DNA from: SAR86 cluster bacterium
Lineage (GTDB): Bacteria; Pseudomonadota; Gammaproteobacteria; Magnimaribacterales; Magnimaribacteraceae
NCBI GenBank assembly: GCA_023703575.1
Contig: CP097969.1
Location: forward strand, 310,001-374,000
Length of the DNA stretch: 64,000 nucleotides
Direction: 5' to 3'
The translations under genes were made by a program, and so were the position numbers. The notes beneath the pieces were generated by a model. The model ran no database searches and was not told the DNA's origin. It saw only the letters and a list, made by a program, of their open reading frames with translations. This document shows, piece by piece, positions 1 to 64,000 of the stretch; the first letter of the stretch is position 1; each line of letters starts with the position of its first letter.

Positions 1-1167
1 TTTAGCTATTAAGATTCTATGAACTTCATCTGGCCCATCTGCTAGCCTTAATGTTCTGAAACCTTGGTACATTCCTGCTAATGGTGTATCGCTAGATACT
101 CCTCTCCAGCCATGCATCTGAATAGCTCTATCAACAACTCTAGTTCCTGCTGCAGGTACAAATACTTTGATAGCTGAAATGTCTACTCTTGCATCACCTT
201 CTTTATCCATAATTTCTGAACAGTGAATTGTCATTAGTCTTGAAGCCTGAATATCCATATACGAGTCAGCAATAAATCCTTGAATAAATTGTTTTGTTTC
301 TAATTTTCCTCCATGAACTTCTCTTTCAGTTGCGTATTTAACCATTATGTCAAATGCCCTCCACATCTGTCCTATTGTATTCATACAGTGATAGACTCTT
401 CCTGCTCCAAGTCTATCTTGTGCTGCTTGGTGGCCTGAACCTCGCGCGCCTAGTGCATTTTCAAGAGGTACTCTTACATTTTCATATTTTATTTCCATAT
501 GATCTCCTCCAGTATGACCCCATATGGGAACTGATCTAACTTTCGTTAATCCTGGTGAATCTGTTGGTACAATAATTTGAGTCATTTTGGAATTAGCTCC
601 ACCCTCATCTCCATCATCTTCAGTCTTGCACATGACAACTAAGAAATCCGCTCTGTTACCATTCGAGGTCATAATTTTATGACCATTGATTACCCACTCG
701 TCTCCTTCCTTTACAGCTGTTGTTTTAAGTGACCTTGGATCTGATCCTGGCGAATCAGGCTCTGTCATTGAGAAACCTGATTCCATTTCTTGGTTAATCA
801 AAGGGATAAGCCATTTTTTCTTTTGTTCATCTGTTCCGTATTTAACAAGAATTTTTTGATTTCCAGAATTAGGTGCAATTACTCCAAATAATCTATTACC
901 TAGTGGTGACCAGGCAAGGATTTCATTCATGTAAGCTAACTCTAGGAAGCCATTATCCATTCCGCCATATTCAGATGGAAGATGAGGTGCCCATAAACCT
1001 TGTTTCTTTACTTCTTCATTAATTTCTTTTCTAAGCTTTTTTGATTTATCTCCACCGGCATAGATAGTTGCTTCGTTAGGTATAATTCTATTTGCAACTA
1101 TATCTGCTGTTCTAAGACGTATATCATTAATTTCTTCTGAGAGAGTGGGAATTGGTGATATTTGCAT
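1..1167 (-). CDS. Acyl-CoA dehydrogenase (C-terminus cut by window edge)
   Basis: Oxidises an acyl-CoA to the enoyl-CoA with FAD, passing electrons to an electron-transfer flavoprotein. The reverse strand from an ATG at 1165-1167 gives 389 codons open to the window edge. Visible family signatures are the FAD/substrate-loop stretch FSMTEPDSPGSD, the WVINGHKIMTSNG segment, and near the C-terminus GWRGVSSDTPLA followed by RTLRLADGPDEVH, which resembles the ACAD10/11-type subgroup. The family is usually about 400 residues, so only a short tail is missing. It is divergent from the SDR gene at 1300. Substrate chain length cannot be read. Confidence 0.93.
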   Translation of the reverse strand, partial: MQISPIPTLSEEINDIRLRTADIVANRIIPNEATIYAGGDKSKKLRKEINEEVKKQGLWAPHLPSEYGGMDNGFLELAYMNEILAWSPLGNRLFGVIAPNSGNQKILVKYGTDEQKKKWLIPLINQEMESGFSMTEPDSPGSDPRSLKTTAVKEGDEWVINGHKIMTSNGNRADFLVVMCKTEDDGDEGGANSKMTQIIVPTDSPGLTKVRSVPIWGHTGGDHMEIKYENVRVPLENALGARGSGHQAAQDRLGAGRVYHCMNTIGQMWRAFDIMVKYATEREVHGGKLETKQFIQGFIADSYMDIQASRLMTIHCSEIMDKEGDARVDISAIKVFVPAAGTRVVDRAIQMHGWRGVSSDTPLAGMYQGFRTLRLADGPDEVHRILIAK

Positions 1168-1263
1168 TTTCGATTTCCTTATTTAACCAGTTTTAGGCTA
1201 TTAATTTACGTAACAAACATTACTCATGCAAGCATTAAAGCATGGAAGATATTAGTTCTTTTA

Positions 1264-1273
1264 TGCTTATAAT
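1264..1273 (+). promoter_or_regulatory. Candidate -10 element upstream of the SDR gene
   Basis: A perfect TATAAT lies at 1268-1273, preceded by a TG two bases upstream, 26 bases before the ATG at 1300 in the divergent gap between the acyl-CoA dehydrogenase and the SDR gene. No convincing -35 hexamer is present at 17 bp spacing, so this is a weak-to-moderate prediction. Confidence 0.4.
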
Positions 1274-1299
1274 AAGAAAGACTAAATAGAATTAAAAAA

Positions 1300-2028
1300 A
1301 TGATAAAAGAAAAATCTGTATTGGTATTAGGAGTTGGACCCGATCAAGGATTAGGTGTAGCTCTTTGTAAGAAATTTGCTGAAGAAGGTTATAAGGTTTT
1401 TGGTTGTGGAAGAAGTAAAGAGAACATGGATGCCCTTAAGAAAGTTAAAGTTTCAAAAGGTTCTATTGAGGGAATAGTCGGTGATGTGACTAATCCAGAG
1501 GATGTACTGAATATTTTTTCTCAATTAGATGAGGCAGATGTCAAGCTAGAATCTGTAATTTACAATGCTGGTAACAATAATGCTAAACCTTTTCTAGAAA
1601 TGGATTTAGATTTTTTTCAGGACCTATGGGAGGTCTGTGCTAAAGGAGCTTTTTTAATTTCGCAGCAAGCTATTCCAAGACTTTTAGACGGTGGAGGTTC
1701 ACTTCTTTTTACCGGAGCCACTGCCTCTATCAGATCTAAACCTCCATTCACAGCTTTTGCAGCAGCAAAGAGTGCTGAAAGATCTCTGGCTCAGGGACTT
1801 GCTAAGGAGTTTGGACCTCAGGGGATACATGTAGCGCATGTAATAATTGATGGCATTATAGATGGAGATAAAGTGAATCTTAGGTTTCCTGATTTTGCAA
1901 AATCAAAAGGAGAAGATGGTAAGCTAAATATAGATAGTATTGCTGAGAATTTTCTGATGCTACATAAACAAAAGAAGAGTACATGGTCTTTTGAGATAGA
2001 TTTGAGACCGTGGTCAGAAAATTGGTAA
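1300..2028 (+). CDS. SDR-family protein lacking the catalytic Tyr
   Basis: A 242-residue Rossmann protein of the short-chain dehydrogenase/reductase fold. The nucleotide-binding turn is GVGPDQGLG (about residues 11-19) and the NAG-like motif is YNAGNNN (88-94). The usual YxxxK is FAAAK (F153-K157), and the Ser expected 13 residues earlier is not evident either, so ordinary SDR chemistry is doubtful. The following GPQGIHVAHVIIDG segment is typical of a subgroup of atypical SDRs. It is followed after 18 bases by the carboxylesterase gene, suggesting one transcript through 5600. Substrate unknown. Confidence 0.85.
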   Translation: MIKEKSVLVLGVGPDQGLGVALCKKFAEEGYKVFGCGRSKENMDALKKVKVSKGSIEGIVGDVTNPEDVLNIFSQLDEADVKLESVIYNAGNNNAKPFLEMDLDFFQDLWEVCAKGAFLISQQAIPRLLDGGGSLLFTGATASIRSKPPFTAFAAAKSAERSLAQGLAKEFGPQGIHVAHVIIDGIIDGDKVNLRFPDFAKSKGEDGKLNIDSIAENFLMLHKQKKSTWSFEIDLRPWSENW

Positions 2029-2046
2029 AAAAAATTAGGGGAGAAA

Positions 2047-3912
2047 ATGAAAAAAACATTAGTCATAGGTTGTTTCTTGGCCCTCATTTACAGTTGTGGA
2101 GGCATTAACGAAGAAGACTTACTGAGAAATAGTTCGCAGGGACAATTAATTGGTGTAAAGGCAAATAACAATACATATGCATGGAAAGGGATACCTTTTG
2201 CTCAACCTCCAGTGGAAGCATTAAGATGGAAGGCTCCTGTAGCTCCATCAAAATTCGACTCAATTTTTGATGCTTCAAAATTTGCAGATATATGTTTTCA
2301 AAGAGATGGAGTGATGACAGGTAATGAAGGAGGATGGTCTGGATCAGAAGATTGTCTGTATCTTAATGTCTGGACACCTGACTGGTCTTCGGATGAAGTA
2401 AAAAATCAAAAAGCTCCAGTCATGATGTGGATTCATGGAGGAGGAAATACTATTGGTTCTGCTGACACATATGATCCATCTCATATTGTCTCAAAACATA
2501 ATGTAATCGTAGTAACAGTCCAGTACAGGATGTCTAATTTAGGATGGTTTAGGCATCCTTCGCTCAGACAAGATAATTCTTCAAAAGAGGATAAATCAGG
2601 TAATTTTGGTACCTTGGATAACATAATGGCCCTTAAATGGATAGGCGAAAATATTGAAAATTTTGGAGGAGATCGAGATAACGTAACAATTTATGGTGAG
2701 TCAGCTGGTGGTCATAATGTAGCAGCACTATATGCCTCTCCTATAGCAGAGGGCCTATTTCATAAGGCTATTGTTCAAAGTGGCATACTTTCTCACTCTT
2801 CAGTAAATGATGCTGAATCTTATTATCCTGAAAGTGGTATTTCAGGAATACAAAGCTCTAAAGAAGTAATCAATAGACTTTTACTAAATGATGGAACTGT
2901 TGAGAGTCTAGAGGAAGGCAGAGTTAAACAGGACCTAATGGATTTAGAGGATCTAGAAAGTTACCTAAGAGCCAAATCACCAGAAGAACTACTTATAGCT
3001 TATTCTGATGCAAGACCAAAAAAAGGTGGCATGACTAGAGCTTTTAATGACGGTTATGTAATAAGAAAAGAAGGTATTTACGAAACTTTTGTAAATAACA
3101 AGCTTCCAAGAGTACCCATTATGTTTGGTACTACTAGGTATGAAACTAAATTATTCAACATGCGAAATCCTGACTTTGTGAAATGGGGAGAAGGAGAGGG
3201 TTTTATCGCTAGAACGCTTTCGCAATTTGGTATTGATCAACTTCCGTTAGAAATATTAAGACCAGATTATTACAATGCAATAAATCAATATGCCTCTGAT
3301 TCATGGAAAGAGAGAGCAGTTGATTCTCCGTCACGAGATCTAATAAATACAGGTTATAAAAGTACATTTGCATATAGATTTGATTGGGATGAATTACCTA
3401 ATGTTTTAGGTATGGATTTCGCAGAACTCATCGGATCAGCTCATGCTATGGAATTATTGTTTCTATTTCCTGCTGGACTAGAAAATATAATAGTTAAAAA
3501 TTTGGTTATCGAAGATCAAGAAAGTGTAACCAAATTATCTGATCAGATGATGTCATATTGGGCAGAGTTTGCTTATTCTGGTAGTCCAGGCAGAGGAAGA
3601 TCCAATGAGTTACCTGAGTGGAATGCATGGTCAGATCAGGGTAAATATATGATTTTGGATTCTGAGTTAGACCAAGGTCTTATCATGTCAAATGATGAAA
3701 TTACTAAAAGTTCAATTGTAAGTAATTTAGAAAAGGATACTCGATTAACTTTAGTAGAAAAGTGTGAATCACTATTTGCACTCACCTACGGAGAAGATCT
3801 ACCACAGGAAACATTCGATGGTTTTAGTGGCGGGTATTGTTTATCATTGGATTATTCAGACTTACTTAAAAGGATAGAAAATAGAGGAGATGATGATGAC
3901 CAAGAAAGTTGA
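2047..3912 (+). CDS. Type B carboxylesterase lipoprotein
   Basis: Predicted secreted serine esterase of the carboxylesterase/cholinesterase family, 621 residues. The N-terminus is a lipoprotein signal (basic KK, hydrophobic run, lipobox LIYSC with Cys17), so it probably sits on a membrane facing the periplasm. The nucleophile elbow GESAGG has Ser219; the oxyanion segment MMWIHGGGN and the early GIPFAQPPV motif are family hallmarks. A GGAGG-like site near 2038 serves the ATG. Its 3' end overlaps the next gene by about 17 bases, indicating translational coupling. The ester substrate is not predictable. Confidence 0.92.
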   Translation: MKKTLVIGCFLALIYSCGGINEEDLLRNSSQGQLIGVKANNNTYAWKGIPFAQPPVEALRWKAPVAPSKFDSIFDASKFADICFQRDGVMTGNEGGWSGSEDCLYLNVWTPDWSSDEVKNQKAPVMMWIHGGGNTIGSADTYDPSHIVSKHNVIVVTVQYRMSNLGWFRHPSLRQDNSSKEDKSGNFGTLDNIMALKWIGENIENFGGDRDNVTIYGESAGGHNVAALYASPIAEGLFHKAIVQSGILSHSSVNDAESYYPESGISGIQSSKEVINRLLLNDGTVESLEEGRVKQDLMDLEDLESYLRAKSPEELLIAYSDARPKKGGMTRAFNDGYVIRKEGIYETFVNNKLPRVPIMFGTTRYETKLFNMRNPDFVKWGEGEGFIARTLSQFGIDQLPLEILRPDYYNAINQYASDSWKERAVDSPSRDLINTGYKSTFAYRFDWDELPNVLGMDFAELIGSAHAMELLFLFPAGLENIIVKNLVIEDQESVTKLSDQMMSYWAEFAYSGSPGRGRSNELPEWNAWSDQGKYMILDSELDQGLIMSNDEITKSSIVSNLEKDTRLTLVEKCESLFALTYGEDLPQETFDGFSGGYCLSLDYSDLLKRIENRGDDDDQES

Positions 3913-4498
3913 TTTTTATTTTGATTTTGCCAGCCCTAATGCTTATTTAAGCCATAAGGTAATGCAATCTATTAAGGAGAGAACAGGTGCTGAAATTAAC
4001 TATATTCCAGTTTTATTGGGTGGTATTTTCAAACTTACTAATAACAAACCTCCAATGGAACAGTTCTTTGGGGTAAAGAATAAAAATGAATATCAAAATG
4101 TAGAAATGCAACGTTTCATTCAAAGACACGGTTTGGATAAATTCCAAATGAATCCTCATTTTCCTGTAATTAGTTTACAAATTATCAGAGGTGCAGTGGC
4201 TGCTGATATGGATGGTTATCTAGAAGAATACATAGATAAGATTTTGATTCATATGTGGGAAGAGCCCAAAAAAATGGATGATCCAGAAGTTATTAAAGCT
4301 GCATTCGAGGAGTCCGGACTTGATGCAGATAAATTGATGAATCAGATGCAAGATCCAGAGGTGAAAGCGAAATTAATATCAAATACTGAAGCAGCAGCAG
4401 AGAGAGGAGTTTTTGGAATACCCACCTTTTTTGTTGAGGATGAAATGTATTTCGGTAAAGATAATTTATGGCAAGTGGAGGAGAAACTTGGTGAATAA
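3896..4498 (+). CDS. DsbA-family / 2-hydroxychromene-2-carboxylate isomerase-like (kappa-GST-like)
   Basis: About 200 residues of the thioredoxin-fold DsbA/HCCA-isomerase family, which use glutathione for isomerisation or transfer. The N-terminal YFDFASPNAY motif carries the Ser (S13) typical of this family in place of the CxxC of DsbA; near the C-terminus GIPTFFVEDEMYFGKD is the cis-Pro loop and conserved tail. Three consecutive ATGs occur at 3890, 3893 and 3896; the last is chosen because GAGGAG sits at suitable distance. It overlaps the esterase upstream and the OYE gene downstream (GTG at 4491 inside its last codons). Confidence 0.88.
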   Translation: MTKKVDFYFDFASPNAYLSHKVMQSIKERTGAEINYIPVLLGGIFKLTNNKPPMEQFFGVKNKNEYQNVEMQRFIQRHGLDKFQMNPHFPVISLQIIRGAVAADMDGYLEEYIDKILIHMWEEPKKMDDPEVIKAAFEESGLDADKLMNQMQDPEVKAKLISNTEAAAERGVFGIPTFFVEDEMYFGKDNLWQVEEKLGE

Positions 4499-5600
4499 GC
4501 TTCTTACGCCTTTAAGTTTCACTAGAGGGCCTGATATGAAGAACAGGTTTATGCTTGCTCCTTTAACGAATTCTCAGAGTCACGAAGATGGAGTAATGTC
4601 TGAAGAGGAATTCCATTGGTTAACGATGAGAGCAAAAGGCGGTTTTGGACTAACCATGACTTGTGCTTCTCATATACAGGCCATAGGCAAAGGTTTTCCA
4701 GGTCAAATGGGTGTATTTTCAGATGACCATTTAGAAGGTTTAACTAGGTTGGCCAAAGAAATTAATGATCAGGATAGTATTTCAATTGTGCAATTGCATC
4801 ACGCTGGCATGCGTTCTCCAAAAGAACTGATTGGAGAAGATCCGGTTTGTCCCTCTGATAATGAGGAGTTTTCAGCTCGCGCATTAACTTTAGATGAAGT
4901 TAAAATTCTTAGAGATGATTTTATTGCTGGAGCAGTGAGATCTGAGAAAGCGGGTTTTGATGGTGTAGAACTTCACGGCGCTCATGGTTATATTATCTGT
5001 CAGTTTTTAAGTGATGAGGTCAATCTTAGAGATGATGAATATGGGGGCGATCTGAAAGGTAGAGCTCGTTTACTCAATGAAATAATTGATGGTGTCAGAT
5101 CGGAATGTGCCAGTGAATTTATGCTCGGTGTCAGATTATCTTCCGAAAGATTTGGCATAAAATTGGGAGAATCTAAACAACTTGCTGAAGAGCTTATGGT
5201 GTCGGATAAACTAGATTTCTTGGACATGTCTTTATGGGATTCATTCAAAGAGCCTCAAGAAGAAGAATACAAAGGTAAATCATTGTTACAACATTTTGCT
5301 GAGCTTGAAAAAGGGAATACCAGATTAGGCGTTGCGGGTAATATCAGAACTCCACAAGATGCAACTCGTGCTATGGAAGAGGATATCGATTGGATAATGT
5401 TAGGGAGAGCCGCAATATTGAATCATAACTTTCCGGAACTTTATGCAGATAACCCAGAATTTGAAACTCCAGTCATTCCTGTATCCGTTGAATATCTAGC
5501 TGGTGAGGGTTTGTCCCCAAAATTTATCAACTATATGTCTAATTGGGGATTTGTTGATGGCTATGACGATAAAATGAAAGAAGCTCTCACTAAAGCTTAA
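4491..5600 (+). CDS. Old yellow enzyme family NADH:flavin oxidoreductase
   Basis: FMN-dependent ene-reductase type TIM barrel of 369 residues. Evidence: MKNRFMLAPLTNSQS at the N-terminus, the substrate His region QLHHAGMRS (H103/H104), the ELHGAHGY(I)ICQFLS segment, DDEYGG, and the phosphate-binding GRAA near the C-terminus. The start is taken as GTG 4491, which has GGAGGAG about 10 bases upstream; longer ORF extensions lie entirely inside the isomerase gene. The gene overlaps the isomerase stop and ends tail-to-tail with the aldolase gene, the two TAA stops sharing the sequence TTAA. It likely completes a catabolic or detoxifying operon starting at 1300. Confidence 0.9.
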   Translation: MNKLLTPLSFTRGPDMKNRFMLAPLTNSQSHEDGVMSEEEFHWLTMRAKGGFGLTMTCASHIQAIGKGFPGQMGVFSDDHLEGLTRLAKEINDQDSISIVQLHHAGMRSPKELIGEDPVCPSDNEEFSARALTLDEVKILRDDFIAGAVRSEKAGFDGVELHGAHGYIICQFLSDEVNLRDDEYGGDLKGRARLLNEIIDGVRSECASEFMLGVRLSSERFGIKLGESKQLAEELMVSDKLDFLDMSLWDSFKEPQEEEYKGKSLLQHFAELEKGNTRLGVAGNIRTPQDATRAMEEDIDWIMLGRAAILNHNFPELYADNPEFETPVIPVSVEYLAGEGLSPKFINYMSNWGFVDGYDDKMKEALTKA

Positions 5601-6394
5601 TTCAAAAAGCTATCGTCTTTCTCTACCATAAGGTCATATATAGGTTGGTAGCTTGCCCACATTCCAAAAGGTGAGCCCACCTGGCCTCTAGTTACTTCTG
5701 CCACATCATCAGGAATTCTCTGCATCTGTCCAACATTCTCTGCTAGCAGCTGAGATTGACAACAACGATCCATCGATAGGAATCCCCAAGCAGCTTCATC
5801 AACAGTTTTACCAGTTGTTAAAAGCCCATGATTTTTTAATATAGCTGCTTTTTTATCCCCCAATGCTTCTGCAATTCTATCTCCCTCACTTGTCTCAAGA
5901 ACAACTCCTGTAAAGTCATCAAAAAGGACATGGTTATCATAAAAAGCACAAGAATCTTGAGTGATAGGCTCTAATAACCTTCCCATTGTTGAAAAAGTTT
6001 TTCCATACATTGAATGAGAGTGAGCCGCTGCATTTAGATCAGGATGGTTCATATGGAGTCTGGAATGGATGGCAAAAGCTGCATTATTTACGGGCCTATC
6101 TCCTATAACTATATCCCCATCATGACTTACTAATAGCAAATCAGACACTTTCATCTGTCCGAAGTGTACCCCAAAAGGGTTCACCCAAAAATGATCCTTA
6201 TGTTCCGGATCTCTTAATGTTATGTGGCCTGCGAGACCTTCATCGAAACCAAAGTGCGCAAACATACGAAAAGCACTCGCTAATCTTTCTAGACCATGTC
6301 TTCTTTCCTCATCAATAGAATTAAATTCAGGAGGATTTAAGTCACCTCTATTTCTTGGCTCCGTCTTGCCTTTTGTTACATCTATTTCCATCAT
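5597..6394 (-). CDS. Class II aldolase/adducin-family protein
   Basis: A 265-residue zinc-dependent aldolase/adducin fold protein. Predicted metal ligands are in AAAHSHS (H125, H127) and KNHGLL (H189); GLAGHITLRDPE near residue 53 is the substrate/phosphate loop seen in this group. The start ATG has GGAGA upstream (reverse complement of 6398-6402) with a second Met directly after it. Proteins of this non-sugar subgroup are often annotated only as class II aldolase; whether it cleaves a sugar phosphate or decarboxylates is unknown. Convergent with the OYE gene. Confidence 0.88.
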   Translation of the reverse strand: MMEIDVTKGKTEPRNRGDLNPPEFNSIDEERRHGLERLASAFRMFAHFGFDEGLAGHITLRDPEHKDHFWVNPFGVHFGQMKVSDLLLVSHDGDIVIGDRPVNNAAFAIHSRLHMNHPDLNAAAHSHSMYGKTFSTMGRLLEPITQDSCAFYDNHVLFDDFTGVVLETSEGDRIAEALGDKKAAILKNHGLLTTGKTVDEAAWGFLSMDRCCQSQLLAENVGQMQRIPDDVAEVTRGQVGSPFGMWASYQPIYDLMVEKDDSFLN

Positions 6395-6490
6395 TTGTTC
6401 TCCGATAAAGGTAATAAATTAAATTCAGCTAATTAATCTAGCATATTTGCTAAAATATAACTCATACTACAAAAAATATAAAAGAATTTC

Positions 6491-7897
6491 ATGGCAACAA
6501 AGAACTACCGAATTGAAAAAGATAGCCTAGGTGAGGTAAGGGTTCCTAGGCAAGCCCTTTGGGGAGCGCAGACACAAAGAGCAGTTAACAACTTTCCTAT
6601 TAGCGGAATAAAAATGGATTTTCCGTTTACTAAGTCTTTTGTCTGCTCTCTTGGGTTAATCAAAGATGCAGCGGCAAGAGCAAATTTAAAATTAAAACTT
6701 CTTCCAGCCAATAAAGCCAAAGCTATATCAAAGGCTGCTAAAGAAGTTTGGCAAGAAAAGCATCATCATGAATTCCCAATAGATGTTTTTCAAACTGGTT
6801 CTGGAACTAGCTCAAATATGAATGCTAATGAAGTTATCGCAAATCTAGCAAGCAGGAATTCAAAATTAAAAATAGGACCCAACGATGATGTAAATATGAG
6901 TCAGAGCAGTAATGATGTTATTCCAACTGCAATAAAAGTATCGGCCCATATGGATTTAACTCAGAAACTTTATCCGGCATTAGATAAACTCATAAGTGAA
7001 ATTGAAAATAAAGCAGAATCTGTAAAAGGTATTATAAAAACAGGTAGAACTCATTTGATGGATGCTATGCCAGTAGATTTTTCTGATGAACTAAAAGCAT
7101 GGTCGAGTCAGTTAACCGCTTCTAGAAAAATGCTGGAAGTAATAGAAGAAAGGTTTTTAGACATGCCTCAAGGAGGTACAGCAGTCGGAAGTGGTATAAA
7201 TGCTCACAAGCAGTTTGCGAAAATTTTTGCACAAGAGCTCACTAAATTGTCTAGAAGTAATTACAAATGCGTGGCCAGTTCTAATTTCTTTCACGAACTC
7301 AGCGCACAAGATTGCTCTGTCCAACTCTCAGGTGAGTTAAAAAATTTAGCAGTCATCCTCATGAAAATCTCTAATGATTTAAGGTGGATGAATAGTGGAC
7401 CATTGGCAGGTTTGTCTGAAATTGAATTACAAGCACTACAACCTGGGAGTAGTATCATGCCAGGTAAGGTTAATCCGGTCATACCGGAGGCCGTGACAAT
7501 GGTTTCAGCCGATGTTATCGGAAATGACGTTTCTATAACGGTTGCAGCCCAAGCAGGAAATTTTCAATTAAATGTCATGTTGCCAGTTATAGCCTACAAC
7601 TTACTTAAGAGTATCAATCTTTTATCAGGAGCGATGGATGTTCTATCGAATAAAGCCATCAAAACTTTTAAAGTAAACAAGAAAAACCTTGAAGCTTCTT
7701 TATCAAAAAATCCTATCCTTGTTACTGCTCTTAACCCAATTATTGGTTATGAAAAAGCTGCAGAGATAGCTAAGAAAGCTTACAAGCTCGGTAGGCCAAT
7801 AATTGAAGTTGCTGATGAAGAAACAGATTTGACAGAGGCCCAACTTAAGAAGTTATTAAATCCCTCAAAATTAACCAAAGGAGGAATTAGTAAATAG
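6491..7897 (+). CDS. fumC: Fumarate hydratase, class II
   Basis: Interconverts fumarate and malate in the TCA cycle; cytoplasmic tetramer in known members. The 468-residue length is normal. Signatures: TGSGTSSNMN (102-111), SQSSNDVIPTA, GRTHLMDA with H188 (the conserved B-site-type His), and the superfamily lyase signature GSSIMPGKVNP (319-329). The sequence is more like fumarase than aspartase around ISNDLRWMNSGP, though some positions (for example AMPVDF in place of the usual ATPLTL) diverge. There is no clear Shine-Dalgarno. The phhB gene starts 3 bases after its stop. Confidence 0.93.
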   Translation: MATKNYRIEKDSLGEVRVPRQALWGAQTQRAVNNFPISGIKMDFPFTKSFVCSLGLIKDAAARANLKLKLLPANKAKAISKAAKEVWQEKHHHEFPIDVFQTGSGTSSNMNANEVIANLASRNSKLKIGPNDDVNMSQSSNDVIPTAIKVSAHMDLTQKLYPALDKLISEIENKAESVKGIIKTGRTHLMDAMPVDFSDELKAWSSQLTASRKMLEVIEERFLDMPQGGTAVGSGINAHKQFAKIFAQELTKLSRSNYKCVASSNFFHELSAQDCSVQLSGELKNLAVILMKISNDLRWMNSGPLAGLSEIELQALQPGSSIMPGKVNPVIPEAVTMVSADVIGNDVSITVAAQAGNFQLNVMLPVIAYNLLKSINLLSGAMDVLSNKAIKTFKVNKKNLEASLSKNPILVTALNPIIGYEKAAEIAKKAYKLGRPIIEVADEETDLTEAQLKKLLNPSKLTKGGISK

Positions 7898-7899
7898 CT

Positions 7900-8238
7900 A
7901 TGGAAGACTTACTCAAACAAAAATGTGTTGCCTGCAGAGCAGATGCTCCTAGGGTTACTGATGATGAGCTGCCAGCTCTTTTAAAAGAGATACCTGACTG
8001 GCAACCTATAACAAAAGATTCAGTTTTAATGCTCAATAGAGTTTTTAAATTTAATGACTATGAACAGTCTTTAAAATTTACTCAGAAAGTTGCTGCCTTA
8101 GCCGAAGAGGAAGATCATCATCCCGCGATTCTTTTGGAATGGGGCAAGGTCGAAGTAACGTGGTGGACACATAAGATTGGTGGACTCCATAAGAATGATT
8201 TTATTGCTGCCGCAAAGACCGATAACCTAATTACCTAA
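7900..8238 (+). CDS. phhB: Pterin-4a-carbinolamine dehydratase
   Basis: Dehydrates the 4a-hydroxy pterin formed by aromatic amino acid hydroxylases, or serves as a generic pterin recycler. The 112-residue length is typical. The active-site pattern is EDHHP (H73, H74) followed by WGKVEVTWWTH (H91) and GL..ND. It follows fumC by two bases, so is co-transcribed. No phenylalanine hydroxylase gene is visible in this window, so its partner is unidentified here. The N-terminal KCVACRADAP is a common leader in this family. Confidence 0.93.
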   Translation: MEDLLKQKCVACRADAPRVTDDELPALLKEIPDWQPITKDSVLMLNRVFKFNDYEQSLKFTQKVAALAEEEDHHPAILLEWGKVEVTWWTHKIGGLHKNDFIAAAKTDNLIT

Positions 8239-8299
8239 ACTAAAAGGTTCAATTAACCTCTTGAATCATCTAATATCCCTGATTTTTTAAAAATACAAG

Positions 8300-9184
8300 A
8301 TGGAACTTATTACAACTAATCCCGATTGGTTTAACCAAGCACTAGATAAAGAACATACAAGCAAGTTCGTTGAAGTAAATGGTGCTAGCATTGAATACAT
8401 GGAATGGGGAAATCCAGAAAATCAAAGTGTAATCATGCTTCACGGTACCAATGCTCATGCACATTGGTTTAAATTCATTGGATCTATGCTCTCTGATAAA
8501 TATCATTTTGTTGTCATGAGTTTTTCAGGCATGGGTGGAAGTGACTGGAGGTCTTTTTATACAAGAGATACTTTTGTCGATGATGTTTGGGGAGTAGTCA
8601 AGGATACTGGGATGGAGGATCCGATTGTAGTAGGTCATAGTTTTGGTGGTATGGTCTCTTTAATAACTGCTTCAAAACATAGTGAAGACATGTCAGGTCT
8701 TTTACTAGTTGATTTTGTGGTGAATAAACCAGAGGAACATCATGAATGGTATGAAGATAGAGCACCTGCAAGACCTCCAAGAATTGTAAAAGAAAGGGAG
8801 GAGCTCATTAAAAGATTCAGATTAATGCCTCCTCAGCAATGCATAAATCAATATTTAGTTGATTACATTGCAGATCACTCTATTAGAGAGACTGAAAATG
8901 GTTGGGCGTGGACATTCGATCCATCTGCTTACGATGGCTTGATTATAGGTTCAGATCACTCAAAGATATTATCTGAACTTAGCTGTCCAGTTGGCTTTTA
9001 TTATGGAGAACATACTATTGAATTTAAAGAAGGTGAGTTGAAAACGATGAAAGACCTTCTTCCAAAAGATTCACCTATTTTTGGGTTAAAGAATGCACAA
9101 CATCATTTAATGTTAGATCAACCTTTACCTTTTATTGAGAACCTTGATCGACTGATTCAAGAACTACTGACTAAATCTTCTTGA
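8300..9184 (+). CDS. Alpha/beta hydrolase
   Basis: A 294-residue alpha/beta-hydrolase-fold enzyme with the oxyanion stretch MLHGTNAHAHW and nucleophile elbow GHSFGG (Ser114); a C-terminal NAQHH near residue 270 likely supplies the catalytic His. No signal peptide is visible, so it is cytoplasmic. Esterase, lipase or C-C hydrolase activity cannot be distinguished. The 3' end overlaps the convergent MFS gene by 28 bases. Confidence 0.9.
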   Translation: MELITTNPDWFNQALDKEHTSKFVEVNGASIEYMEWGNPENQSVIMLHGTNAHAHWFKFIGSMLSDKYHFVVMSFSGMGGSDWRSFYTRDTFVDDVWGVVKDTGMEDPIVVGHSFGGMVSLITASKHSEDMSGLLLVDFVVNKPEEHHEWYEDRAPARPPRIVKEREELIKRFRLMPPQQCINQYLVDYIADHSIRETENGWAWTFDPSAYDGLIIGSDHSKILSELSCPVGFYYGEHTIEFKEGELKTMKDLLPKDSPIFGLKNAQHHLMLDQPLPFIENLDRLIQELLTKSS

Positions 9185-10401
9185 GGTTTTTCCATGAACC
9201 ATATAATGAATATGGCCAACAAAACCATGAAAGTAAGCATTAGAAAAGCATTGTCATAATTCCCATAGTATTGAAATAGAAGGGCAACACCCGGTGTTCC
9301 GATTGCTTGGAATAAAAAAATAAAAGGCTGTGATAATCCTCTTGAAGTCCCAAAGCTTTTTGTAGTGAATGTATTTTTGAAAAGTATATTACTCATTGGT
9401 AGGCCAGCTCCACCTCCAAATCCAAACAAAGCTATGACTAAGGCAAGTTGAGTGGAAGATTGTGTAATAGTTATCAATACAAGCCCTATGGCCTGTAACG
9501 CTAGGGAAAGAGTTACCGCCATTCTAGGTTCAAGTTTATTTTCAACTAACCAACCGAATATAACTTTACTAGCCATAGCGGGAATAGCGTACATACCAAA
9601 TATAAATGCTGCTTGATCTGCCCAACCTCTTTCTGCTGCGTAAAATGTTAAATGAGCAAGAACAGCCATCATCGATGAAAACTGAAGGGAAAAGACAGCT
9701 GTAAGGATCCAAAAATTTCTGTTCTTCAATAAATCTTTAATCTCCCAATCGATACCTAGATTTTCACTATATTCTGATTTGATTACCTCTAATGTACCAT
9801 CAACTTTTTGCCCGATATCTTCGGGTTTATCAATGATTAGTAAAAAGATTAAAGGTGTGATGATAACTAATAGAAATAATCCAAAAACAAGATAGACCTC
9901 TCTCCACTCAAGCATTAAAAAATCCATTAAAAAGTACTGAGTTAGATTAGGAAATATAAAACCTGCAAACGAAACACCTACTGCGGCAAATCCTAGAGCT
10001 CTTCCTGCATGCTTCTCAAACCAGGAAGAAACTAACTTTGATGTTGCCAAATTACCCATCAAGGTTGCCCCCAAAGCGATAGGTAGTCCGTAGATGAGAA
10101 TGAATGTAAAGTAATTAATCGTAAAATAAAGAGAAATCAAACTTATGGAGTAGATGAAACCTCCCCATACAATTATCTTTTTCACAGAGTATTTGTCTAA
10201 TAGTCTTCCAACTATTGGAAAGAAAACAGCAGAACAAATCATGAATATAGGAATGGTAAGAGTTGTGACGAATCTGGATAGATTGAGCTCTTTTTCTAAA
10301 TATAGTTGGATCACTGGATAGGTCTGAAATGCAAAACCTACAGCAAAAAAGTCTATAGCTATAGCAAATGCCACCATACGCCATCCCAAGAAAGTGTTCA
10401 T
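9157..10401 (-). CDS. MFS transporter, monocarboxylate/OFA-like
   Basis: A 414-residue integral membrane protein with about twelve hydrophobic segments in two halves, a GRLLDKYSVKK loop between TM2 and TM3 (the MFS signature loop), and a central cytoplasmic loop near residues 190-225. The N-terminus GWRMVAFAIAIDFF resembles the oxalate/formate or monocarboxylate branch of the major facilitator superfamily. The substrate is probably a small organic anion but is not determined by sequence. Start ATG at 10399-10401. Confidence 0.9.
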   Translation of the reverse strand: MNTFLGWRMVAFAIAIDFFAVGFAFQTYPVIQLYLEKELNLSRFVTTLTIPIFMICSAVFFPIVGRLLDKYSVKKIIVWGGFIYSISLISLYFTINYFTFILIYGLPIALGATLMGNLATSKLVSSWFEKHAGRALGFAAVGVSFAGFIFPNLTQYFLMDFLMLEWREVYLVFGLFLLVIITPLIFLLIIDKPEDIGQKVDGTLEVIKSEYSENLGIDWEIKDLLKNRNFWILTAVFSLQFSSMMAVLAHLTFYAAERGWADQAAFIFGMYAIPAMASKVIFGWLVENKLEPRMAVTLSLALQAIGLVLITITQSSTQLALVIALFGFGGGAGLPMSNILFKNTFTTKSFGTSRGLSQPFIFLFQAIGTPGVALLFQYYGNYDNAFLMLTFMVLLAIFIIWFMEKPQEDLVSSS

Positions 10402-10485
10402 ACAATTTTTTTTGAATTATTTGTATTTTAACTGATAGTCAAATAAGAACAATCTAAGTTATAAGATGAAAATTTAAAACGTTTC

Positions 10486-10493
10486 TGTATAAT
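10486..10493 (+). promoter_or_regulatory. -10 element directly before guaB (possible leaderless start)
   Basis: TATAAT at 10488-10493, preceded by TG, lies only six bases before the guaB ATG at 10500. A transcript from the normal +1 position would begin at or next to the start codon, and no Shine-Dalgarno is present in the intervening A/T run. No clear -35 was found at 17 bp. Seen directly: hexamer and spacing; leaderless translation is inference. Confidence 0.5.
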
Positions 10494-10499
10494 TTAAAA

Positions 10500-11969
10500 A
10501 TGTTGCGTATAGTAAACAAAGCACTCACATTCGATGATGTTCTGTTGTTGCCTGATCACTCCGATATCCTTCCAAAGGATGTAGATTTAAAAACCCGTCT
10601 AACCCAGAGAATCAATTTAAATATTCCATTACTTTCCGCTGCCATGGATACAGTTACTGAATCTCGGATGGGAATAGCGTTGAGCGAATTGGGTGGTATA
10701 GGAATAATTCATAAGAATCTTTCAATTCAAGATCAAGCTGCAGAAGTAAGAAAGGTTAAAAAATATGAAAGTGGGATTGTGAGAGATCCAATCACTATAA
10801 GGTCAGATAATAAAGTAGGTGAGTTAATTCAGTTGACCAACGAATTAAATATTTCGGGTATGCCAGTAGTTGATGATGGAAATTTAGTTGGAATTGTAAC
10901 CAGTAGGGATTTTAGGTTTCAAGAGCAACATTCAGTCCAAGTATCAGAAATTATGACTCCTAAAGAAAAATTGATCACTGCGCGAGAAGGAGAGAGCCCC
11001 GATGTGATTAAGACTCTTTTGCAAGTTAACAGAATAGAAAAAATTCTACTTGTTGATGATTCTTTTGCTTTGACTGGATTAGTGACTTTGAAAGATATTA
11101 ATAAATCTCTAGATTTTCCTAATGCTACCCGTGATGAGGAAGGAAGATTACTTGCAGGTGCTGCAATCGGTACTAAAGCTGATACATTAGATAGATGTGA
11201 AGCATTAATTGAAGCTGGAGTTGATGTTCTGGTTCTTGATAGCGCTCATGGCCAATCCGAAGGTGTTTTGAAACAAATCAAAGCTGTTAAATCAACCTTT
11301 AAGGATACACAAATTATCGGAGGCAACATAGCAACGGGTGAAGGTGCCCTTGCTCTGGTGGATGCAGGTGCTGATGCCGTAAAAGTTGGTATTGGGCCAG
11401 GTTCCATTTGCACAACAAGAATCGTAACCGGAGTAGGGGTACCTCAAGTTTCTGCAGTTGCAGAAGTAACTAGTGCTCTGCTTAAAAAAGATATTCCTAT
11501 CATCGCAGATGGTGGAATAAGATTTTCAGGAGATATAGCTAAAGCCATAGCAGCTGGAGGTCACACTGTTATGTTAGGAAGTGTACTTGCTGGAACTGAA
11601 GAAGCTCCAGGAGAATTAGAGTTATATCAAGGAAGAAGTTATAAATCATATAGAGGCATGGGCTCTATAGGTGCTATGTCAGGTGATCAAGGTTCTTCTG
11701 ATCGTTATTTTCAAGACAGCGCTGGAGCTACTGAAAAATTAGTACCGGAAGGTATAGAAGGCAGAGTCCCTTATAAAGGTTGGCTAGAAGCTGTTATTCA
11801 CCAAATGATCGGTGGCCTTAGACAAAGTATGGGTTATACAGGTTCACATGATATAGAGTCAATGCGAACCAAACCAAAATTTGTACAGGTTACTTCTGCC
11901 GGAGTAAATGAAAGCCATGTTCATGATGTTAGTGTAACTAAAGAGGCACCTAACTATAGAATGAGCTAA
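10500..11969 (+). CDS. guaB: Inosine-5'-monophosphate dehydrogenase
   Basis: Oxidises IMP to XMP with NAD, the committed step to guanine nucleotides. The 489-residue length is normal. It has the N-terminal barrel start [10 protein letters not shown], tandem CBS domains at about residues 95-205 ([18 protein letters not shown]), and the catalytic loop GPGSICTTR with Cys304. The flap carries GYTGSHDI and the C-terminal segment ESHVHDV. guaA follows after four bases, giving the classical guaBA operon. This is distinct from the truncated GMP reductase at 26106. Confidence 0.97.
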
Positions 11970-11973
11970 TTCT

Positions 11974-13533
11974 ATGGCACAGGATATTCTTGCCGATAAA
12001 ATTTTAATAATTGACTTCGGTTCACAATACACACAGCTCATTGCCAGAAGAGTAAGAGAATTTGGAGTTTATTGCGAAATATATAGTCACCGAGCCTCTT
12101 TCAAGGCTATTAAAGATTTTAATGCCAATGGCATTATACTGTCGGGTGGACCGGAAACAGTAAAACAAAAAGGCTCCCCTAAGGTACACGATAAAGTTTT
12201 TGAGCTTGGTATTCCACTTCTTGGGATCTGTTACGGGATGCAATCTATAGCTAAGCAACTGAAAGGAAAGGTTGAATTAGCCAATAAAAGAGAATTTGGT
12301 CATGCGGATTTATCTCTCAAGAGCCAAGGTTCAGGACTTTTTAAAGGTATCAATAAAAAGAAAATGAGTGTTTGGATGAGCCATGGAGACCATGTTTCCA
12401 AACTTCCTAAAAATTTTAAGGTTTGCGCAACAACCAATAATAGTCCAATAGCAGCCTTTCATCATCCAACAAAAAAGATATTCGGTCTTCAGTTTCATCC
12501 TGAAGTAACACACACACCTCAAGGTAAGAAGATATTGAAAAACTTTGTTAGACATATATCAGGGTGCAAAGGTTTGTGGAATTCTAAAAATATAATTGAT
12601 CGAGCAGTTAGTGAAATAAAAGACCAAGTAGGAGATCAAGAAGTACTATTGGGTTTATCTGGGGGTGTTGATTCTGCTGTTGTAGCAGCACTACTTTCAA
12701 AGGCTATAGGCAATCAGTTAACCTGTATCTTTGTAGACAATGGACTCCTAAGGCTCAATGAAGGTGACCAAGTGATGGAAACTTTCAAGGATAAATTTGG
12801 AATCAAAGTAAAAAGAGCTAATGCTGGTAATCAATTCTTAAGAGATTTGAAAGGAAAAAAAGATCCGGAGCAGAAACGCAAAGCTATTGGAAAAACTTTT
12901 ATAGATGTCTTTCTTAAAGAAGCAAAAAGAAATAAAAAGATTCAATGGTTAGCACAAGGGACAATTTATCCTGATGTTATTGAATCAGCTGGCACAAAGA
13001 ATGGGTCAGCGCATGTAATAAAATCTCATCACAATGTAGGAGGGCTGCCGAGTTATCTTAATCTCCCTGTGATAGAGCCCTTAAAGGACCTATTTAAAGA
13101 TGAAGTCAGAAAGATTGGTTTAGAGCTTGGTTTACCAAAAGAGATATTATTTAGACATCCTTTTCCAGGACCAGGTTTGGGTGTCCGAATTCTTGGTGAA
13201 ATAAAAAGACCTTATATTAAAACCCTTCAATTAGCTGATGACATTTTTATTGGTGAGTTGATTAAAGGTGGTTATTACGAAAAAGTAAGTCAAGCTTTTG
13301 CAGTATTTTTACCAGTCAAATCCGTTGGGGTAGTAGGGGATGCTAGGCGTTACGAATATGTAATTGCTCTAAGAGCAGTTGAAACTATCGATTTTATGAC
13401 TGCGAAGTCAGCTAAACTTCCACATACTTTCTTAGAAAAAGTTTCTAATAGAATCATCAATGAAATTCCTGAAGTATCTAGAGTAACTTACGATATCTCT
13501 AGTAAACCACCAGCTACTATTGAGTGGGAGTGA
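11974..13533 (+). CDS. guaA: GMP synthase (glutamine-hydrolysing)
   Basis: Converts XMP to GMP using ATP and glutamine. Class I amidotransferase domain at about 10-195 with Cys86 (LLGICYGMQ), His175 and Glu177 (QFHPEV); ATP-pyrophosphatase PP-loop SGGVDS at 229-234; C-terminal dimerisation domain with [13 protein letters not shown]. All 519 residues are present and the conserved end PATIEWE is intact. The last codons (ACT ATT GAG TGG GAG TGA) are partly repeated twice downstream, marking this 3' end as the anchor of an accessory region. It is preceded closely by guaB. Confidence 0.97.
13516..13529 (+). repeat. guaA-end repeat, copy 1 (attachment-site-like)
   Basis: ACTATTGAGTGGGA inside the last codons of guaA, recurring identically at 14731-14744 and, from ATT onward, at 15103. 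Here it is followed by GTGA, whereas both downstream copies continue ATAA. In frame it encodes TIEWE-stop. The 3' end of guaA is a known integration target for genomic islands in other bacteria; use of this site here is inferred. Confidence 0.75.
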
Positions 13534-13545
13534 AAAATATCCCTG

Positions 13546-13569
13546 AAACCCTTATTTTTAAAGGTTTTT
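13546..13569 (+). terminator. Weak candidate terminator after guaA
   Basis: AAACC at 13546-13550 can pair with GGTTT at 13563-13567, with the loop rich in T and A and a short T run continuing to 13569. The stem is only about five pairs and interrupted, so this is a low-confidence terminator for guaBA. It lies between guaA and the HNH genes. Confidence 0.35.
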
Positions 13570-13571
13570 CG

Positions 13572-13629
13572 TTTGACAAAGTTTGACAAACTCAAGAAAA
13601 AAAGCACTTTTTTTTAAAACTTTGACAAA
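13572..13629 (+). repeat. Three TTTGACAAA repeats, a fourth at 14652
   Basis: TTTGACAAA occurs at 13572-13580, 13582-13590 and 13621-13629, and again at 14652-14660. The third and fourth copies are embedded in an identical 17-mer, TTTAAAACTTTGACAAA (13613-13629 and 14644-14660), which brackets the two HNH genes. The nonamer is nearly palindromic (TTTG-A-CAAA). A role as element boundary, protein-binding site or promoter -35 is possible but unproven. Confidence 0.65.
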
Positions 13630-13674
13630 TTTCTTCAACTATTGAAAGTCATAAGTGCGTGGCATAATTATTTA

Positions 13675-14310
13675 ATGAATAATTTATGTGCTTGCGGTTG
13701 CGGTTTGCCGGTGAAATCAAAGACTGCAAAATTTATTACTGGTCATCACATGAGACTCATTCAAGCAAATCCTGCAAGAGATTTAACTGGTGAAAAGTGC
13801 AAACATTGCGATGTTATTTTAAATTCCAAAACACATTCAAATAGATCGAAACTTTCAGAGGAATCTAATTCTTCTAGAAGGGCATGGAGAATATGCAAAG
13901 AGTGTCTTAAGAACAGAAAAAGTCTAAAAAGAAATAATGTTAAAGACAGAGAATATAGCAGAAAGTGGAGAGTTAAGAAGTGGAATAAAGTTCTGGAAAT
14001 TTCTTGCAGAAGAAGGGCAAGAGAATCATCTATTTCATGCAGTCTAACCGCTGAAGATATTTTAGAAATCTTTCAAAGACAAAAGGGTAAATGCTACTGG
14101 TATGAAATAGATTTAAAACCATCATCAAGTTCAAAAACTTTAAATCAACCATCAATCGATAGAATTGATCCATCTGGTAACTATGATAAGGAAAATTGCG
14201 TTATTTCCTCATATTTTGCAAATATTGGAAGACGAAATACCAATCATGATTTATATAAGTCTTCTGTAAAGAAAATTAAAAAATCCATTAAGGATCACTA
14301 TGGTAAATAA
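13675..14310 (+). CDS. HNH endonuclease-like protein with zinc-ribbon cysteines
   Basis: Probable mobile or homing-type nuclease, 211 residues from ATG 13675 (a TTG at 13642 would add 11 residues). The N-terminus CACGCG (C5, C7, C9) and FITGHH resemble phage-type HNH proteins; CxxC pairs at C42/C45 and C74/C77 suggest a zinc ribbon. The HNH-like core is SIDRIDPSGNY (D162, D165) with N174 and N183 further on, preceded by GKCYWYEIDL. A CATAAT hexamer ends six bases before the ATG. It overlaps the next HNH gene by 11 bases, and both lie between copies 1 and 2 of the guaA-end repeat. No methyltransferase partner is present. Confidence 0.78.
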   Translation: MNNLCACGCGLPVKSKTAKFITGHHMRLIQANPARDLTGEKCKHCDVILNSKTHSNRSKLSEESNSSRRAWRICKECLKNRKSLKRNNVKDREYSRKWRVKKWNKVLEISCRRRARESSISCSLTAEDILEIFQRQKGKCYWYEIDLKPSSSSKTLNQPSIDRIDPSGNYDKENCVISSYFANIGRRNTNHDLYKSSVKKIKKSIKDHYGK

Positions 14311-14656
14311 GTCTGAATATTACAAAGTTAATAAAGTAAAATTTTGGCATAAATGGTTATATAGAACTGCCTCAAGAAAAAGGCATAATAAGAAAAAAAT
14401 TGAAGTCTCTATTAATGAAGATTGGATACTTCAAAAGTATCAAGAACAAAGTGGTAGATGTTTTTGGACAGGTGTAGAACTTGAGATTACTCATATACCA
14501 AATCATCCTTTGAAACCATCTCTTGACAGAATAGATCCCAAGGGTGCATATTCAAGAGAAAACACAGTAATTACAGCATTAAGTATAAATATCGGTAGAA
14601 ATGAGAATTCCGAAAAAGATTGGAAAGAATTTATTCATAACTATTTAAAACTTTGA
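14300..14656 (+). CDS. Small HNH endonuclease-like protein
   Basis: 118 residues, paralogous to the C-terminal half of the gene before it: GRCFWTGVEL (53-61), SLDRIDPKGAY (D76, D79), N88 and N97 align with the upstream HNH core, but the N-terminal CxCxC and zinc-ribbon cysteines are absent. AAGGA lies about six bases before the ATG, which is inside the upstream gene's last codons, so the two are translationally coupled. Its charged N-terminus (KVKFWHKWLYRTASRKR) could bind DNA. Either an independent nuclease or a subunit/specificity partner of its neighbour. Confidence 0.75.
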   Translation: MVNKSEYYKVNKVKFWHKWLYRTASRKRHNKKKIEVSINEDWILQKYQEQSGRCFWTGVELEITHIPNHPLKPSLDRIDPKGAYSRENTVITALSINIGRNENSEKDWKEFIHNYLKL

Positions 14657-14730
14657 CAAAGTCTATTTATGAAAAAAAACAACTCGGAAACAGAGTCATA
14701 GCAAGGGTTTCAGAGGTGGTGTTTTGTGCA

Positions 14731-14748
14731 ACTATTGAGTGGGAATAA
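14731..14748 (+). repeat. guaA-end repeat, copy 2
   Basis: ACTATTGAGTGGGAATAA. The first 14 bases equal the end of guaA; read in the guaA frame with the preceding GCA it encodes ATIEWE-stop, with GAA TAA replacing GAG TGA. The coding sense is therefore kept although no guaA body precedes it, as expected of a displaced native gene end or an attachment site. It also provides the AAGG ahead of the next gene. Confidence 0.75.
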
Positions 14749-14757
14749 GGAAAAAAA

Positions 14758-15102
14758 ATGTCTAGAAATATAGTAAAAATTCTTGAAAAAAACTTTTCAG
14801 ACTTGAAGGCAGGGCAGAAAATGCTGATTTCTTCCCCAGAAAAGATAGCTGAATATATTAAGAAAATTCCAGAAGGCAGGCAAAAGACTGCAAAAGAAAT
14901 GAGATTAGATTTGGCAAAAGAAATAGGTGCTGATAATTCTTGTCCAGTCTCAACAGGAATCTTTATAAGAAAAGCAATTGAGGAACATGGGAAAGAAATT
15001 CCTTATTGGAGATTGATTGATGAAAATCACCCAGTAGTTAAAAAATTAAATTTAGATCCTCAAGAACTAAAATATTTAAGAAATCTTGAAGGCATAGATT
15101 AA
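14758..15102 (+). CDS. MGMT/alkyltransferase-like family small protein
   Basis: A 114-residue protein that I read as related to the DNA-binding domain of O6-alkylguanine transferases: IPEGRQKTAKEMR (38-50) matches the helix-turn-helix lead-in, SCPVSTGIFIRKA (61-73) the family-specific core, and PYWRLID (82-88) sits where the catalytic PCHR would be. The acceptor Cys of that motif is absent, so alkyl transfer is unlikely; alkyltransferase-like proteins that flag damaged bases are the nearest analogy. It lies alone between guaA-end copies 2 and 3, its stop codon directly abutting copy 3. The family assignment is from memory of motifs. Confidence 0.6.
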   Translation: MSRNIVKILEKNFSDLKAGQKMLISSPEKIAEYIKKIPEGRQKTAKEMRLDLAKEIGADNSCPVSTGIFIRKAIEEHGKEIPYWRLIDENHPVVKKLNLDPQELKYLRNLEGID

Positions 15103-15117
15103 ATTGAGTGGGAATAA
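15103..15117 (+). repeat. guaA-end repeat, copy 3
   Basis: ATTGAGTGGGAATAA, identical over 15 bases to copy 2 (14734-14748 less its first three bases) and encoding IEWE-stop. It begins on the base after the stop codon of the MGMT-like gene. About 35 bases further on the sequence switches abruptly to GC-rich DNA. No fourth copy was found up to 18730. Confidence 0.7.
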
Positions 15118-15149
15118 ATTGAAAGATTTTATTAAAAAACATCCCGGTT

Positions 15150-16592
15150 TCAAATGACTTCATTGTCAAATACGTACTCGCCATGCTCACTGCCCGCAAC
15201 CGCCATCATGCGACCGGCAGCTTGCGTCTGCGACAGTGCGAAGCCTCCTGCGGCTGAAATCTTCTCGTGCAGGCGCTCACTGGCTGCCTGAAGCAAGGCG
15301 CTGGGTCTCTTTGTATCCGCCACGAGCTGACCATCTTTTTTAACGACTCTGCCGTCAACCCAGACCGTATCCACGTCGGTTGACTGCGCCTGCATGACGA
15401 TGGCGCCCGCAACATTGGATCGATCCCATCCCGCGAGGGTAATGGCATCGCCGCGCAGCAGCACCAGGTCTGCACGCTTGCCCGGGGTTATGCTGCCGAT
15501 GACCGAGTCAAGGCCAAGCGCTTTGGCGGCATCAATTGTTCCCCAGTCCAGGACTTCCTGACAGGTGACGGGCACACCGGTCTCCATCGCCCCTTCCAGT
15601 TCGAGCACCCTGCCTCGTACTGCCTGCAGGCCGAGCCGCAGTGCCGTGAACATGTCGGCCGAATTGTTGGAGACGATGTCGGTCCCGTAGGCCTGGTTCA
15701 CACCGTATTCTCTCGCCGTAATGCTGCTTGGCCACATCATGCCCATCTGTAGTTCCGTTTCCGGTGTGAAGGCAACCGATGCACCGGCATCTGCTAGCAT
15801 CTGCCACTCATCCAGTTCTGTCGCTGCCATGTGGACAAACGTGATGTCGCTACCCAGCATATCCCGCTCTGCCAGCGCGGCCACATCTCGCGGTGCCTGG
15901 CCTTCGGGCGAGGGTCCGCCGTTGGCGTGCCAGAACATACGCGCACCGACGTTGCGCGCAGCATTGATCTGACGGTCCAGCGCCTCCGGTGAGCCGGCGA
16001 ACGTGGCTTCTTCAGGCGCAACGCCGAGCGTTAACAGGTTATCCGGTGAGGAAAAATATCCCGCCGCGATCTCATCCAGGAAAGCGACGCGTTGATCCAG
16101 CGACTTGAAGTGAGGGGACTCGGACGGCGGGAAATTAAAGCCATAGTTCCATACGGCACGCATACCTGACTCCGCACTGCCACGGATCGCCTCATGGGCA
16201 TGGTCGGGCGTCAGAATGTTGTGACAGTAATCGGTCAGCGTGGTCACACCGGCGTTGAGAGCCTCCAGACTCCCCTGCAACTGCGCGGCATACATATCCT
16301 CCGGCGTAAAGAATCGTGCTGCGTTCATCCTGATGCGGGTTGCGTAGTCCATGATTGACCAGTCAGCGCACACGCCACGGATGGCGCCCTGCCAGATATG
16401 GCGATGGGCATCAACAAAACCCGGCATAACAATACAGCCGGTGGCATCGACGACTGCGGCATCTCCCACCTCAAGATCGCGACCCACCGCTGCAATCTGA
16501 TTGCCTTCTATCAGAATGTCCAGGTCTGCCTGGTTGCCGATCAGGGGGTCTTGCGATGCAACATAAGCATTGCGGATAATAGTCTTTTCCAT
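15150..16592 (-). CDS. Amidohydrolase (TRZ/ATZ, cytosine-deaminase-like)
   Basis: Metal-dependent hydrolase of the ATZ/TRZ and nucleobase-deaminase group, 480 residues from the ATG at 16590-16592, which has GAGGAG upstream; a longer ORF start is less likely. DAHRH (H63, H65) gives the first metal ligands, with WHANGG, FVHMAA and a YGTDIVSNN Asp further along. The C-terminal composite domain (TPGKRADLVLL, DTVWVDGRVV) is typical. Probable substrate is an N-heterocycle or related amide/amine, deaminated or dechlorinated. Base composition is strikingly GC-rich compared with guaA and with the GNAT gene, indicating transfer. It is divergent from a cupin gene across two operator-like palindromes. 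Confidence 0.9.
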   Translation of the reverse strand: MEKTIIRNAYVASQDPLIGNQADLDILIEGNQIAAVGRDLEVGDAAVVDATGCIVMPGFVDAHRHIWQGAIRGVCADWSIMDYATRIRMNAARFFTPEDMYAAQLQGSLEALNAGVTTLTDYCHNILTPDHAHEAIRGSAESGMRAVWNYGFNFPPSESPHFKSLDQRVAFLDEIAAGYFSSPDNLLTLGVAPEEATFAGSPEALDRQINAARNVGARMFWHANGGPSPEGQAPRDVAALAERDMLGSDITFVHMAATELDEWQMLADAGASVAFTPETELQMGMMWPSSITAREYGVNQAYGTDIVSNNSADMFTALRLGLQAVRGRVLELEGAMETGVPVTCQEVLDWGTIDAAKALGLDSVIGSITPGKRADLVLLRGDAITLAGWDRSNVAGAIVMQAQSTDVDTVWVDGRVVKKDGQLVADTKRPSALLQAASERLHEKISAAGGFALSQTQAAGRMMAVAGSEHGEYVFDNEVI

Positions 16593-16616
16593 GGCACTCT
16601 CCTCGCTAGAATAATA

Positions 16617-16659
16617 ACCATAATTTATTATATATTTTTGAAAACCATAATTCATTATG
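16617..16659. promoter_or_regulatory. Pair of palindromic operator candidates
   Basis: Two copies of CATAAT-N2-ATTATG/A: 16619-16632 (CATAATTTATTATA) and 16646-16659 (CATAATTCATTATG), centres 27 bp apart, each preceded by AAC. They fill the short gap between the divergent amidohydrolase and cupin genes. The first contains TATAAT for the minus strand; the second lies within the spacer of a plus-strand promoter candidate. Binding by the TetR-type protein encoded at 17231 is the natural inference. Confidence 0.65.
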
Positions 16660-16666
16660 TTATTTT
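16638..16666 (+). promoter_or_regulatory. Promoter candidate for cupin-tetR
   Basis: TTGAAA at 16638-16643, a 17-base spacer and TATTTT at 16661-16666 make a plausible sigma-70 promoter reading into the cupin gene (ATG 16702). The whole second palindrome sits in the spacer, an arrangement suited to repression by steric exclusion. Confidence 0.5.
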
Positions 16667-16701
16667 GTGCAATCAGTTAAAAACACCAATGGAGCGTTAC
16701 A

Positions 16702-17229
16702 ATGAAAAAAGTTATCACCGGCCATGATGGACAGGGCAAATCCGTATTCTTCAAAGTTGAATCCGAGGCAGTCACGGTGGGCTCCCCGGTCGTTGACTGG
16801 CACGAAATCTGGGCGACACATGCCGATGACAAGATCCCGGTCGACACGTCAGCTGGCAAATCGAGAGAACAATACACCGCCGATGTGCATAACGTGTTTC
16901 CAGTCACGAACCAGTCGATGTTCAGGGTCCTGGATTTCAAACCGAGGGACGCGGCGGACGCGCCATCACCGGACGAACTCGAAGCGTTTATTTCCCAGCT
17001 ACCCGGTGTTGCCAGTCACATGGAGCAGGACGACCCAAGCATGCACACCACAGACAGCGTCGACTATGGCGTGATCATTTCAGGTAAAATCAAGCTCGAA
17101 CTCGACGACGGTGAGCAGGTGGAACTCACGGCAGGTGACGTGTTCGTGCAGAACGGTACCCGCCACGCCTGGCGTGTCGAGGAGCACTGCCGGATGGCTG
17201 TTGTACTGGTCGGTACCGACCGGCAGTAA
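16702..17229 (+). CDS. Cupin-domain protein
   Basis: 175 residues with a C-terminal small beta-barrel cupin: YGVIISGKIKLELDDGE at about 121-137 and the second motif GDVFVQNGTRHAWR (about 145-158). The N-terminal half carries HEIWATHADDKIP, common in cupins found near catabolic amidohydrolases. GGAGCG lies before the ATG. It could be a dioxygenase, isomerase or sensor; metal ligands are incomplete by eye. GC-rich like its neighbours, and followed by the tetR gene one base after its stop. Confidence 0.85.
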   Translation: MKKVITGHDGQGKSVFFKVESEAVTVGSPVVDWHEIWATHADDKIPVDTSAGKSREQYTADVHNVFPVTNQSMFRVLDFKPRDAADAPSPDELEAFISQLPGVASHMEQDDPSMHTTDSVDYGVIISGKIKLELDDGEQVELTAGDVFVQNGTRHAWRVEEHCRMAVVLVGTDRQ

Positions 17230-17230
17230 T

Positions 17231-17998
17231 ATGCGAGATCTCCCGAACGTGTCGAAGCGAGCCCAGAACAAGGAACGCAAGAAAGCGCAGATCATAGAAG
17301 CTGCTACCGGGCTGATCCTGAAGCATGGCCACGCAGACTTCACGATGCCGGAACTGGCAGAACGGGCGGGGGTCGCACTGGTCACGCCCTACAGCTACTT
17401 TCAGTCCAAGGCCGGTGTCCTTGCTGCTGTACTGGACCCCGAACACGCCCTCGAAGCAGCTGCTTCGTGGAACGGTAGCGCCGACCACAGTGATGGACTC
17501 ACAAAGTCTATGGCATTTGCCATGAGCCGGGTCGAACGGTACATCAGTGATGCCCCCCTGTACCGCCCGGTTCTATCGACCCTGTTCAAGCTGGCTCCAG
17601 GGTCAGCTCCGGAAACCCAGGATGCGGAGGATTGGCTCGCCTTGTGGGAAGACGGGCTGAAAGATGCCGCAGTTCAGGGTCAGATTGACACGGCGATGAG
17701 CACGGTACTCGTGGCGCACACCATCAGGAATGCATACCTGGGTTTACTGCAGCGCTGGGTTACGCAGCAGGTGACAGATCAGCAGTTCAGACTTGAAACA
17801 GAAGCAACCGTTTCCATGATGCTGGCCGGAATCGCCAAAAAACCTGCTGACAGAAAACACTGGCACGATCAGTTCATCAGAACGCAGGCAAGGATGCTCG
17901 ATGCCAACCCACTGGATAATATTGCTAATGCCAGCATAAATGCCGGCGCAATAGTCGAGTCAGCACCTCGGTTGAAGTACAGCTATGAAACTAAATGA
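17231..17998 (+). CDS. TetR-family transcriptional regulator
   Basis: 255 residues from ATG 17231 (the longer ORF start at 17111 is inside the cupin gene). N-terminal helix-turn-helix at about residues 15-65: KKAQIIEAATGLILKHG, then TMPELAERAGVALVTPYSYFQ and SKAGVLAAVL, the canonical TetR pattern. The rest is the ligand-binding and dimerisation domain. It likely controls the adjacent amidohydrolase and cupin genes through the palindromes at 16617-16659. The GC-rich composition ends in its last about 20 bases, where the TGA overlaps the ATG of the AT-richer GNAT gene. Confidence 0.9.
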   Translation: MRDLPNVSKRAQNKERKKAQIIEAATGLILKHGHADFTMPELAERAGVALVTPYSYFQSKAGVLAAVLDPEHALEAAASWNGSADHSDGLTKSMAFAMSRVERYISDAPLYRPVLSTLFKLAPGSAPETQDAEDWLALWEDGLKDAAVQGQIDTAMSTVLVAHTIRNAYLGLLQRWVTQQVTDQQFRLETEATVSMMLAGIAKKPADRKHWHDQFIRTQARMLDANPLDNIANASINAGAIVESAPRLKYSYETK

Positions 17999-18657
17999 TA
18001 AAGAATATTATGAAGAAAGAGAATATTGATATCGTCAAAGCAGAAGGCGAACTCATAGAATTGTATGCGAATGAAATCCCAGAATTAGCCTGGTCAACAG
18101 GACCGGTATCTTACGAATATCATATGAAACGTCGCTCCCTGTTTGATGCTTCGGTGCAACGTTCATGGCGAACCCCCGGTACACTTTTTAGTGCTGATTC
18201 GGCAATATTGAGCATTAGAGAGGGTAAATTACTTGGAGTTGCAATTGCTTTTAATGGGACTGAATTCAAAGAACGTGTCGCAGCACTAGGACCTTTATGG
18301 GAAGAAATGTTAAAAGCTGAAGAAGTAACTGCCGAAGAGATAGTCGGAGTTGCAGAAAGGTCAAAATTAGCTAGTTGGTTGAATCCCGTAATCTACTCTA
18401 ATACCTTCTATGTGCATGCCATTGCAGTTAAGCCTGAGGCAAGGGGTCAACGAGTAGGTTATTTGATGATGGAGTACTTATTTAACAAAGCTAAAGAGCT
18501 TGGTTATCTTGAATTTCAGCTTGATGTTCTATCCGATAACCCCGCCGTAGGGTTTTATCGTTCTCTTGGTTTAGAAGTACTTGCTGAAACGAGGGCTCCA
18601 AAACCAGCTGAATTTGGTGTGCCAATAGAATTTAGGATGGGTAAACTTCTTAACTAA
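17995..18657 (+). CDS. GNAT-family N-acetyltransferase
   Basis: 220 residues with the acetyl-CoA-binding core near the middle-to-C-terminus: FYVHAIAVKPEARGQRVGYLMMEY (motif A, with the RGQRVG pyrophosphate loop), then LDVLSDNPAVGFYRSLGL (motif B). The acceptor substrate is unknown. Its ATG (17995) overlaps the tetR TGA, and a second Met at 18010 is an alternative start. Base composition returns to that of the surrounding chromosome within the first codons, so it may mark the right junction of the transferred block and have lost its own upstream region. Confidence 0.88.
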   Translation: MIKNIMKKENIDIVKAEGELIELYANEIPELAWSTGPVSYEYHMKRRSLFDASVQRSWRTPGTLFSADSAILSIREGKLLGVAIAFNGTEFKERVAALGPLWEEMLKAEEVTAEEIVGVAERSKLASWLNPVIYSNTFYVHAIAVKPEARGQRVGYLMMEYLFNKAKELGYLEFQLDVLSDNPAVGFYRSLGLEVLAETRAPKPAEFGVPIEFRMGKLLN

Positions 18658-18727
18658 AAAAATGAGACCAGAGTTTAAAGGTTCGTGAAGTGTGTATTTT
18701 TAATAAGAGTAACAAGGAATCTTAAAA

Positions 18728-19630
18728 TTACTTATTTTTCTTACGCGACCATCTGAGAACCAATAAAAATAATAGGATGAATATAGGAAAATCTAGAAAG
18801 GTGGTGTAGGTCAGCCAAAAGTCCTCCGAGAAATTTTCTGCTACGAAATAGTTACTCAAAGCACCAAAAACACCTGTGAAACTCATCCCTATGGCAAGCC
18901 TATTTTGATGGAGCGCTCCTCCTGGAATATAACGCTCGAACCTAGCACCGAAGTAAGTTCCTTGCCTGAACACCCCATCAAGAAAAAATACCAATGCTAT
19001 CATTAGTCCAAGCAAGGTTCCTTTCATTTGTACCCAGTATTCGTCTTGTAATATCAGAGAGAAAATACCTGATATGAGTAACATGATTGTGCCAAAAACT
19101 GCGAAGCCGCCCAAAAGGTCAACCTTAACAAACCGTTGCAATAGAATAAGGCTTAAACCTGCAACTACACCCACCATTGTTGCAAAAACTAAATCCCCAG
19201 AGATTTTCCCAACTATAAAAAATATAGCTCCTAATCCTAGATCTGCATAAACAGAATACTTATTTTCTCTCCATTTATCCTTTTGGTTTATATCTGAATT
19301 TTCCCCTAAAATTTTCTTAACTAATTTTTCGCCATAGCGAACATCCTTACCAGGGTGACTTTCATATACCATCTGCCCATCTTCAATCACAGCGATACCA
19401 GTATTCCACGAATTAAAATAGCCAGACTCAACATGAGCTTCTGAATTATCCAATGCATCTAGAGAATGAATGAAAGTAGTAGTTCCTTCCATATAACTCA
19501 TTGACTGCTCATCCATGAGGCTTTCATTTACATATAAGCTTGAAGTGACTTTGCTGAATGTTAAAGTCACCTTGACTAGACATTCATATCCGCGAAAGTT
19601 AAAAGGTCTAAAATAACTCCAAATTTTCAT
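18728..19630 (-). CDS. Membrane protein with septation protein A (IspZ)-like domain
   Basis: 300 residues: a soluble N-terminal part of about 125 residues, then about six hydrophobic segments. The segment DLLGGFAVFGTIMLLISG followed by DEYWVQMKGTLLG resembles the core of the intracellular septation protein A family (charged D/E..K..T pattern after a hydrophobic helix). Ordinary IspZ proteins are near 180 residues, so the N-terminal extension (SWNTGIAVIEDGQMVYES) is unusual. The assignment rests on one motif. It is followed on the same strand by the MAPEG gene upstream at 19646-20047. Confidence 0.6.
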   Translation of the reverse strand: MKIWSYFRPFNFRGYECLVKVTLTFSKVTSSLYVNESLMDEQSMSYMEGTTTFIHSLDALDNSEAHVESGYFNSWNTGIAVIEDGQMVYESHPGKDVRYGEKLVKKILGENSDINQKDKWRENKYSVYADLGLGAIFFIVGKISGDLVFATMVGVVAGLSLILLQRFVKVDLLGGFAVFGTIMLLISGIFSLILQDEYWVQMKGTLLGLMIALVFFLDGVFRQGTYFGARFERYIPGGALHQNRLAIGMSFTGVFGALSNYFVAENFSEDFWLTYTTFLDFPIFILLFLLVLRWSRKKNK

Positions 19631-19645
19631 CTAGAGTGGAACAAA

Positions 19646-20047
19646 TTATAGGAGTTGAGAAAATGCCATATAGGCAATAATTAACCAACCAATTGCAAAA
19701 ATAGCAAATCTTAGTAAGACAATATTTATAGTAAGCTGAACAAGTGAATGTAATATTCTTACTATGACGAATGCCCATGCTAATTGAACCATCAAAGGTT
19801 CAATGTTATTGATTAGTGCAATCGATAAAGTAACAACATAAAAAGCTACGGGTTGTTCAAAAAGATGATTATAGTTATCTGAAGTTCTCTCAACCCAATC
19901 AGGCATCAATCCTTTTAAATCTTTTGTGTGAGCTGCATCCTGCGGATCTTTAGTAAATTTTACTCGACCGTAGGCCATAATTGCGGTGATAGCAAAGGTC
20001 CATAATACTAATATAAATACTGGTGTTAAAAGTGCTGTTTGATTCAT
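19646..20047 (-). CDS. MAPEG-family membrane protein
   Basis: 133 residues with four hydrophobic helices. The motif NHLFEQPVAFYVV (about 60-72) and the later RILHSLVQLTINIVLLRF match the MAPEG family (membrane-associated proteins in eicosanoid and glutathione metabolism), whose better known members are glutathione transferases or peroxidases. It adds to the many GST-type genes of this window. Start ATG at 20045-20047; reads toward the septation-like gene with a 15-base gap. Confidence 0.9.
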   Translation of the reverse strand: MNQTALLTPVFILVLWTFAITAIMAYGRVKFTKDPQDAAHTKDLKGLMPDWVERTSDNYNHLFEQPVAFYVVTLSIALINNIEPLMVQLAWAFVIVRILHSLVQLTINIVLLRFAIFAIGWLIIAYMAFSQLL

Positions 20048-20173
20048 AACCTCTCCATTTACTCAATCATTGTATGTTAATTTTAAGTTTAAGTTTATTT
20101 ATTAAGCCACATTTAGTGAGTGCTAATAAAAAAAGTTACAATAAATTTATATTCATAATATTAAGGAGAAAAA

Positions 20174-20596
20174 ATGAAAAAATATATTTTTGCTTTAACT
20201 TTAATGTTTGCAGTCTCTGCACATTCATTTGAAGTTACCGGTGATAGCTTCACTGGAAAATGGAACATTGATTCAATTACCGTTGGTAAATTAGAAAGTA
20301 CCATAAATTTATCCAGTCCAGATACAGATATTGGTCAATACGGAAAAGTCTATCTTTCATATACTTTGACATCTAATCCGAATATTCCAAACTCGGGAAC
20401 ATGGATCGGTTATGGAAGAGGAATGAGTCCAGATGGTGTTCTATCGAGAGGTGATTTAATGGGTGTTTGGACTATGGATGGCACTAAAATAAACATTAAG
20501 TCAGTCGATAGTGTAACTGATGGAATAAATTTTCTAAGTGGAACTATTGATTTAATTGCAGGTGAAGCGGTAGCAGAAGTATTTAAAGTAGAGTAA
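20174..20596 (+). CDS. Secreted small protein of unknown function
   Basis: 140 residues with a clear signal peptide (MKKYIFALTLMFAVSAHS) and a mature, Thr/Ser/Gly-rich part predicted as beta-strands (FTGKWNIDSITVGKLEST, GTWIGYGRGMSPDG). The alternating pattern resembles a small beta-barrel such as a lipocalin-like fold, but I do not recognise a family. AAGGAG sits six to seven bases before the ATG. It ends at a strong hairpin shared with the convergent enoyl-CoA isomerase gene. Confidence 0.75.
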   Translation: MKKYIFALTLMFAVSAHSFEVTGDSFTGKWNIDSITVGKLESTINLSSPDTDIGQYGKVYLSYTLTSNPNIPNSGTWIGYGRGMSPDGVLSRGDLMGVWTMDGTKINIKSVDSVTDGINFLSGTIDLIAGEAVAEVFKVE

Positions 20597-20605
20597 ATGC
20601 TTTGT

Positions 20606-20638
20606 AAGCACAAAAGCGGCAAGGCCGCTTTTGTGCTT
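20606..20638. terminator. Bidirectional hairpin terminator
   Basis: AAGCACAAAAGCGGC at 20606-20620 and its exact reverse complement at 20624-20638 enclose a three-base AAG loop, a perfect 15-bp stem between two convergent genes. It overlaps the stop codon of the minus-strand gene. There is no long U tract on either side beyond the T-rich inner stem. Confidence 0.85.
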
Positions 20639-21374
20639 ATACTTCAAAATCTTTTGAATTTTTAAGCATAAAAGCAGGACCATGGGTCAAATTAATGGCT
20701 GCATTCTCACCATATAACATCTCCTTTTGATGGCCAAAGTTTTTTCTATTATTCGCAAGGGGAGATAATTCTTTGGCTTTTATCAAGGCTACATTAGAAA
20801 GCTCTTCAAATGAGCTTACCTCTTGAACAATTCCAGCTTCAAGAGCATCAGTACCAGTCCATCGTTTAGATAATTGAACAGTTTCAAAGAAAGCATTTGC
20901 AGGAATTTTATGCTTAAACAATGCAAGCTCTGGCCTTGGAATTGGTAGACCTAGTTGCATTTCATTGGCGCATAAAAATCCTCTATCCTCTCTCATAATC
21001 CTGAAGTCATGAGAAAGGGCAAACATAAAACCAGCACCGAAAGTATGTCCATTAAGCGCACATATAGTGGGAATTGGTAATGTGATAAACCTTCCCATTA
21101 AATACATGAATTCTTGGCCGAACACTTCTCTATCACCTCCATCTGGATAGTCTTCGGGAGCTTGCATCCAATCTAGATCTAGTCCATTTGAAAAAAACTT
21201 TGAATCAGTAGCAGATGTAATTAATGCTCCTGGACCTTCATCATCTTCAATTGTATCTAGAGCTTTAGCAATTTCTCTTACGAATGTCGTATTCCAACGA
21301 TTCTCCCCAGCATCCATTGTTAAAAAATAAATAGACTCTTTTTTTTCCAGTTTTATCACAACATTTCCCTTCAA
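20637..21374 (-). CDS. Enoyl-CoA hydratase/isomerase (ECI-like)
   Basis: 245-residue crotonase-fold protein, probably a delta3-delta2-enoyl-CoA isomerase by its similarity to short peroxisomal/plant-type enzymes: KFFSNGLDLDWM (first oxyanion loop), ICALNGHTFGAGFMFALSHDFRIM (second loop), and ANEMQLGLPIP. Start near 21372-21374. It would act in beta-oxidation of unsaturated acyl-CoAs. It is isolated from the other enoyl-CoA hydratases of the window and shares a hairpin with the convergent secreted-protein gene. Confidence 0.85.
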   Translation of the reverse strand: MKGNVVIKLEKKESIYFLTMDAGENRWNTTFVREIAKALDTIEDDEGPGALITSATDSKFFSNGLDLDWMQAPEDYPDGGDREVFGQEFMYLMGRFITLPIPTICALNGHTFGAGFMFALSHDFRIMREDRGFLCANEMQLGLPIPRPELALFKHKIPANAFFETVQLSKRWTGTDALEAGIVQEVSSFEELSNVALIKAKELSPLANNRKNFGHQKEMLYGENAAINLTHGPAFMLKNSKDFEV

Positions 21375-21458
21375 AGTTAAAGATCAAAACACTATACATA
21401 AAAAAATGGTTGAAACTAAAGACAAACTTTTGTCAGATACTTTAATATCAATAACCTT

Positions 21459-21842
21459 ATGACAATAAAAAAATTTAAGACAATTTATTTTATCTACAAT
21501 GCTGATGGTGGATTATTGAATGAAATCAAATATTGGATCAATAAGAATCTTTTAAAAAAAAATACTAAATGTGAACTATGCGATATTTCTCATAGCAAGA
21601 TCTTTGTGAGATCTGAATGGTTAGAATTTATAGAAGAACTAAAAAAAGAATACAAAGTAGAAGTCTTACATCGAAATGAAATACCAGGAAGATTTTCAGA
21701 AAAAAATTACGCATTTCCTTGTGTCATTGGGGAGACAGAGGATGATCTTACAGAAATCATCAATAGTATTTCTTTTAGTTGTTTTACAAAAACTGAGGGT
21801 GTGAAAGAATTACGTGAAAAGCTATTTGAGAAAGTTATATAA
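21459..21842 (+). CDS. Conserved hypothetical protein with YNADGG and CxxC motifs
   Basis: 127 residues without signal or membrane segments. YFIYNADGGLLNEIK (10-24) and the CELCDISH motif (38-45) recall a family of small hypothetical proteins that share YNADxG and CxLC..TH. Later the chain has YAFPCVIG and E-rich helices. A thioredoxin-like fold is conceivable from the beta-alpha pattern and CxxC, but function is unknown. No Shine-Dalgarno is obvious before ATG 21459. Confidence 0.7.
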   Translation: MTIKKFKTIYFIYNADGGLLNEIKYWINKNLLKKNTKCELCDISHSKIFVRSEWLEFIEELKKEYKVEVLHRNEIPGRFSEKNYAFPCVIGETEDDLTEIINSISFSCFTKTEGVKELREKLFEKVI

Positions 21843-21906
21843 CTCTAAAGGTTTTATAACTTCGCATATATATAATTTTAAATAAAATCTATCTCAAGCT
21901 AAAAAA

Positions 21907-22917
21907 ATGGATCCACTAACTCAAGGAACAGTAGGTGCCGCTTTCTCACAGTCATCTTCGGATAAGAAAAATATACTAAAGATTAGCGTTATTGGTTTTC
22001 TTGCAGGATTAGCGCCTGATTTAGATGTCTTGATTCAATCATCAACTGACCCAATTCTGTTTCTCGAATACCATAGGCAGTTCTCTCACTCACTTTTTTT
22101 TATCCCCTTCGGATCTTTAATTGTTGCAGCAATTATTTTCCCTTTATTTAAAAAATCCATGAATTTTAAGATTATCTATACAGCAAGTTTCTTGGGTTAT
22201 GCGACCCACGGATTACTTGATGCATGCACTTCCTATGGAACTTTACTTTTTTGGCCTTTCTCAAATGAGAGAGTGACTTGGAATAATATATCTATAGTCG
22301 ATCCTATCTTTACGATTCCTGTTTTAATCCTTATTGGAGCTGCAATAAAAACCAAAAGAAAAATTTATAGTTTTTTTTCAATTGGATGGATTATTTTTTA
22401 TCTTTCCTTGGGCTTTATTCAATATGAAAGAGCATTGTCGACGGCGAATGATCTTGCCGAGTCAAGAGGGCATAATCCTGAGCGTCTTACACTTAAGCCT
22501 TCTTTTGGAAATTTAATTTTGTGGAAATCTATTTATGAACACGAAAAGACTTTTTATGTTGATGCAATTAGAACAGTTCAAACATCTACTGTGTGTTTGG
22601 GTGAGAGTATAAAGATTTTCGACTATCAGGAACATCTACCTGATCTTGATAAAGAGAGTCAGCAGGCTTTAGATATTGAAAGGTTTAGATGGTTTTCTCA
22701 GGACTATTTAGGCTTTGATCAAGAAAAAAGTCTTGTAACAGATGTTCGCTACTCAATGCTACCAAATCAAATTGAGCCAATGTGGGGCCTAGTAATTAAC
22801 GATCTGCGAGATAAAAATGAACATGCAATTTGGTGGACGGGCCGTGACTTAGATGAAGGTCAGTGGGAATTATTCGTTAAGATGCTAAGGGGTAAAGTAT
22901 GCAAAGTTCGATCTTGA
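21907..22917 (+). CDS. YdjM/DUF457-family membrane metal-dependent hydrolase
   Basis: 336 residues: MDPLTQGTVGAAFSQ at the start, GFLAGLAPDLDVL, HRQFSHSLFF and ATHGLLDACTSYGT are the His/Asp-rich signatures of the YdjM (LexA-regulated, putative inner-membrane hydrolase) family, spread over about four to five TM segments up to residue 175. The C-terminal 160 residues are soluble (ERLTLKPSFGNLILW, DVRYSMLPN) and typical of the longer, DUF457-type members. A metal-dependent hydrolytic role is suggested by family only. Confidence 0.85.
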   Translation: MDPLTQGTVGAAFSQSSSDKKNILKISVIGFLAGLAPDLDVLIQSSTDPILFLEYHRQFSHSLFFIPFGSLIVAAIIFPLFKKSMNFKIIYTASFLGYATHGLLDACTSYGTLLFWPFSNERVTWNNISIVDPIFTIPVLILIGAAIKTKRKIYSFFSIGWIIFYLSLGFIQYERALSTANDLAESRGHNPERLTLKPSFGNLILWKSIYEHEKTFYVDAIRTVQTSTVCLGESIKIFDYQEHLPDLDKESQQALDIERFRWFSQDYLGFDQEKSLVTDVRYSMLPNQIEPMWGLVINDLRDKNEHAIWWTGRDLDEGQWELFVKMLRGKVCKVRS

Positions 22918-22976
22918 TTTTAGAGATGAAGACGAAGTGTAAGGAGGATATACTTTAATGACGGAGAAGGGAGTTT

Positions 22977-24338
22977 ATGGAAACTATAAATGAATTAGCA
23001 AGAGAAACACCAATTATTCATCGAACGGAAGTATTGGTTGTTGGTAGCGGTCCAGGAGGTTTAGCAGCTGCTATTGCTTCAGCAAGAGCAGGAGCAGAAA
23101 CTACCTTGCTTGAACGTTACGGTTGCTTTGGAGGTAATCTTACTCAGGTGGGTGTCGAAGGCTTTGCTTGGTACCGTCATGAAAAAACCGTTGATAGTGA
23201 AGGTATTGGAATAGAGTTTGAAGAACGTGCTAAATCTATGGGTGCTTCAAACCCTGAACCTCAATCAAATAGTCACGCAATAGACGGTGAAGCATTTAAA
23301 TTCGTTGCAGATGTTTTAGTTGAAGAAGCAGGTATTACACCCATGTTACATAGAACAATGGTGGCAACTATAGTTGAAGATGCAGTTATTAAAGGTATTA
23401 TTGTTGAGAGTAAAGCCGGTCGAGAAGCAATCTTGGCAAAACGAGTGATAGATGCAACTGGCGATGCAGATATTGCCCATAGAGCCGGAGCCATTGTTCA
23501 CAAAACACCAGTTGAAAAAATGATGGCTGTATCAGTCATGTTTTCAATGAATGGTGTTGATAAAACTCGTTTTATTGAAGATGTAAAGTCTGATCCGCAT
23601 ACTTATAGTGATTGGTTTGGCCCAGGCTGGGGAATGAAGACATCCGGTAAAGAGGATAAATTATTTTCTCCCTACCTAAAAAAACCATTTGAACAAGCAA
23701 TCGAATCTGGACTAATACCTAAAAATCTAACTACCATTACTGGAACATGGGGTGCCATAAGCGAGCAAGGTGACCTAAGTTATTTGAATATAATCCATTT
23801 AGCGGGTCTTGATGCAACTAATCCAGATCACCTTACAAAAGGAGAGATGGAGGGTCGCAAGCAAGCAATGTTTGCTATTGAAGCACTGAAAAAATATAAC
23901 CCAGGCTGTGAAGAAGCTAAATTGAGAAATTTTGGTATGACTCTAGGAATAAGGGATACAAGAAAAATTGACGCTGCATACAACATGACTACTGAGGATG
24001 TACACAACGAAGCTAAATTTGAAGATAGTATAGGAATTTTTCCAGAATTTATTGATGGTTATGGCGTACTTGTCTTACCTACCACCGGTCGATACTTCCA
24101 ACTGCCATATCGTTCAATGCTACCCAAGGGTGTCGAAAATTTACTCGTTACGGGTAGATCTGTTGGAGGAGATAGAGGCTCTCATGCTGCAGTGCGTAAT
24201 ATGATGTGCTGTGCAGTTAATGGCCAAGGTGCAGGAGTTGCAGCAGCAGTCTCAATTGAGACTAATTCTGATGTTTCAGCGGTTGATATAAAAAAAGTTC
24301 AGCAAACATTACTTAAACAAGGGGCACGAATTCACTAA
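22977..24338 (+). CDS. FAD-dependent oxidoreductase (FAD_oxidored family)
   Basis: 453 residues with an N-terminal dinucleotide-binding fold, VLVVGSGPGGLAAA (19-32) and ERYGCFGGNLT, characteristic of the FAD-dependent oxidoreductase family PF12831. A later GDADIAHRAG (about 163-172) completes the FAD site, and RSMLPKGVENLLVTGRSV near the C-terminus is another family landmark. GGAG at 22968-22972 precedes the ATG. Substrate unknown; neighbours (a phosphatase and a methyltransferase) do not define a pathway. Confidence 0.88.
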   Translation: METINELARETPIIHRTEVLVVGSGPGGLAAAIASARAGAETTLLERYGCFGGNLTQVGVEGFAWYRHEKTVDSEGIGIEFEERAKSMGASNPEPQSNSHAIDGEAFKFVADVLVEEAGITPMLHRTMVATIVEDAVIKGIIVESKAGREAILAKRVIDATGDADIAHRAGAIVHKTPVEKMMAVSVMFSMNGVDKTRFIEDVKSDPHTYSDWFGPGWGMKTSGKEDKLFSPYLKKPFEQAIESGLIPKNLTTITGTWGAISEQGDLSYLNIIHLAGLDATNPDHLTKGEMEGRKQAMFAIEALKKYNPGCEEAKLRNFGMTLGIRDTRKIDAAYNMTTEDVHNEAKFEDSIGIFPEFIDGYGVLVLPTTGRYFQLPYRSMLPKGVENLLVTGRSVGGDRGSHAAVRNMMCCAVNGQGAGVAAAVSIETNSDVSAVDIKKVQQTLLKQGARIH

Positions 24339-24366
24339 TTTAGAATTCATTAAAAAAAATTTGAAA

Positions 24367-25125
24367 ATGATTAACGACTATACAGAAAGACATTATCCCT
24401 TTGAAGGTTGTTTTAACTTCAGAGATATAGGCGGTTACTTAAATCAAGACGGGCAACAGGTAAAAAAAGGGCTTTACTTTCGTACTGGAAGACAAGACAG
24501 GATGACAGATAGAGATTTATTAAAGCTATCTGAATTAAAGATCTCCACACAAATAGATCTGCGTAAACCTGACGAGGTTGCGGATCAAGGTAAAGGTCCT
24601 TTGGAAGCCATGGGGGCTAAATACATTAATATAGCGGTTATTCCTGAGGGAGGGAGTGATCAATTAAGTAGACTAGTTGGTGATACAGGCATCTCAGGAA
24701 AGAGATACTTAGGCTACTTAGAATTCGGACCTACTTCTTGGCTTAGGTTATTTGGAATATTAGCCGATAAGTCTAACTTGCCTGTTGTTTTACATTGCAC
24801 AGCTGGTAAAGATAGAACCGGTGTTTCAACTGCTTTCTTACTTTCTATTCTGGGTGTGAGTCGAGATGTAATAGAAGAAGATTATTTATTAACTAATCTT
24901 GATACTGAAAGACAGGCAGACTTTATTGAGAGGACTGTTGGTTACCCTGATGGATATGATAGAAAAAAAATGATCAATATAGCAGGAGTACCTCACAATG
25001 CTATGAAAGATTTTTTAGACGGTGTGGAGTCAAAGTGGGGAAGCGTTGTGGAGTATCTTGAAAAAATAGGAATTACTAAGAACCAGATGGATAAAATCCG
25101 TCAGAATTTTCTGGAAACAATATAA
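24367..25125 (+). CDS. Tyrosine/dual-specificity-type protein phosphatase
   Basis: 252 residues from ATG 24367 (TTG 24361 is a possible earlier start). NFRDIGGYL near the N-terminus and the P-loop HCTAGKDRTG (143-152; nucleophile C144, R150) identify the bacterial PTP-like family that includes MptpB-type lipid or tyrosine phosphatases. Cytoplasmic as no signal is seen. No kinase is adjacent. It is flanked by the FAD oxidoreductase and the methyltransferase at 25156, on the same strand with short gaps. Confidence 0.9.
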   Translation: MINDYTERHYPFEGCFNFRDIGGYLNQDGQQVKKGLYFRTGRQDRMTDRDLLKLSELKISTQIDLRKPDEVADQGKGPLEAMGAKYINIAVIPEGGSDQLSRLVGDTGISGKRYLGYLEFGPTSWLRLFGILADKSNLPVVLHCTAGKDRTGVSTAFLLSILGVSRDVIEEDYLLTNLDTERQADFIERTVGYPDGYDRKKMINIAGVPHNAMKDFLDGVESKWGSVVEYLEKIGITKNQMDKIRQNFLETI

Positions 25126-25155
25126 GATAATTTTAATAAGGAGACATAATAAATT

Positions 25156-26058
25156 GTGAGTTACTCAATTTTTGTGAAAGATGGTACTGCTCAAGGCGTA
25201 GCAAAACAACGCTTAATTGAAACAATAGCAGGTCCTGAAAAGCGTGTGATAAATGATCCCTACGCTGATAAGTTTGTTATAGGTTCCGGTGTAATTAAGC
25301 TTATGGGACACAAGTTAAATGTTTGGTTGAGCAGTAAACTTGCTCCTGGTTTTCATGAACATCTGATAGCACGCACCCGTTTTATTGATGATCTGATAGA
25401 GAAAAGTACAAAGGATGGTATAGAGCAATATGTAATCCTCGGGGCAGGATATGACTCTCGAGCTATTCGACTCAATCTACCAGCTTCATTGAAAATCTTT
25501 GAAGTAGATCAACCTGAAGTTTCAGACATAAAACTTTCTAAGTTGCCGAAGGATTTGCCAAATCTAGAGAATATAACTTATGTAAATGTAGATTTCTCCT
25601 ATCAATCTTTAAGCGAACAACTTTTGGCTGCGGGATTTGATCAAACTAAATCGACTATTTTCACACTTGAGGGTGTTTCGCAATACATTTCTAAAGATGC
25701 AGTAAGTTCAACGGTTAAAGAAATAGCCACGATTACTAAAGATTCTAGATCTATTTTCTTTATGTCTTATGTTGATGAACTTATGGAAAAAGATCCTGCA
25801 GCTTGTTTCGGAGAGGGTTATCCGAACCCTGTAAAAAAAGCTTACTTGATTAAAAGCTTATCAGCCAAAGTTGGTGAGCCTTGGATATCTTTCTATACAG
25901 ATGAAGAGTTAGAAGGTTTACTTTTTGAAAATGGTTATTCTGTAAAAGAAAATGTCACTTTAGAAGACCTAAACTCTCTTTACTTCACTCCGGTGGGGAG
26001 AAAGCTCCATGAAAGTCAAATTTTCAAGCTTGAACATTTTATTGTGGCTGAGTCCTAA
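25156..26058 (+). CDS. SAM-dependent methyltransferase, LCMT/PPM1-type (TIGR00027-like)
   Basis: 300 residues beginning at GTG 25156 with AAGGAGA upstream at 25138-25144. The N-terminal KDGTAQGVAKQRLIET and INDPYADKFV, the SAM-binding ILGAGYDSRAIR (94-105), and the later TLEGVSQYIS are all typical of the leucine carboxyl methyltransferase-like family often called TIGR00027. The acceptor is unknown; bacterial members act on small molecules such as polyketides. Its 3' neighbour is the guaC remnant. Confidence 0.88.
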   Translation: MSYSIFVKDGTAQGVAKQRLIETIAGPEKRVINDPYADKFVIGSGVIKLMGHKLNVWLSSKLAPGFHEHLIARTRFIDDLIEKSTKDGIEQYVILGAGYDSRAIRLNLPASLKIFEVDQPEVSDIKLSKLPKDLPNLENITYVNVDFSYQSLSEQLLAAGFDQTKSTIFTLEGVSQYISKDAVSSTVKEIATITKDSRSIFFMSYVDELMEKDPAACFGEGYPNPVKKAYLIKSLSAKVGEPWISFYTDEELEGLLFENGYSVKENVTLEDLNSLYFTPVGRKLHESQIFKLEHFIVAES

Positions 26059-26105
26059 AGATGTTCAAACTTAGGACTTTTCAAATTAGTATCTTATTGA
26101 TATAA

Positions 26106-26588
26106 AGTCACAGAAACACGACCAGAATTAAAACTGGTATCGGCTATCCTCAACTAAGTGCCGTCATAGAGTGTGCAGATGCCGCTCACGGACTTGACGC
26201 ACATATCATAGCTGACGGAGGCTGTGTAAATTCTGGAGATATTGTTAAAGCTTTTGCTGCAGGAGCTGATTTTGTAATGCTTGGAGGTATGCTTGCGGGG
26301 CATGATGAATGTGATGGAGAAGTTGAAAATGGTGTTATGAAATTTTATGGCATGGCTTCTGAATCTGCCATGAGTAGACATGGTAATCATAATGCTTACA
26401 GAGGAGTGGAAGGTAAGACCGTGGAAGTGGAATATCGCGGAAAGGCAGATGATACAATTAAAGATATTCTTAGCGGAATAAGATCTGCTTGTACTTATGT
26501 TGGAGCAACAAGACTAAAAACTCTCTCTAAATGTACAACCTTTGTGCGTGTCAACAATACTCATAATACAATATTCGGTACAGAGTAA
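26106..26588 (+). pseudogene. guaC: GMP reductase remnant, 5'-truncated
   Basis: In frame from 26106 to the TAA at 26588 the translation matches the C-terminal half of GMP reductase: [25 protein letters not shown], then [43 protein letters not shown]. The N-terminal portion (about 185 residues of a roughly 347-residue enzyme) is absent; an in-frame TAA lies at 26103 and the catalytic Cys expected just before TTR is replaced by Asn. A short ORF could begin at ATG 26277, but it cannot make a working enzyme. Distinguished from IMP dehydrogenase by the [10 protein letters not shown] and C-terminal segments. Confidence 0.85.
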
Positions 26589-26636
26589 ATTGCCTTTGTA
26601 GGCGACAAATAAACAACAAATATCGATACAGTAGAA

Positions 26637-27128
26637 GTGCGTAAATTCTTAACTACCTTTATTTTCATTGCCTCACAAAGTTTCGTTAATACCGAATCTT
26701 TGGGAAATCTAGCACAGTATCCACCCTTGGGAGTAGATTTGACTATAAGCACTACTCAAGAAGGCTTTCCTAGTCTTGCTCCTTCGGAAATTTCTCTTAA
26801 TACAGGTCAATATTATCGTTTAAATATCAATTGCCCAGATGTTAAAGATGACTTAACTGGTTGGAGAATAGAAATGCCTGACTTACTTAGAAATTCTCAT
26901 CTTAGGCTTGTAACAGTGGGGGATATTGAGATTCATTTACAAGGTTTAAGTTTTAATGCAATTGAATGCGATGAGATTGGTTCAGCTCACGTTAGTTTTG
27001 TACCTATTAAGCCTGGTTCTTATCAACTTTATGTTGGAAATGTACCAAGTGCTGTGAGAAGGCCAATTGGCGAAGCAGGAATCCAAGAAAAAGGTAAATT
27101 TGTACTCAGTCGTTTCATTGTCAATTAG
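26637..27128 (+). CDS. Secreted cupredoxin-like protein of unknown function
   Basis: 163 residues from GTG 26637, with a short signal peptide (MRKFLTTFIFIASQSFVNTES). The mature part has FVPIKPGSYQLYVGN (about 118-132), QYYRLNINCPD and RIEMPDLLRNSHLRL, a beta-sandwich arrangement reminiscent of cupredoxin-type copper proteins, but the usual Cys/His/Met copper ligands are not evident. I do not recognise a named family. It follows the guaC remnant after 48 bases. Confidence 0.65.
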   Translation: MRKFLTTFIFIASQSFVNTESLGNLAQYPPLGVDLTISTTQEGFPSLAPSEISLNTGQYYRLNINCPDVKDDLTGWRIEMPDLLRNSHLRLVTVGDIEIHLQGLSFNAIECDEIGSAHVSFVPIKPGSYQLYVGNVPSAVRRPIGEAGIQEKGKFVLSRFIVN

Positions 27129-27225
27129 ATTACATACTCGTAAATTAAGCTAAAAACATAGCTGTACAAGCTAAAGCTAAGTAAAATATAGTTCAAAAAT
27201 TAACTTAAGAATAATAAGGGGAGTT

Positions 27226-28341
27226 ATGGGGATATCTTACTTACCTGTTTCAGATCACAGATTTAAAAAGTCACCTTTTTTTGAGTGCAATAATAGAGAA
27301 GATACTTTGTATGGTCTTTACAATAATAGACTGTATCCAATAAATTCAGGAAATGACGAAATAAAGCATTACGAGCATATGCGCTCAAATTGCTGCCTAT
27401 ATGATGTACCTGAAACGCCCTTAAAGATTACCGGTAAAGACAGAATTGAATTTCTTAACATGTTATTCACCAGAGATGTCAGCAAGATAGCAGTTGGAAA
27501 AGCTGGCTATGCTATTGCTTGTAATCATAGTGGAGGCATTATGATGGATGGTGTCTTGATGCGACCCAATGAAGAGGAATTTATTTATGTACAAGCAAAT
27601 GGAGACTTTTTGAATTGGGCTCATGCCATATTGGATAATTTTGATGCATCCATAGAGGATTTCGATTCTTGGGTCTTGCAAATTCAAGGACCCACGTCTC
27701 TAGACGTTTTAGAAGCAGTTTGCGATAGGTCCATAGATGATTTTCCTTATTATGCAGTAGCCGAAGTAGATATAAATGGAAATTCTTTCTATATATCTCG
27801 TTCTGGTTGGACTGGCGAAAGAGGGTTTGAAATATATTCGAAAAATTCAGATTTTGATGGGGTAAAACTATGGAACTTTCTACTCGAAAAAGGATCGCCT
27901 GCGGGCTTGATGCCCTCAGATGTATCTTCTATGCATATAAGAAGAATAGAGGCTGGTATTTTTGATTATGGAACAGATATAGATCAGTCGCTTAATCCTT
28001 TCGAAATAGGCCTTGATCGTTTAGTTCATCTAGATAAAGTTGATTTTATTGGACGAAAGGCGCTCATGGAGACAAATCATAAATCTCTAAGGTTAAAAGG
28101 CTTGCTTTGTGGTGAGGCTTCATTGACTAGAGGAGATAAAGTAGTAGATTCCGGTAAAGATATTGGTTTTATTAGCGCTGGCGCATGGTCTCCATATTTA
28201 GAATCTGGGGTCGGTTTGATACGTCTAAACGAGACAAGACCTTGTGATTATGAAGTGAAAGTCATCACTTCATCTGGTGAGTTTGCTGCTAAAGTAATTG
28301 ACTTACCATTCTATGACAAAGAAAAGTTATTGGTAAGGTAA
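27226..28341 (+). CDS. GcvT-family THF-dependent demethylase, DmdA-like
   Basis: 371 residues of the aminomethyltransferase (GcvT) fold, which moves a methyl or aminomethyl group to tetrahydrofolate. The layout is closer to DMSP demethylase DmdA than to glycine cleavage T protein: SPFFECNN and GLYNNRLYP at the N-terminus, KITGKDRIEFLNML, LQIQGPTS, the SRSGWTGERGFEIY segment, RRIEAGIFDYGTDID, NPFEIGLDRLVHLD and a WSPYLESGVGLI tail. No gcvP or gcvH is nearby; instead a MetF-like gene overlaps its stop. Substrate could be DMSP or another N-, O- or S-methyl compound. GGGGAG precedes the ATG. Confidence 0.82.
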   Translation: MGISYLPVSDHRFKKSPFFECNNREDTLYGLYNNRLYPINSGNDEIKHYEHMRSNCCLYDVPETPLKITGKDRIEFLNMLFTRDVSKIAVGKAGYAIACNHSGGIMMDGVLMRPNEEEFIYVQANGDFLNWAHAILDNFDASIEDFDSWVLQIQGPTSLDVLEAVCDRSIDDFPYYAVAEVDINGNSFYISRSGWTGERGFEIYSKNSDFDGVKLWNFLLEKGSPAGLMPSDVSSMHIRRIEAGIFDYGTDIDQSLNPFEIGLDRLVHLDKVDFIGRKALMETNHKSLRLKGLLCGEASLTRGDKVVDSGKDIGFISAGAWSPYLESGVGLIRLNETRPCDYEVKVITSSGEFAAKVIDLPFYDKEKLLVR

Positions 28342-29201
28342 TGCTAGAAAAAAAGGATTTTTTATTCACTTCAGAAACAACACCTGATGTAAGTACCGAT
28401 CTTTCTGGAAGTTCAAAAAAAATTGAAGCTCTATTGGGTCTTGCTGATGCAGTAAATGTAACAGATTCTCCCAATTGTAAAACTCGCTTAAATAGCTTAC
28501 TAGTAGCATCAGAAATTAAGAAAAGTGGTTTGGATGTTATTTTGCAATTAACAGGCAGAGACAGAAATAGGGTAGCTTTAGAGTCAGAACTTTTAGGTGC
28601 TTTATCAGTTCAGATTGATAAAGTTCTTTGTCTCAGTGGAGATCAGCCAGATGAAGATGGGCCAACGGCTGTAAATGAATTAAATAGTAACGGTTTGATT
28701 CAGCTCTGTAAGACTATATCTGAAGGATCTTTAACCGACGGCACAGAAATCAAAAATCCTTTACCATTATATTCAGGTGCTGCAGATGACCTATATGTAC
28801 AGTTATCAAATCCAAAAGCAATGAATTCTTTGGTTGGAAAGATGAAACAAGGAGCGAGCTTTATTCAGACACAATACTGCTTTGACTTTGATGTAATCAA
28901 GCAATATTCAGAAAAATTAAATGACCAAGGTATATTCAATGATTGCAAGGTGTTTATAGGAATGGGACCACTAAAATCTGCGAAACAGGCAGATTGGATG
29001 AGGAAGAATCTCTGGGGGATTAATATTTCCGATGAGATTATTTATCAATTAGAATGTAGCGATAATCCTGAAGAGACAGGTGAAGAGATTTGTATAGATT
29101 TAATTGAAAGGATTATGTCTCTTCCTTGCATAGACGGAGTCCATTTAATGGGCCCCAACTGTGAAAAAGGATCTGCTAGAGTCATATCAAATTTTAAATA
29201 A
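28341..29201 (+). CDS. Methylenetetrahydrofolate reductase-like protein
   Basis: 286 residues of the MetF/MTHFR barrel family: LFTSETTPDVS start, LADAVNVTDSPN, QLTGRDRNRVALESELLGA (folate/FAD region), KVLCLSGDQP, and FIQTQYCFDFDVI. The ATG shares its A with the TAA of the DmdA-like gene, so the two are co-translated. A 5-methyl-THF oxidising role after demethylation is inferred from this pairing; whether the flow runs toward methylene-THF cannot be read. It diverges from canonical MetF, so no symbol is given. Confidence 0.82.
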   Translation: MLEKKDFLFTSETTPDVSTDLSGSSKKIEALLGLADAVNVTDSPNCKTRLNSLLVASEIKKSGLDVILQLTGRDRNRVALESELLGALSVQIDKVLCLSGDQPDEDGPTAVNELNSNGLIQLCKTISEGSLTDGTEIKNPLPLYSGAADDLYVQLSNPKAMNSLVGKMKQGASFIQTQYCFDFDVIKQYSEKLNDQGIFNDCKVFIGMGPLKSAKQADWMRKNLWGINISDEIIYQLECSDNPEETGEEICIDLIERIMSLPCIDGVHLMGPNCEKGSARVISNFK

Positions 29202-29305
29202 TATCTTTTTTTACATTGTTCACCTTTGCGTGAAGATACAATAAATTGATGATTTGGTATTTTTAATTTAAGGTAAAACAAAAGTAGTCAATATGGAGAG
29301 GTAGG

Positions 29306-30676
29306 ATGAAATCTTCTAACCAAGCAAAACTAAAATTGGGAACTAAATCTGATGCAGTAAGAACGAAGTTAATAAGTAGAACCGCAAAATGTGAATCGCT
29401 TGCTAAAAGAGGGCAAGCTGCTCTAGCACAAGAGGTTGTTCAGACGGTCGATCTACCTCATCCAATTTATATAGATTCAGCTGAAGGACCCTATTTAACT
29501 GATCTTGATGGAAATAAATATATAGACTTAACCGGTGGATTTGGTCCAAATGTACTTGGAAACAAACCTAAACCAATTGAAGATGCGCTTTCTTCTCAAA
29601 TCAAAAAAGGTTGGCATTACGGAATTCCTGGAAGTGGACAGGCCCAATTAGCTGAGTTAATAAAAGAATCTTCACCTTCTGTGGATGAAGTGATGTTTTG
29701 TAACTCTGGTAGTGAAGCGACTATGTTTGCTTTTCGTGCAGCCAGGGCCATTACTGGCAAGAAAGTGGTTGCATTATTTGACGGTTCTTATCATGGGATA
29801 CATGACTATGCTTTGTTACGAGCTGACTCAAAGAGCGAAAGATCAACACCCACAAGCCTTACACTTGGATCAGGTATTCCAAATGAAGTTTCCCAAAATC
29901 TAATGATGATGCTTCCATATCGAGATAAAAATGCCTATGAATTAATCCGAAAGTTTAAAAATGATCTGGCCATGGTTGTTATTGAGCCCGTTCAGAGCTC
30001 AAACCCAAGGCTAGATAGTCAAGAATTTTTAGAAGGTTTAAGAGATGTCTGTACTGAGTGTGATGTTCTTTTAATGTTTGATGAAGTCATAACTGGTTTC
30101 CGAATAGAGTATGGAGGATGTCAAGAATATTACAGTATAAAACCCGATGTGATTACATATGGTAAAGCTGTAGGCGGAGGAATGCCGATCGGTGTCGTTG
30201 CAGGACCAAAAAAAATTATGAATAGTTTTTCTGGAGCTGAAGATACTCCTGCAATATTTGCCGGTGGTACATTTAGCGGTAATCCTCTCACTATGGCCGG
30301 AGGTATTGGTGCTTTGGAGTATCTAAAAGAAAATAAAGAACACATATATCCTTATTTGCATGAACAGGGTGATCGGCTTGCTAAAGAAATAAATGAATTT
30401 TGTCTGATGTCCAAGATACCTGCAAAGTTGATGAATGCTGGATCTATGATGCATTTAATTTTTGGTGAAAACGAAATTAAATCTTCCAGAGATATAGAAA
30501 GACGTCACTATCATTTAGAAAACGAATTTTATCTTCATCTTTTAGGTCATAATGTTATTGTTCCTGGCATCCATTTAGCATTTTTGTCCTATGCCCATAC
30601 TCCAGAAGTAGTTGATCAAGTTATTTCCGCATTTAAAAACACTTTTGAAGACCTAAGGGCAGACGGATATATTTAG
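29306..30676 (+). CDS. Class III PLP aminotransferase (GSA-aminomutase-like)
   Basis: 456 residues of the class III aminotransferase group, closest in pattern to glutamate-1-semialdehyde aminotransferases. SGSEAT (134-139) binds the cofactor phosphate, FDEVITGFR (258-266) holds the pyridine-ring Asp, and TYGKAVGGG contributes the Schiff-base Lys K287. A long N-terminal extension of about 55 residues precedes the domain. GGAGAGG upstream supports ATG 29306. The neighbouring GST-like protein and the one-carbon pair suggest a specialised amine-metabolism role rather than haem synthesis. Confidence 0.9.
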   Translation: MKSSNQAKLKLGTKSDAVRTKLISRTAKCESLAKRGQAALAQEVVQTVDLPHPIYIDSAEGPYLTDLDGNKYIDLTGGFGPNVLGNKPKPIEDALSSQIKKGWHYGIPGSGQAQLAELIKESSPSVDEVMFCNSGSEATMFAFRAARAITGKKVVALFDGSYHGIHDYALLRADSKSERSTPTSLTLGSGIPNEVSQNLMMMLPYRDKNAYELIRKFKNDLAMVVIEPVQSSNPRLDSQEFLEGLRDVCTECDVLLMFDEVITGFRIEYGGCQEYYSIKPDVITYGKAVGGGMPIGVVAGPKKIMNSFSGAEDTPAIFAGGTFSGNPLTMAGGIGALEYLKENKEHIYPYLHEQGDRLAKEINEFCLMSKIPAKLMNAGSMMHLIFGENEIKSSRDIERRHYHLENEFYLHLLGHNVIVPGIHLAFLSYAHTPEVVDQVISAFKNTFEDLRADGYI

Positions 30677-30724
30677 AAATAACTGATTTAGAAAAAAGAT
30701 TGATTTCGTAAAACATAAAAACTA

Positions 30725-31540
30725 ATGAATAACAGAGAAGACTCACAAAATCCAACTTTTATAACGCTTGAAGCAGCAGCAGAAATGAAAACTGGAACAA
30801 GGATAACTTTTGTTCCCGGCGTCCAGGCGCTTTATGCTGAGGCGCTGAAGAATATTTGTTTTGTAAAACAGATCCCTATTACACGCGTTTTACATCCTTT
30901 AATGGGAATAGATAAAGAAACTGGAGAGGACAGACAGGCAAATCTATACAACTTAACTAAACAGACAAGTTTACCAACTATGCTCCATGAAGAAGAAAGG
31001 CCAAGAAATGTTTGGATAGAGCAACTCGCTCTTGCTGAGCAAATTGGAGCAGAAGACAGTCCTTCGATTATCCCAGAAAGTTTTGAACTCAGAGCAGAAA
31101 TGTACGGACTATGCGCTATTATTCTTGCAGAGGATGGATTGGTTTGGAATATGAGGATCTTGAATGATGGTCCTTTAGGGAGAAAATATGGCTACAGCGA
31201 AGCTGCCAGCTCATCGGCTCCTTCCAAAATTATAAATGCCCTAAAAGTTATTGATGCAAAATTAAAATCCCAAGAAAAACTTAATTCAAAGTTTCTGATA
31301 GGAGATGAACTCTCAGCAGTAGACATTTATTGGGCAACTATGAGTATGTGCATGATACCGGCAACCGAGGATATCATGCCCAAAACAAAACAAAATCAGG
31401 GTATGTTAGCTGGCTTTGAAGCAATTTCTAAAATACCAGATTTTGCTAATTTAATTTCACCTCTAATGCGCGATCATCAAAGAAATATTCTTAAGACTTA
31501 TTGCGAAACTCCTGCCATCCTAGGTGGCGACCCTTTATAG
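30725..31540 (+). CDS. Divergent GST-family protein
   Basis: 271 residues with a weak thioredoxin-like N-terminal part (ITFVPGVQALYAEALKN, then TSLPTMLHEEERPRN with the cis-Pro at about 80-82) and a helical C-terminal domain that includes FLIGDELSAVDIYWAT (about 193-208), the N-capping/hydrophobic staple of GSTs. Substrate unknown; the catalytic Ser/Tyr/Cys is not clear. It lies between the aminotransferase and a CoA-binding protein on one strand with short gaps. Confidence 0.78.
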   Translation: MNNREDSQNPTFITLEAAAEMKTGTRITFVPGVQALYAEALKNICFVKQIPITRVLHPLMGIDKETGEDRQANLYNLTKQTSLPTMLHEEERPRNVWIEQLALAEQIGAEDSPSIIPESFELRAEMYGLCAIILAEDGLVWNMRILNDGPLGRKYGYSEAASSSAPSKIINALKVIDAKLKSQEKLNSKFLIGDELSAVDIYWATMSMCMIPATEDIMPKTKQNQGMLAGFEAISKIPDFANLISPLMRDHQRNILKTYCETPAILGGDPL

Positions 31541-31549
31541 GTTTTAAAT

Positions 31550-31966
31550 ATGGAAGAACAGTTTGTTCAATCTAATATTTATACTAAAGAAATTCTTGAA
31601 GAGGTTAAGACTATAGCCCTTGTTGGAGCAAGTTCTAATCCGGAGAAAGATAGTTACAAGGTTATGAAATTTTTATTGGAAAAAAAATATGAGGTATATC
31701 CTGTAAATCCTAACGAAAAAGGGAAAACTATTTTAGGTCAATATTGTTATGGAGATCTTCAGTCCATAGGTTTGCCCATAGACATGGTAGAAGTCTTTAG
31801 AAAGTCTGAAGAAGTTCTAGGCATTGCTAAGGAGGCAATCAATATTGGCTCAAAAGTTCTTTGGACTCAGTTAGGCATAATTGATAAAGAGGCTTTCAAA
31901 ATTGCAAAAAATGAGGGCCTGAAAGTTGTCATGAATCGATGTCCTAAAATCGAATTAAAAAAATAG
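31550..31966 (+). CDS. CoA-binding domain protein (YccU-like)
   Basis: 138 residues of the small stand-alone CoA-binding Rossmann fold: KTIALVGASSNPEKDSY (21-37), EVYPVNPNEKGKTILG (50-65), DMVEVFRKSEEV and KVLWTQLGI, then MNRCPKIE at the end. These are the standard signatures of YccU/succinyl-CoA-synthetase-alpha-like proteins, of unknown cellular role. It is packed 9 bases after the GST gene. Confidence 0.93.
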   Translation: MEEQFVQSNIYTKEILEEVKTIALVGASSNPEKDSYKVMKFLLEKKYEVYPVNPNEKGKTILGQYCYGDLQSIGLPIDMVEVFRKSEEVLGIAKEAINIGSKVLWTQLGIIDKEAFKIAKNEGLKVVMNRCPKIELKK

Positions 31967-31988
31967 AAACTTATTTAGAGTCTAAAAA

Positions 31989-32789
31989 ATGAAAAATGAA
32001 ATGAATATACTCGTGAGTGATATCCCTAGGGAAGGTATTCTTCGCCTTGTTATGGATGATCAAAAAAGTGGCAATGCTTTATCAGAGGAAATGATGAGTA
32101 AATTAATAAAGGCAATAAAAAGGGCTTCAGTTGATGACTCAGTTAAAGTCATCATTTTAGCTTCTGAGGGGAGCATATTTAGTTCAGGACATAATTTAAA
32201 GCATATTACTGATGCAAGAGAGCAAAGTGAAGATGGTGAACCCTACTTCAAAGAATTATTTGACCAATGTTCTTCTTTGATGCAGCTTGTAGTTAATTGT
32301 CCAAAACCTGTCATTGCACAAATATCTGGAATAGCTACCGCAGCGGGCTGTCAGTTGGTTGCTACTTGTGATCTTGCTTATGCTTCAAGCACAGCTAAAT
32401 TCGCTACACCGGGAGTCAACTTGGGACTTTTTTGTTCTACCCCCATGGTAGCTCTTACCAGAGCAGTTAAAAATAAGCATGCTATGGAAATGCTACTCAC
32501 CGGAGACTTTATTGACTCAATAAAAGCAAAAGAAATAGGATTAATAAATAATTTTTATGAAATCGATGAGTTAGAAAAAGAAACTATGGATATAGCATCC
32601 AAAATTGCCAATAAATCTTCAGTGGCTGTATCAACGGGTAAAAATGCCTTTTATACTCAATCTGATTACGACTTAGCTGAAGCTTATGACTTTACTTCAA
32701 AAGTCATGGTAGAAAATTTATTGAAAGATGATGCTAAAGAAGGGATAGGAGCTTTTTTAGAGAAGCGTAAACCAAATTTTAAAAAATAA
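31989..32789 (+). CDS. Enoyl-CoA hydratase/isomerase family protein (ECHDC3-like)
   Basis: 266 residues of the crotonase fold: EGSIFSSGHNLKHI (first oxyanion hole), KPVIAQISGIATAAGCQLVATCDLAY (second), and ATPGVNLGLFCSTPMV, which is a hallmark of the ECHDC3 subgroup. The catalytic Glu pair is not clearly both present, so substrate and reaction are uncertain. It shares a strand with a DoxX-like gene and a second crotonase gene at 33556, suggesting one acyl-CoA locus. Confidence 0.9.
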   Translation: MKNEMNILVSDIPREGILRLVMDDQKSGNALSEEMMSKLIKAIKRASVDDSVKVIILASEGSIFSSGHNLKHITDAREQSEDGEPYFKELFDQCSSLMQLVVNCPKPVIAQISGIATAAGCQLVATCDLAYASSTAKFATPGVNLGLFCSTPMVALTRAVKNKHAMEMLLTGDFIDSIKAKEIGLINNFYEIDELEKETMDIASKIANKSSVAVSTGKNAFYTQSDYDLAEAYDFTSKVMVENLLKDDAKEGIGAFLEKRKPNFKK

Positions 32790-32798
32790 CTTTATCTT

Positions 32799-33224
32799 TT
32801 GTCATACTTATTAAGGGTGCTGAATTTCCCTGAGGCTATTTGGAGGAAACTAGCTCTATTGGCTTTTTCATTCTTTTTTATTACTGTAGGAATTGATCAT
32901 TTTGTTAATCCAGATTTTTATCTGGCTATTATGCCTCCAATGTTGCCTTTGCATCTTGAGGCTGTATACGTAAGTGGTTTTTTTGAAATTCTGGGAGGTC
33001 TTGGTCTATTACTATCCCGCTTTAGAAAAATATCAGGTTGGGGTTTATTGGCTCTATTAATTGCTGTTTATCCTGCAAATATTTATATGGCCGCGACACC
33101 AGAGGCCTTTCCTGAAATTTCAATTCATGCACTTTACTTTCGTCTTGTCTTGCAATTTCTCTTCTTTTTCTGGGCCTACTCTTTGACAAGGCCGGCTTTC
33201 AATCCATCTAAAAATTATATTTAA
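32799..33224 (+). CDS. DoxX-like membrane protein
   Basis: 141 residues and four predicted TM helices: FFFITVGIDHFVNPDFYLAIMP (first), VYVSGFFEILGGLGLLL (second), then WGLLALLIAVYPANIYM and a final helix. GIDHF and the FEILGGLGLL stretch are typical of the DoxX/DoxX-like family, mostly of unknown role (some support thiosulfate oxidation). The start is TTG 32799 by length; GTG 32817 is an alternative and no Shine-Dalgarno decides it. Confidence 0.8.
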   Translation: MSYLLRVLNFPEAIWRKLALLAFSFFFITVGIDHFVNPDFYLAIMPPMLPLHLEAVYVSGFFEILGGLGLLLSRFRKISGWGLLALLIAVYPANIYMAATPEAFPEISIHALYFRLVLQFLFFFWAYSLTRPAFNPSKNYI

Positions 33225-33242
33225 ATTTATGAGGTTATCACC

Positions 33243-33530
33243 ATGATAGATTATTTTTTTGTGCTTCAATATGGTCAATGGCTAATATTAGTTATAAGCA
33301 TTTTGGCCCTATATCAGGTAAGTTCGGTTAATCATGAAACAAGATTGAAAGGCTACTTGGTTACTGCCTTAAGTAGATTTTCAGGTGCTGTAATATTTTT
33401 ATTTGTTGATCTGTTTGCCTTTGTAATAGCTAATTTGATTCAGACCTATATAGCCTTAAGAGGATACTTTAAAAATAGAAGTATTGGGGATATAACTAAT
33501 GAAGGTAATCAAGATAATGAAAAATTTTAG
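33243..33530 (+). CDS. Small two-TM membrane protein, unknown
   Basis: 95 residues with a hydrophobic N-terminal helix (WLILVISILALYQV) and a second (GAVIFLFVDLFAFVIANLIQTYI), ending in a polar tail GDITNEGNQDNE. GAGG precedes ATG 33243 by about ten bases. No family is recognised; it sits between the DoxX-like and crotonase genes and probably belongs to the same transcript. Confidence 0.65.
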   Translation: MIDYFFVLQYGQWLILVISILALYQVSSVNHETRLKGYLVTALSRFSGAVIFLFVDLFAFVIANLIQTYIALRGYFKNRSIGDITNEGNQDNEKF

Positions 33531-33555
33531 GAAAATTTTCAATTAGGAGGAAAGA

Positions 33556-34338
33556 ATGGACAAAAACCTTTTGTTTCAAATCGATGGTGCAGTAGCGATA
33601 TTGACCATTAATGATGCACCTTATAACCGCATGTCCCTAGACTTTATGGACGCGTTGGAAGAAACTGTTGATAAGATTTCAAAAGATAATGCCATTAGAG
33701 CAGTGGTTTTAACAGCAGCTGGATCAGATAATTTTTCAGTAGGAATGAATCTTAAGCAATTCCAAGAAGGTATTAAGAGAAAGGGCAGTTCAGATGCGCT
33801 TTTTGATCAAAGGCTAAAAGTTATAGACGCAATTGAAAGAATGCACAAACCTTGGATAGCAACATTGTTTGGCTACTGTCTTGGTGGAGGACTAGAAGTT
33901 CCTTTGGGATGTCATTTTCGCTTTGCAGCTGATGAGGATGCACAAATAGGATTGCCTGAACTAGATCTTGGAGCAGTTCCAGCATGGGGTGGGAGTGCTC
34001 GTTTAGCCAAGTGTGTAGGTGAGAACCATGCTATGGATATGATACTCAGATCTAAGAAGATTTCTGGTAAAAGAGCTCTAGAAATTGGTCTTGTTCATGA
34101 GATTTATCCAATTGATGAATTGAAAGATGCAGCCATTGCCTTGGGCCATGAACTTGCTGCTCAGCCTGCGGCAGCTGTAGCTAGTATGATGAAAGTCTTG
34201 GTTAACAGTTCAGAAAAAAATTTAGATGAGCTTTTAATAGCTGAAAGAAAAGCAGTACATGAAAATAATAATACGAAAGACTCGCAGGAAGGAATGATGG
34301 CTTTTCTAGAAAAGAGAAAACCTCAATTTAATAAGTAA
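33556..34338 (+). CDS. Enoyl-CoA hydratase/isomerase
   Basis: 260 residues; DNFSVGMNLKQF and KPWIATLFGYCLGGGLEVPLGCHFRFAADE are the two oxyanion-hole segments, and GLPELDLGAVPAWGGSARL carries the second-Glu region typical of active hydratases. GGAGGAAAGA directly precedes ATG 33556. It probably hydrates enoyl-CoAs in beta-oxidation or a short-chain acyl-CoA pathway, together with the crotonase at 31989. Length is normal for the family. Confidence 0.92.
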   Translation: MDKNLLFQIDGAVAILTINDAPYNRMSLDFMDALEETVDKISKDNAIRAVVLTAAGSDNFSVGMNLKQFQEGIKRKGSSDALFDQRLKVIDAIERMHKPWIATLFGYCLGGGLEVPLGCHFRFAADEDAQIGLPELDLGAVPAWGGSARLAKCVGENHAMDMILRSKKISGKRALEIGLVHEIYPIDELKDAAIALGHELAAQPAAAVASMMKVLVNSSEKNLDELLIAERKAVHENNNTKDSQEGMMAFLEKRKPQFNK

Positions 34339-34382
34339 ACTTGAAAAACAACATATTAACTATATTTTTAATCTCTGTGAGT

Positions 34383-34829
34383 CTAAAAGACCGGAGAAGA
34401 GTGATGAACTTTAATTTTTATAGAATTATTAATCTCAGTAAAAATAAATGTAAAAGCGACCTTAGTAACTTCATCTTCATTTGCAGGTTTAAACAAAAGT
34501 GTTCCCATTGATGCTAAAAAGCTATCCTCCAGAAGAAAGTTGAGTTCATCGACCTCAATGGTCTCCCAAGGTTTTAGTGCAAACCCCTTATCTTCGGAAA
34601 TATCACCCTTTACAAAATAAGATATAGCATCAGCTTTAGTATTTCTGAAAACTTTTTCTGAAGTAAAGGTAGGCTTAAACAAAACATCTTCCTCAGAAAA
34701 CGCATAGTGTTTTTCAATAAAGATTTCTGCAAGTTTTTGAAAATCACCATCTTCTTGATATGTTTTGCCAATCTCAATAACGCCTTGTTTCCATGAATTT
34801 AAAAAATTTTTAATTATTTCTTCCCTCAT
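34383..34829 (-). CDS. SnoaL-like (NTF2-fold) protein, unknown
   Basis: 148 residues beginning near 34827-34829. WKQGVIEIGKTYQEDGDF, DVLFKPTFTSEKVFR, AISYFVKGDISEDKGFALKPWE and KIKVHHSSPVF resemble a family of NTF2/SnoaL-fold proteins often mislabelled phosphoribosyl-AMP cyclohydrolase. No signal peptide is visible here although some relatives are exported. Function is unknown. It is opposite in strand to its neighbours and convergent with the enoyl-CoA hydratase at 33556. Confidence 0.7.
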   Translation of the reverse strand: MREEIIKNFLNSWKQGVIEIGKTYQEDGDFQKLAEIFIEKHYAFSEEDVLFKPTFTSEKVFRNTKADAISYFVKGDISEDKGFALKPWETIEVDELNFLLEDSFLASMGTLLFKPANEDEVTKVAFTFIFTEINNSIKIKVHHSSPVF

Positions 34830-34923
34830 ATCTGTATTTTTTTTATTAGCTTAAACTTTAATTTATACTTAATTCATTAGGTAAGTAAAATATCAATGCT
34901 AAATTGATTATAAAGGAGATTTT

Positions 34924-35769
34924 ATGAGTGATTCTGAATATGTGCCTCCCAAGGTTTGGACATGGGACAAAGAAAGCGGTGGAAGGTTTGCAAATATTAA
35001 TAGGCCCATTTCAGGTGCAACTCATGAAAAGGAACTTCCTGTTGGTAAGCATCCTTTGCAACTTTATTCATTAGGTACTCCAAATGGAATCAAAGTGACA
35101 ATTCTACTAGAAGAATTGTTAGCCCTTGGTCATGAAGGAGCTGAATACGATGCATTCTTAATAAACATAGGAGATGGTTCTCAATTTGGAAGCGGTTTTG
35201 TTGAAATTAATCCGAATTCGAAAATACCTGCATTATTAGATACAAGCACAGATCCCTCCACTCGTGTCTTTGAATCGGGAGCAATATTGGTGTATTTGGC
35301 GGAGAAATTTGGAGAATTTTTACCTACAGATCCTTCAGATAGAGCTGAGTGCATGTCTTGGCTATTTTGGCAAATGGGAAGTGCCCCTTATCTAGGAGGT
35401 GGTTTTGGCCATTTTTATGCATATGCACCGGAGAAATATGAATATCCTATAAATAGATTTGCAATGGAAGTAAAAAGACAATTAGATGTTTTAGATAGAA
35501 ATTTAGAATCCAGAGAATATCTATGTGGAAGTGAATATAATATTTCAGATATAGCTGTGCATTCTTGGTATGGCACATTAGTTCTGAATAATGCTTACAA
35601 TGCTTCAGAATTCTTGGAAGTAGAATCTTATAAACATGTAGGACGATGGGCAAAGCAAATTAAAGAAAGGCCTGCTTATAAAAGAGGGTCTTTGGTTAAT
35701 AAAAAACCGAATGGACCGGATGATAAATCAATCTTAGAGCGTCACGATGCAAGCGATATAAAGCTTTAG
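34924..35769 (+). CDS. yghU: YghU-type glutathione S-transferase (disulfide-bond reductase-like)
   Basis: 281 residues. The N-terminal extension KVWTWDKESGGRFANINRP and GATHEKELPVGKHPLQLYSLGTPNG identify the YghU/YfcG nu-class GST group, which binds two glutathiones and reduces disulfides. QFGSGFVEINPNSKIPALLD holds the cis-Pro and ESGAILVYLAEKFG the next signature. AAAGGAGATTTT precedes ATG 34924. It ends two bases from the convergent NCS2 permease stop. Confidence 0.93.
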   Translation: MSDSEYVPPKVWTWDKESGGRFANINRPISGATHEKELPVGKHPLQLYSLGTPNGIKVTILLEELLALGHEGAEYDAFLINIGDGSQFGSGFVEINPNSKIPALLDTSTDPSTRVFESGAILVYLAEKFGEFLPTDPSDRAECMSWLFWQMGSAPYLGGGFGHFYAYAPEKYEYPINRFAMEVKRQLDVLDRNLESREYLCGSEYNISDIAVHSWYGTLVLNNAYNASEFLEVESYKHVGRWAKQIKERPAYKRGSLVNKKPNGPDDKSILERHDASDIKL

Positions 35770-35771
35770 TT

Positions 35772-37061
35772 CTAAAGAAAGATAAATTTAGCAACAAAAA
35801 TCATTGTAAGGAACCATGCTCCTGATGATATTTGTTTTATTTGACCAATAAAGGTTTTAATTGCTACATAAGCTAGGAATCCTAAAGCTATTCCATTCGC
35901 TATAGAGAAAGTAAGAGGAATCATGACAATCATCACTAAGGCAGGCAGTAATTCTGATTGATCATTCCAATCAAGTGTTTCCATTCCACTTAGCATTAAT
36001 ATTGCAACATAAATTAATGCACCTGCCGTGGCATATGCTGGCACAGCTGCAGCAAGAGGAGATAAGAAAGTAGCTAGAAGAAAAAGAAGTCCTACCACAA
36101 TTGCTGTTATTCCAGTTCTCCCTCCTGCCTCTATACCAGCAGAACTTTCAACATAGCTCGTCACAGGTGCACAACCTAGAAAAGATCCAAAAATACTTGA
36201 ACTACTATCTGCCTTAAGTGCTTTATCCAAATTTTTTATTTTTCCTGAATCAGATATTAGACCTGCTCTTGAAGCTACTCCGAAAAGTGTTCCTGCTGTA
36301 TCAAAAAGATTAACGAAAAGAAAAGACATAATAATGCTTAACATTGTTATGTCTAAGGCACCAATAATATCTAACTTAAGGAAAACTGGAGAAATATCTG
36401 GAGGTAAAGCAAATACTCCCTCAAATTTCACAAGGCCCAAAAGGATACTCATTAAAGTCACAGCCAGTATTCCTATTATTATTGCCCCAGGTGTTTTTTT
36501 AATGGAAAGGATTGATATCAATAAAAATCCAAGACCAGCCAGTAGTGTTGGTGGATTCGTAAAGTCACCTAAACTCAAAAATGTGGCACCATTAGCTTCA
36601 ATGATCCCTCCATTTTTGAGTCCTATAAAGCCTATGAATAAGCCTACACCTGCACCCATAGCAATTCTCAGATTCATAGGTATGCTATCTAGCATCCATC
36701 TACGTAAGGGTGTAATGCTCATGATAAAAAATAAAACACCTGCAATAAAAACTGATCCTAAGGCAACTTCCCAAGAGTATCCCATTTCACCAACAACTGT
36801 ATAAGTAAAAAAAGCATTAAGACCCATACCTGGAGCAAGTCCAACAGGCCAGTTTGCAAAAAGACCCATAACAAAACATGCTACGGCAGCAGCCAGGCAA
36901 GTTCCCACGAAAATTGCTCCATGATCCATGCCTGATTGAGCCATCATTTGTGGATTAACAAAGATGATATAGGCCATGGTTATAAAAGTAGTAACTCCAG
37001 CAAGCACTTCCTTTTGAAAGGTTGTTTTATGTAAATCAATTGAAAAATATTTCTCTAGCAT
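35772..37061 (-). CDS. NCS2-family permease (AzgA/GhxP-like)
   Basis: 429 residues with about a dozen hydrophobic segments. Signatures: TTFITMAYIIFVNPQMMAQSGM near the N-terminus, GLAPGMGLNAFFTYTVVGEMGYSW, GAGVGLFIGFIGLKN, FDTAGTLFGVASRAGL and SYVESSAGIEAGGRTG, all of the nucleobase:cation symporter-2 group that carries adenine, guanine or hypoxanthine. Which purine is carried cannot be told. It is divergent from the TonB receptor and lies near a purine-type phosphoribosyltransferase (39668), which suggests purine scavenging. The start is at 37059-37061. Confidence 0.92.
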   Translation of the reverse strand: MLEKYFSIDLHKTTFQKEVLAGVTTFITMAYIIFVNPQMMAQSGMDHGAIFVGTCLAAAVACFVMGLFANWPVGLAPGMGLNAFFTYTVVGEMGYSWEVALGSVFIAGVLFFIMSITPLRRWMLDSIPMNLRIAMGAGVGLFIGFIGLKNGGIIEANGATFLSLGDFTNPPTLLAGLGFLLISILSIKKTPGAIIIGILAVTLMSILLGLVKFEGVFALPPDISPVFLKLDIIGALDITMLSIIMSFLFVNLFDTAGTLFGVASRAGLISDSGKIKNLDKALKADSSSSIFGSFLGCAPVTSYVESSAGIEAGGRTGITAIVVGLLFLLATFLSPLAAAVPAYATAGALIYVAILMLSGMETLDWNDQSELLPALVMIVMIPLTFSIANGIALGFLAYVAIKTFIGQIKQISSGAWFLTMIFVAKFIFL

Positions 37062-37207
37062 GAATTTATAAATTTTAATTTTTATGTACTTTAAAGAATT
37101 TTTACCTTGGTTGTTGTAAAAATGTCATAAAAAAAGTAAATAAAAGTATGAAAAAGTGTCTTATAGGGTTCAAAAGGATTTTTTTTTGAGATTCTTGTCA
37201 TCAATCC

Positions 37208-37235
37208 TTGCAAGTAAAACGATCAACGGTATGAT
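37208..37235 (+). promoter_or_regulatory. Sigma-70-type promoter of the TonB receptor gene
   Basis: TTGCAA at 37208-37213, a 16-base spacer and TATGAT at 37230-37235, with transcription expected near 37242. AAGGA follows at 37255-37259, seven bases before the ATG at 37266. Both hexamers and the spacing are good; no regulator site is identified in the roughly 200-base divergent gap. Confidence 0.6.
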
Positions 37236-37265
37236 ATATTTTTGGTTGCAAGACAAGGATTTTAA

Positions 37266-39605
37266 ATGACAATATTAAAACTTCTCTTTAGGTCTTTCCT
37301 CTCAATTTCGTTTGCGCTTCCAATAATCTTCACCACATCAAATCTATTCGGTAATGAGTTAGTTATTGATGAAGTTATTGTTACTGCTGAAAAGAGAGCC
37401 GAAAGCTTACAAGATGTTTCAAAAGCGGTTACTGCTTTAAGTAGCGAAGAAATAGAAAGAAAAAACTTAGTTGATTTCGTAGGACTCAGTGCAATAGCTC
37501 CGGGTGTTACAGTAGCAAAGAATGAGGGTTATAAAACTATTATCTCTATTCGTGGAGTGGGTGATGAAACTAACCAAAATGCAATTGCTGCACCTTCGGT
37601 CGCTTTGCATATGGATGGCATTTTCATTGCTTCTAAGTTTTCATTAAGAACAGATTTTATTGATCTTGAAAGGATTGAAGTTCTAAGGGGTCCACAAGGA
37701 ACTTTATTTGGGCAGAACTCAACAGGAGGTACCGTAAATGTTATTAGCACGGCACCAACCTTTGATGAACTCTCTGGTAAGGTCGATCTAACTCTGGGCG
37801 ATTATGATCTCACTAAGGCCAGAGGAGCTGTAAACATTCCTCTATCAGATAGTGTAGCTACAAGATTTTCTTGGGTTTCAACAGATCATGACGGTTTTTC
37901 AGAAAATTTAGTGACTGGTCAGGATTTAGATGATGCTTCTCATTCAAGTTTAAGATCTGATTGGCTTTTTGATATCAGTGATTCAACTAGTCTAAGAGTA
38001 TTTGCTCAATATTTTGAAGCCGACAACAATGGTGCAGCTATGAAAGGGCTCGATGATCCTACTCCAGACCCCAGACAACTCAGACAGGACTCCATTTCTG
38101 ACTACGAACTTACTTCTGAGGTCTTTGCTGGGATCCTTACATCTGATTTAGGGGTCGCAAATTTGAAAATTCTGGCTAGTATGCAAGAAGATGATATCTA
38201 CGTCGTTAGAGATAACGATAGGCACAATTATGGGGATGTACACCAAGACGGTCCCATGAAAGGCTTTCCTTATAATAGATCAGAGTTTAGACCAGAAACT
38301 TCTTTAGTTGAGACAACAACTTTTGAGATCAATCTTATATCGAATGAACCACTTTTCGGAAATACAGATTGGATATTAGGAGCCTTCTATTTTGATCATG
38401 AAATAGAAAATAATATCTATGAAGTTAAAGACGTTAATAATAATAAGCAAGCTGCACTTATGGATGGGCAATTTACTCCTTATACCCATGCACCAATCTG
38501 TGCAACAAACCCTTTTGAAGGTATTTGCTTTGCTGCTTATGATGCTGAACTAGGATTTGTTTCAGAAGCATATCCAACGAGAGAATCTCAATCTCTTTAT
38601 GGGCAGGCAACTGTAAATATTGATGAGAGTAATAGATTAGTGTTCGGTTTAAGATATACCGAAGACGAATTTGAGAGTGACGTAACTAACTTTTTTGGAT
38701 TGCAACAGTACCTGATTCAGGACGAGTTAGATGAAACTACAGGTAGACTCGCTTATGAGCTAGATCTTTCTGACAACACTATGATTTATCTTTCATATAC
38801 GAAAGGATTCAAGCCAGGGGGTAGTAATTTGACTTTCGGATATCCTCCGGAAAATGAGGGTTTTGGTGCGGCGCCTGCACCGCAGCTTATTTTCCCTTTC
38901 TTCGAAAGTGAAATGATAGATGCTTATGAAGTAGGTTTAAAATCTGATTTCCTTGAAGGTCGTATGAGAGCAAATATATCTGCTTTTACATATGACTATG
39001 AGAATCTTCAGTTTCAGTCAACAGATCCTGATATTTACAGAGGAGGGGTTGCTAATATTCCCGAATCAGAAATGCAAGGACTTGAGTTAGAGCTCATCGG
39101 ATTAGTATCTGAAAATCTATCTTTTGATCTAAGAGTTGCTTATCTCGATACTGAAGTTACATCATCTTACGAAGCTTTAGATAATCTTAATGCAGAATTG
39201 TACTTCTTCGGGGAAGAGCCAATACGTTATTCTTTGAGAGAGGACATAAGAGGAAATGAGTTAGCAAAAAGTCCTGAGCTTACCGCTAACTTTGGTATTG
39301 AATATAATACTGAAACTCAATATGGTTTATTAACAACTACTGCTGAATTTATTTACCGTGGAGATTTCCAACAGAGAGTCTTCAATAATCCTTTTATTGA
39401 TCAGGTAGACTCTTACTCTATAGTTAACTTTACCGCTAGCTTAGATCTAATTGGGGATCAATGGGGTATAGACTTCATGGTTCTGAATGCTGGAGACAAA
39501 GATGGAATGAATTCCAGTATGACTGATGTTTTTGGTGTTGCCGGAACAGGTATTGAGTACATACCACCCCGTCAATACATGGGTAGAGTCAGTTATAGCT
39601 TTTAA
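37266..39605 (+). CDS. TonB-dependent outer-membrane receptor
   Basis: 779 residues. A signal peptide of about 29 residues leads to the TonB-box-like VIDEVIVTAEKR (34-44), a plug domain (about 45-170, with LSAIAPGVTV and IEVLRGPQGTLFGQNSTGGTVNVI), then a beta-barrel ending in the classical terminal aromatic residue (MGRVSYSF). It imports a scarce substrate with TonB energy. The long barrel, FYDFD/FTYDYENLQF repeats and lack of a nearby fhuBCD-type system give no substrate; the adjacent NCS2 permease is compatible with purine or another small organic compound. A perfect hairpin follows. Confidence 0.95.
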   Translation: MTILKLLFRSFLSISFALPIIFTTSNLFGNELVIDEVIVTAEKRAESLQDVSKAVTALSSEEIERKNLVDFVGLSAIAPGVTVAKNEGYKTIISIRGVGDETNQNAIAAPSVALHMDGIFIASKFSLRTDFIDLERIEVLRGPQGTLFGQNSTGGTVNVISTAPTFDELSGKVDLTLGDYDLTKARGAVNIPLSDSVATRFSWVSTDHDGFSENLVTGQDLDDASHSSLRSDWLFDISDSTSLRVFAQYFEADNNGAAMKGLDDPTPDPRQLRQDSISDYELTSEVFAGILTSDLGVANLKILASMQEDDIYVVRDNDRHNYGDVHQDGPMKGFPYNRSEFRPETSLVETTTFEINLISNEPLFGNTDWILGAFYFDHEIENNIYEVKDVNNNKQAALMDGQFTPYTHAPICATNPFEGICFAAYDAELGFVSEAYPTRESQSLYGQATVNIDESNRLVFGLRYTEDEFESDVTNFFGLQQYLIQDELDETTGRLAYELDLSDNTMIYLSYTKGFKPGGSNLTFGYPPENEGFGAAPAPQLIFPFFESEMIDAYEVGLKSDFLEGRMRANISAFTYDYENLQFQSTDPDIYRGGVANIPESEMQGLELELIGLVSENLSFDLRVAYLDTEVTSSYEALDNLNAELYFFGEEPIRYSLREDIRGNELAKSPELTANFGIEYNTETQYGLLTTTAEFIYRGDFQQRVFNNPFIDQVDSYSIVNFTASLDLIGDQWGIDFMVLNAGDKDGMNSSMTDVFGVAGTGIEYIPPRQYMGRVSYSF

Positions 39606-39611
39606 TTAGAA

Positions 39612-39643
39612 ATAAGAGCCTTCTGAATTTAGGAGGCTCTTAT
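39612..39643 (+). terminator. Rho-independent-type terminator after the TonB receptor
   Basis: ATAAGAGCCT at 39612-39621 and its exact complement AGGCTCTTAT at 39634-39643 form a perfect 10-bp stem, with a 12-base loop. The downstream tail CTTACTTCCCC is only moderately T-rich. It separates the receptor from the phosphoribosyltransferase, whose transcript must begin in the next 25 bases or read through. Confidence 0.8.
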
Positions 39644-39667
39644 CTTACTTCCCCTTTACTATTTATC

Positions 39668-40231
39668 ATGGAAAAGCTTTACATCGGAGCCGATGAGCTT
39701 CTAGAAGACTCCTTTAAACTTGCTTGGAAAGTTTTCGAGAGTGGCTATCGTCCTAACTATATAGTAGGAGTTTGGAGAGGTGGTGCTCCGGTAGGAATCG
39801 CGGTTCAAGAGTTGTTGGATATTTTAAGTGTTCCTTCAGATCACATTTCAATACGAACGTCTTACTATTCTAGTATGGGCAAACGAAAAGATAATGTTCA
39901 AGTTTATGGATTGAGTTATTTAATAGAGAAACTCGAATCTGAAGATTCCTTGCTTATAGTTGATGATGTTTATGATACGGGTAAATCGATCAGTCAAATT
40001 ATTATCGACCTCGAAAAAGCTTGTAAAAAAAATACCCCTGAAATAAGGGTTGCTACTCCCTATTTCAAACCAACGCAAAATATAACCGACAGAGACCCCG
40101 ACTACTTCATTCATGAAACAGAAAAATGGTTAGTTTTTCCGCACGAGCTCGAAGGCTTGTCTACTAAAGAGATAAAGGAAAATAAACCCGAATTAAAAGA
40201 TTTATTGGATAAAATCATTCCAAAACTTTAA
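39668..40231 (+). CDS. Purine-type (hypoxanthine-like) phosphoribosyltransferase
   Basis: 187 residues of the PRTase fold. SLLIVDDVYDTGKS (94-107) is the PRPP-binding motif and VGVWRGGAPVG (33-43) the family N-terminal loop; SSMGKRKDNVQVYG resembles the flexible flap. Nucleobase specificity is judged purine, probably hypoxanthine or xanthine, but the base-contacting segment is not decisive. A TACTAT hexamer ends only five bases before the ATG and there is no Shine-Dalgarno, so the mRNA may be leaderless. It belongs to a purine-salvage neighbourhood with guaBA, NCS2 permease and apt. Confidence 0.82.
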   Translation: MEKLYIGADELLEDSFKLAWKVFESGYRPNYIVGVWRGGAPVGIAVQELLDILSVPSDHISIRTSYYSSMGKRKDNVQVYGLSYLIEKLESEDSLLIVDDVYDTGKSISQIIIDLEKACKKNTPEIRVATPYFKPTQNITDRDPDYFIHETEKWLVFPHELEGLSTKEIKENKPELKDLLDKIIPKL

Positions 40232-40273
40232 ATTTTTTCTTCCTGGATGCTAATATGTTCAAAGGGAGAAAAA

Positions 40274-41035
40274 ATGGATAAAACTTCAAAAAATATACTA
40301 ATTTATGGTGTCCCTTTTTCACAACCAGTGCGCGCTGTAATGTGGTTGATGTTAATAAAGAAATTTCCTTTCAAATTGAAGTTAACAAACCCAGGCTCTT
40401 CATCGGAGGGTGGAAGTCGTCATCCTGACTTCTTAAAAAAGTTTCCCACTGGAACCATTCCGAGTTTAGAGGATCCAGATACAGGATTTGCCATATCAGA
40501 ATCGCATGCCATTATGTGTTACTTGTGTAATAAATATAATTGGGACGATTTATATCCAGTTAATCCAGAAAAAAGAGCAAAAGTAGATTCTTACTTACAT
40601 CTACATCACAGAAACATAAGAGAAGCTTCAATAGGTATTGTTGCACCAAAAGTCAGAAAAGACCTAAGCTTTTCAGAAGATTTTTTAGCCGCATCTAAAT
40701 CTAATATAGAAAAAGCTTTTGAGGCAATTGAAATAGGCTGGTTGAGAGACTCAAGATTTTTAATTGGAGACACTATGACAATTGCTGATATCTCTGCATA
40801 TGTTGAGATAGGCCAACTGCAAAGTATGTTCACCAATGTCTATAATTTTGAGCCATATCCTAATATTCGAAAGTGGTTAAAGGAGATGCAAAATGTAGAT
40901 TATCATGATGATATCCATGTCGCCTTATTTGAGTTGGGTGATATAAGTAAGGAGGCTCCACCTATAGAGGTAATAATTAATGCAAATAAGAAAGCTTTTA
41001 AGGTAATTGAAGAAAAGATAACCGATATGCTGTAA
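40274..41035 (+). CDS. Glutathione S-transferase, theta-like
   Basis: 253 residues from ATG 40274, which has AAGGGAG seven bases upstream; an ATG at 40247 would add nine residues without support. The N-terminal domain has YGVPFSQPVRAVMW and PTGTIPSLEDPDTGFAISESHAIMCYL (cis-Pro and the glutathione gamma-glutamyl pair), and FLIGDTMTIADISAYVEI is the N-cap motif. Ser in PFSQP is the likely catalytic residue of a theta-type enzyme. It begins a run of same-strand genes through 47113. Confidence 0.92.
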   Translation: MDKTSKNILIYGVPFSQPVRAVMWLMLIKKFPFKLKLTNPGSSSEGGSRHPDFLKKFPTGTIPSLEDPDTGFAISESHAIMCYLCNKYNWDDLYPVNPEKRAKVDSYLHLHHRNIREASIGIVAPKVRKDLSFSEDFLAASKSNIEKAFEAIEIGWLRDSRFLIGDTMTIADISAYVEIGQLQSMFTNVYNFEPYPNIRKWLKEMQNVDYHDDIHVALFELGDISKEAPPIEVIINANKKAFKVIEEKITDML

Positions 41036-41076
41036 AAAATGTTGTAATATATTGGTTAAATTAATTTTTTTGAAAT

Positions 41077-41883
41077 ATGAATATTGAAGCTGAATTTAAT
41101 TATAGAAAACCACTTAAAGAAAATGAAGCTAAGCCTGCTTATGGCCTAGATAATGAATCTGAAGACAAAAATACTATCCCTGAGTTCTTAAAGTCATTTA
41201 AGAAGACAGTGCACAATGCCAGAGAATTTGACTTTGACATTACAATGGGGGGGTTTGAATTAATTAACCACGTATCTTCTGTTCAGGATTTTTACAATGA
41301 TGAAGAAGTTGTGAGTGTTTATTACGAAGAAATGGCTTCCCACGTTAAAGAAAAAGTAGGTGCAGATAAAGTACAAATCTTTTCTCACATAACAAGAAAT
41401 GAAGCTCAAGCTGAAACTGGTGAGAGAAAAGGAGGGCACAGATTAGTCCATAATGACTTCACAACTAGTTTTGGCGCAACACTAGATCCATTTTTAAAAG
41501 AGACAGGAATAAATCCTCAAAGGATTGTTGTTTACAATCTTTGGAGGAGATTTGATGAGGACGGCGTAGATACGCCATTTGCTGTTTGCGATAAAAGATC
41601 AGTTTCTGATAAAGAATTGATACCAACAGACTTATTTAATTATCTTCCTGATCAACCAAATGCCTTGACGGTTGAAATTTGTCAGTCTTCTCACAGTGAT
41701 TTACATAAGTGGTATTTCTATCCAGAAATGAATAGAGATGAAGTCCTTATGTTTAAAACTTATGATTCTGAGGAAAAACCTTTTATTCCAACATTGCACA
41801 GTGCATTCGATCATCCAGATACTCCCGAGGGCGCTTCACCAAGAGAAAGCATAGAAGTCAGAGCAGTTTGTTTCTTCGATTAG
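41077..41883 (+). CDS. CmcJ/NvfI-family oxidoreductase
   Basis: 268 residues. HNDFTTSFG with VYNLWRRFDEDGVDTPFAVCDKRSV, then DLHKWYFYPEMNRDEVLMFKTYDS and PRESIEVRAVCFF match the CmcJ/NvfI group, which includes 7-alpha-cephem-methoxylase subunit CmcJ and fungal endoperoxide-forming NvfI, non-heme iron / 2-oxoglutarate-type enzymes. The His and Asp (HNDF) and His in the H-S-AF-HP segment are candidate metal ligands. The likely role is hydroxylation or related oxidation of a small carboxylate. An aminotransferase starts eight bases after its stop. Confidence 0.85.
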   Translation: MNIEAEFNYRKPLKENEAKPAYGLDNESEDKNTIPEFLKSFKKTVHNAREFDFDITMGGFELINHVSSVQDFYNDEEVVSVYYEEMASHVKEKVGADKVQIFSHITRNEAQAETGERKGGHRLVHNDFTTSFGATLDPFLKETGINPQRIVVYNLWRRFDEDGVDTPFAVCDKRSVSDKELIPTDLFNYLPDQPNALTVEICQSSHSDLHKWYFYPEMNRDEVLMFKTYDSEEKPFIPTLHSAFDHPDTPEGASPRESIEVRAVCFFD

Positions 41884-41890
41884 CTTTCAA

Positions 41891-43111
41891 ATGAAAAATA
41901 CTACATACGAAGTAACGAAATCAAATGAATACTTCGAAAAGGCTAAGGAAGTTATTCCTGGAGGCATATTTGGACATTATAAGTATGCGGTAAGAGATAC
42001 TGGACCTAAATTTTTTTCTAGATCCGAAGGGGCATATTTTTGGGATCTTGATGATAACCGATACATAGATTTAATGTGTGGATATGGTCCATCAATTTTA
42101 GGCTATAACCATCCCGAAGTAGAAGAAGCATTCAAGACCTCTTCTGAAAAAGGAAATACTGTTAGTTTAGCATCGCCAATTATGGTTGACCTTGCAACTA
42201 AGTTAGTTGAAATGGTAGATATTGCAGATTGGGCCTTGTTTGGAAAGAATGGAGGAGATGCAACAAGCTTAGCTGTAATGATAGCTCGTGAATACACGTC
42301 AAAGAGGAAGATAGTAAAAATTGATGACGGTTATCACGGCGTTGCCCCTTGGATGCAAGATAAAAGTAGGCCAGGTATTATTGACTCTGATAATGAACAT
42401 GTCTTGAAGATTAAATGGAATGACATTGAAGGCTTAGAAGAATTGCTCAGCTTGAATGGAGATGATATTGCTTGTTTTATCTCCTCGCCATACGACCATC
42501 CCGTCTCACGAGATAACTCTCTACCTGAAGAGGGCTACTGGAAGAAAATTACATCTTTATGCGAACAATATGGAGTTTTGACTATTGTCGATGATGTGAG
42601 GGCTGGATTTAGAATAAATCTAGGCGGCTCTAATGTAGCTTTTGATTTTTCACCGGATATGATTTGCTTTGGCAAGGCTATTGCTAATGGCCACCCTCTA
42701 GCATCATTGGTCGGTAAAGAAAAGCTGAAGCATTCTGCTGAAAAAGTTTACTTTACTGGTACTCAGTTTTTTAGTGCACCTCCCATGGCTGCTGCACTCG
42801 CAACTCTTGATCAATTGCAGAAGGAAAATGCTCCAAATAAACTGATTGAGTATGGTGAGAATCTTAATAGAAGACTTGTTAAAGTTGCTGAGAAAGAAGG
42901 TTTTAACTTAATTGCCTCAGGAATACCTTCTATGCCTTATTATCGATTGGAGGATGTAGACTTTGAAACCCATTTCAGATGGATTGACGAATGTGTGAGG
43001 AGAGGTGTCTACATGCTTGGATACCATAATCATTTTATTTCTCTAGCTCATCGCAATGAAGACATTGATTTTATAGAGAATACTGCAAAACAGGCCTTTC
43101 AAAGCTTATAA
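41891..43111 (+). CDS. Class III PLP aminotransferase
   Basis: 406 residues. Start motif AKEVIPGGIFGHYKYA resembles glutamate-1-semialdehyde aminotransferases; GKNGGDAT (118-125) binds the cofactor phosphate, VDDVRAGFR (233-241) replaces the usual DEV with DDV, and CFGKAIANG carries the Schiff-base K262. Substrate unknown; the position between a CmcJ-type oxidase and a PhoD-type phosphatase suggests catabolism of an amino-containing ester or sulfonate. It is 8 bases after the oxidase and 5 bases before the phosphatase gene. Confidence 0.9.
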   Translation: MKNTTYEVTKSNEYFEKAKEVIPGGIFGHYKYAVRDTGPKFFSRSEGAYFWDLDDNRYIDLMCGYGPSILGYNHPEVEEAFKTSSEKGNTVSLASPIMVDLATKLVEMVDIADWALFGKNGGDATSLAVMIAREYTSKRKIVKIDDGYHGVAPWMQDKSRPGIIDSDNEHVLKIKWNDIEGLEELLSLNGDDIACFISSPYDHPVSRDNSLPEEGYWKKITSLCEQYGVLTIVDDVRAGFRINLGGSNVAFDFSPDMICFGKAIANGHPLASLVGKEKLKHSAEKVYFTGTQFFSAPPMAAALATLDQLQKENAPNKLIEYGENLNRRLVKVAEKEGFNLIASGIPSMPYYRLEDVDFETHFRWIDECVRRGVYMLGYHNHFISLAHRNEDIDFIENTAKQAFQSL

Positions 43112-43116
43112 AGAGG

Positions 43117-44712
43117 GTGTATTCAAGAAGAACTTTTCTGAAGATTTCCGGAGTGCTTGCTACGCTTCTAGCAGGTGGTTACATCTTTCGCAATTCAAGT
43201 TTTACTAAAGTAAAGCATATTTTATCTTCAGCAAGTCATGAAAAACTTGCTGTTTCATTATCATTATCAAAAGGTGTCGAAAATCTTGATCTTATCCTTA
43301 ATAATAAAATTCTTGTTACTGGAAGACCTATTGATCGTGAAGGCAAACATTGGCAATTTATTTCAGATGAACTTCTTTCAGATACATCTTATGAACTTGA
43401 GTTATTTTCTGAGAAAGAATCAATTTTTGAGCCTTGGCAGTTGAAGACTTTTCCTGATCCTGAATCCGAAGTCAAAAATATCTCTATGATGGCCTTTACA
43501 TGTGCTGGAGGCGGAGATGGTTTTAAAGCTTCTGGTAAAGAGTTTTTTAAGTCTTTTAAGTTTAGACAAAAGATTTTTGATGAAGGCCTATCCAGAAATC
43601 CTGATTTCGCCATCTCGATAGGAGACCATATCTATTTCGATCTTAGAGGGGAAAATTTTCCTCCAGTTGGACGAAACAGTAAGTTGATAAAGTTTTTTGT
43701 GGGAGGGTATTTAAAATTTAGGTACGGTGTTTTTAATAGATCTGAAAGCGCAGACAGTGAAAATAATGAAACAATCTTAAAAAAAATCGGTAATGAACAA
43801 ATAGCAGCTCTTTATGGTACTAAATTTAAAAGTACTCCAATTTTCTTTATTCCCGATGACCATGACTATTTTGAGAATGATGATGCAGAAGAAGATTTGG
43901 TAACCTTTCCGGCTGATGCATTCAGTAAAGGTGCTTTTCAAAAAATGGCTGATCTTTTTTATCCTCCTTTTATCGATACTCCAGATAATAAGCCAGGAAG
44001 AAGGACTGGCCGAATAAGGTATGGAAATGCTTTTGAGGGACTTATAGCAGATTGCGCAGGAAATATGACTCTTGGCGAAGAAAAAGCAGTTTTAATTTCT
44101 AGTGAAGATGAAAAATGGCTTATATCCCGAATAACCGACTCAAAAGCAAAGCATCTAGCTTTTATCCCATCACATCCACTAGGATATACTGCAGGAAAAT
44201 GGAGGGAGTGGTATCCCGATGTTGTCGCCGAGGAAGGGACATCTGGCACAGTAATAAATGAATTACTATCAGGTAGAAAAGGATCTCTAACAATCGATGC
44301 AAATAAATACCTTTGGCAAAAGGGATGGTTTTTACAACATCAGCGTTTACTTCAAAGTATTTCAGAAAGAGCTGGTTCAAGGTTTATCTTCTCAGGAGAT
44401 ATACATGCATTGGGTGCCGCCTCAATCCTTCAATCAGATACAATGACTTTAAATAGAGAGGTTAAAACCTTTTTGGTTGGGCCCATAAGTAGCTCAACAG
44501 GAACTTGGCCCTCTTTTGCCCGCGGTATTACAGCTGACAATCCTAATCAACTTATCTGTCAATCTTTGTATAGAACTAAAGAAGAAAATGGTTTTACTTT
44601 CTTTACTATAGAAAATGAGCAAGCAGTTGCTGAGATCAATTCTTGTGGTGGTCACAATCCAGAAAATTTGGAAACTGGAGAGATGATTTCTAGTGAAAAG
44701 ATTTACATATGA
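43117..44712 (+). CDS. PhoD-like metallophosphatase with Tat signal
   Basis: 531 residues from GTG 43117. SRRTFLKISG is a twin-arginine signal followed by a hydrophobic helix, so it is likely exported folded. ISIGDHIYFD, FIPDDHDYFEND and FSGDIHALGAA are the metal-binding Asp/His/Asn motifs of the PhoD alkaline phosphatase/phosphodiesterase family. Substrate is presumably an organic phosphate or phosphodiester. It overlaps the next gene by four bases (ATGA), sharing a transcript. Confidence 0.88.
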   Translation: MYSRRTFLKISGVLATLLAGGYIFRNSSFTKVKHILSSASHEKLAVSLSLSKGVENLDLILNNKILVTGRPIDREGKHWQFISDELLSDTSYELELFSEKESIFEPWQLKTFPDPESEVKNISMMAFTCAGGGDGFKASGKEFFKSFKFRQKIFDEGLSRNPDFAISIGDHIYFDLRGENFPPVGRNSKLIKFFVGGYLKFRYGVFNRSESADSENNETILKKIGNEQIAALYGTKFKSTPIFFIPDDHDYFENDDAEEDLVTFPADAFSKGAFQKMADLFYPPFIDTPDNKPGRRTGRIRYGNAFEGLIADCAGNMTLGEEKAVLISSEDEKWLISRITDSKAKHLAFIPSHPLGYTAGKWREWYPDVVAEEGTSGTVINELLSGRKGSLTIDANKYLWQKGWFLQHQRLLQSISERAGSRFIFSGDIHALGAASILQSDTMTLNREVKTFLVGPISSSTGTWPSFARGITADNPNQLICQSLYRTKEENGFTFFTIENEQAVAEINSCGGHNPENLETGEMISSEKIYI

Positions 44713-45563
44713 AATTATTGAGTTCTGATATCAAAACAAAGGAAATCTTGGACTGGAAGGGTGTTCACCTTTTAAATTACCAGTTTTCAGCTTGTTCGAT
44801 GAAAACTAGAATTTATCTAAACTTAAAAAAAATACCATTTACATCACATCAAATAAATCTTTCTACTGGCGAGAACTTCTCTGAATGGTTTCAGGGCATT
44901 AACCCAAGATCTCTAGTGCCAGTTCTAATACATGATGGAGAGGTTCATATAGAGAGCAATGATATTCTTGAGCATCTCGAGGGATGCTTCAAAGAATCCC
45001 CTTTAATTCCAGAGAACATGGAAGAGAAGGTTAAAGAAATATTGAAATTTGAAGATAATCTGCATGTTGATATAAGAAATATTACCTTTAAGTTTTTGGT
45101 TCCACGATTTTTAAACAAAGGAAAGTCTGTTCAGCCTAAAGCAAAAAATAAAGCTACTTTAAATGGAGAATTAGACTCTATGGATGATGTAAATAGAAAT
45201 TTTTGGGAGCAGTACGAAAAGTATGGGATAACGGACGAAGATGCAAGCAAGTCTTTGATTCATATTAGAACTGCTTTGGACGATCTCAACGATCAATTAA
45301 AGGATAGTCAATATATTTTAGGTGCGGAACTATCTTTAGTCGATATTGCCTGGTTTATTTACGCAACGAGAATACAACATGCAAATTATCCACTTCAAAG
45401 ATTACACCCTAATGTGTTTGGTTGGTATGAAAGACTATATGCAAATAATCTCTTTAGAAAAGAAGTAAGAAGGCCTTTGATAATGCAGTTTGTATTATAT
45501 GTTCATTCCTTGATCTTGCGCTTGAAAGGTAGATCAATTGAAGATTTTCTTTTAGATCAATAA
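44709..45563 (+). CDS. Glutathione S-transferase
   Basis: 284 residues. The N-terminal FSACSMKTRIYLNLKKIPF contains a Ser/Cys region, RSLVPVLIHDGEVHIESNDIL the cis-Pro and glutathione-binding pair, and YILGAELSLVDIAWFIYA the N-capping box. The extended N-terminal domain, with an insertion before residue 110, resembles lignin-type or sigma-like bacterial GSTs. ATG 44709 overlaps the phosphatase TGA, and the TauE gene starts on the base after its stop. Substrate unknown. Confidence 0.9.
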   Translation: MKLLSSDIKTKEILDWKGVHLLNYQFSACSMKTRIYLNLKKIPFTSHQINLSTGENFSEWFQGINPRSLVPVLIHDGEVHIESNDILEHLEGCFKESPLIPENMEEKVKEILKFEDNLHVDIRNITFKFLVPRFLNKGKSVQPKAKNKATLNGELDSMDDVNRNFWEQYEKYGITDEDASKSLIHIRTALDDLNDQLKDSQYILGAELSLVDIAWFIYATRIQHANYPLQRLHPNVFGWYERLYANNLFRKEVRRPLIMQFVLYVHSLILRLKGRSIEDFLLDQ

Positions 45564-46313
45564 ATGGAATTAGATTTAATTTTCATTTTTATATTATTTG
45601 CAACCTTCGCAACAGCTTTTTTATCCTCTATTTTTGGCATGCTCGGTGGCCTTATTCTTATGGGAATATTGATTAGTTTCCTTTCCGTAGGACCTGCGAT
45701 GGTGCTTCATGGTCTAATTCAAGCAACATCAAATGGATATAGAGCATGGCTCAATAGAACAGATATCAATTGGAAAATTATTTCAATGCTGCTAATAGGC
45801 AGTACTATAGCTTTAATCTTTCTATTTTTTATAGCTTTCGAACCTAGTCAAATATTGATTATATTTGCATTAGGACTATTGCCTTATATTGCATGGATAG
45901 TCCCAAAAGAACTTGCTCTGGATATAACAAAAGCAGGTACGGGAGTTTTAGCAGGTTGCGTAGTGGTTCTAACAAACTTAGTAGCTGGTGTTGGCGGTCC
46001 GTTGTTAGATGTTTTTTTTCAAAGAGTAGATATGACGAGACATCAAGTCGTTGCTACTAAGGCAGTAGCACAAACTATTGGACATATTTCCAAAATTATT
46101 TTTTTTGGAGGACTGTTGACTTATAGTCTAAAAAATTGGCCTGAGCCTATATTCTTGCTCTTAGCAATATTTTTATCTGTCGTAGGAACTACTCTTGGTA
46201 AGAAGGTTTTAGATATAATAGATGATGAAATATTTTTCAGATGGACTCAACGAATTGTCCTTTCTGTAGGAGCGGTTTTTATTGGTAGAGGTATTTTTTT
46301 ACTTTCACAATAA
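45564..46313 (+). CDS. TauE/SafE-family sulfite/organosulfur exporter
   Basis: 249 residues with about eight hydrophobic segments. SSIFGMLGGLILMGILISFL at the N-terminus and LVAGVGGPLLDVFF plus KAVAQTIGHISKIIFF in the middle are typical of the TauE/SafE family, which exports sulfite, sulfoacetate or similar anions in known cases. The ATG follows the preceding GST stop immediately. In this operon it could expel a sulfur-containing or other organic acid produced by the neighbouring enzymes. Confidence 0.88.
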   Translation: MELDLIFIFILFATFATAFLSSIFGMLGGLILMGILISFLSVGPAMVLHGLIQATSNGYRAWLNRTDINWKIISMLLIGSTIALIFLFFIAFEPSQILIIFALGLLPYIAWIVPKELALDITKAGTGVLAGCVVVLTNLVAGVGGPLLDVFFQRVDMTRHQVVATKAVAQTIGHISKIIFFGGLLTYSLKNWPEPIFLLLAIFLSVVGTTLGKKVLDIIDDEIFFRWTQRIVLSVGAVFIGRGIFLLSQ

Positions 46314-46345
46314 ACATGCACTGAAAAAATCAATTAAGTAGTTTT

Positions 46346-47113
46346 ATGAATAGATTAGAAGACAAAGTAGCTATAGTCACTGGTGCAACTGGGGGCATAG
46401 GAAGAGCTACTACAGAACTTTTTCTTAAAGAAGGTGCGAGTGTTTTGATGGTTGATTTAAGTGAAGACGATCTTGTTAATGCAATTAAAGAGATTGATTC
46501 TAACAAGGTAAGTTATTTTAAAGGAGATGTGTCACTACTTTCAGACAATCAAAAAGCAGTAGATTTGGCACTTGAAAGATATGGAGGTGTAGATATTTTC
46601 ATAGCTAATGCAGGTGTGGCTGGAGAAATTCAGTCAATAGTTGATTATGATGAAGAGGTATTTGATAGTGTAATGGCAGTGAATGCAAAGGGCCCTTTTC
46701 TGGGCTTAAAGGCAGTTATACCAGCTTTAAATGAAAGAGGGGGAGGAAGTGTGGTTATAACTTCAAGTGTAGCAGGCGTTACAGGAGCATCTCTATTATC
46801 CCCATACGTGATGAGCAAACATGCCGTTGTAGGTTTGACTAAATCAGCTGCTAAAGAATGTGCTGAGATGAAGATAAGGGTTAATTCGGTAAATCCTTCT
46901 CCTGTAGAGACACAAATGATGAGAGTTTTAGAAGACGGTTTCTCCGAGATTACTGGAGAAGAAACTAGTAAAGGTTCTTTGGCAGAACAGATACCTTTAG
47001 GTCGATATGCTGAAGCCGATGAGATAGCTAAGTTGATGTTATTTCTTTCTAGTGATGAGAGTGAGTTTATCACCGGTTCTGTGCACACAATTGATGGAGG
47101 TTTCACAGCATAA
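46346..47113 (+). CDS. Short-chain dehydrogenase/reductase
   Basis: 255 residues with a full SDR set: TGATGGIGRAT (13-23), NAGVAGE, TSSVAGVTGASLLSPYVMSKHA with catalytic S, Y and K, and the C-terminal ITGSVHTIDGGFTA. NAD(P)-dependent oxidation of a secondary alcohol is expected; the Asp in LMVDLSEDD at the end of strand 2 hints at NAD preference. The photolyase gene starts on the base after its stop. Confidence 0.93.
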   Translation: MNRLEDKVAIVTGATGGIGRATTELFLKEGASVLMVDLSEDDLVNAIKEIDSNKVSYFKGDVSLLSDNQKAVDLALERYGGVDIFIANAGVAGEIQSIVDYDEEVFDSVMAVNAKGPFLGLKAVIPALNERGGGSVVITSSVAGVTGASLLSPYVMSKHAVVGLTKSAAKECAEMKIRVNSVNPSPVETQMMRVLEDGFSEITGEETSKGSLAEQIPLGRYAEADEIAKLMLFLSSDESEFITGSVHTIDGGFTA

Positions 47114-48553
47114 ATGTCAGAAAAAATTGCAGTACATTGGTTTAGACAAGATTTAAGAATTAAAGATAATCCTTCGCTTGAGGCAGCCAGCAAGTGCGAC
47201 TCATTTATTCCCATCTATATTTTGGACGATACTAATTCTGGAGAATTCAAAATGGGTTCCGCTAGTAGATGGTGGTTATATCACTCTTTAAATAAGCTTA
47301 ATGAAAGTTTAGGTGGAAGTTTGAGATTATTTAAAGGAGACCCATGCGAAATATTGCCCAAACTTATTGAGGATTATTCTGTTTCTAATGTTTTTTGGAA
47401 TAGATGTTATGAGCCCTGGAGGATCGATAGAGACAAGAAAATAAAAAACGAACTAGAGACAAATAATATAATTGTAGAAAGTTTTTGTGGTTCTTTGTTA
47501 TGGGAACCCTGGAATATTTCTAAAGACGATGGGACTCCATATAGAGTTTTTACCCCTTATTATAAAAAAGGATGCCTAAATGCTAGTGAGCCAAGACTAC
47601 CAATAAGCGAACCTAGCTTTGAGAATATCTCTAAGAAAGATAATGTTTCAGATAACTTGGAAAGTTTGGATCTACTGCCAAAGTCTAATTGGTATGCAGG
47701 TTTCGAGGAGGAATGGAATCCAGGAGAAAAGGGTGCAGAACAGAATTTAGAAGAATTTCTTGAACATGGTTTATTGAACTACAAAGAAGGTAGAAACTTC
47801 CCTTCACAAAAATTTGTATCAAGATTATCTCCACATTTACATTTTGGTGAAATATCACCTAATGAAGTTTGGTATCGAGCTAAAACAAAAGAAACTATTT
47901 CAGGGATAGATAAGAGCCTTGCTCATTTTCATAGCGAGTTAGGCTGGAGAGAGTTCTCATATTACCTTCTTTATCATTTTCCTGATTTTCCTAGTGTTAA
48001 TTTTCAAAAGAAATTCGATTCATTTCCTTGGAAAGAAAATAAAGATCTTTTAAAACTTTGGCAGTCAGGAAAAACTGGATATCCCATTGTTGATGCAGGT
48101 ATGAGAGAGCTATGGCAGACAGGCTATATGCACAATAGACTGAGAATGATTGTCGGTTCTTTTTTAGTTAAAAATCTTCTAATACACTGGCTTGAAGGTG
48201 AAAAATGGTTTTGGGATTGTCTTGTGGATGCTGATTTAGCTAGTAATAGCGCGGGGTGGCAATGGGTGGCAGGATCTGGTGCTGATGCTGCTCCATACTT
48301 TAGAATCTTTAATCCTATTACACAGGGATTGAAGTTTGATCCAGACGGAGAATACACAAAAAAATATGTGCCTGAGTTGAAGAATTTACCAAATAAGTAC
48401 CTTTTTAGCCCTTGGGAAGCTCCTAAGGAAATCTTAGAATCTGCTGGTATAGAATTAGGAGTAGATTATCCAGAGCCTATCGTAGACTTGAAGATCTCTA
48501 GAGAACTTGCCCTGGAAGCTTTTGCTACAACTAAAAAAGAAGTAAATGAGTGA
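47114..48553 (+). CDS. phr: Deoxyribodipyrimidine photolyase
   Basis: 479 residues: N-terminal antenna domain starting VHWFRQDLRIKDNPSL (7-22), then the FAD domain with SRLSPHLHFGEISPNEVW, WREFSYYLLYHFP and the cluster NRLRMIVGSFLVKNLL, WQWVAGSGADAAPYFRIFNP. These are class I CPD photolyase or cryptochrome landmarks; CPD repair in the light is most likely. It begins directly after the SDR stop and overlaps the DUF4396-like gene by 8 bases. Confidence 0.95.
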   Translation: MSEKIAVHWFRQDLRIKDNPSLEAASKCDSFIPIYILDDTNSGEFKMGSASRWWLYHSLNKLNESLGGSLRLFKGDPCEILPKLIEDYSVSNVFWNRCYEPWRIDRDKKIKNELETNNIIVESFCGSLLWEPWNISKDDGTPYRVFTPYYKKGCLNASEPRLPISEPSFENISKKDNVSDNLESLDLLPKSNWYAGFEEEWNPGEKGAEQNLEEFLEHGLLNYKEGRNFPSQKFVSRLSPHLHFGEISPNEVWYRAKTKETISGIDKSLAHFHSELGWREFSYYLLYHFPDFPSVNFQKKFDSFPWKENKDLLKLWQSGKTGYPIVDAGMRELWQTGYMHNRLRMIVGSFLVKNLLIHWLEGEKWFWDCLVDADLASNSAGWQWVAGSGADAAPYFRIFNPITQGLKFDPDGEYTKKYVPELKNLPNKYLFSPWEAPKEILESAGIELGVDYPEPIVDLKISRELALEAFATTKKEVNE

Positions 48554-49001
48554 ATTAAATATTCAGAATCAACAAGATAATTCTATTTCTTGGACTTGCA
48601 GGCATACATGGAAGCGTTCATCTATCAATACTCTCTGGTGCCTATTAGGGTGCTCTATTGGAGATTTTGGGACTATTCTTTTTTTCCAAATAAATGAAAT
48701 TCCATTTCCAATGTTGGGAATAATGACCTTGGCAATTATTAATGGTTTGATTACTTCCATCATCCTAGAAACTATAATTCTTTCCAGACAGATGAGATTA
48801 AAAGAAGCATTCAGTACAGCTACTGGAATGTCTCTCATTTCTATGTTGTCAATGGAGATAGCCATGAATACTGTTGATGTAGTATTCGCTGGAGGAGTTC
48901 TAGTCTGGTGGATCATACCTTTTATGCTATTAGCGGGTTTTATAACTCCCTTACCTTATAACTACTACAGATTAAAAAAATATAATATTGCCTGTCACTA
49001 A
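48546..49001 (+). CDS. DUF4396-like membrane protein
   Basis: 151 residues. After a polar N-terminus, WKRSSINTLWCLLGCSIGDFGTI is characteristic of DUF4396-domain proteins, with about four hydrophobic helices (MLGIMTLAIINGLITSIIL, AFSTATGMSLISML, VLVWWIIPFMLLAGFI). Function is unknown. The ATG overlaps the photolyase end; the ACT-domain gene starts two bases after its stop. Confidence 0.8.
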   Translation: MSELNIQNQQDNSISWTCRHTWKRSSINTLWCLLGCSIGDFGTILFFQINEIPFPMLGIMTLAIINGLITSIILETIILSRQMRLKEAFSTATGMSLISMLSMEIAMNTVDVVFAGGVLVWWIIPFMLLAGFITPLPYNYYRLKKYNIACH

Positions 49002-49003
49002 GA

Positions 49004-49405
49004 ATGCCAGGTAAGACTAATTTAAAAGAGATATTGCGTAATATTAATCCTCGCTTGCTTGATGAGACTTTTGTTTTCATTACTTCAAGCGAACCTCTTG
49101 AGGATTTATTTAACTCACTTAAGCCAAAAGCAACTTTTTTAGAAGATGAAGGCATTACTTTAGTGATTAATCAAAAGGACGCGGATGCGCATTCTTTACA
49201 ATATGATGGTATTTTCAAGTGTATATCCTTGGGAGTGCACTCAAGCCTGGAAAGTCATGGACTCATTTCAACCATTACAAGAGAGTTAACTAAGCACAGA
49301 ATATCTTCAAATATTTTCTCTGGATATTTTCATGACCATATTTTTGTTCAAAATAATTTGGCTGCAGAAGCATTAAAAGTTATATCCTCACTAGAGGATT
49401 CCTAA
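49004..49405 (+). CDS. ACT-domain protein (DUF2241-like)
   Basis: 133 residues in the pattern of stand-alone ACT-type proteins: LDETFVFITSS, GITLVINQKDAD, FKCISLGVHSSLESHGLISTITREL (regulatory ACT strand-helix region) and SGYFHDHIFV. Probably binds a small ligand such as an amino acid; no partner enzyme is attached. It follows the DUF4396-like gene and is followed after 55 bases by a GST. Confidence 0.82.
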   Translation: MPGKTNLKEILRNINPRLLDETFVFITSSEPLEDLFNSLKPKATFLEDEGITLVINQKDADAHSLQYDGIFKCISLGVHSSLESHGLISTITRELTKHRISSNIFSGYFHDHIFVQNNLAAEALKVISSLEDS

Positions 49406-49460
49406 GATTTCTTATGACTATGTTTACCCTTATAATGAGGCTTATTAAAAGGAGAGATTT

Positions 49461-50072
49461 ATGTTGAAGTTACATTTTGCACCAAATTCAAGAGCTGGAA
49501 GGATTCTTTGGCTTCTTGAAGAATTAGAGCTACCTTATGAACTAAATAAAATGGCGTTTAGCCCAACAGATTTAAAGTCTGATGAGCATAGAGCAAGACA
49601 TCCATTAGGCAGAGTTCCTGTTCTTGAGGATGGAGATACTCAAATATGGGAATCAGGAGCAATAACCGATTACATCCTAGAGAAACATAAGAATGGAGGA
49701 CTAAAACCCTCTGTTGATTCAGAACACTTTGCTAAATATTTACAGTGGTTTCACTACTGTGAAGGCATGGTAATGCCGCCAATGAATACAATCGTAGTTC
49801 ATACAGTCCTACTTCCTCCGGAGAGGAGAGACGAAACAGTTTTAGGTCAAGCTCAAAGACTTCTTTCTAATGCCTTGAAGCCTGTTGATGAAAATTTAGA
49901 AGGTAAAGACTATTTGATAGGTGATTTCTCAGGGGCTGACATAATGCTTGGACATTCCTGTTTTATGAGTAATAGATTGGGCTGTGTCTCAGATGAGATG
50001 ATCAATATTAAGGCTTATGTAGAGAAATTAGAAAACAGACCGGCTTTTAAAAAGGCTATTGAGACTCAATAA
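49461..50072 (+). CDS. Glutathione S-transferase
   Basis: 203 residues, near standard length. KLHFAPNSRAGRILWLLEELELPYEL (Ser/Asn active-site loop), RHPLGRVPVLEDGDTQIWESGAITDYI (cis-Pro and binding pair) and YLIGDFSGADIMLGHS (N-cap) are all visible. AGGAGAG precedes ATG 49461 well. The next GST-like gene starts two bases after its stop. Confidence 0.94.
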   Translation: MLKLHFAPNSRAGRILWLLEELELPYELNKMAFSPTDLKSDEHRARHPLGRVPVLEDGDTQIWESGAITDYILEKHKNGGLKPSVDSEHFAKYLQWFHYCEGMVMPPMNTIVVHTVLLPPERRDETVLGQAQRLLSNALKPVDENLEGKDYLIGDFSGADIMLGHSCFMSNRLGCVSDEMINIKAYVEKLENRPAFKKAIETQ

Positions 50073-50074
50073 GC

Positions 50075-50854
50075 TTGAACAAGATTAGGATATTCTCTTA
50101 TCTTCCTAATCCCAGGGTATGGAAGTCGATTATTACAGCCAAAATTGGTGGTATTGACCTGGAGGTTATTGGAGATAAACCAAATAACATGCCAAATTGG
50201 TTATGGGATTTTGATGCAAAGCCAATAACAGACGAAGATAAGTCTAAACTTAAGTCATTCGAAATCAAAAGCAAAAGAGGTTTTAAAGGCTCCCTATACA
50301 AGACAAACGAATTTATGGGTCAACATCCTTTTGGTACTGTACCAGCAGGATTCGTTGGCGAGGGTCGATTGGGAGTTTTTGAATCTAATAGTATCTTGAG
50401 AGCGGTTGCTAGAGAGTGTAAAGATAAATCACTTTATGGAGGCGATGATCTAAATTTAACCTCCAGAATAGATAGTTTTTTGGATGCTAATCTAGTTTTC
50501 TCAAGAGAATTTCAAGTCTATCTATTAGAGCTTGAAGATATAACCAAATATACTTATGAAAGAACTAAAGCCTCCTATGAGTTTTATCTTGATGGCTTGG
50601 AAAAAGCATTATCTCTTTCAAGTTTTATTGCTGGAGACCATCTAACTATTGCTGATATCTCATTCGTTTGTGAATTTGCACAGTTTTTAAGAGAAGGTCA
50701 TTATCTAGAGCAACTGAAGAAAAAGGATTTAACTTTGATAAGCATGAATTTTCAAACAGACTATCCTTTAACATTTAAGCACTTTAAGGCTTTAAGTAAT
50801 AAAAAGGAGTTTTTAGATGTTATGGGATCTTATTTAGACTGGTACGAAATGTAA
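50075..50854 (+). CDS. Glutathione S-transferase-like protein, TTG start
   Basis: 259 residues from TTG 50075, required because the first strand (KIRIFSYLPNPRVWKS) already begins at residue 3. FMGQHPFGTVPAGF contains the expected cis-Pro and VFESNSILRAVAREC the binding pair; SFIAGDHLTIADISFVCEF is the N-cap. An unusual insertion (about 35-80, rich in D/W/K) separates the first strand from the cis-Pro region. It is coupled to the GST before it and ends three bases before the hydroxylase gene. Confidence 0.85.
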   Translation: MNKIRIFSYLPNPRVWKSIITAKIGGIDLEVIGDKPNNMPNWLWDFDAKPITDEDKSKLKSFEIKSKRGFKGSLYKTNEFMGQHPFGTVPAGFVGEGRLGVFESNSILRAVARECKDKSLYGGDDLNLTSRIDSFLDANLVFSREFQVYLLELEDITKYTYERTKASYEFYLDGLEKALSLSSFIAGDHLTIADISFVCEFAQFLREGHYLEQLKKKDLTLISMNFQTDYPLTFKHFKALSNKKEFLDVMGSYLDWYEM

Positions 50855-50857
50855 ATT

Positions 50858-52048
50858 ATGGACTATGTTGAAATAGCTGTACCATTTTTTTTACTGGCTC
50901 TTGTCCTCGAATTAGCTTATGGGAAACTTATTGGCAAGAATACCTATAGATTAAATGACACGATCAGTAGTCTATTCATGGGTTCTATAAGAGGTACGAG
51001 CGGGATTCTTAAGATAGGTTTTAGCGGCTATGTGTACTATCAAATTGAAACACATTTTTCCCTCTGGAGAATGGATAGTAGTCTTTGGATTACTTGGATA
51101 TTTGCATTTATTGCATACGATTTCTTTTATTATTGGTTTCACCGTATAAGTCATGAGAGACAGATTTTTTGGGCATCGCACGTAGCTCATCATCAAAGCG
51201 AAGAATATAATTTATCGACTGCTTTGAGACAGACTGGTACAGGATTTTTTATATCTTGGATTTTCTATATCCCCTTATTCTTAGTTGGAGTTCCTTCTTA
51301 TGTGATGGTTTCAGTTGGTACTCTTAATTTGGTTTATCAGTTCTGGGTTCATTCTAGGCATATCCCTAAACTTGGATGGTATGAGTTATTCTTCGTAACT
51401 CCCTCAAATCATCGGGTTCATCATGCCCAGAATGATTTATACATTGACAGGAATTATGGTGGTGTTTTTATTATTTGGGACAGACTATTCTCAACTTATC
51501 AGGAGGAGAAAGATGATGAAAAGTGTGTTTATGGAATAAGAAGTGCACTTAAGACCTTCGATCCAGTGAAAGCAAATATCCATATTTATCAAAAGATTTT
51601 TAAGGATTTGTCTTACTCACTTTCCTTAAGAAACTTTTATTCTGTAATAACTGCCAGAACAGGCTGGTCGCCTGAAGGAATATCCGATGATAACTTTGAT
51701 CCCAATAGTTTTGAGAAGCATGATCCGCATATAAAGACCCTTACAAAATTTTATGCCTTCATTCAGTTTTTATGCATGTCTTATGCAGCTGTAATCCTGT
51801 TTGCAGACACGAATATGGAATATGACCATGGTGTTATGTTGATTTGTATAGTTATCTTTTCAATGTTCTGTACTGCGAAATGGCTAGATGCTGAAAAGAT
51901 AATTAAATTAGAGTATTTAAAGTCGGTGATGATCTTTATTTGTCTGTGCTATCTTTATTCGTTTAGTCCAGGGATTTTTCTGATTAATGTTTTGTTTTTT
52001 TACTTACTGCTAAATATTGCTTTCTTACCTTTTTTAGATAGGGAGTGA
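50858..52048 (+). CDS. Sterol desaturase / fatty-acid hydroxylase family protein
   Basis: 396 residues with several TM helices. The tri-histidine boxes are present: HRISH, HVAHH and HRVHHAQND, with FFYYWFHRISHERQIFWASH and GGVFIIWDRLFSTYQEE as family flanks; the layout resembles alkylglycerol monooxygenase-type proteins. A di-iron membrane hydroxylase acting on a lipid is the likely role. The C-terminal third adds further hydrophobic segments. The apt gene follows after five bases. Confidence 0.92.
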   Translation: MDYVEIAVPFFLLALVLELAYGKLIGKNTYRLNDTISSLFMGSIRGTSGILKIGFSGYVYYQIETHFSLWRMDSSLWITWIFAFIAYDFFYYWFHRISHERQIFWASHVAHHQSEEYNLSTALRQTGTGFFISWIFYIPLFLVGVPSYVMVSVGTLNLVYQFWVHSRHIPKLGWYELFFVTPSNHRVHHAQNDLYIDRNYGGVFIIWDRLFSTYQEEKDDEKCVYGIRSALKTFDPVKANIHIYQKIFKDLSYSLSLRNFYSVITARTGWSPEGISDDNFDPNSFEKHDPHIKTLTKFYAFIQFLCMSYAAVILFADTNMEYDHGVMLICIVIFSMFCTAKWLDAEKIIKLEYLKSVMIFICLCYLYSFSPGIFLINVLFFYLLLNIAFLPFLDRE

Positions 52049-52052
52049 ATTT

Positions 52053-52568
52053 ATGGAAGATCTTCAAAAATGGATTAAGAGTTACCCAGATTTTCCTTCA
52101 AAAGGAATTCTTTTCAGAGATATAAGTCCCCTATTGGCTGAACCTTCAGCATTGAGCCTTTTGAAAGATAAATTTGTTGAGACCATTAGACCTCTTTCGC
52201 CAGATTACATTGCAGGTATAGATGCGAGAGGGTTTTTATTCTGTACTTTGGTAGCAGAACAATTAGGGCTTGGAGCATTGATGATTAGAAAGCCAAATAA
52301 GCTTCCTGGAAAGCTCATAGAGAAAAGTTATGAGCTTGAATATGGCACTAATTCATTGAGCATTCAAAAGATAAATCTAAAGAATAAATCTGTTGTTATT
52401 ATAGACGATCTATTGGCTACCGGAGGGTCCATGCAATGTTCAAAGGAGTTATTAGAGTCTTTGGGTGCGAATGTGGTAGGAGGAGCTGTAGTTATTGAGC
52501 TTACATCCCTGAAAGGATCTTCTCAACTCAATATGCCAATCATAAGTCTCATTAGTTATGCAGACTGA
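52053..52568 (+). CDS. apt: Adenine phosphoribosyltransferase
   Basis: 171 residues. The start YPDFPSKGILFRDISPLL is a hallmark of Apt; the PRPP motif VVIIDDLLATGGS is at 114-126 and IRKPNKLPGKLIEKSYELEYG is the adenine-specific flap/hood. Makes AMP from adenine and PRPP. The next gene, a 5'-methylthioadenosine/S-adenosylhomocysteine nucleosidase-like protein, overlaps its 3' end by 11 bases; that enzyme would supply adenine, a coherent salvage pair. Confidence 0.95.
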   Translation: MEDLQKWIKSYPDFPSKGILFRDISPLLAEPSALSLLKDKFVETIRPLSPDYIAGIDARGFLFCTLVAEQLGLGALMIRKPNKLPGKLIEKSYELEYGTNSLSIQKINLKNKSVVIIDDLLATGGSMQCSKELLESLGANVVGGAVVIELTSLKGSSQLNMPIISLISYAD

Positions 52569-53118
52569 CTTAACTAAAAAAAATACACTCATTGCAGTTG
52601 CAATGAAAGAGGAACTGAGCCTTGAACAAGCAGACGGATGGAATGTTATCTATACAGGAATTGGTAAAGTAAACGCACTAATATCAGTCAATCAAGCTTT
52701 AAAAGAATTTAAGCCTGACAATCTTATAAACTTCGGAACGGCTGGTTCTTCCAGGAGTGATCTAAAGGGCCTGCACGAAGTGACTACTTTCAAGCAGAGA
52801 GATATGGATCTTCGAAGTTTAGGACTTTCGCTTGGCGTTACTCTTAATGACGATATAAATGATATTTGTCTAGATAGGCCTGGATTAAGTTGTGGCACTG
52901 GAGATAGTTTTGTCACAACAAATCTAGAACTAAAAACTGACTTATACGATATGGAGGCTTATGCACTTGCAAAACTTTGCTTAATCGAAAAAATCAAATT
53001 TTTTTGTTTCAAATATATTAGCGATGAAGCAAACGAAAATGCATTATCAGATTGGCATGAAAATGTATCAAAGGGAGGCGAAGCTTTCCAAAATTATTTG
53101 GAATCTTTAAGTGGATAA
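52558..53118 (+). CDS. MTA/SAH nucleosidase-like protein
   Basis: 186 residues, shorter than canonical MTAN (about 230). VAMKEELSL (E18/E19) matches the N-terminal catalytic-base region, INFGTAGSS the phosphate-like loop, DMEAYALAK (M132, E133) and KYISDEANE (D156) the ribose and catalytic Asp motifs. It would cleave methylthioadenosine or a related nucleoside to adenine. The substrate range is uncertain because the middle is shortened. The ATG lies in the last codons of apt. Confidence 0.82.
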   Translation: MQTDLTKKNTLIAVAMKEELSLEQADGWNVIYTGIGKVNALISVNQALKEFKPDNLINFGTAGSSRSDLKGLHEVTTFKQRDMDLRSLGLSLGVTLNDDINDICLDRPGLSCGTGDSFVTTNLELKTDLYDMEAYALAKLCLIEKIKFFCFKYISDEANENALSDWHENVSKGGEAFQNYLESLSG

Positions 53119-53581
53119 ACTGAAAATAGTTCCATTCAATACTGATTACAAATCAGCATTTGAGCAACTGAATAGGGAGTGGATTGAGGAATATTTCATA
53201 ATGGAAGAAGAGGATCTAAAGACGCTTCTAAATCCTGAGTCTTATGTAATGGAAAGAGGAGGCGAGATTTTTTTTGCTGTATTGGATGGAGATGTAGTAG
53301 GTACTGCTGCCATGATCCAAAAAAGTAAGGGTGTTTACGAGTTGGCAAAAATGGCTGTTACAAAAAACCTGCAGGGACTCGGCATAGGAAAAAAATTATT
53401 AGAACGTTGTATTGATTATTCAAAAGAAAGAGGAGCAACTGAAATTTTCTTAATTACCAATGATTCCTTGAAACCTGCTTTGAGTCTATACCTCTCATGC
53501 GGTTTTGTTTTAAATGAACAAAATGATGATAATAGATACGAAAGAGGAAACACGAAAATGAATTTAATTCTTGGAGAGTAA
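53111..53581 (+). CDS. GNAT-family N-acetyltransferase
   Basis: 156 residues from GTG 53111, overlapping the end of the nucleosidase gene by eight bases. YELAKMAVTKNLQGLGIGKKLLERC is the acetyl-CoA motif A with the QGLGIGK loop, and LKPALSLYLSCGF the motif B end. Acceptor unknown. It is translationally coupled to apt-nucleosidase but a link in function is not evident. Confidence 0.9.
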   Translation: MDKLKIVPFNTDYKSAFEQLNREWIEEYFIMEEEDLKTLLNPESYVMERGGEIFFAVLDGDVVGTAAMIQKSKGVYELAKMAVTKNLQGLGIGKKLLERCIDYSKERGATEIFLITNDSLKPALSLYLSCGFVLNEQNDDNRYERGNTKMNLILGE

Positions 53582-53584
53582 AAT

Positions 53585-54367
53585 ATGATTAATCTAGATT
53601 TAAAAGGGAAGAGGGCTGTTGTGACAGGAGCTAGCCTTGGTATTGGAGAAGCGACTGTGAAAATGTTGGCTGAACACGGAGCCGATGTCTCCTTTTGTGC
53701 CAGGACTGCTGATTCAGTAGAAAATTTATCAGCTTATGAAACAACCAATGGTTCAATTAAAGGTTTTGTAGCAGACATGGGTCAGAAAGATTCAACTGAA
53801 AATTTTATTGATAACGTTCTAGCTGAGGGAACTGTGGATATTCTGGTTAATAATGTTGGTGCATCGCCATCAAGAAATTTTCTGTATATGACAGATGAAG
53901 AATGGCAGGAACTTCACGAACTAAACCTTCTTTCAGCTGTAAGATGCACCAGATCTTTTCTGCCAGCAATGAGAGAGAATAAATGGGGAAGGGTAGTGAT
54001 GATTTCTAGTTCAGCAGGTAAATATCCAAATGCTGCTCTTATCGACTATGGAGCAACTAAAGCAGCGATGATTTCTATTTCTAAATCTTTAGCTAAAAAA
54101 TACGGATCAGATGGAGTTTTAATTAATTCTGTCCTACCCGGACTTATCCATACAGCTATGTGGGAGAGGGCAGCTACTGAGATAGCAGAGGCAACTGGAG
54201 GAAAAATGGAAGAGGTTATAAAAAGTAATGGTGCCTCAGTTCCAGTAGGGCGATATGGAACCTCTGAAGAAGTAGCATCACTTGTCACTTTTCTTTGTTC
54301 AGAGGCTGCGTCTTATATTAGTGGTACTTCAATAGAAGTTGATGGTGGTCAGTCAGGTCATATATAA
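53585..54367 (+). CDS. Short-chain dehydrogenase/reductase
   Basis: 260 residues. TGASLGIGEAT (14-24), NNVGAS (about 91-96), MISSSAGKYPNAALIDYGATKAA with the S, Y and K triad and the C-terminal ISGTSIEVDGGQSG are the complete classical set. CARTADSV at the end of strand 2 suggests NADPH. Substrate unknown. It precedes the GFA-type gene, whose GTG is the base after the stop. Confidence 0.93.
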   Translation: MINLDLKGKRAVVTGASLGIGEATVKMLAEHGADVSFCARTADSVENLSAYETTNGSIKGFVADMGQKDSTENFIDNVLAEGTVDILVNNVGASPSRNFLYMTDEEWQELHELNLLSAVRCTRSFLPAMRENKWGRVVMISSSAGKYPNAALIDYGATKAAMISISKSLAKKYGSDGVLINSVLPGLIHTAMWERAATEIAEATGGKMEEVIKSNGASVPVGRYGTSEEVASLVTFLCSEAASYISGTSIEVDGGQSGHI

Positions 54368-54724
54368 GTGAAAGAGTTCTTCGGTTCTTGCCACTGTGGC
54401 ACAGTACAATTTAAATTTTATACTGATGAAATATTAAATGACCTGTATAAGTGTAATTGTTCTTTGTGTTTAAAAAAGTCAATTCTTATGAAACCTATTA
54501 AGAAGGAAGAATTTACTCTTTTAACTGATGAAGAAAATATAAGTGAATATCAGTGGAATAAAAATATAGCAAAACATTTCTTCTGTAAAACTTGTGGAGT
54601 TTATACGCACCATATTAGAAGGAGGGATCCGACACAGATTAGTGTCAATATAATGTGCGTTGATGATATATTTATACCGAAGAATATACAAATTCAAATT
54701 GTAGATGGCGCAAGTCACGATTAA
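54368..54724 (+). CDS. GFA/CENP-V-family zinc protein
   Basis: 118 residues from GTG 54368. SCHCGTVQF (C8, C10), CNCSLC (C29, C31, C34) and FCKTCGVYTHH (C73, C76) reproduce the zinc-cysteine pattern of glutathione-dependent formaldehyde-activating enzyme (Gfa)-type proteins. Formaldehyde-glutathione chemistry has been questioned for this family, so the role is uncertain, but its company with GSTs and the demethylase module at 27226 is noteworthy. Confidence 0.92.
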   Translation: MKEFFGSCHCGTVQFKFYTDEILNDLYKCNCSLCLKKSILMKPIKKEEFTLLTDEENISEYQWNKNIAKHFFCKTCGVYTHHIRRRDPTQISVNIMCVDDIFIPKNIQIQIVDGASHD

Positions 54725-54727
54725 AAG

Positions 54728-55303
54728 ATGGTAATTGAAAAAACTAATAAGTATCTTTTCTTACAGTCTTCTATGGTACTGGGGATAATTTTATTCTTAT
54801 TTTATTTAGTTTATGACCTGGGTATTTTAAGTTTAATAATTGACTCTGATAAAAGCCGAATATCTCTTGCCATCCTAGTTATTTATTTCTGTGCAACTAT
54901 TCATTGGTATATTCTAAGCATAGCATTAGGTAAGCAGATTGATGCAATTGATTCGTTTTCTATTGGCAAAGATATAAAGACCATTTCTTTAATGGAAGAT
55001 GATCTATCAAATAAACATGCCCTCGGTTATATGATAGTAGATATTCTTTTAAAGCTAGGACTTACCGGGACGGTAATAGGATTTATCTTAATGCTACTTC
55101 CTATAGGTGAGATAAAAGACTTTGATACACAAATAATTCAACAACTTCTTTCAAAGATGAGTGGAGGTATGGCTGTAGCTCTTTACACAACTTTAACAGG
55201 CTTAATAACAAGTATATTTTTAAGGCTTCAGTATTTTTTATTAGATTCAAGCCTTACTAGTCTTATTAACTATTTATCCTCAAAATTACTGCATGAAGAA
55301 TAG
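54728..55303 (+). CDS. MotA/TolQ/ExbB-like membrane protein
   Basis: 191 residues with about four hydrophobic segments: two near the N-terminus (11-35 and 43-65), and two in the second half around GLTGTVIGFILMLLPIG (about 112-128) and SGGMAVALYTTLTGLITSIFL (about 140-161). The LTGTVIGFI and ALYTTLTGL segments resemble the conserved channel helices of the MotA/TolQ/ExbB family. It lacks a long cytoplasmic domain like that of MotA. The next gene overlaps by 11 bases and encodes a one-TM partner, arguing for a stator-like pair. Confidence 0.72.
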   Translation: MVIEKTNKYLFLQSSMVLGIILFLFYLVYDLGILSLIIDSDKSRISLAILVIYFCATIHWYILSIALGKQIDAIDSFSIGKDIKTISLMEDDLSNKHALGYMIVDILLKLGLTGTVIGFILMLLPIGEIKDFDTQIIQQLLSKMSGGMAVALYTTLTGLITSIFLRLQYFLLDSSLTSLINYLSSKLLHEE

Positions 55304-55916
55304 ACTTCTTCAAAAAAATGAAGAACAAGATGTCTTCACTGATTTACTCTTTAATGCACTCTTAGGATTTGCCTTCATGTTTGCGATTGCATTTATGCTA
55401 ATCAATAGCTCTGATGATAGTGGCAAGATTGAATCAAAAGCAGAAGTTATGATCTCTGTGAGTTGGCCAGATAGTCATCCGGATGATGTAGATGCAATAG
55501 TAGAAGATCCACAGGGAGGTTTAGTTTGGTATCACAATCGAGATAGTGGCTTAATGCATTTAGATAGAGATGACAGAGGCATATTTGCGGATAAGATGAA
55601 TGTTAATGGTGCCGCGATATCTAATCCTATTAATCAAGAAATTGTAACTGTCAGAAAACTCCAGCCTGGCGAATATGTTGTAAATTTACTTCACTATAAA
55701 GCCAATTATCCCGAACCTCTTGAAGTAGATGTCAAGGTTGAGAAACTTAATCCTGAAGTTGAATTGATCTATTATGGTAAACATAATTTAGAGGGTGTGG
55801 GAGATGAAAAAACTGCTGTTAGATTCACAGTTGATGCAAGTAAGGATATTGTCAACGTAAATCAATTGACTAAGAGACTTTTAACTAGAGCTCTAAATGC
55901 AGATTCTAAGGACTAA
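55293..55916 (+). CDS. One-TM periplasmic-domain partner of the TolQ-like protein
   Basis: 207 residues: a short charged cytoplasmic N-terminus, one TM helix (LLFNALLGFAFMFAIAFMLI, about 18-37), then a periplasmic domain from residue 45. That topology is ExbD/MotB-like, with a conserved Asp (DVFTDLLFN) just before the helix as in those partners. The domain has VSWPDSHPDDVDAIVEDPQGG, GLMHLDRDD, LQPGEYVVNLLHY and RFTVDASKD, which I associate with an uncharacterised periplasmic beta-sandwich. It is not an OmpA peptidoglycan-binding domain, so not a flagellar stator. Confidence 0.7.
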   Translation: MKNRLLQKNEEQDVFTDLLFNALLGFAFMFAIAFMLINSSDDSGKIESKAEVMISVSWPDSHPDDVDAIVEDPQGGLVWYHNRDSGLMHLDRDDRGIFADKMNVNGAAISNPINQEIVTVRKLQPGEYVVNLLHYKANYPEPLEVDVKVEKLNPEVELIYYGKHNLEGVGDEKTAVRFTVDASKDIVNVNQLTKRLLTRALNADSKD

Positions 55917-55921
55917 GAAAA

Positions 55922-56479
55922 GTGATCGAAGAAAGACTTTTTTTGATACTTACTTATTTAGTTGTAACTACCTTACTGTTATGTTTTTATTTTTATTCCC
56001 AATTTTCTAGACTAACAAAGAATTTAACTGTTCTCTTAGTAACTTTATCTTATTTTTATACATGGTTTTCCGTTGAAGGACTTTTAGGTTGGCCGTCTCA
56101 ACAAGAAATGCCTAGTCAATTTAGATTGCTTTGGATTGATATCAATGAACCAGATAAAGGAGATTCTGAAGATGGCGAGATCTTTTTCTGGGTTAAGGAA
56201 TTAAATAAAGTAGATCAGCCTTACGGAAAGCCAAGAGCTTATTCTATTAAATGGTCAGAAGAAAATGCAAAAAAAGCTGAAGAGGCCATAACAAAAATGG
56301 AAGATGGAGAAATTCTAAATGGAAATATTAGTAGAAATATACTCACCGGTGATCAAGAAAAATCTGACGGTACTGTTAGTGAGAAAGACGGCACATCTAG
56401 CACAGATGAAGGAGAACCTACTTTTCAATTCAAAGAAGTATCTCCCCCAGTTTTACCAAGCAAGAGCCCACTGAGCTAA
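55922..56479 (+). CDS. Third gene of the TolQ-like cluster, two-TM protein
   Basis: 185 residues beginning at GTG 55922 (GAAAAGTG). Two hydrophobic segments at the N-terminus (LFLILTYLVVTTLLLCFYFYS and LTVLLVTLSYFYTWFSV), then a soluble domain with GLLGWPSQQEMPSQFRLLW, DINEPDKGDSEDGEIFFW and KPRAYSIKWSEE, and a low-complexity, acidic C-terminus. The EPDK...FFW...PRAY pattern recurs, as I recall, in the third gene of similar clusters in other proteobacteria. Function unknown; it completes the three-gene unit at 54728-56479. Confidence 0.6.
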   Translation: MIEERLFLILTYLVVTTLLLCFYFYSQFSRLTKNLTVLLVTLSYFYTWFSVEGLLGWPSQQEMPSQFRLLWIDINEPDKGDSEDGEIFFWVKELNKVDQPYGKPRAYSIKWSEENAKKAEEAITKMEDGEILNGNISRNILTGDQEKSDGTVSEKDGTSSTDEGEPTFQFKEVSPPVLPSKSPLS

Positions 56480-56484
56480 TCAAT

Positions 56485-58695
56485 CTAGTCGTCTAGGTCT
56501 TGCCAAGTCAGCCTTTCCTCTCCTGAAGCTATTTCACCTAATGCAACCAATCTATCTTGTTCAGCCCTTGCTCTAACATAATTATGAATTAATTTTGTTT
56601 CCTCTTGAGTGACTACATCGCTAAAGGAAGACATGCCATTACTGGATAGTATCCCATCCAATACTATAAGCTCAAATGTGTCATCTGTATGTGCTACTAA
56701 TCTTAAATCAGGTATAACGCCTCCTGACCTAGCCACCAATCCATGGCAACCGGCACAAAAATCATGATATAAGATTTCTCCTTTCTTCATATCAGAATTA
56801 CTGACATTAGTTAGAAGCTGCTGAGGTATATCTCTATTTCTTAAATTCGGCTGAGGATACTCCTGTGTTCCATTGAGCTTGAATACCAATAATCTACCAG
56901 AATTATTATAGTTTAATGAAGCTGGTTTCTGGACAGGGTCTAAAGGTTCACCAGAAAAAAGATCTCCACCCCCAGTTCCAGTTAAGATTGAAACATATTG
57001 TACTCCATCAATCATATAGGTTATTGGAGGTGCAAGCATGGAAGTATATGTATTAAACTGCCAAAGTTGTTCACCAGAATCTTTATCATAGGCTGTGAAC
57101 ATGCCTAGGGCATCTCCTTGAAATACCAACCCGCCTTCAGTGGCTACAACACCGCCATTCCAATAGTGAGGAATCTCTATTGACCAAGATTCTTCTCCTG
57201 TAAGTGGATTAAAGGCTTTTAGATAACCTTTAGGTGTGGGCCAATCATCAATATTATCTAAAAATAACTGAGTAATTCTTCCAAATTCTAGCCCTAAGTT
57301 TGCTCTACCTGGATTTCTTTTATAGATGCCGGTCTTTCTATACTCATCGGCTAGAGAGTAAATTAAAGGATTATCTTGAGCAGGCAGGTATACCATGCCA
57401 GATTTAGCATCAACTGACATAGCTTGCCAGTTATGAGCTCCTAAAGGTCCAGGGAGTACCCATTTTGCTTCTTCAGAGTAATCCATGTCAGGATTCTCTA
57501 CCGGCCTTCCAGTTTCTAAATCAACATGAGATGCCCATGTTACTGTAGCAAAAGGATTAGCTCTTAAGAGCTTTCCATCCTCCCTATCAATTACATAGAA
57601 GAAACCATTTTTAGGAGCCTGTAAGAGTACTTTTCTGTCTACCCCATCTATGTTCATCTCTACAAGAGCCATATCTTGCACTGCTGTAAAGTCCCAATTA
57701 TCTCCAGGTGTAGTTTGGTAGTGCCATTTATAAACACCAGTATCAACATCAACTGCAACAATAGACGATAAGAATAGATTATCTCCACCACCTGGAGATC
57801 TAATTTCCCTTGTCCAAGGGGAGCCGTTTCCAACTCCTAAATAAAGATTATTAAAGTCCGGATCATAGACTATGGAGTTCCAAACAGTTCCGCCACCGCC
57901 AAATTCCCACCAATTACTACCTTTCCACGTACTTGCAGCTACTTCCATAATGGGATCTTCAAAACCAAGACTAGGATCACCAGGAACTGTATAGAATCTC
58001 CAAACTTGCTCTCCCGTTTCAGTATCATAAGCAGTTACATAACCTCTTACTCCAAATTCAGCTCCTCCATTTCCAATAAATACTTTACCTTTCGCTACCC
58101 TCGGAGCCCCAGTAATTGTGTAGAATCTATCAGAATCTTCTATAGTATTTACCTCCCAAACTTTCTCACCGTTTTCAGCATTGAGTGCAAATAATCGTCC
58201 ATCTAAACTTCCGAAATAAACTTTACCGTTATAAACAGCGACGCCTCTATTTACAACATCACAACAAGACTTTCTTGCTACTTCACCGGGAACTTCGGGA
58301 TCAAAAGACCAAACTGTTTCTCCTGAAACAGCGTCAATAGCGAATACTTTACTCCATGAGCTAGTTAAAAACATAATTCCATCTACAACAATTGGAGTAG
58401 ATTCTTGTGCTCTATTAGTTCCCATATCTTTGTACCATGCTAATGATAGCTGGGAGACATTTTCTTTATTGATTTGTGTTAGAGGAGAGAATCTATTCTC
58501 TTCATAAGTCCTGCCATGAGAAAGCCAATTACCTGGTTCAGACTCAGCAGCAATTATTCTTTGATCATTTATCTGACCTATGGTGGTAGAACCTGAAACA
58601 ACAGTTTTTTCTAGAGCCTGGTCTTTTTCAGATTCACTGCATCCAACAATGGTTAAAATCGATATTAACCCAAAATAGAAGATTTTATTTTTCAT
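56485..58695 (-). CDS. PQQ-dependent alcohol dehydrogenase with C-terminal cytochrome c
   Basis: 736 residues from the ATG at 58693-58695 (AGGA upstream), which creates a lipoprotein signal (lipobox TIVGC, Cys19); a longer start is less likely. WD-type tryptophan docking repeats of an eight-blade propeller are frequent (for example ENGEKVWEV, TGEQVWRF, SGEQLWQF). The adjacent Cys pair SCCDVVNRG makes the vicinal disulfide near PQQ, and GDNWDFTAVQ carries the catalytic Asp with Thr two residues on, unlike the lanthanide-type Asp of XoxF, so calcium is likely. CAGCH at 647-651 binds heme c. This makes it a quinohemoprotein alcohol dehydrogenase, anchored in the periplasm. No pqq biosynthesis genes are in the window. 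Confidence 0.93.
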   Translation of the reverse strand: MKNKIFYFGLISILTIVGCSESEKDQALEKTVVSGSTTIGQINDQRIIAAESEPGNWLSHGRTYEENRFSPLTQINKENVSQLSLAWYKDMGTNRAQESTPIVVDGIMFLTSSWSKVFAIDAVSGETVWSFDPEVPGEVARKSCCDVVNRGVAVYNGKVYFGSLDGRLFALNAENGEKVWEVNTIEDSDRFYTITGAPRVAKGKVFIGNGGAEFGVRGYVTAYDTETGEQVWRFYTVPGDPSLGFEDPIMEVAASTWKGSNWWEFGGGGTVWNSIVYDPDFNNLYLGVGNGSPWTREIRSPGGGDNLFLSSIVAVDVDTGVYKWHYQTTPGDNWDFTAVQDMALVEMNIDGVDRKVLLQAPKNGFFYVIDREDGKLLRANPFATVTWASHVDLETGRPVENPDMDYSEEAKWVLPGPLGAHNWQAMSVDAKSGMVYLPAQDNPLIYSLADEYRKTGIYKRNPGRANLGLEFGRITQLFLDNIDDWPTPKGYLKAFNPLTGEESWSIEIPHYWNGGVVATEGGLVFQGDALGMFTAYDKDSGEQLWQFNTYTSMLAPPITYMIDGVQYVSILTGTGGGDLFSGEPLDPVQKPASLNYNNSGRLLVFKLNGTQEYPQPNLRNRDIPQQLLTNVSNSDMKKGEILYHDFCAGCHGLVARSGGVIPDLRLVAHTDDTFELIVLDGILSSNGMSSFSDVVTQEETKLIHNYVRARAEQDRLVALGEIASGEERLTWQDLDD

Positions 58696-58788
58696 TTGTA
58701 GTCCTAACTTTTCTATTAACTCTAACTCTTTTTTATAAGATTTGGAATACAACATCTCTTTAATTTTTACTATATTATTAACTCACAT

Positions 58789-59319
58789 ATGAAGAAATTA
58801 ATAACAATTTTAATTATATTTACTCCATTGCTTGTTATGACAAAAGTTTTAGATAATTTATCTGATAAACGAATCGAATGGGTACCATTTTCAGATCAGG
58901 TAATGGGTGGAATTTCTGAGGTAAATTTTTTGGAAAGAGAAGAGAATGGTCTTTCGCATTATCATATGGAAGGAAATGTGAGCACTGAGAATAATGGTGG
59001 TTTTATTCAATTTAGAGCGAATGTTAAGATTGAAGATCTTCCTTATAAGGGCCTGAAAATCAAAACTAGAGGAAATGGAGAAGAGTATTTTATTCACATC
59101 AGGACACCTAAAACTCGCTTACCTTGGAATTATTATGCCTCTTCTTTTACCGCGAGTAGTGAATGGGAGTCTATAAAAGTACCATTTGATTCATTTAAAA
59201 AATCAGGATTAATATTACCGCGCAAGTTTAAAGCATCTGATATCAAATCGATTGGAATTGTAGCTTTTGGTAAAGATTTCTATGCGGATATTGATTTAGC
59301 TAGTATTGAGCTTTACTAA
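58789..59319 (+). CDS. CIA30-family secreted protein
   Basis: 176 residues with a signal peptide (MKKLITILIIFTPLLVMT). WVPFSDQVMGGISEVNFLERE, GNVSTENNGGFIQFRA and the terminal DIDLASIELY match the CIA30 (NDUFAF1-like) family, a beta-sandwich carbohydrate-binding-like domain. In mitochondria it assists complex I assembly; bacterial roles are unknown. There is no clear Shine-Dalgarno, and AT-rich TATATT-like hexamers lie within 12-18 bases of the ATG. The 3' end overlaps the convergent crotonase gene by 4 bases. Confidence 0.88.
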   Translation: MKKLITILIIFTPLLVMTKVLDNLSDKRIEWVPFSDQVMGGISEVNFLEREENGLSHYHMEGNVSTENNGGFIQFRANVKIEDLPYKGLKIKTRGNGEEYFIHIRTPKTRLPWNYYASSFTASSEWESIKVPFDSFKKSGLILPRKFKASDIKSIGIVAFGKDFYADIDLASIELY

Positions 59320-60122
59320 TCCAGATCTTTGAAATTTGGTTTTCTTTTTTCAGCAAAAGCGGTAACGCCCTCCCTGAAATCTTTTGAATCGAGCCTAATT
59401 CTCTGGGTTTCTTTCTCGTAATCCAATTGTTCGCTCAAAGAACCAGATAAAGCTTTATCGTGAGCTTTCACTATTTCTTTAAGCCCAGTTATAGGTCCAT
59501 TAGCTAACTTCTTTGCAATCTCTTCAGCTTTAGAGATTAATTCCTCATCTGGTACACAGTCCCAAATAAGTCCCCATTCTTTAGCTTGTTTTGCTGAAAT
59601 GTCTTCACCGAGAAGTCCCATGCCATTAGCCCTAGCTCTTCCAATTAGATTAGGTACAAACCAGGACGCTCCCACATCAGAAATGATACCTAGATTAGGT
59701 CCAAAAACTAATTTAAATTTAGCAGACTCTGAAGCTATGACTATATCTCCTGTAAGAGCTAACCCAACACCACCTCCAGCTGCAATTCCATTGATCGCAT
59801 TTACAACCGGTTTTGTAGATTGCGTTATAGCTTTCACAAGTGGATTGAATGCATTTTCCATATTCATAGAACCTGCTTCTCCTGCTGACAACCCTTCTGT
59901 TTTAGGCCAACCACCTTCAATTAAATCTGCTCCAGAGCAGAAACCTCTCCCATTACCCGTAATAATAATAGATCTTACTTTTTTATCGGATTTAGCTTCG
60001 TATAAGGCATCTAAAAGACCCATTATAAGGTCTGCATTCATGGCATTAAGAACTTCAGGTCTATTTAGACTGAGTTTTAGGACTCCATCATTATTTAATT
60101 TTTTTTGTATTGCGTCATTCAT
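59316..60122 (-). CDS. Enoyl-CoA hydratase
   Basis: 268 residues beginning at 60120-60122. GRGFCSGADLIEGGW and KPVVNAINGIAAGGGVGLALTGDIVIA are the two oxyanion-hole segments, with KFKLVFGPNLGIISDVGASWFVP between them and the catalytic Glu region. NRPEVLNAMNADL at the N-terminus is typical. It hydrates enoyl-CoAs, possibly in the degradation pathway fed by the CoA-transferase at 61481. It lies 7 bases after the MFS gene on the same strand. Confidence 0.93.
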   Translation of the reverse strand: MNDAIQKKLNNDGVLKLSLNRPEVLNAMNADLIMGLLDALYEAKSDKKVRSIIITGNGRGFCSGADLIEGGWPKTEGLSAGEAGSMNMENAFNPLVKAITQSTKPVVNAINGIAAGGGVGLALTGDIVIASESAKFKLVFGPNLGIISDVGASWFVPNLIGRARANGMGLLGEDISAKQAKEWGLIWDCVPDEELISKAEEIAKKLANGPITGLKEIVKAHDKALSGSLSEQLDYEKETQRIRLDSKDFREGVTAFAEKRKPNFKDLD

Positions 60123-60129
60123 AATTTAT

Positions 60130-61377
60130 CTAATCAAATTGTTTCTCTGTACTAGCAAAGAGAAAGTAAAAAATTCCTCCAAAAAAGGTAACTCCAGCAA
60201 CTACGTAAAATACCATATCCCATGAATTAGTTGTATCAAGAATTATGCCTGTTAAAACGCCTCCAACCAAACCAGGTAATGCAGCCACCATATTTGTAAT
60301 TCCCATTAATCTCCCTGTATGTTTCGGTCCTATATCTGCATGGTTTACTATAAAACCTCCCGCACTAAAACCACCAAAAACATTTCCTAAACACATTATT
60401 GCAATAATACCTGCAACACTCTCGAGTTCGGGGACAATACATAAACAAATACCACTTCCTCCAAAGGCTATTGAATTACAAAGCTTTCTCACAGTTAAAA
60501 GTTTTATACCTTTATTGGTTAAGTAATCTGCAAAATAACCCCCAATATTTATGAACAAAAAGGAAGCAATATGCGGCAGCATAGCTAGAACTCCTACTGC
60601 AGCCATAGGAATTCCAAGGCCATCTTTTATAAAAATTGGTAACCATGAAAGAAATACGAATAAACTGTAGTTACTACAAAAATGTGCAACTGTTATAGCC
60701 CATAAAGGAAGGTTTGTTCTTAATTTAGAAAAAGGAAGTGTCTCAGCTTTTTCACTTGCTGGAGCATTTTTGAGAATATAATCTAATTCTTCAGCAGAAA
60801 TATTTTCATCTTCTTTCGGTGTTGATTGAACAATATTTTTCCAAAAAATATACCAAATAAAGCCTAATCCTCCATAAAGATAAAAAGCCCATTGCCAACC
60901 CAAGTTTAAGATAATTATTGGAGTTACCACTAACCCAAATATAGTTCCTATTGGAATGGCACTGTTGGTTATCGCGACGGACCTGGCTCTCTCGCTAAAA
61001 GGGATCCATCTTGCATATAAACTATGCCATGCAGGAAAAGTAATACCTTCACCTAGACCCATGCCTATTCTCGCGATGATTAGGGATATAAAGCCTCCAA
61101 AGAAAGCCCAAGGAGTTATAAAGGTAAATAAAGACCAAACAAGTAACCCAACTCCAAGAACTATTTTCGCACCTATTCTGTCAGAAAGAACTCCTCCATA
61201 GATTTGCGTCATCATATAACCAATGTAAAAACTACCTAAAATAATTCCTTTTTGTGTTTCTGACCATGCAGCTTCTTCACTCATAGGAATAATAGCTAAG
61301 GAAATTACTACTCTATCTATGTAACAAATGAAAACTGCTGCAACAGTTAATGAAATTACTTTAAATCTTTGATGCAC
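60130..61377 (-). CDS. MFS transporter, anion:cation symporter (ACS)-like
   Basis: 415 residues and about twelve TM helices. YIDRVVISLAIIPMSEE (first helix), GVLSDRIGAKIVLG (signature loop), GMGLGEGITFPAWHSLYARWIPFSERARSVAI (helix 4-5 region) are hallmarks of the ACS family, which carries organic anions such as sugar acids. The central loop is at about 190-215. Substrate unknown. It shares a strand with the crotonase, and the CoA-transferase is divergent from it with an AT-rich gap. Confidence 0.92.
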   Translation of the reverse strand: MHQRFKVISLTVAAVFICYIDRVVISLAIIPMSEEAAWSETQKGIILGSFYIGYMMTQIYGGVLSDRIGAKIVLGVGLLVWSLFTFITPWAFFGGFISLIIARIGMGLGEGITFPAWHSLYARWIPFSERARSVAITNSAIPIGTIFGLVVTPIIILNLGWQWAFYLYGGLGFIWYIFWKNIVQSTPKEDENISAEELDYILKNAPASEKAETLPFSKLRTNLPLWAITVAHFCSNYSLFVFLSWLPIFIKDGLGIPMAAVGVLAMLPHIASFLFINIGGYFADYLTNKGIKLLTVRKLCNSIAFGGSGICLCIVPELESVAGIIAIMCLGNVFGGFSAGGFIVNHADIGPKHTGRLMGITNMVAALPGLVGGVLTGIILDTTNSWDMVFYVVAGVTFFGGIFYFLFASTEKQFD

Positions 61378-61480
61378 TAAAAATTTCTCCCCATATTTCT
61401 AACAAGATACCTCGTAATAAGATTAATTAAAATTTTTTTTTAAATTCGTTATTATATTTATTAATGAAAGGGAGAGGACT

Positions 61481-62713
61481 TTGGGAACTTTAAAAAAAGA
61501 TTACTTATTAAGTGGTATAAAAGTTATAGATGCTGCAAGTTTTATAGCTGGACCTTCGGCTGCAACAATAATGTCTGATTATGGAGCAGAAGTAATAAAG
61601 ATTGAACCACAAAACGGAGACAGCTTGAGGAATTTGATCACTAACGGAAGAATGCCTGAAGGAACTGAAAATTACTGCTGGGAATTAACTTCTCGGAATA
61701 AAAAAAGTGTTTCTCTCAATTTAAAAGATCAAAAAGCTCATAACATCCTGATTGATCTTATAAAAGAAGCTGATGTCTTTATAACCAACATGCCATTTCC
61801 AATAAGAAAAAAATTAAGAATAACATCCGGTGATATAAGACCACATAATGCCAAACTAATTTATGCCTCTCTAACTGGTTATGGTGAAGTTGGTCCCGAT
61901 GCAGATAGGACTGCTTATGACTCAGTTGCCTGGTGGGCTAGAAGTGGCTTAATGGATTTTGTCAGACCTTCTGATAACTCTCCTGTTGCATGGTCAACAC
62001 CAGGCATGGGAGATCATCCTACTGGCATGGCTTTATATGCAGCAATAATGACAGCTTTATTTAATAGAGAAAAAACAGGAAAGGGGGGAGAAGTATCTAC
62101 TTCATTAATGGCTAATGGAGCCTGGGCTAATGGAGTTTTTATCCAGGCAGCTTTAATGGATATTGAATTTCCAGAAAGAACTGAGCCTCTCCCAAGGCAC
62201 CCTTTTTACGATTTTTACCAAACAAAAGATGATAGAGAATTTGCACTTGGCATGATTAATTCAAGAATAGAATGGCCGAAACTCACTGAAGTACTAGATA
62301 GAGCTGATTGGTTGCAAAGAGAACTATTTAATTTTGACGATGCTTTCCAAAATGCAGATCTACTTAGATCAGAATTATCAGAAGAGTTTAAGAAAAGATC
62401 ACTTGACGAAATAAATCAACTTTTACGTAACTCTGGTGTTACTTATGGTGTATTAGGTAAAACTACAGATCATAGAGATGACAAGCAATTTTTAGAAACA
62501 AAAACTTTGGTTCCTCTCAGTCATGAATCTTTTGAAAATCTATTAACAATCAATAGTCCTTTCACAATTCAAGATGAGAAAAAGATAGATTTTTCTAGGG
62601 CTCCCAATGTAGGTGAACATACTAAAGAAGTTCTGGAGAATATGGGATATTCAGATACTGAATTAGAAGATTTAAAAAATGGATCCTCCATTTATTGGCC
62701 TAATGAGCTTTAA
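61481..62713 (+). CDS. CoA-transferase family III (CaiB/BaiF)
   Basis: 410 residues from TTG 61481, with AGGGAGAGGA about seven bases upstream. LSGIKVIDAASFIAGPSAATIMSDYGAEVIKIEP (10-43) and SVSLNLKDQKAHNILIDLIKEADVF are the classic N-terminal family motifs; GMGDHPTGM places the catalytic Asp at D178. Transfers CoA from a CoA ester to an organic acid. With the divergent MFS carrier and the hydratase it forms a plausible uptake and activation set for an unidentified acid. Confidence 0.92.
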   Translation: MGTLKKDYLLSGIKVIDAASFIAGPSAATIMSDYGAEVIKIEPQNGDSLRNLITNGRMPEGTENYCWELTSRNKKSVSLNLKDQKAHNILIDLIKEADVFITNMPFPIRKKLRITSGDIRPHNAKLIYASLTGYGEVGPDADRTAYDSVAWWARSGLMDFVRPSDNSPVAWSTPGMGDHPTGMALYAAIMTALFNREKTGKGGEVSTSLMANGAWANGVFIQAALMDIEFPERTEPLPRHPFYDFYQTKDDREFALGMINSRIEWPKLTEVLDRADWLQRELFNFDDAFQNADLLRSELSEEFKKRSLDEINQLLRNSGVTYGVLGKTTDHRDDKQFLETKTLVPLSHESFENLLTINSPFTIQDEKKIDFSRAPNVGEHTKEVLENMGYSDTELEDLKNGSSIYWPNEL

Positions 62714-62716
62714 AGA

Positions 62717-64000
62717 ATGAAAACTTACATTAAACAAATATCAGCTCTTCTCTTCATATCGCTCATCATTTCTTGCTCAAAAGAAGAGGTATGTTACGAA
62801 GCAGATTTAGTTTTAGTAAATAGTAAAATCTATACTGCCAATGCTGATCAATGGGAAGCAGCAGCCCTGGCTATTTTAGGTGATAAATTTATCTTTATTG
62901 GCAGTAATGACGATTCCTCTGCTTACGCGTGTGGATCTAATAGAGTTTTAGATTTAAAAGATTCCTTTGTATTCCCAGGATTCATTGATGCACATGCACA
63001 TCTTAAAGGCATAGGTTACCGAGAAATAACCCTCAATCTTCAGGGTGCGGACAGTTTGAAGAATATGCTCACCTTGGTTCAAATCCATTCAAATAAATTA
63101 TCGGACGGCGATTGGGTAGTTGGAAGGGGATGGATAGAAAAAAAATGGCCAGAAGGTAGGTTTCCTACTATTGAGGAGTTGGATGCTATTTCCAGTAAAA
63201 AGCCTATTGCCCTGGAAAGGGCAGATGGCCATGCAATTATTGTTAATTCGCTTGCTCTAAAATTAGCAGGAATTGATAGAAGTACCCCCGATCCTATAGG
63301 AGGAAAAATAGATAAAGACTCCAATGGGGAACCTAATGGAGTCTTGATAGACAAAGCATCATCCTTAGTTGAATCTATTATTCCCAAACGCACTAGGGAA
63401 GAAGAAAAGCGAGCTTTAAGGGAAGGACTTAATAGAACAGCGAAAATGGGATGGACACAATTGCATGATGCAGGCTCTCCTTTATCCGATTACGAAATTC
63501 TAAATGAACTTAAAAAAAATGAAGGCTTACCAGTTAGGATCCAATTTTATGTAAGTGATGGAGAAGATGGTAATAAGTTTCTTGATGAAGGCCCTTATTT
63601 AGATCCAGATCATTTCCTTACTTCTAGGGGTATCAAGTTTTACGCCGATGGGGCAATAGGTTCCAGGGGCGCTGCATTCTTCGACAAATATGACGATTAC
63701 GAAACAAAAGGCTTTCTGATATTCCAAAAAGAAGAAACTATCCCAAAGCTAGTTAAAGCCCTTGTGAATGGCATTCAAATACAAACTCATGCTATTGGAG
63801 ATTTGGCAAATAAAATTACTCTTGATTGGTATGAAGAGGCATTCAACAAAGTTTCACCAGAAAATAGAATAATTGAAAATCCTCGATGGAGAGTTGAGCA
63901 TGCTCAAAATATTAAACCCGAAGATCAACAAAGATACTCAGATTTAGAAGTTATAGCTTCAATGCAACCTTCTCATGCGATTGGCGATTTACATTTCGCA
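62717..64000 (+). CDS. YtcJ-type amidohydrolase lipoprotein (3' end cut by window)
   Basis: 428 codons from ATG 62717 to the window edge. A lipoprotein signal with LFISLIISC (Cys20) puts it in the periplasm or on the outer membrane. FPGFIDAHAHLKG supplies the first metal ligands (H93, H95); DGDWVVGRGWIEKKWPEG, RADGHAIIVNSLALKLAG, KFYADGAIGSRGAAF and TQLHDAG are the typical YtcJ/Amidohydro_3 segments, and QTHAIGDLA with WRVEHAQ give later ligands. Substrate is an amide or carbamate-like compound. It starts 3 bases after the CoA-transferase stop. Confidence 0.93.
   Translation, partial: MKTYIKQISALLFISLIISCSKEEVCYEADLVLVNSKIYTANADQWEAAALAILGDKFIFIGSNDDSSAYACGSNRVLDLKDSFVFPGFIDAHAHLKGIGYREITLNLQGADSLKNMLTLVQIHSNKLSDGDWVVGRGWIEKKWPEGRFPTIEELDAISSKKPIALERADGHAIIVNSLALKLAGIDRSTPDPIGGKIDKDSNGEPNGVLIDKASSLVESIIPKRTREEEKRALREGLNRTAKMGWTQLHDAGSPLSDYEILNELKKNEGLPVRIQFYVSDGEDGNKFLDEGPYLDPDHFLTSRGIKFYADGAIGSRGAAFFDKYDDYETKGFLIFQKEETIPKLVKALVNGIQIQTHAIGDLANKITLDWYEEAFNKVSPENRIIENPRWRVEHAQNIKPEDQQRYSDLEVIASMQPSHAIGDLHFA

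Follow-up and report, generated by a model that had tools for sequence, protein, structure and literature searches.

A candidate ion-driven membrane motor of three proteins in SAR86 bacteria, with a possible quinoprotein client and a branch in phages

Three adjacent genes of a SAR86 cluster bacterium, here called A, B and C, lie within the 64,000-nucleotide stretch of contig CP097969.1 (positions 310,001 to 374,000) that is referred to below as the window and whose numbering is used in Table 1. A first-pass annotation, made from the letters of the DNA, had described them as a proton-channel-like system, and the reading frames and the A/B overlap that it gave proved exact, with all three frames on the forward strand. 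Five nucleotides beyond the end of C, and outside the trio operon, lies a convergent gene for a PQQ-dependent dehydrogenase, flanked by one for a CIA30-like protein that occurs in many SAR86 loci. Profile searches with all three trio proteins covered Pfam, NCBIfam and PADLOC, where B and C found no meaningful match.

Table 1. Coordinates of the trio, of its neighbours and of a lipoprotein found after C elsewhere (window numbering unless another locus is named).
Feature	Position	Strand	Remarks
Protein A ORF	54728-55303	+	ATG start; 191 aa
Protein B ORF	55293-55916	+	ATG start; 207 aa; 11-nt overlap with A
Codon of B Asp17	55341-55343	+
B beta-sandwich	about 55446-55862	+	residues 52-190
Protein C ORF	55922-56479	+	GTG start; 185 aa
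PQQ-dependent methanol/ethanol-family dehydrogenase with C-terminal cytochrome c region	56485-58755	-	TIGR03075; PedF-like cytochrome c match
CIA30-like protein, beside the PQQ dehydrogenase	58789-59319		Pfam
Lipoprotein after C, locus L241	9076-9786
Lipoprotein after C, locus L244	3864-4706
Lipoprotein after C, locus L254	8810-9553		also in L239, L248 and L251

Protein A matches the Pfam family MotA_ExbB (PF01618) with E = 3.7e-10 and 40.1 bits, well over the curated cut-off of 22.9 bits, and a profile built on it reaches solved chains of ZorA-type proteins, TolQ and MotA in the PDB, the best match being 8vvn, a large chain with a MotA/TolQ/ExbB domain of Zorya type. In 103 non-redundant A proteins the third transmembrane (TM) helix carries the signature G111-x2-G114-T115-x2-G118, whose glycines are present in all 103 and whose threonine in 98, while T155 in TM4 is found in every one; the polar residues of the channel helices, which the first-pass annotation had wished to see examined, are thus strongly conserved. 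A further residue, Asp41, located after TM1 and present in 102 of the 103, looks like a signature of the trio's own A family. These matches support the earlier reading of A as a four-TM channel subunit of the MotA/TolQ/ExbB superfamily, a reading that had been staked on profile searches of this kind.

Protein B, the best conserved of the three, has one TM helix only (residues 10-37), and near its start stands Asp17, nearly invariant in 85 sequences. B thus shares with ExbD and TolR a lone TM helix that bears an Asp close to its cytoplasmic side. Its periplasmic part is modelled by AlphaFold2 as a beta-sandwich of about 12 strands (mean pLDDT 90.7, from an 82-sequence alignment; for both B and C, rows from annotated phage records were left out of the alignments). 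Invariant in B are W58, D65, D67, D93, D94, G96, E116, R121 and G126, which include an Asp-rich motif reminiscent of YfaP-type DUF2135 and PPC beta-sandwiches; DUF2135 is matched by six of the 85 B proteins and PPC by three, all weakly (best 0.0039), and neither by the window's B at a Pfam threshold of 0.1. The modelled fold has no match in the PDB at E<=1e-3, and a search of BFVD finds for it only other viral proteins, each matched weakly and in part. Neither among the Pfam families of the 85 B members nor among the listed PDB matches of the B model does ExbD/TolR appear, and Pfam finds in B no OmpA-like peptidoglycan-binding domain of the kind present in MotB and ZorB. The earlier picture of a one-TM partner with an ExbD-like Asp and an unusual periplasmic domain, devoid of peptidoglycan-binding or TolR-like parts, is therefore upheld by both domain searches and fold.

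Protein C begins with two TM helices (residues 2-25 and 30-54), which, by the positive-inside rule and with Lys33 conserved in the short loop between them, are predicted to leave both termini outside. The periplasmic domain that follows is modelled as beta-beta-beta-alpha-beta (mean pLDDT 88.3, 96 sequences) and ends in a conserved Pro-rich tail; G56, P104, R105, G129, P179 and K181 are conserved, Arg105 being invariant. The region first noted as EPDK/PRAY is recovered across the family as EP..K / PR. Comparison of the fold with the PDB gave nothing at E<=1e-3, and no TonB/TolA-like match. Several gammaproteobacteria carry C as a tandem duplicate (L195, L198, L201, L206, L207).

The trio is widely kept. 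Most genomes of the same GTDB family carry A, and the order A-B-C, with high conservation, is maintained in all 20 SAR86-family relatives fetched; B is 99-100% identical in the SAR86 records AG-899-B14, AG-422-M05, AG-461-M22 and AG-359-K21. Beyond the family, B was found in 40 of 370 sampled Gammaproteobacteria and in 24 of 398 sampled Pseudomonadota, a few of these matches being weak, and the gene order holds in nearly all loci fetched farther afield, in distant proteobacterial genomes as well as on Azospirillum megaplasmids. This conservation is far beyond chance, and the similar trios in other proteobacteria to which the first-pass annotation had referred are real: the three genes, whose co-occurrence had been put forward as decisive, occur together in SAR86, in distant bacteria, in Azospirillum and in the viral loci described below. 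Around the trio, the content of individual operons differs. Several bacteria other than SAR86 have, downstream of C and on its strand, a gene for a conserved lipoprotein (YFPL..G..WEY ... EWYAPGVGLVK; Table 1), whose L241 copy has no match in NCBIfam. In L243, L245, L250 and L252, C is followed by a VWA-FHA protein, and inspection by eye places an L,D-transpeptidase-like protein upstream of A in all four and a small DUF302-like lipoprotein upstream of A in three of them.

The neighbour facing C in SAR86 is a quinohaemoprotein: the dehydrogenase matches TIGR03075 at E = 2.1e-188 (627 bits, cut-off 480), and its residues 655-732 match a PedF-like cytochrome c. Such a convergent PQQ-dependent alcohol dehydrogenase (PQQ-ADH) adjoins C in 67 of the 80 GTDB loci fetched from SAR86-like genomes, while the genes upstream vary. 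Its presence was compared over 84 genomes. TIGR03075 was matched above its curated cut-off in 25 of 33 trio-positive gammaproteobacteria (the stronger matches among the 40 B-positive of 370) and in seven of 33 trio-negative ones (Fisher p=1.8e-5), a value to be read with the negatives drawn from listed genomes rather than at random and with genomes that are not phylogenetically independent. PQQ-ADH was likewise present in all of 15 further chromosomal trio carriers, and in none of three genomes with divergent B proteins like that of phage 16-3. In eleven genomes (G000, G083, G127, G156, G168, G237, G278, G374, G381, G620, G658) no more than 20 kb separate it from the trio, although beyond the Pseudomonadales clade this linkage is mostly loose (about 3-20 kb). 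Two trios are set inside quinoprotein clusters: that of L241, where PQQ-ADH, a PedF cytochrome, a SoxYZ-like carrier, a quinoprotein-relay hydrolase and a CXXCW protein precede A-B-C and the lipoprotein, and that of L254, which runs from PQQ-ADH through an ABC-type importer and A-B-C to a TIGR03866 beta-propeller.

Eight trio carriers lack PQQ-ADH (G098, G144, G175, G191, G259, G296, G328, G382; families f42, f88, f119 and f135), and the four of them sampled in the B tree form one clade with support 100/100. Since one trio clade is thus wholly without the enzyme, quinoproteins cannot be the sole client, and this clade speaks for a somewhat doubtful alternative, namely that the trio is a general Tol-like motor of envelope maintenance and that its association with PQQ arises secondarily from common lineages and neighbourhoods. 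The VWA-FHA protein, the L,D-transpeptidase-like protein and the small lipoprotein of some operons, all of envelope type, would also fit such a role. Once that clade is set aside, however, every chromosomal carrier tested has PQQ-ADH (25/25 and 15/15) as against 7/33 controls, and a Tol-Pal system for envelope maintenance already exists in the SAR86 genome itself.

As to the source of the cofactor, the SAR86 genome contains no candidate for PqqE; a search for pqqC found no match there and none in its controls either, which makes it weak evidence. The lack of a PqqE candidate suggests that SAR86 has a quinohaemoprotein alcohol dehydrogenase without PQQ synthesis of its own and depends on PQQ from others. 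It is therefore unlikely that the trio helps to make or export PQQ in SAR86, and a reading of it as PQQ exporter was dropped for this reason. With a quinohaemoprotein dehydrogenase and no detectable pqqE, SAR86 probably scavenges PQQ, and the trio, with a three-part layout like that of ExbB-ExbD-TonB, could be imagined as a TonB-like energy supply for outer-membrane uptake of scarce PQQ or lanthanides destined for the quinoprotein. We judge this improbable, because C crosses the membrane twice and its fold matches nothing TonB-like, no outer-membrane receptor recurs beside the trio in the loci inspected, an ordinary ExbB-ExbD-TonB run is already present, and phages would derive no obvious benefit from it.

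That phages possess the trio emerged from a match of B to phrog_1735 (PHROG, 1e-4), a family of unassigned function, which prompted a search among phage sequences. About 26-27 Rhizobium/Sinorhizobium phage records were recovered with B, including p040 of phage 16-3, and the phage B genes are flanked by an A-like and a C-like protein, one on each side. IMG/VR holds at least 160 relatives of the trio; in the best 80 of these loci A and B are adjacent in all 80, and C is listed in 77. The terminase family phrog_2 was detected in 23 of 50 IMG/VR contigs, many contigs being fragments. In phages A is shorter, at mostly 140-180 aa, than in bacteria (200-250 aa). In a tree of B from which four long or 16-3-like rows were omitted, 41 viral and 40 bacterial sequences are separated by a single branch (support 100/99; recovered in 100% of bootstrap trees); when those rows are included, 16-3 and three alphaproteobacterial-type rows make up a separate divergent group. 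The split implies that the trios of phages and those of chromosomes parted long ago and did not arise by recent capture.

Some phage trios sit in or by lysis genes. In L062, L064, L066, L070 and L072, A directly follows genes for an endolysin, an Rz-like and an Rz1-like protein, which in this group match at 1e-49, 4e-9 and 1e-10, respectively; in L063 the endolysin comes after C and a weakly Rz-like gene before A, and L088 has a weakly Rz-like lipoprotein ahead of A. The locus L246, in the bacterial genome G793 from the same phylum, resembles a prophage: genes for a holin-like protein, endolysin and trypsin-like protease come first, followed by an A-B-C set related to the trio of phage 16-3. 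Secreted trypsin-like proteases adjoin the trio or lie near it in L028, L046, 16-3 and L246; a trypsin-motif pattern retrieves those of L028 and L046 only, Pfam identifies p036 of 16-3 as such a protease at 3.6e-20, and the cluster-37 protein of L059 has a Pfam protease match just under the cut-off. In the AP-16-3 phage paper (PMC10460002), a search by term turned up no reference to the trio genes as membrane or lysis genes. Many phage copies are found outside lysis modules, next to terL and a GDP-mannose dehydratase, to DnaK and ClpS, or to gyrA and a late sigma factor, a distribution that speaks for the envelope-maintenance alternative, under which phages would use the trio for envelope stability or to block superinfection. 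Clusters of DnaK, Hsp20 and ClpS with the trio occur on very large contigs; by eye, the trio of the large phage contigs L057, L083 and L089-L095 stands between DnaK/Hsp20 genes and genes for ClpS and an SbmA/BacA-like transporter.

Taken together, the anatomy of the trio is well supported, and its best reading is as a new family of motors powered by the proton-motive force (PMF). In the mechanism we propose, A, B and C would form an inner-membrane motor driven by the gradient of protons (or sodium), with an arrangement like that of Tol and TonB but unrelated periplasmic parts. Five copies of A would surround two of B, the passage of ions by Asp17 and the threonines of TM3 and TM4 would be turned into movement of the B dimer, and B and C would then act mechanically on a client in the periplasm. 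For bacteria the most likely client would be PQQ-dependent periplasmic alcohol oxidation, through loading of cofactor or metal or through upkeep of the quinoprotein, for example, while in infection the phage branch would turn the same motor on the envelope of the host, perhaps to assist lysis beside spanins, endolysin or secreted proteases. The full proposal of a distinct ion-gradient motor family with the PQQ apparatus as bacterial client and a phage branch acting on the host envelope is put forward tentatively, at a little under even confidence; the assignment of jobs within it, quinoprotein upkeep in bacteria and envelope work, perhaps lysis, in phages, is speculative, and the two branches may not share a single client. 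It seems rather unlikely, on present evidence, that tailed phages have their own old lineage of envelope motors, homologous to a quinoprotein-servicing bacterial motor, which in some of them represents a new class of lysis component that draws on the host's PMF and breaks through the envelope in concert with spanins, endolysin or secreted proteases.

Few motors of this kind are known to us, namely the flagellar stators, Tol, TonB, Zorya and gliding systems. If the proposal is right, one more widespread member with new working parts would join them, abundant ocean bacteria such as SAR86 would have a candidate machine supporting their periplasmic PQQ-dependent dehydrogenases, and phages would encode proton-gradient-driven envelope machines of their own; trio-carrying Rhizobium/Sinorhizobium phages are available as isolates, which makes direct testing possible. 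The phage branch, the quinoprotein link and the lysis-cassette and protease contexts were absent from the first-pass annotation and are new here, and a search of the literature on ExbB/TolQ-type genes in phages or with PQQ or quinoproteins yielded nothing relevant, and no publication on the trio.

The first-pass annotation had placed the trio outside the flagellar and the usual Tol and TonB systems, and the SAR86 genome agrees: its four MotA_ExbB genes are one in a Tol run (ybgC-tolQ-tolR-tolA-tolB-like), two in an Exb run (exbB-exbB-exbD-tonB-like; gene names in both runs were given by eye from ORFs) and A itself, so that the trio is a third system beside a complete TolQRA and a complete ExbB-ExbB-ExbD-TonB. 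It resembles TolQ-TolR-TolA and ExbB-ExbD-TonB in comprising three inner-membrane proteins, a channel subunit with threonines in TM3 and TM4, a one-TM partner with a channel Asp and a third subunit facing the periplasm. It differs from them part by part: A, unlike TolQ and ExbB, carries a near-invariant Asp41 of its own; the periplasmic part of B is a beta-sandwich and not an ExbD/TolR fold; and C, unlike TolA and TonB with their one TM helix and long periplasmic linker, has two TM helices, a short periplasmic domain and no match to theirs in the PDB. With MotA-MotB and PomA-PomB the trio shares a MotA_ExbB core and an Asp-bearing one-TM partner, but B has no OmpA-like domain and the context is not flagellar. 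Zorya comes nearest among the defence profiles of PADLOC, where A matches ZorA (E=2e-4) over the core only, and the 8vvn match of the A profile points the same way; that the trio might be a Zorya-type system of phage defence or sensing is nevertheless very improbable, since A, at 191 aa, lacks the long cytoplasmic tail of ZorA, B lacks the peptidoglycan-binding domain of ZorB, neither an effector nuclease nor other cytoplasmic effector genes adjoin the trio, its chromosomal inheritance is steady, and a branch apart is found in phages, the very targets of such a defence. Tests of domains, folds and context thus set the trio apart from the flagellar, Tol, TonB and Zorya systems alike, with a shared channel core and periplasmic parts of its own.
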